Positions 1-14,541 of a DNA stretch of 14,541 bases are shown here, in pieces. This stretch comes from Patescibacteria group bacterium (GTDB lineage Bacteria; Patescibacteria; UBA1384; CAILIB01). Position 1 is the stretch's first letter. The number at the start of each line of letters is the position of its first letter. The notes below the pieces were generated by a model. The model did not search any database. It worked only from the letters and a program-made list of their open reading frames with translations, and was not told the origin of the DNA. Location of the stretch: the NCBI GenBank assembly GCA_020696955.1, contig JAJFBK010000006.1:1-14541 (forward strand), written 5' to 3'. The position numbers and the translations under genes are program-made.

Positions 1-970
1 CAAAATCTTCTGAAGTGTCATTTTGAAGAAGTTCACAGGGAAGATCTTCCCAAAGTTCTTGGTGGCTGTCGGTTTTTGTGGCGACCACGTTGAGTCCAGA
101 TGCCAAGTACTCCAAGGTCTTGAGAGGTGGCTGGGGATTAAACCAGGGAGTTATGGGGACATAGGCAAGGCCACAATCAGCTTCAGCAAGGAGGCTTGGA
201 ACCTGCTCAAAGGGGACGCTGCCGGTAAAGGTTATGACATCAGTCAGCCTCTTGGTTTCTGCCATTTCTTGCAAGACAATGCGCTGGTCGCCTTCTCCAA
301 TGAGGGTTAGACGGGCCTCAGGGTATTTCTTGTGTGTGATCTCAAAAGACTCAAGCATGATATTCAAATTCCTGTTGCTGCTCAGTGAGCCAAGATACAC
401 GAATCTGAAAGGCTTGGAATCTGAAGACGACTTATGCTTTTTGTACCTGTCAGTATCGACGCCCAAAGGAATGACTGCATGGCGAATTTTTTTAGTTCCA
501 AAAAGAACGGTAAAGAGGGAGGCTGAAAGGGTTATGATACCATCGGCGAAAAGAGGGGCCTTTCGAGCCATGCCGTTTATGAGCCGAGAATCAAAGCCAA
601 TGCCAATGCCTCCGGTACGAATGTCATAAACAATGCGAGGCCGCTTGGGCAGGAACTTAAGCAGCCATCCTAAGGCAAAGGTAGCGGGGGCAGGATTGAA
701 AAGATGAATTACATCGACAGGATTTTTCTTGGTGATCTGTCTGACCCGACGAAGTGCCATTACTGCGAATCGGCTTGAGTTGATCGGGCCGGCGTTGGTT
801 GAAATTCCTAGCTCATGAACCGTGAGGTTGGGGATAGCCTCCTCAGTGGCTTTTTGGCAGACAATTACGTGGACGTCATTCCCCAAAACGGCCAGGGCTT
901 TGGCATACTCATAAATGTCCACCCGTCCGGCTTCTGGGAAAAGGGTAAGTTGTGACAATATGATCCGCAT
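1..970 (-). CDS. GT4-family glycosyltransferase (GT-B fold), C-terminus cut by window edge
   Basis: Retaining glycosyltransferase of family 4, expected to move a sugar from a nucleotide donor to a growing glycan at the cytoplasmic membrane. Reading the minus strand from ATG at 970 gives 323 codons with no stop up to the window edge. The N-terminus (MRIILSQLTLFPEAG...EYAKALAVLGNDVHVI) is a typical GT-B first Rossmann unit. The second domain has VYLGSLSSNRN (about residue 195), LIGEGDQ (223-229) and the donor-site acidic segment PPLKTLEYLASG (around Glu287), matching the EX7E region of GT4 enzymes. Perhaps 40-60 C-terminal residues lie outside the window. The start is one base after the TAA of the upstream GT2 gene, so it is the last visible member of the operon. 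The family call is firm from motifs; donor and acceptor cannot be read from sequence. Confidence 0.88.
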   Translation of the reverse strand, partial: MRIILSQLTLFPEAGRVDIYEYAKALAVLGNDVHVIVCQKATEEAIPNLTVHELGISTNAGPINSSRFAVMALRRVRQITKKNPVDVIHLFNPAPATFALGWLLKFLPKRPRIVYDIRTGGIGIGFDSRLINGMARKAPLFADGIITLSASLFTVLFGTKKIRHAVIPLGVDTDRYKKHKSSSDSKPFRFVYLGSLSSNRNLNIMLESFEITHKKYPEARLTLIGEGDQRIVLQEMAETKRLTDVITFTGSVPFEQVPSLLAEADCGLAYVPITPWFNPQPPLKTLEYLASGLNVVATKTDSHQELWEDLPCELLQNDTSEDF

Positions 971-971
971 A

Positions 972-1946
972 TTAGTATCCTCGGCTACTGCGCATTTTTT
1001 GGAGAGCAAGCGATTCCAAACCGAAAAACCATTTGCTAGGCATAAAGGCCATCAGGAGGTAGGCGTAAAAGAGGGGGAAGCCCGGGTTTTTCTTAAGTGC
1101 TGAGAATACCAACTTGGTCGCTTTGGTTCTTTGGCCTCTTTTCAAATATCCTCGGGCCACCTGAATGTCCAGTTGGGCCAGCTTGTGGATTCTGAAGGCT
1201 TTGTCATTTTCGGGCAGGATGGCAGCGGTTTTCTTCCTAGATTTCTGGTAATAAGCTTCCCAGGCTCCATCGGCTAGCTTCTCAGCTGCCTGGCGCTGTT
1301 TTTTAGCGTTGGATTGACTCATGCCGGTCGGAGTAAGCCGCCACCTGTATAAAATTTCTGGAATATTGGCCACTTCCCCCAAGGCCGCCATCCGTAGCCA
1401 GAGGTCGTAGTCTTCTACTAAATAGGCTTCAGGCCTGTAGCGTCCAGCCGCTAGCGCCGCTTCTTTTCTGAACATAACTGAGCCATGAAAAAACGCATTG
1501 CCCACCGTCATGGCCAACCGAATGGTCTGATCATCAGTATAAGCCCTGTCATTGCCGACGATTTTGCCCTCGGGACTCATGAATTCGGCTTCAGTGCCGA
1601 CCAGTACGGTTTCAGGAGAACCTTCCAAAAAAGCCACTTGTTTTTCTAGGCGGTCAGGAAAACTATAATCATCCTGGTCCATTCTGGCTATGTAGCTTCC
1701 TGAAGCAATCTCCAGGCCTCTGTTCAGAGTATCGATGAGATGGAGATTCTTTTCATTGGTTACTGCCTTGATTCGAGGGTCAGAGAAAGACTGTATGGTT
1801 TCGAGGCTGTGATCAGTCGAGGCGTCGTTTACGATTAGGAGTTCAAAATTGCCATAGCTTTGATCAAGTATGCTTTGGATGGCTTCTTTAAGATAAGGCT
1901 CTCCGTTATAAACCGGGAGCAAAACGGTGACGAGTGGCTGCTTCAT
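972..1946 (-). CDS. GT2-family glycosyltransferase
   Basis: Inverting GT-A glycosyltransferase, 324 residues from the chosen start. The first strand TVLLPVYNGEPYL is followed by the nucleotide-binding segment LLIVNDASTD (about 37-45), the metal-binding DQDD (90-93) and the acceptor-side VEDYDLWLR, the classical order of GT2 enzymes. The C-terminal 35 residues contain a hydrophobic stretch with aromatics (around FYAYLLMAFMPSKWFFGL) that may lie on or in the membrane. An upstream in-frame ATG at 1973 would add nine residues. I prefer 1946 because it forms an ATGA overlap with the stop of the epimerase gene, as at most junctions in this operon, and because the family usually begins just before the first beta strand. 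It probably transfers one sugar of the repeat unit; the sugar is unknown. Confidence 0.9.
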   Translation of the reverse strand: MKQPLVTVLLPVYNGEPYLKEAIQSILDQSYGNFELLIVNDASTDHSLETIQSFSDPRIKAVTNEKNLHLIDTLNRGLEIASGSYIARMDQDDYSFPDRLEKQVAFLEGSPETVLVGTEAEFMSPEGKIVGNDRAYTDDQTIRLAMTVGNAFFHGSVMFRKEAALAAGRYRPEAYLVEDYDLWLRMAALGEVANIPEILYRWRLTPTGMSQSNAKKQRQAAEKLADGAWEAYYQKSRKKTAAILPENDKAFRIHKLAQLDIQVARGYLKRGQRTKATKLVFSALKKNPGFPLFYAYLLMAFMPSKWFFGLESLALQKMRSSRGY

Positions 1947-2884
1947 GAAAGGCCGTATTCCTGTAAGAACCACTGCCAGGTTTTTTCCAGTCCTTCATCA
2001 AAAGAAATGCTGGGTTTCCATCCCGTATCGTTTGAAAGGCGGGTAGAGTCGAGAACATTAAAGGGAACGTCAAAGCTTCGGGCCGGTTCGATCGTTACCA
2101 TGGGCTCTTTTCCTACCGAGATGGCCAATGTTTCTAGTTTTCGGAGGATATCCAAATTGTTTGTCCCGACTCCGCTTCCTAAATTATAGACTGAGCTGAC
2201 AGTTCCTTTTTCTAAGGCAGACCAGAGGCCTTCGGCAATATCACTGATATAGGTATAATCCCTTACCGTGCCGTTCTCACCGTAAAGGGTCATAGGCTTC
2301 TTTTCCAAGATCGATCCGATGGCCGTAGCAATGAATCCTTGTCCGGTAAACGGCTTTTGGCCGGCTCCATAAGCGTTTCCTGGGCGCACAATTACTACTG
2401 GCAAGCCATGCAGCTCATGATACATGAGGCAGTATTTTTCAATTGCCAACTTGGTGATGCCATAAGGAGAAATGGGATTGGTAGGATGATCTTCAGTAAC
2501 GGCTACGTTTTTGGTCTTGCCGTAACAGGCACCTCCAGTGGAAACTATGACGATTTTTTGCAAATCAAAGCTGCTGGTAGTCTTGAGAAATTCCAGTACC
2601 CTTGGGAGATTGCTGGTAACGTCGGCCAGAGGGTCGTCGAAGCTGGTGCGAGGAACCGAAGAATAGGCGAGCAGTACGATCTCATCGACATCGGCTAATT
2701 GACTGAGGATATCCTTGTCCCCGTAATCTCCTTTGATGTGGCTTATTCTTGGGTCAGGATTGATAGGGTCACTGGTACTGATAATAACCACCTCACGGCC
2801 TTTTTCCAGCAAGAGAGCACTCAAAGCCTGTCCAATAAAACCACCTCCGCCGATGATACAGGTCTTTGTTTTTGGGGCGCTCAT
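1943..2884 (-). CDS. NAD-dependent sugar epimerase/dehydratase (extended SDR, GalE-like)
   Basis: Extended short-chain dehydrogenase acting on a nucleotide sugar, 313 residues. The NAD-binding glycine motif is GGGGFIG (12-18), the Ser/Thr of the active site lies in STGG (115-118), and the catalytic pair is Tyr141 and Lys145 in YGITK. The C-terminal substrate region has RPGNAYG and RDYTYISDIAEG, typical of UDP-glucose/UDP-GlcNAc 4-epimerases and related dehydratases. The likely role is to supply a hexose epimer (for example UDP-galactose or UDP-GalNAc) for the neighbouring transferases, but motifs alone do not separate 4-epimerases from 4,6-dehydratases or reductases. The start at 2884 gives an ATGA overlap with the fucosyltransferase-like gene; an in-frame ATG at 2896 would add four residues and is less likely. 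Confidence 0.88.
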   Translation of the reverse strand: MSAPKTKTCIIGGGGFIGQALSALLLEKGREVVIISTSDPINPDPRISHIKGDYGDKDILSQLADVDEIVLLAYSSVPRTSFDDPLADVTSNLPRVLEFLKTTSSFDLQKIVIVSTGGACYGKTKNVAVTEDHPTNPISPYGITKLAIEKYCLMYHELHGLPVVIVRPGNAYGAGQKPFTGQGFIATAIGSILEKKPMTLYGENGTVRDYTYISDIAEGLWSALEKGTVSSVYNLGSGVGTNNLDILRKLETLAISVGKEPMVTIEPARSFDVPFNVLDSTRLSNDTGWKPSISFDEGLEKTWQWFLQEYGLS

Positions 2885-3726
2885 AGTCGTATCCATGAAG
2901 AAGGGATAAGATCTTTGGTGTCATTTTCATCAGTAGCGAACCATCGCTCAGGAGCAATCACGATCTTTTCAGGATTAGCCGCAAGCCAGGCTCCCCACCA
3001 GCTGAAGGTACTGTTAGCAAGGATGAAATGCTTACAATTGCTCATGAGGCGTAGATCCTCTTGGGCAGCGGCACCATTGTGGATTACATAGGTTGCCGGG
3101 TGGTCAACCTTAAGATTTTCCTTAGTCCATTCTGGGTCATCGGAAAAAATGTAAAAGTGAGGATTTGAAACCTTGCCGGCCACAAAATTTACCGCCTTCT
3201 GGTAGTAGTCCAATGAGGAAGTGCCATGGTAGCTGTTGGTAGACTTACTGGAAACGTAATCTCCCCGCCGTACATGAAGGGAAACCGCCTGAGCCTCCGT
3301 GATGTCTTTGAGGAGGGTGGCATTTAAGTCCTCGGCCACAGTCTTGAGGACGAACTCTTCTTTTATGATGTCGGCTATTTCAAGAAAGTATTTTTCACTT
3401 TGAAAATATCCTTCCAGGTAAGTGTCAGGACCGGCTTGGAGAATTTCAGGATCAAAGGTAAAGGTTTTTTCTTTCAGGTAAGTCTTAAGATTTCCGGTAC
3501 CTAAAATGCTTTTGAGTCCACCACCTTTCAGCTTTTTGACCTCTTCCTTAGTGGCCATATCTGCTGATATGTTGTAGCGCTCTAGGTCGTAGGTTCGGTT
3601 CGGTGACTTCTTGTACCACTCAATATCCAGCTTAAGGTCGGTCTTATGCCGTGCGGCCAGAGCCCTGGCCACGCTGTACTGGAAGAGCTGGTTTCCTAGT
3701 CCGCCTTGTAATTTGATGATAATCAT
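2881..3726 (-). CDS. Alpha-1,2-fucosyltransferase-like glycosyltransferase (GT11)
   Basis: GT11 family enzyme of 281 residues, about the usual length of bacterial alpha-1,2-fucosyltransferases. The N-terminal LQGGLGNQLFQYSVARALA (6-24) is the family hallmark. HVRRGDYV (151-158) is the GDP-fucose binding HxRRxDY motif. FSDD (194-197) and ANSTFSWWGAWL (237-248) complete the conserved set. It would transfer fucose, or a similar GDP-linked deoxyhexose, onto a galactose-like acceptor at the cytoplasmic face. The gene overlaps its neighbours on both sides by ATGA. No GDP-fucose synthesis genes (manC, gmd, fcl) are visible here, so the donor must be made elsewhere in the genome. The start is fixed by the overlap and by alignment with the family N-terminus; there is no visible Shine-Dalgarno sequence, which suggests translational coupling. 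Confidence 0.93.
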   Translation of the reverse strand: MIIIKLQGGLGNQLFQYSVARALAARHKTDLKLDIEWYKKSPNRTYDLERYNISADMATKEEVKKLKGGGLKSILGTGNLKTYLKEKTFTFDPEILQAGPDTYLEGYFQSEKYFLEIADIIKEEFVLKTVAEDLNATLLKDITEAQAVSLHVRRGDYVSSKSTNSYHGTSSLDYYQKAVNFVAGKVSNPHFYIFSDDPEWTKENLKVDHPATYVIHNGAAAQEDLRLMSNCKHFILANSTFSWWGAWLAANPEKIVIAPERWFATDENDTKDLIPSSWIRL

Positions 3727-4631
3727 TTGAAAAACTGTTGGTACTGCTTTTTATTCTCCTGTATATAGTGTGGCAAATCTTTTTCATCTGTCCAGAACCT
3801 GAACCTGCGGCCAACGAAATCCTTGTTGTCTCGCATCTTTTCCTCGATCTGCGATTTTATCTCTTCGTTATTGAATTCCTGATGTCCGTATGACTCAAGC
3901 TTCTTCCGGATTCGGTCGGCTCCTCCCTGGTTGGTGAAATGCCAGCCTCCGTTTTTGAGGTAGGTGTACCTTGTTTTGCTGACTGTGCGAAGATGGTTCA
4001 GGCAGTTTTCCCGAATGTTCTTGTATTTTGTAACCAGGGTTCCGGCCCAAGGCTCACTAGACCGGTTGTTCAGGTAATAGGCATAGACAAGCTGGCGTAG
4101 CTTGAAGATATCATTTTTGGTGTAGTCTATCAGCGTTTCAGGATTCCAGATTTCATCAACATCAGAGATGAAACAGATATCATTGTCGGCCAGGTCGGCC
4201 AGGGGTTTCTTTATAGACTCCTTTTGATAAAACTCCTTCAGCCAATGAAGCTGACCCTTGGGAACGTTATCGCTGGTCAGGGCATTCTCAATGATTTTCC
4301 GATCAAGATCGCTTATCTTTTTATCTTCCAGTCGCTTGCGCAAGTCTTCTTCACTGGTTGGCACATCGTCGATAACGTAATGGATTATCTTGTCAGCATA
4401 CTTTTTATACCTCGCCTTGTTTTCTTGAAAGTGAAGCGGCTTAGGATTGCCAGAAAAGGTCTCGTTTGACTCGATGATCACGAAGTGGTCGACGTGGGGA
4501 GCCAGAATTTCAAGTCGGATGTCCAGCAGTTCTAACTCATTGAAAAAGGTAAAGACATCGTAAATCTTGATGGTTTTACGGTACTCGGCCAGTTCTTCCC
4601 TGGATTTTCCGTTTCTTTTAAATATTTTCAT
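3723..4631 (-). CDS. GT17-like glycosyltransferase (MGAT3-related family)
   Basis: 302-residue protein resembling GT17, the family of the eukaryotic enzyme that adds bisecting beta-1,4-GlcNAc to N-glycans; prokaryotic members are common in polysaccharide clusters but little characterised. Seen in the sequence: IYDVFTFFNELELLDIRL (23-40), the VDHFVIIESNETFSGNPKPL region (47-66), SDVDEI (156-161), which is the probable DxD metal site, and GGWHFT (228-233). These match the order of motifs I know for GT17. The C-terminal third is highly charged. The gene ends in a Phe-Phe-Lys stop context that overlaps the GT11 start by ATGA and starts in an identical context. By family analogy it could add a GlcNAc-type residue, but donor and linkage are not inferable. 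Confidence is high for the family and low for the specificity. Confidence 0.85.
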   Translation of the reverse strand: MKIFKRNGKSREELAEYRKTIKIYDVFTFFNELELLDIRLEILAPHVDHFVIIESNETFSGNPKPLHFQENKARYKKYADKIIHYVIDDVPTSEEDLRKRLEDKKISDLDRKIIENALTSDNVPKGQLHWLKEFYQKESIKKPLADLADNDICFISDVDEIWNPETLIDYTKNDIFKLRQLVYAYYLNNRSSEPWAGTLVTKYKNIRENCLNHLRTVSKTRYTYLKNGGWHFTNQGGADRIRKKLESYGHQEFNNEEIKSQIEEKMRDNKDFVGRRFRFWTDEKDLPHYIQENKKQYQQFFK

Positions 4632-5383
4632 TTGAAAAGGTTTTTTATTTTGTTTTTTACTCCTTTGGCAGTGGCAGGCTTTGCCACGAAGTCCTTAGGA
4701 AGCGGCTTCAGCATGGTTTCAGCGATCTCAAAATTGCTACTCCACAGAGTGTAGAAGGCCCTCTCAATGATGTGAGATTCACCTGGAATGGCCGTCTCGC
4801 AGTGAGAGACAAAGGTCTGCAGGTTTTGATAGAAAACTTTGGGGAGTTTTAAAATATTAGCTCGTGGAACCACATAGTTGGCTCCGGGCGCAAAGCGAAT
4901 GTAGCGTGGAGTTACGGGATCCTTGTAGCAAAATCGAAGGAAATCGTTGTAATCATGGAAATATTTGGTCGGGTGGTACTCCAGGAACCAGCTATTGTTT
5001 ATTTCGCAAAAGCCTCCGTCAGAGGAGAAAAAAGAGGTTGGCCATGACTCCTGCCATTTGCGACGATCTTCGATAGGCGTAAAAAAAGCACTGTTCACTA
5101 CTTTATCGAAATGGTCCTGAAAAACGTGGCGGGGGAAGACATTGCCAGTGGCGAAAATGGTGACCTCAGGCAAATCATCATAATGATCAATGATGAAGGT
5201 GCAGTAATCCCGAATGTTATGTCCTAGGTGTGGACTTTTAATTACCTTCTTAAGATCAAGATTTTTTGGATAGTTTTCCGTAGGACTCTGGTCATACACC
5301 AAGTAGTTGTCAGTGTAGTTGGCAACCCATTCGATCTCGTTGTTGTAGTTCGAAAGAACTAAGAAGTTTTTTGTAATTTTCAT
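4628..5383 (-). CDS. DUF3431-like protein, putative glycosyltransferase
   Basis: 251-residue protein without the motifs of a well-known transferase. The segments GHNIRDYCTFIIDHYDDLPE (54-73) followed by VTIFATGN, GANYVVPRANIL (167-178) and ESHIIERAFYTLW (202-214) resemble the DUF3431 family, which is found next to glycosyltransferases and is often assumed to be one. There is no signal peptide and no clear membrane segment. The basic C-terminal tail (KGVKNKIKNLFK) could rest on the membrane surface. It sits between two fucosyltransferase-like genes and the GT17-like gene with ATGA overlaps on both sides, so a role in building the same glycan is likely. A GGTGA stretch just ahead of the start could serve as a ribosome binding site. 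The catalytic mechanism and sugar are unknown, and the assignment to DUF3431 is from memory of motif pattern only. Confidence 0.75.
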   Translation of the reverse strand: MKITKNFLVLSNYNNEIEWVANYTDNYLVYDQSPTENYPKNLDLKKVIKSPHLGHNIRDYCTFIIDHYDDLPEVTIFATGNVFPRHVFQDHFDKVVNSAFFTPIEDRRKWQESWPTSFFSSDGGFCEINNSWFLEYHPTKYFHDYNDFLRFCYKDPVTPRYIRFAPGANYVVPRANILKLPKVFYQNLQTFVSHCETAIPGESHIIERAFYTLWSSNFEIAETMLKPLPKDFVAKPATAKGVKNKIKNLFK

Positions 5384-6393
5384 GTCACCATTTTCTTAAC
5401 TTTTCCAGCTGCGTAACGTAGGAGGGAGAGTTGCTTCTTGGCAAAGACTTTGATCCGACTGTTAGGCACGAAGGTGTACAGATTCTCGGTGGGGGCCTCC
5501 GGATAATAGTCTGGATGATCCTTAACATATTTGTCATGTTCCTTTTTGCAGCTCTCATAGTCAAAGAACTTTCCATTCCGGTCCAAATACATCCAGCCTT
5601 TGATCATATTGTAGCTGCAGCCCCAAAAGCCATCAGAAGTATTGTGCTGGGCCCAGTATTTTGGAGCAATGCAGAGTTTCAGTCCTTGGTTTAGCCAAGC
5701 CGGAAAACAGGCGAAGCTTGAGTTTGAAAGGATCAGATACTTGGCATTTTTAATGACGACGTAATCCTTAGAAATGCTAAAGTGATTCACTTCGAAATCC
5801 GGAAAGAATTTCTTGGCAGTCACTACGTCATCGGTAATTACCACGAATCGAAAGTTCTTGTTGATACTTCGCATATGGGCGACGGCGTAATCCCAGTAGC
5901 TCTGAGGGAGGAACACATGAGGGACCTCGACATATTCTCCACCACGGAAGTTTATGACGCAGATGTCATCGCTTGAGTAGTCAAAGCACTCATACTCTTT
6001 CTTGACTTCGAGCCATTTTCTAACCTCGTCCTTTCGATGGGCAATATAGCGTTCATCCTGCATGATACCGTCAATTTTGGTATTGTCGGGGATATTTACC
6101 AGATTAGGATCGTAGGTCCGAATGTCCACGCCGTTTACAGGATGATTGATTCTTCGCTCTACATAATAATGCTGGATGCCCTCTGGCAACGTATAAGGCG
6201 GCCCGCCTTCGGGGCCGCTTCCGCTAATGACAGGCTTGCCAAAATCTAGGCTTAGAAAATCATTGCACTTAAACTTCTCCGGTGACTTGATTCCGAAGCC
6301 GTATCCCTTATCAGTGGCAATGACCCTGGTAGCCACATAGCACCAGAGCTGGTTTCCCAGTCCTTGTCCGTTGTATATCTCTGTTACGACCAT
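5380..6393 (-). CDS. Divergent GT11-like (fucosyltransferase-related) protein
   Basis: 337-residue protein related to GT11. The N-terminal NGQGLGNQLWCYVATRVIA (8-26) matches the GGLGNQLFQY hallmark, VITDD (185-189) matches the FSDD segment, and LSNSSFACFPAWL (222-234) matches the NSTFSWWGAWL motif. At the position of the GDP-binding HxRRxDY motif it carries NFRGGEYV (148-155), so the histidine, the second arginine and the aspartate are replaced by Asn, Gly and Glu. The ends are extended relative to the neighbouring canonical GT11, with a tyrosine-rich tail and a basic C-terminus. This may be a transferase with a different donor, or a paralogue with altered activity; it does not look like a decaying gene, because the frame is intact over the full length. 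It overlaps the upstream fusion gene by 10 bases and the downstream gene by ATGA. Confidence 0.8.
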   Translation of the reverse strand: MVVTEIYNGQGLGNQLWCYVATRVIATDKGYGFGIKSPEKFKCNDFLSLDFGKPVISGSGPEGGPPYTLPEGIQHYYVERRINHPVNGVDIRTYDPNLVNIPDNTKIDGIMQDERYIAHRKDEVRKWLEVKKEYECFDYSSDDICVINFRGGEYVEVPHVFLPQSYWDYAVAHMRSINKNFRFVVITDDVVTAKKFFPDFEVNHFSISKDYVVIKNAKYLILSNSSFACFPAWLNQGLKLCIAPKYWAQHNTSDGFWGCSYNMIKGWMYLDRNGKFFDYESCKKEHDKYVKDHPDYYPEAPTENLYTFVPNSRIKVFAKKQLSLLRYAAGKVKKMVT

Positions 6394-7808
6394 AGTCTTT
6401 TGCGAACTATTCTCATTACGTCGCCCAGGTAGGCCCAGGTAGATATGGCTTTTTTGTTATTGTGAAATCCAAAAGGTTTGGCATATGAATCCTCACAATC
6501 TTTCTCTCGGCTGAACCTCGAGGCGACTTCTACCGGCGGGAAAGAAATACCGTAATCTTCTAGTTTTTTCCTATAGTACACGCAAATCACCCCATCTTCA
6601 TTATAAAAGCCGGTACCGTTATCGGTAAAAGGAAGTTTGAGTTCATTCAGGGCATCGAGCATCTTTTTGCTGCGAAGTGAAAAGCCTCCGTTGCCAATCC
6701 TGACGTTTACTCCCTCGTTAGTGAAATGAACATCCTTAGGCCAGGGAGCCCCCAGATAGTCATAATCCAAGAAGCTGTCACTCCACTTATGGGGCCGAAG
6801 TACGTAGGCATCGTTGTGAACGATAAGGGCAAAGTCGCTTTCAATATAATCGGTAAGACTGTAAAGCATGAACTTGCTGTAGTCGTCAGTGTTCTTGGGG
6901 TCTTGGTTTTGAAGCTCAGTTGGCTTGCACTTTTTAAAGGTGATCCGAGGGTCAAGGTTCTCTGGCTTGTAATGAGCGACAAGTACGGCCTCGTTGAAGT
7001 CGATTCCTTTCATTGAGATTTCAAGGGCTTTGACTGCGCCAGTAGGGTTTATGCCTGAAACTGCTACGAGACTTACTCTTTTGAGCTGTAGTTTTTCTGA
7101 ACTCTTTGATGAATGTTTCTTTTTCATGTAGTCGTATTCACGTTTTCTGAGAGCGGTAGTAGCTTCGGTATTGGTGATCTGATGGTCTCCGGTTCGGATG
7201 ACAGTGGTTAGCTCATTCAGGATCTTTGGACTGCCAAAGAGGTCATAGTAACGCTTGTAGTAATCACAGTCGACAAGCCAGGTCAGATTAAGATCAAAAA
7301 GAAGCGGTTTTTCGTTTCGGATTGTAAGAACCGAAGGCGAGCCAATGGTGTTTTTTCCAAGATATACTTTGGAGTTGTATTTGGGATAATGCGGCCTGGT
7401 AAATGTGGTTCCGTCACTCGTATGCTCGCAACCACTTACCTGCCACCAGTCTTTTTCGAGATCAAAGTTTTGAACGATTACTTCGAGAGCTTTGTCGTTT
7501 CGAAGAAAGTCGTCCTGGAAAAGGATTTTTAGCAGTTTCCCCTTAGCATGCCGAATGACATTATTGGTGTTGGATGACATGCCGATACGGGGATCGGTAT
7601 TCTTGTGATAATGAATGTCCAACTTGTCCTTGTAGTCTGCGACCAGGTCCTTAATAAGGCTATCCTTGGAATAGTCGGAAATAACCACCTCAAAATCCTT
7701 GAACGTCTGAGCGACCAGGATGTCTAGGCTTTGTTTCAAAAAGAGATGGCCCTTTCCGCCCATTTCATAGGTAGGGATGCCGACAGTTAGGAGGGGAGTC
7801 TTACTCAT
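6384..7808 (-). CDS. Two-domain glycosyltransferase: GT2 fused to DUF5672
   Basis: 474-residue protein with two recognisable halves. Residues 1 to about 230 are a GT2-type GT-A domain: LLTVGIPTYEMGGKGHLFLK, ISDYSKD, and ILFQDD (95-100) as the metal site. A basic linker (about 225-245, rich in Lys and Ser) leads to a DUF5672 domain at about 245-450, with YSKFMLYSLTDYIESDFALIV, YDYLGAPWP (349-357), IGNGGFSLRS (371-380), a conserved Glu-Asp (404-405), VASRFSRE (428-435) and FGFHN (446-450). DUF5672 is a presumed glycosyltransferase-like domain usually found as a stand-alone protein or as a part of larger sugar transferases. The likely role is two sequential sugar additions, or one transferase with a helper domain. 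The ribosome binding site AAAAGGA lies 6 bases before the ATG, inside the end of the upstream SDR gene, with an 8-base overlap. Confidence 0.87.
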   Translation of the reverse strand: MSKTPLLTVGIPTYEMGGKGHLFLKQSLDILVAQTFKDFEVVISDYSKDSLIKDLVADYKDKLDIHYHKNTDPRIGMSSNTNNVIRHAKGKLLKILFQDDFLRNDKALEVIVQNFDLEKDWWQVSGCEHTSDGTTFTRPHYPKYNSKVYLGKNTIGSPSVLTIRNEKPLLFDLNLTWLVDCDYYKRYYDLFGSPKILNELTTVIRTGDHQITNTEATTALRKREYDYMKKKHSSKSSEKLQLKRVSLVAVSGINPTGAVKALEISMKGIDFNEAVLVAHYKPENLDPRITFKKCKPTELQNQDPKNTDDYSKFMLYSLTDYIESDFALIVHNDAYVLRPHKWSDSFLDYDYLGAPWPKDVHFTNEGVNVRIGNGGFSLRSKKMLDALNELKLPFTDNGTGFYNEDGVICVYYRKKLEDYGISFPPVEVASRFSREKDCEDSYAKPFGFHNNKKAISTWAYLGDVMRIVRKRLWS

Positions 7809-8688
7809 GAAAAGTCCTTTTAATGCCTTCTTCGATGGAAACCCGAGGGCTCCATCCTGGTATTGTCTCTCCTTTGTTCCACGTTTCCATAACTTCTCGA
7901 GGACGATACTCTTTTTCGCCCCATTGTATGGGAAGAGTAGTGCCAGTGACTTCTTCGAAAGTAGCGGCCAGACTTTTCAGGCTCTCAGGCGCACCGGAAC
8001 TGATGGCAAAGGCTCGCCCTCGAAGCTCTGGTCCCTTGTCACTTGAAAGCAATGAGATCATCTGAACATAGCCATCAATAACGTTATCGATGAAGCTTAT
8101 GTCGATAAGCTGTTCGCCTGGAGACATGCCGAGGGGGTCCTGGCTTTTGCTGGTCTTGAGCCAGAGATTGAACACTTTTGCTCTCGTATCGCCAGGCCCA
8201 AACGTATCGCTGAGCTGGATGGTAACGAAGTTGACGGGAGAAGTCTGAAGATAGTACTGGGCAATATCTTCAAAAGCCTGCTTGGTAGCGGCGTATAGGT
8301 TGACCGGAGAATAGGCTTCATTCTGATAGTGCTGCCAGAACGTTCCAGTATTGATAAACCATGGGGTCTTGGCGGTAACTGCGGATTCCAGCAAGGTAGT
8401 GGGGAAAAGAACGTTCGAGTCTACGAGGTTTTTGATGTCATCACTTTTATGGGCCGCCAGAAAGAGGGATGCAAGATGGATAATGCCATCAAATTGTTCC
8501 TGCTCAAGAAAAGCCGTCAGCGCATGTATGTCATCATTAAAAACATATGGCCTAATGTTTCCTGTGGTGAGGGTGCTGGTATCGGTGGAAGGGCGGACGA
8601 TGGCAAATACTTCGTTACCTTCTTTAGCAAGCCGTTCAGTAAGGTGCTTGCCGATAAAGCCGGTGGCGCCGCTGATCAAAAGTTTCAT
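7801..8688 (-). CDS. SDR reductase, probable CDP-4-keto-(3,6-dideoxy)hexose 4-reductase
   Basis: 295-residue extended SDR. The NAD(P)-binding motif is GATGFIG (7-13), the active-site threonine is in NTGTFW (113-118), and the catalytic pair is Tyr132/Lys136 in YAATK. The NTGTFWQH and NLYAATKQAFE segments recall the CDP-abequose/paratose synthase group, which reduces the C4 keto group of CDP-3,6-dideoxyhexuloses. The genes directly upstream supply exactly such a substrate, and an RmlC-like epimerase sits between, so the natural reading is the last step of a CDP-ascarylose-type pathway (the AscF role). The family and cofactor binding are clear. The stereochemistry of reduction, and hence the final sugar, is inferred from context only. 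The start is fixed by an ATGA overlap with the epimerase gene; no Shine-Dalgarno sequence is evident there. Confidence 0.86.
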   Translation of the reverse strand: MKLLISGATGFIGKHLTERLAKEGNEVFAIVRPSTDTSTLTTGNIRPYVFNDDIHALTAFLEQEQFDGIIHLASLFLAAHKSDDIKNLVDSNVLFPTTLLESAVTAKTPWFINTGTFWQHYQNEAYSPVNLYAATKQAFEDIAQYYLQTSPVNFVTIQLSDTFGPGDTRAKVFNLWLKTSKSQDPLGMSPGEQLIDISFIDNVIDGYVQMISLLSSDKGPELRGRAFAISSGAPESLKSLAATFEEVTGTTLPIQWGEKEYRPREVMETWNKGETIPGWSPRVSIEEGIKRTFHE

Positions 8689-9224
8689 TGGAATGGGGTT
8701 TGGAATTCTTCAAAATGAGGAAAGCTCAGGTCCCGCTCGGACATTATCGGCTTGGAAATGTCCCATTGCAGGCCAAAGGAGTGAGCGTGGATTCCCTTGT
8801 CATGTTCAGGCGAGTGCATGGTGGTCTGCAAGTAGGTGACAGCCGTTCCATCTTCTAGTGAGAGAAAACCATGGGCAAAGCCGGAGGGGATATAAATTGC
8901 CTTATGGTTTTCAGCTGAGAGCTCAAAGGTAAGATGCTTTCCGTAGGTCGGAGAGTTCTTGCGGATATCTAGCACTACATCCAAGATGGAGCCCCTTGTT
9001 ACGTAAACCAGTTTGGCATGATCCTGTGGAGGTGACTGAAAGTGCATGCCTCGGATCACGTTTTTTTTCGAGGTAGAGTAGTAACTTTCTTGGAAGTCGG
9101 TGCCGAGACTTTCTTTTTCGAAAGCTTCTTTGTGGAATGTTTTGGTGAAAGTGCCTCTTTCGTCTATAAAATGAGGGGGTTCGATGACCCTGATTCCTTC
9201 AAGGTCGGTGCGGTGGATATTCAT
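8685..9224 (-). CDS. RmlC-like sugar-nucleotide epimerase (probable CDP-hexulose 5-epimerase, AscE role)
   Basis: 179-residue cupin of the dTDP-4-dehydrorhamnose 3,5-epimerase family. FIDERGTFTKTF (19-30), IRGMHFQ with the catalytic-base histidine His61, IPSGFAHGF (112-120), and SERD with Asp165 (partner of the His in RmlC) are all present. The segment after Tyr131, where RmlC usually has one or two tyrosines before a proline, reads TTMHSPEHDKG, so these tyrosines are replaced by Met136/His137. Its place between the CDP-glucose dehydratase and a 4-reductase suggests that it works on a CDP-linked keto sugar rather than on dTDP-rhamnose intermediates; no rmlA, rmlB or rmlD is visible. The start at 9224 makes an ATGA overlap with rfbG; an in-frame ATG at 9236 would add four residues. 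The family is certain, the substrate is inferred. Confidence 0.88.
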   Translation of the reverse strand: MNIHRTDLEGIRVIEPPHFIDERGTFTKTFHKEAFEKESLGTDFQESYYSTSKKNVIRGMHFQSPPQDHAKLVYVTRGSILDVVLDIRKNSPTYGKHLTFELSAENHKAIYIPSGFAHGFLSLEDGTAVTYLQTTMHSPEHDKGIHAHSFGLQWDISKPIMSERDLSFPHFEEFQTPFQ

Positions 9225-10321
9225 AGGGTCGCCCATTCAACGGACAGCTTTTGGGCATCGTTCACGTAATCAGCTAAATCTTTCTCGCTCTGAACCGTGT
9301 TTGAACCGTAGTATTCTTTGTACCAACCAACCGTCTTTTCAAAGGTCTTGTGGCTGTCCCAGACACTGCTCCACTTGAGTTTGGTTCTGGCCTTTGAAGA
9401 GTTAAGGGTAAGAAGTCCTGCCTCATGGACATTGTGCGGGCTCTCTTGAATGTCATAGGAAATGTCTTCCCAGTGCGGCTTAGTCTGAGAGATTACTTCA
9501 TTTACGGTAAGAGAAGAATCATCATTGGGGCCGAAATTCCAGTTCTCGGCAAACTCTGGCTTGCCTTCGAGCAGCTTCCAACCAACGTGAAGATAGCCGC
9601 TCAAGGGCTCCAGCACATGCTGCCATGGTCGGACTGCTTTGGGACTGCGAATGATGACGGTTTCTTTCTTGGCAGTGGCCTTCATGATGTCTGGAATCAA
9701 ACGATCTTTGGCCCAGTCGCCTCCGCCGATGACATTGCCGGCCCTGACGTCAGCCAACAGGGTGCTATGGTTTTTTCCGTACTGGTTCGTGTTGAAGAAA
9801 GAGTTTCGGTAGGAATTTGCTACGAGTTCAGCGCAGCCTTTTGAGGCGCTGTAAGGATCGTATCCACCCATGGCATCTTCTTCCACGTAACCTCTGAGGT
9901 GCTCATTGTTCTGATAGCACTTGTCACTGGTGATGTTTACGATGGCTTTGACGCTTCCAGCCTTCCGGCAGCTTTCCAGGACATTGACCGTACCCATTAC
10001 GTTTGTCTCGAAAGTCTCAACCGGCGTGGTGTAAGAATCTCGGACCAAGGCTTGGGCAGCCATATGAAAGACAATGTCCGGCTGAAAAGACGTTATAGTT
10101 TCTTGAAGCTTTTGCTTGTCGAGGATGCTGCCCGTAACTGAAGTAACATTAAGACCTAAAAGTTCGTAATGATTTGGATCGGACGGAAGGCTTAGGGAAT
10201 ATCCCATGACCTCGGCACCCATTTTTGAAAGCCAAAGGGCCAGCCACGAGCCTTTGAATCCGGTGTGGCCGGTGATCAGTACCTTTTTCCCTTTGTAGAT
10301 GCCGCCAAATAAGGTTTCCAT
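9221..10321 (-). CDS. rfbG: CDP-glucose 4,6-dehydratase
   Basis: Converts CDP-glucose to CDP-4-keto-6-deoxyglucose with tightly bound NAD, the entry point to 6-deoxy and 3,6-dideoxy CDP-sugars in the cytoplasm. 366 residues, about the usual length. Motifs: GHTGFKG (18-24) for NAD binding, TSDKCY (131-136) with the active-site Thr and Asp, YSASK (157-161) with catalytic Tyr157 and Lys161, RAGNVIGGGDWA (193-204) and RPWQHVLEPL (231-240), the last two being highly characteristic of this subgroup as opposed to dTDP-glucose or GDP-mannose dehydratases. The ATG directly follows the TAA of rfbF with no gap, and a GGA sits 5 bases upstream. Also called ddhB or ascB in dideoxyhexose pathways. Confidence 0.96.
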   Translation of the reverse strand: METLFGGIYKGKKVLITGHTGFKGSWLALWLSKMGAEVMGYSLSLPSDPNHYELLGLNVTSVTGSILDKQKLQETITSFQPDIVFHMAAQALVRDSYTTPVETFETNVMGTVNVLESCRKAGSVKAIVNITSDKCYQNNEHLRGYVEEDAMGGYDPYSASKGCAELVANSYRNSFFNTNQYGKNHSTLLADVRAGNVIGGGDWAKDRLIPDIMKATAKKETVIIRSPKAVRPWQHVLEPLSGYLHVGWKLLEGKPEFAENWNFGPNDDSSLTVNEVISQTKPHWEDISYDIQESPHNVHEAGLLTLNSSKARTKLKWSSVWDSHKTFEKTVGWYKEYYGSNTVQSEKDLADYVNDAQKLSVEWATL

Positions 10322-11098
10322 TTATTTCCAGGTTTTCCAGAAGGCCTTGTCTTGCTCCCAGATTTTGTTCAAGTGATTGAGGTCACGCTCGGTGTCTACG
10401 CACTCCCAGTTCGAGAGATGTTTGTAGACCATTACTTCTCCGAGAGGTACCAGCTTTTCAAAGGTGTCATACTCAAGGTCGCAGGTTTCGTCTTCAGTCA
10501 GGTAATTGAAGAGCCGTTTGTCGAATACCATGAAGCCACCATTGATCAGTCCGACCGTGGTCTGCGGCTTTTCTTTAAAGGATACGAGAGATCCTTTTTC
10601 TTCCATGATTTCTCCAAACCGAGCAGGGGGTCGCACGCCGCTAATAGTGAGGATCTTGCCGTGTGACTTGTGGAACTCTATAAGCTTGTCGATATCGATA
10701 TCGGCCACGCCGTCACCGTAAGTAGCCATGTTGATGTCGTCATCGAGATACTTCTCCACACGCTTCAAGCGAGCTCCCTTAAGGGTATTGAGGCCGGTAT
10801 CGACGAGGGAAATATTCCAGTCCTTTTCGTCATGGGAAGCCAGGATCTCCACGTCTTTGGTGCCTAGGTGCATCTTAAAGTCGTTGGCAGTAATGTTGTA
10901 GTTGTGAAAATACTGCTTGATGACTTCCTGCTTGTATCCCAAGCTCAAGATAAAGTCCTTGTGCCCGAAGTGGGAGTAGGTCTTCATGATGTGCCAGATG
11001 ATTGGCTTGTCACCGATGCGGACCATCGGCTTAGGGATCTGTTCTGTAATATTACCTAATCGTGTGCCGAAACCACCGGCCAAAATAATTACTTTCAT
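10322..11098 (-). CDS. rfbF: Glucose-1-phosphate cytidylyltransferase
   Basis: Makes CDP-glucose from CTP and alpha-D-glucose-1-phosphate, the first committed step for the CDP-sugar cassette. 258 residues from the chosen start, matching the usual length of about 257. The nucleotide-binding signature GGFGTRL (8-14) with downstream IPKPM, the metal-site segment YGDGVADI (127-134), RFGE (160-163), EKP (176-178) and NGGFMV (186-191) are all in family order. An in-frame ATG at 11146 would add 16 residues and overlap rfbH by 29 bases. I prefer 11098, because the family begins MK(A/V)(V/I)ILAGG and the added residues (Ser/Asn-rich) look like out-of-frame rfbH sequence. Between the rfbH stop and this start are 19 bases with only a weak AAGAA as possible ribosome binding site. 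Also called ddhA or ascA. Confidence 0.95.
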   Translation of the reverse strand: MKVIILAGGFGTRLGNITEQIPKPMVRIGDKPIIWHIMKTYSHFGHKDFILSLGYKQEVIKQYFHNYNITANDFKMHLGTKDVEILASHDEKDWNISLVDTGLNTLKGARLKRVEKYLDDDINMATYGDGVADIDIDKLIEFHKSHGKILTISGVRPPARFGEIMEEKGSLVSFKEKPQTTVGLINGGFMVFDKRLFNYLTEDETCDLEYDTFEKLVPLGEVMVYKHLSNWECVDTERDLNHLNKIWEQDKAFWKTWK

Positions 11099-11117
11099 GG
11101 AAGAGTTCTTAGAGAAA

Positions 11118-12341
11118 TTATTCGAATTTTGAGAGGAACTCGGCAAACTTCTCTTTCATGTATTCGATTTGTTCTGGTTCAAGACCGTGGTGAGATCCTA
11201 CTACGAACCCATTACGCATAATGTTCTCGGCATTCGGGTACTCTTCCTGGGCCAAACGGTGCTCAATGGCGGTGAAGCCCGGCTGCTTAAGAATGTTTCC
11301 GGTGAAGATTGGACGAGTCTGAATGTTTTCGTCTTCGAGGAAGGTTACCATTTCCAGACGAGTAAACGGAGCTCCTTCTTTGATGATAAGAGGGAAGGCA
11401 AGCCATACGGTTTCTGTCTCAGGAGTCTGACGTGGAAGCGTGAAGTACTGTGGATAGGTCTTGCCAAAGTGCTCAAGCAGGTTGGCAAAGTTGGTGCGGC
11501 GAGCTTGCTCGTTCTTTGGGAATTTCTGGAGCTGAACAAGGGCAAAAGCCGAAGAGATTTCGAGTGGCAGGAAGTTGTATCCAATTTCGCTGAAGATGAA
11601 CTTGTTGTCGTAAGGAATGCCAAAGAGCTCTGTCTTGAAGCGGTTGGCGATCAGTTCGGAACTGTCTTTGTCAAAGAGTGATGACTGACGTCCCCAGCCA
11701 CGCATGACCAGCAGGCGCTCGTACCATTTGTCATCATTTACGCAGATCATTCCACCGCCACCTGCACCGTTGATGATGTGGGAGCCGTAGAAGCTAGTAG
11801 TGGTGATGTGGGAATAAGTTCCGCTTGGCTTACCCTTGAAGGTGCCACCAAGAGTGTCGCAGGAATCTTCAATGAAGAAGATGTTGTGCTTGTCAGCCAA
11901 CTCACGGAGCTTTTCCATGTTAGGAATGTTTCCCATCAAGGAAGGGATCATCAAGGCGCCAGTCTTTTCAGTGATGGCTGCTTCTACTTGCTCAAGATTG
12001 ACGATGTAGGTGTCAGGATCGACGTCAACGAATACCGGAATAAATCCTTTTTGAACGAAAGGGGCGACAGTAGTTGAGAAAGTAAGGATTGGGGTGATAA
12101 CCTCGGTTCCTCGAGGAAGGCCAAGGAGCTCAAATGCCAAGAGGTTGGCTGATGATCCGGAGTTGACCATTACGCCGTACTTTTTTCCAAGAATGGCAGC
12201 GATCTTGGCCTCGAATTCTTCGGTCTTAGGGCCAAGAGCAGTGTTACCCTTGAGAACTTCTACTACGGCGTCAATTTCTTCTTGTCCATGAACGGAGAAA
12301 CCATAAGGCACTCTCATCTTTGTTTGTTTTTGATTTTCCAT
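11118..12341 (-). CDS. rfbH: RfbH-like PLP-dependent CDP-4-keto-6-deoxyglucose 3-dehydratase lacking Fe-S cysteines
   Basis: DegT/DnrJ/EryC1/StrS-fold protein of 407 residues, first gene of the minus-strand CDP-sugar operon. In the classical pathway this enzyme (E1, AscC/DdhC) removes the C3 hydroxyl of CDP-4-keto-6-deoxyglucose using PMP and a [2Fe-2S] cluster fed by the reductase E3. Seen here: SGSSANLLA (61-69), Asp159 in IEDS as cofactor ring partner, and SFYGSHIINGAGGGG (183-197) with His188 where aminotransferases have the PLP lysine, so it should be a dehydratase rather than an aminotransferase. After RGWGR (214-218), where classical E1 has the cluster cysteines, residues 219-255 contain no cysteine; the only cysteines in the protein are Cys161 and Cys200. 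A GTG at 12356 is an alternative start, but ATG at 12341 has AAAGGA ahead of it. Confidence 0.9.
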   Translation of the reverse strand: MENQKQTKMRVPYGFSVHGQEEIDAVVEVLKGNTALGPKTEEFEAKIAAILGKKYGVMVNSGSSANLLAFELLGLPRGTEVITPILTFSTTVAPFVQKGFIPVFVDVDPDTYIVNLEQVEAAITEKTGALMIPSLMGNIPNMEKLRELADKHNIFFIEDSCDTLGGTFKGKPSGTYSHITTTSFYGSHIINGAGGGGMICVNDDKWYERLLVMRGWGRQSSLFDKDSSELIANRFKTELFGIPYDNKFIFSEIGYNFLPLEISSAFALVQLQKFPKNEQARRTNFANLLEHFGKTYPQYFTLPRQTPETETVWLAFPLIIKEGAPFTRLEMVTFLEDENIQTRPIFTGNILKQPGFTAIEHRLAQEEYPNAENIMRNGFVVGSHHGLEPEQIEYMKEKFAEFLSKFE

Positions 12342-12345
12342 AAAA

Positions 12346-12351
12346 TCCTTT
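12346..12351 (-). promoter_or_regulatory. Ribosome binding site deciding the rfbH start
   Basis: AAAGGA on the minus strand, 4 bases before the ATG at 12341. The spacing is a little short but it is the only Shine-Dalgarno-like run near. It lies inside the stretch that would be coding if the GTG at 12356 were used, which argues for the ATG. Confidence 0.6.
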
Positions 12352-12387
12352 AACACTTTTCGGTTGGTTGATAAGAACGTGCCCCAA

Positions 12388-12402
12388 TACCATTTTATGG
12401 TA
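12388..12402. promoter_or_regulatory. 15-base palindrome at the predicted start of the rfbH transcript (possible operator)
   Basis: TACCAT-TTT-ATGGTA: perfect 6-base arms around a 3-base centre. It touches the downstream edge of the proposed minus-strand -10 box and covers the likely transcription start, a place where a repressor would act. Six-base arms arise often by chance in a region this size, so this is only a candidate. Confidence 0.25.
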
Positions 12403-12430
12403 GCATATCATTCGTAAAAAAACATGTCCT
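12402..12430 (-). promoter_or_regulatory. Candidate sigma-70 promoter for the CDP-sugar/glycosyltransferase operon
   Basis: On the minus strand: AGGACA (12430-12425, 4 of 6 to TTGACA), a 17-base spacer, and TATGCT (12407-12402, 4 of 6 to TATAAT) preceded by TGA, giving an extended -10 element. Expected start of transcription is near 12395, leaving an untranslated leader of about 54 bases to the rfbH ATG. A promoter is needed here because the preceding gene on this strand is separated by a plus-strand gene and a hairpin terminator. It is divergent from the stronger plus-strand promoter about 30 bases away. Confidence 0.5.
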
Positions 12431-12457
12431 AGATGGTTTGGTTTATTGTTTACTGCA

Positions 12458-12486
12458 TTGACTTTCAAGCAATTTTTTGCTATATT
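12458..12486 (+). promoter_or_regulatory. Near-consensus extended -10 sigma-70 promoter of the DUF218 gene
   Basis: TTGACT (12458-12463, 5 of 6), exactly 17 bases, then TATATT (12481-12486, 5 of 6) preceded by TGC, an extended -10. Transcription should start near 12493, giving a leader of about 40 bases before the ATG at 12536. By sequence this is the strongest promoter in the window. An upstream in-frame ATG at 12446 lies before this promoter, so it cannot be the start on this transcript. Confidence 0.8.
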
Positions 12487-12522
12487 TTCTCATTGCCGTT
12501 CTGCGGTTTGTTCCTTTTATTT

Positions 12523-12527
12523 GGAGG
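12523..12527 (+). promoter_or_regulatory. Strong ribosome binding site of the DUF218 gene
   Basis: GGAGG, 8 bases ahead of the ATG at 12536. It fixes the start of this gene and is the clearest Shine-Dalgarno sequence in the window. Confidence 0.85.
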
Positions 12528-12535
12528 TTGCAATA

Positions 12536-13219
12536 ATGCCCCAAGAGCAATGGACTCCCAGCATCCAAGAGATGTTATCTGTAATGCGCCACCTAAAGGA
12601 AGAGATTCCTCCTATTCTATGTGATGCACTCTTCGTTCATGGGTCGGTAGTTGCTGATTGGGATCTGAATCACGGCCTAATCAGTAGTGCTGCCAGGAAT
12701 TATCATTTAGGTTTTTCCGAGAAGATTGTCCTCAATGGGCTGACTTCCTGGCAATCAAGAGAACTGGGAGTTGCATACCGTGGTTATGAAGAATGGCAGC
12801 TGGTCCTTTTGGAACAAGGGGTTAGGAAGGACGATGTGGTTCTTCTGGATCCTTCGTTCAATACGGGAGAGGAATCCCGTCATCTTCTTGCTATGGCTAT
12901 ACGGAAGGGATGGTCAAAAGTGATTATCTCAACCCAAGAGTTTCATCAGCCCCGATGTTTCTTGCAGATCATTGCAGAGATGGAAAGAGAGAGTCGCTTC
13001 ATCTCGGTCTTTAATGCCCCGGCACCCCGCGTAGAATGGGAGCGTTACATGGTTAAGCCCGTTATGGGCGGTGTGCAAGAAGAGGGTACAATGGCCTATC
13101 ATGTGGTAAAGGAGCTTGAGAGAATTCAAAGGTACGCCCAACCCAGTGAAGGTGAGTCTTTTATTCGGCATGCGACTTTCCCTGAAATGGAAGCATATCT
13201 AAAAAGGAGAGACGGATAG
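12536..13219 (+). CDS. DUF218/YdcF-like family protein, 227 residues
   Basis: The only plus-strand gene. The core resembles the DUF218 domain (SanA/YdcF/ElyC group): a first strand DALFVHGSVV (30-39), an Asn-Gly turn after KIVLNG (63-68), LLEQGVRKDDVVLLD (91-105), the hallmark NTGEES (109-114), and STQEFHQPRCFLQI (132-145), equivalent to the family's T-x-x-(Y/F)H-x-x-R segment. There is no signal peptide and no membrane segment, so unlike SanA or ElyC it should be cytoplasmic. Family members are linked to envelope and cell-wall homeostasis, but no reaction is firmly established; here the role is unknown. It has a full transcription unit of its own (promoter, GGAGG site, hairpin terminator) and lies opposite to all neighbours. 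The start at 12536 is chosen from the ribosome binding site and promoter. Assignment rests on motif pattern only. Confidence 0.82.
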   Translation: MPQEQWTPSIQEMLSVMRHLKEEIPPILCDALFVHGSVVADWDLNHGLISSAARNYHLGFSEKIVLNGLTSWQSRELGVAYRGYEEWQLVLLEQGVRKDDVVLLDPSFNTGEESRHLLAMAIRKGWSKVIISTQEFHQPRCFLQIIAEMERESRFISVFNAPAPRVEWERYMVKPVMGGVQEEGTMAYHVVKELERIQRYAQPSEGESFIRHATFPEMEAYLKRRDG

Positions 13220-13227
13220 CAATCAAA

Positions 13228-13259
13228 ACACCGCAGCAAACGCTGCGGTGTCTTTTTTT
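13228..13259 (+). terminator. Rho-independent terminator between convergent genes
   Basis: Perfect 10-base stem (ACACCGCAGC and GCTGCGGTGT, 13228-13237 and 13242-13251) with an AAAC loop, then C and seven T. It begins 8 bases after the DUF218 stop, so it ends that transcript. On the minus strand the stem is followed by only four T, starting 22 bases after the ABC ATPase stop; it may act weakly in that direction too. It separates the export genes from the rest of the cluster. Confidence 0.93.
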
Positions 13260-13273
13260 GCTTGCAAAGCTTT

Positions 13274-14515
13274 TTACTGCTTGAAGCTGTATCGGATAAG
13301 GTTGTCGGACAAGCTTTGGTCAGGAGCCAATTTGAAATCGTATTTCTGCATGTTGGTTTCCACTTCAAACTCGAGAGCTCGTTTCACAAGATCAACGCTG
13401 GTTCCCCGTACTAAGAAGTCCACGTCGGCGAAGTAAGTTCCTTCCATGAGGTTGACCGTATCGGTTTCACAGACTATCTCTCCCTGAGGAGAAAGTTTTT
13501 CAAAGGATTTTGAGGTGACGTCACTGTCCAGTCTAAGAACGACATTGCCAGAGCGGCCGCTGGTCACGGTGATCACGACTCGGGCATCGGTTATGGGCTC
13601 CTTGAAGTTGCTGTCGTAATTCAATCGGAACTGAAGCTTGTCAGTGCTTTGAATTGATCCGGAACCGTGGATATTTGAAAGCTGAACTCCGCTGAACCTG
13701 ATGTCCCCAGGGTTGTCACCTTCCAGAGCATGCAGTTTGGCGGCCGTGCTTACATGGGGAGCTGACCGCTTGTTCAGGTAGGTGTCTATTACCTTGTCGG
13801 TGGGACCGTTTTCTCGAATGCTTCCTTGCTCAAGTAGAATGGTTCGCTTGCAGAGGCTTTGCACTGTCAAAAGGTTGTGGCTTACGAAAAGAATGGTTCT
13901 TCCGTCCTTTTTAGTGACTTCTTCCATCTTTCCCAGACATTTTTTCTGGAAGTCGGCATCTCCCACAGCCAGCACTTCATCCACTATAAGGATTTCAGGC
14001 TCAAGATGGGCGGCAACTGCGAAGGCCAACCGGACGTGCATACCACTGGAGTATCGCTTTACCGGTATGTCCAAAAACTTCTCGACGCCTGCGAAGTCTA
14101 CGATCTCGTCAAACTTCGACTTGATTTCAAGCCGAGACATTCCGAGGATTGCTCCGTTCAGGTAAATGTTTTCACGGCCTGTGAGCTCCGGGTGAAACCC
14201 GGTTCCCACTTCTAGAAGTGAAGCTACTCGTCCTCGCATGGTGATTTTTCCGGTGGTAGGAGGGGTAATCTGAGAAAGAATCTTGAGCAAGGTGCTTTTT
14301 CCGGCGCCATTGCGCCCGATGATACCCAGCGATTCTCCCTGGGCAATTTCAAAAGAAACGTCTTTGACTGCCCAGAAGTCGTCTTTGGCGGCTTTTTCGG
14401 CCTGAGCCTTGCGGCTGAAACTGTTGGTGATAGTATCGCGTAGGGAGATGTAAGGCTCGTTTGATTTGATGCCGTATTTTTTACCTACGTTTTCGATGCT
14501 GATAATCGGTTTCAT
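13274..14515 (-). CDS. wzt: Wzt-type ABC transporter ATPase with C-terminal polysaccharide-binding domain
   Basis: ATP-binding subunit of a Wzm/Wzt polysaccharide exporter, 413 residues. The N-terminal nucleotide-binding domain has Walker A GRNGAGKST (68-76 region), the LLEVGTGFHPELTGREN segment (100-116) characteristic of polysaccharide and teichoic-acid exporters, the signature YSSGM (155-159), Walker B ILIVDE (175-180) and the switch histidine His213. Residues from about 270 to 413 form a beta-rich C-terminal domain like Wzt_C, which in known systems binds the finished, end-modified chain and gates export. TagH-type proteins share the first domain but differ in the second. The gene follows the end of a probable permease by 9 bases, and a terminator-like hairpin follows its stop. 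No strong ribosome binding site is visible, so translation is probably coupled to the permease. Confidence 0.93.
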   Translation of the reverse strand: MKPIISIENVGKKYGIKSNEPYISLRDTITNSFSRKAQAEKAAKDDFWAVKDVSFEIAQGESLGIIGRNGAGKSTLLKILSQITPPTTGKITMRGRVASLLEVGTGFHPELTGRENIYLNGAILGMSRLEIKSKFDEIVDFAGVEKFLDIPVKRYSSGMHVRLAFAVAAHLEPEILIVDEVLAVGDADFQKKCLGKMEEVTKKDGRTILFVSHNLLTVQSLCKRTILLEQGSIRENGPTDKVIDTYLNKRSAPHVSTAAKLHALEGDNPGDIRFSGVQLSNIHGSGSIQSTDKLQFRLNYDSNFKEPITDARVVITVTSGRSGNVVLRLDSDVTSKSFEKLSPQGEIVCETDTVNLMEGTYFADVDFLVRGTSVDLVKRALEFEVETNMQKYDFKLAPDQSLSDNLIRYSFKQ

Positions 14516-14524
14516 ATTCAGGTA

Positions 14525-14541
14525 TTAGATTACGTCGGCAA
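14525..14541 (-). CDS. C-terminal end of an upstream gene, probably the Wzm-type ABC permease
   Basis: Only the last codons are inside the window. One frame reads (x)TT-GCC-GAC-GTA-ATC-TAA, that is Ala-Asp-Val-Ile and stop, with the preceding codon compatible with Phe. Permeases of the Wzm/TagG family often end in a Phe-Ala-(Asp/Glu)-hydrophobic tail, and the Wzm gene is usually directly upstream of wzt. The call is from context and a very short match. Confidence 0.45.

What the first reader, a model, noticed from the sequence alone, without database searches (positions are those of the whole stretch)
11118..12341. RfbH-like 3-dehydratase without the iron-sulfur cysteines
Seen: His188 occupies the PLP-lysine position (SFYGSH), the hallmark of sugar 3-dehydratases, but the loop after RGWGR (residues 219-255), where classical E1/RfbH carries its four cluster cysteines (a C-x-C-x(3)-C-x(3)-C-like run, recalled from the Salmonella and Yersinia enzymes), has Ser/Asp/Leu-rich sequence and no cysteine. 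Known: E1 needs the [2Fe-2S] cluster and the reductase E3 to complete deoxygenation, while ColD, a GDP-sugar 3-dehydratase, also has a His but no cluster and regenerates PMP from glutamate. Inference: this protein would represent a cluster-free, ColD-like route acting on a CDP-sugar. I recall similar cysteine-free RfbH homologues in other genomes, so the subfamily may be widespread but biochemically open.
Basis: partly seen in the sequence, partly recalled or inferred. Interest (0 to 1): 0.7.

Follow-up and report, generated by a model that had tools for sequence, protein, structure and literature searches.

The report
Iron-free dideoxysugar dehydratase, RfbH's sister
A gene from what looks like an ultra-small uncultured bacterium appears to encode an enzyme that removes an oxygen from a CDP-linked sugar without the iron-sulfur cluster that its textbook relative needs, and it has many relatives built the same way.

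Summary
The 407-aa protein (11118-12341, minus strand) has His188 where aminotransferases have the PLP-lysine, and no cysteine in the loop after RGWGR. One correction: of the four residues taken here as E1 cluster ligands (C193, C251, C253, C261; identities recalled, spacing and conservation checked), one lies upstream and is kept (Cys161); the other three are missing. It is not a one-off: 240 of 240 listed homologues lack all three and keep the His. Representatives form a well-supported clade, apparently nearer Fe-S RfbH/E1 than ColD, in Patescibacteria, Alphaproteobacteria and Actinomycetota. The window operon is CDP-glucose chemistry (rfbF, rfbG) plus an RmlC-type epimerase and an SDR, resembling a Sphingomonas operon with Fe-S RfbH and reductase E3. 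Best reading: a PMP-dependent, probably glutamate-recharged CDP-4-keto-6-deoxyglucose 3-dehydratase in an ascarylose-like pathway. Chemistry is inferred, not shown. Lack of a nearby E3 gene is weak evidence: most Fe-S loci examined also lack one. Whether the family lost the cluster or E1 gained it is unresolved. No description of this family turned up in the (capped) open-access paper searches. New variant of a known kind.

The parts
11118..12341 (-). Cluster-free RfbH/E1-like sugar 3-dehydratase (DegT/DnrJ fold), 407 aa
   Evidence: Pfam PF01041 266.6 bits; NF011936 RfbH 340.5 bits, below its cut-off 423; nearest solved sequence E1 3bcx
11778..11780 (-). His188 codon, at the PLP-lysine position (E1 His220, ColD His188)
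   Evidence: His in 240 of 240 listed homologues
11577..11687 (-). Residues 219-255, the loop that carries C251, C253 and C261 in E1; no cysteine here
11859..11861 (-). Cys161 codon, aligned with E1 C193, the only presumed cluster ligand kept
   Evidence: replaced by Ala in 4 of 9 cluster-free plasmid proteins read
10322..11101 (-). rfbF, glucose-1-phosphate cytidylyltransferase (ATG at 11101 taken as start; the listed ORF opens at a TTG at 11146)
   Evidence: TIGR02623 295.2 bits (cut-off 300.25, just under); 47% to Salmonella RfbF
9221..10321 (-). rfbG, CDP-glucose 4,6-dehydratase
   Evidence: TIGR02622 480.6 bits, over cut-off 278.45
8685..9236 (-). RmlC-family sugar epimerase, presumed C5-epimerase of the 4-keto-3,6-dideoxy sugar
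   Evidence: TIGR01221 170.5 bits (cut-off 155.75); 48.6% to RfbC of the Sphingomonas Fe-S RfbH operon, 57.9% over 79% of its length to a gene of G211, 37.9% to Salmonella dTDP-type RfbC
7801..8688 (-). SDR-family protein, presumed C4-reductase
   Evidence: PF01370; 38.1% to the Sphingomonas operon SDR, 55.8% to the SDR of G211, 22.8% to Salmonella CDP-paratose synthase

Best explanation
The protein is a cluster-free, PMP-dependent 3-dehydratase. Inferred mechanism: PMP forms a ketimine with the C4 keto group of CDP-4-keto-6-deoxyglucose made by the neighbouring RfbF and RfbG; His188, which cannot hold PLP as an internal aldimine, removes the PMP methylene proton and the C3 hydroxyl leaves; with no cluster to bring electrons the intermediate is hydrolysed to PLP and an enamine that loses ammonia, giving CDP-4-keto-3,6-dideoxyglucose; L-glutamate then recharges PLP to PMP. 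The RmlC-type epimerase and the SDR would finish a 3,6-dideoxy-L-hexose of the ascarylose kind for a surface glycan. Shown here: catalytic His, lack of cluster cysteines across a family, operon content, E1-like fold of the model. Inferred: every chemical step, glutamate as donor, and the exact sugar.
For: His at the lysine position and none of the three loop ligands in 240 of 240 listed homologues. In the 85 aligned rows, 20 have all three loop ligands and the 51 of the cluster-free clade have none; exceptions are named under evidence against. Gene order rfbH-like, rfbF, rfbG, rmlC, SDR, with gaps of 16 and 0 bases and then short overlaps; 7 of 7 alphaproteobacterial loci read have rfbF and rfbG just upstream. 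The window RmlC and SDR are, after a CPR relative (G211), most like those of the Sphingomonas operon that uses Fe-S RfbH with E3, so the step in between is probably the same. One family member is fused to a dTDP-glucose 4,6-dehydratase and another to a sugar C-methyltransferase, both fitting partners of a 4-keto sugar enzyme. No E3-profile hit in 34 of 34 cluster-free loci against 4 of 22 Fe-S loci with one. Glutamate- and PLP-driven C3 dehydration without E3 is reported for ColD-type enzymes (PMC8987622 section 25; PMC10440746 passages). AF2 model pLDDT 93.7; Foldseek ranks E1 first, then ColD.
Confidence: 0.7

Rival explanations
1. A 3-dehydratase that still needs an external reductase: electrons from a free flavin or ferredoxin reductase reach the PMP-sugar intermediate directly, without a cluster in the dehydratase.
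For: The nearest characterised relative is E1, which needs E3. 8 of 24 cluster-free genomes contain a PF00175 reductase domain somewhere.
Against: No E3-profile hit in 34 of 34 cluster-free loci, stretches of 3.5 to 19.9 kb. Plant-type ferredoxin domain PF00111 in 1 of 24 cluster-free genomes, weakly at 21.4 bits. 16 of 24 such genomes have no PF00175 match, though the genomes may be incomplete.
Confidence: 0.08
2. An aminotransferase-like enzyme that puts an amino group on the 4-keto sugar, as SpnQ does when no reductase is present.
For: DegT/DnrJ fold; SpnQ does this with PLP and glutamate (PMC8987622 section 25).
Against: No lysine at the catalytic position in 240 of 240 listed homologues; ColD and E1 did not do this under like conditions; the following epimerase and SDR genes expect a 4-keto product.
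Confidence: 0.08
3. A 3-dehydratase, but on a sugar other than CDP-4-keto-6-deoxyglucose, or with a different end product, the rfbF and rfbG neighbours serving a separate branch.
For: A family member is fused to, and another neighbours, a dTDP-glucose 4,6-dehydratase over its cut-off; RmlB-profile hits in 4 of 24 and rfbF hits in 4 of 24 patescibacterial cluster-free loci; close relative L049 shows neither rfbF nor rfbG in 18.5 kb.
Against: In the window rfbF and rfbG follow directly in a tight operon, as in the Azambacteria locus L002 and beside 7 of 7 alphaproteobacterial loci.
Confidence: 0.12

Closest known systems
E1 / AscC / DdhC / RfbH (CDP-6-deoxy-4-hexulose 3-dehydrase), PDB 3bcx, NCBIfam NF011936
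   Different: Three of four presumed cluster cysteines absent; below the NF011936 cut-off (340.5 against 423); separate well-supported clade; no E3 gene in the window
ColD / WbdK (GDP-4-keto-6-deoxymannose 3-dehydratase), PDB 2gms, 3b8x, 2r0t, and the C. jejuni HS:5 and HS:11 C3-dehydratases
   Same: Catalytic His, Ser before it (ColD), no cluster; expected glutamate-driven cycle
   Different: Works in GDP-mannose or GDP-heptose pathways; lower sequence score (190 bits); own clade in the best tree
SpnQ-type dTDP-sugar 3-dehydratases of actinomycetes
   Same: 3-dehydratase of the same superfamily
   Different: Carry the Fe-S motif. The Streptomyces row L114, beside dTDP-sugar genes and taken here as SpnQ-like by inference, has all four cysteines
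PDB 9wvy, putative NDP-4-keto-6-deoxyglucose-3-dehydratase
   Same: The aligned stretch shows SFYAGHH and no loop cysteines: another cluster-free His enzyme
   Different: Weak match (123 bits); no paper naming it was found

Membership tests
RfbH/E1 (Fe-S 3-dehydrase) | Four [2Fe-2S] cysteines (positions recalled: C193, C251, C253, C261) | tested here: not met
   Only C161 (=C193) kept; three loop ligands absent in the query and in 240 of 240 listed homologues
RfbH/E1 (Fe-S 3-dehydrase) | Score over the curated NF011936 cut-off | tested here: not met
   340.5 bits against 423
RfbH/E1 (Fe-S 3-dehydrase) | Catalytic His in place of the PLP-lysine | tested here: met
   His188 = His220
RfbH/E1 (Fe-S 3-dehydrase) | E3 reductase partner | tested here: inconclusive
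   No hit in the window or in 33 other cluster-free loci, but 18 of 22 Fe-S loci also lack one nearby and the window genome is not held
RfbH/E1 (Fe-S 3-dehydrase) | CDP-glucose pathway context (rfbF, rfbG) | tested here: met
ColD (GDP-sugar 3-dehydratase) | Catalytic His and no cluster cysteines in the loop | tested here: met
ColD (GDP-sugar 3-dehydratase) | Groups with ColD in a tree | tested here: inconclusive
   Best tree puts ColD outside a group of Fe-S and cluster-free rows; forcing the 51 cluster-free rows with the 5 ColD-group rows is not rejected, p-AU 0.362
ColD (GDP-sugar 3-dehydratase) | GDP-mannose pathway context | tested here: not met
   rfbF and rfbG in the window and no gmd hit there; Paracoccus ColD-type L124 has gmd
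ColD (GDP-sugar 3-dehydratase) | PMP regenerated by L-glutamate with no reductase | not testable with these tools
   Needs enzyme assay

The most novel reading that the evidence does not exclude
This is a separate, widespread cluster-free family of CDP- and dTDP-sugar 3-dehydratases that represents the ancestral state of the RfbH/E1 branch: the Fe-S cluster and reductase dependence of E1 and SpnQ were a later addition to a glutamate-driven enzyme. Fused and neighbouring C-methyltransferases suggest that some members feed C-methyl-3,6-dideoxy sugars.
Probability: 0.3. Interest if true: 0.7.

Novelty: new variant of a known kind. Interest (0 to 1): 0.55.

Why it matters
CDP-3,6-dideoxysugars are described as products of a PMP and Fe-S enzyme, E1, with its reductase E3. 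A cluster-free enzyme for the same step would show the cluster is a dispensable add-on, give a way to ask how a reductase-dependent mechanism arose from a hydrolytic one or the reverse, and correct automatic annotations (one source names such proteins CDP-6-deoxy-D-xylo-4-hexulose-3-dehydrase or E1). It could be useful too: one group could not get product from recombinant E1/E3 of two species and suspected a dysfunctional cluster (PMC7851689, passages); an enzyme needing only PLP and glutamate would sidestep that.

Tried and rejected
Cluster cysteines supplied elsewhere: rejected. The query has two cysteines in all, and 5 of 120 homologues have one; 4 of 9 plasmid proteins read lack even the C193 equivalent (L106, L107, L109, L115).

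Plain loss of the cluster from an Fe-S ancestor: suggested by the careful tree (2 changes), but the tree with the 20 Fe-S rows as one clade had the higher likelihood (p-AU 0.676), so direction is left open.

Absence of E3 as strong proof: rejected after seeing 18 of 22 Fe-S loci without an E3-profile hit nearby. The two Fisher p-values (0.020 for E3 nearby, 4 of 22 against 0 of 34; 0.017 for PF00175 genome-wide, 10 of 13 against 8 of 24) were computed after looking and ignore shared ancestry, genome incompleteness and unequal flank lengths. Two of the four E3 hits are the proteins the profile was built from. Of the 22 Fe-S loci, L118 and L119 were classed by their rfbH annotation only (their proteins failed to extract), and L044 is a gene cut by a contig end with Gly at C261.

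CDP for the whole family: rejected as a general claim; see the rfbF and RmlB counts.

Led nowhere: own-genome search, no genome held; viral contigs, no match; glutamate-site literature; class of G001, only 3 genomes held. A list of positions that differ between the two groups gave no residue I could tie to glutamate. The first cysteine read-out of CPR loci was wrong for minus-strand loci and was redone from called ORFs. Several paper searches were swamped because 'ColD' matches 'cold' (6,140 and 11,176 papers, 20 and 10 listed) or 'SpnQ' matches a questionnaire.

Rows left out of the 83-row tree: P0123 (copy of L045), P0085 and P0101 (copies of L048 and L051), L028 (odd, long branch), L044 (truncated), L037_135 and L046_4378 (lysine-type proteins), L118 and L119 (not extracted). 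L050 and L072 are fusions and were cut to their dehydratase part. 9wvy and SpnQ itself were not in the tree.

Full report
The sequence. ORF 11118-12341 on the minus strand encodes 407 aa starting at the ATG at 12341. It is a DegT/DnrJ-family protein (PF01041, 266.6 bits). The best NCBIfam model is RfbH, NF011936, at 340.5 bits, under its curated cut-off of 423. The best solved relative is E1 (3bcx, 251 bits), then ColD (about 190 bits), with lysine-bearing aminotransferases below. The window looks patescibacterial: the two relatives found in genome contigs are Microgenomates and Azambacteria, and the few homologues that carry an organism name are mostly of such lineages. No whole genome is held for it.

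The active site. His188 aligns with E1 His220 and ColD His188 (the PDB titles for 3bb8, 3b8x and 3gr9 fix the numbering). The E1 cluster motif as I recall it is C193-x57-C251-x-C253-x7-C261, and this spacing is present in the 3bcx sequence. The window protein has C161 at the C193 place and Ser, Leu, Ile at the other three. Among 240 homologues listed by two searches (the best 120 each; P0002 seems to be the window protein itself), 240 lack all three loop ligands and 240 have His at position 220. Only 1 of the 240 has any cysteine in the E1 246-275 span. 5 of the 120 close homologues have a single cysteine in the whole protein, and 4 of 9 plasmid proteins read have Ala at C193, so a four-cysteine cluster is out of reach for those members. 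Two proteins met on the way do not fit either type neatly: L044 (cut by a contig end; two loop ligands, Gly at C261) and L028 (a different cysteine-rich loop); both were left out of the tree.

Distribution. In a phylum sample of 286 genomes, 12 had an NF011936 match over the cut-off and 8 scored 345-396 bits. Of the 12, 11 have all four cysteines and one is the truncated L044; of the 8, 7 are cluster-free and one (G233, L052) has the cysteines. In a class sample of 383 genomes, 18 had a match to the window protein at E 1e-90 or better, and all 18 are cluster-free. Outside Patescibacteria, plasmid records fall into bands: 48.9-53.5% identity in Leisingera, Roseibium/Labrenzia, Palleronia and Sinorhizobium/Ensifer, 41-44% in Rhodococcus and Embleya, then 36.4% or less in RfbH-annotated and other DegT proteins. 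The nine read of the 25 listed in the upper two bands are all cluster-free.

Context. In the window the gene is followed by rfbF, rfbG, an RmlC-type gene and an SDR gene, at gaps of 16 and 0 bases and then short overlaps (taking ATG starts). The RmlC and SDR products are most like those of a CPR relative, G211 (58% and 56%), and then those of a Sphingomonas hengshuiensis operon (48.6% and 38.1%). That operon is E3, rfbF, rfbG, Fe-S rfbH, rfbC, SDR. So a like pathway frame occurs with Fe-S RfbH plus E3 in one organism and with the cluster-free enzyme and no E3 in the window. Seven of seven alphaproteobacterial cluster-free loci have rfbF and rfbG directly upstream, and four of those seven have a C-methyltransferase hit nearby (domains read for one). 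Among 24 patescibacterial cluster-free loci the picture is mixed: rfbF in 4, an RmlB-type hit in 4, one of them a fusion and one an adjacent gene that pass the dTDP-glucose 4,6-dehydratase cut-off. An E3 profile built from the Sphingomonas and Salmonella proteins hits 4 of 22 Fe-S loci (the two it was built from and two weak CPR hits next to RfbH) and 0 of 34 cluster-free loci. Because 18 of 22 Fe-S loci also lack it, this supports the reading only weakly. PF00175 reductase domains occur genome-wide in 10 of 13 Fe-S and 8 of 24 cluster-free CPR genomes. Ferredoxin-type PF00111 occurs in 3 of 37 genomes, one of them cluster-free and weak.

Mechanism. For ColD and for the C. jejuni C3-dehydratase the literature describes PMP ketimine formation, base-driven loss of the C3 hydroxyl, hydrolysis to PLP and an enamine, and recharging by L-glutamate (PMC8987622 section 25; PMC10440746 passages). 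In the C. jejuni pathway an epimerase then acts at C5, followed by a C4-reductase (abstract). The window has CDP-glucose counterparts of these steps. I therefore commit to a glutamate-recharged CDP-4-keto-6-deoxyglucose 3-dehydratase feeding an ascarylose-like sugar, at 0.7. No step is shown biochemically.

Novelty. Searches of the open-access library, each seen as a listing (several capped), showed no paper that describes a cluster-free RfbH sister family; subscription papers are mostly not held. Papers opened: PMC8987622 (outline and section 25), PMC7851689 and PMC10680097 (passages), PMC10440746 (abstract, outline and passages). A deposited structure, 9wvy, named as a putative NDP-4-keto-6-deoxyglucose-3-dehydratase, also shows His and no loop cysteines in its aligned part but is a more distant protein. 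ColD is the established cluster-free precedent, so the kind is known; the CDP-linked variant nearer to E1 is what appears new.

Noticed in passing
L050 8307-10631 (-), genome G223: A family member is fused to a dTDP-glucose 4,6-dehydratase domain (TIGR01181 390.2 bits, over cut-off); L081 has the two as neighbouring genes.
   Followed up: partly
L072 7952-10405 (+), genome G497; L106, L107, L109, L123: A family member is fused to a sugar C-methyltransferase (Methyltransf_13/23/14), and four alphaproteobacterial loci carry such a gene next door; possible C-methyl-3,6-dideoxy sugars.
   Followed up: partly
L034 2148-2831 (-) and L037 8686-9366 (-): Short (227-228 aa) E3-like reductases, with no ferredoxin domain found, lie between Fe-S rfbH and rfbF in two patescibacterial genomes.
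   Followed up: partly
L028 1198-2370 (+), genome G031: A DegT protein with His at the lysine position and a cysteine-rich loop (RACDCVVC) unlike either group, with Ala at C193.
   Followed up: no
L044 2-796 (-), genome G025: An RfbH-type gene cut by a contig end has two of the three loop ligands but Gly at C261; sequence error or real variant is unknown.
   Followed up: no
L023-L027 and L029: A third His-bearing group without the loop cysteines (FSTY-x-AH motif) in Patescibacteria, a separate clade from both ColD and the window family.
   Followed up: no
L116 and L117: An uncultured large phage and a Synechococcus phage encode RfbH-like proteins with all the cluster cysteines.
   Followed up: no
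homologues P0076, P0149, P0174: Public records name some family members 'NarL family transcriptional regulator', clearly a misannotation for these DegT proteins; P0174 is labelled archaeon.
   Followed up: no
window 3723-7808: Genes after the operon include a GT11 match (5380-6393), a GT17 match, a DUF3431 protein and a GT2-DUF5672 fusion, suggesting an unusual surface glycan.
   Followed up: no
window 12446-13219 (+): DUF218-domain protein divergently oriented from the operon.
   Followed up: no
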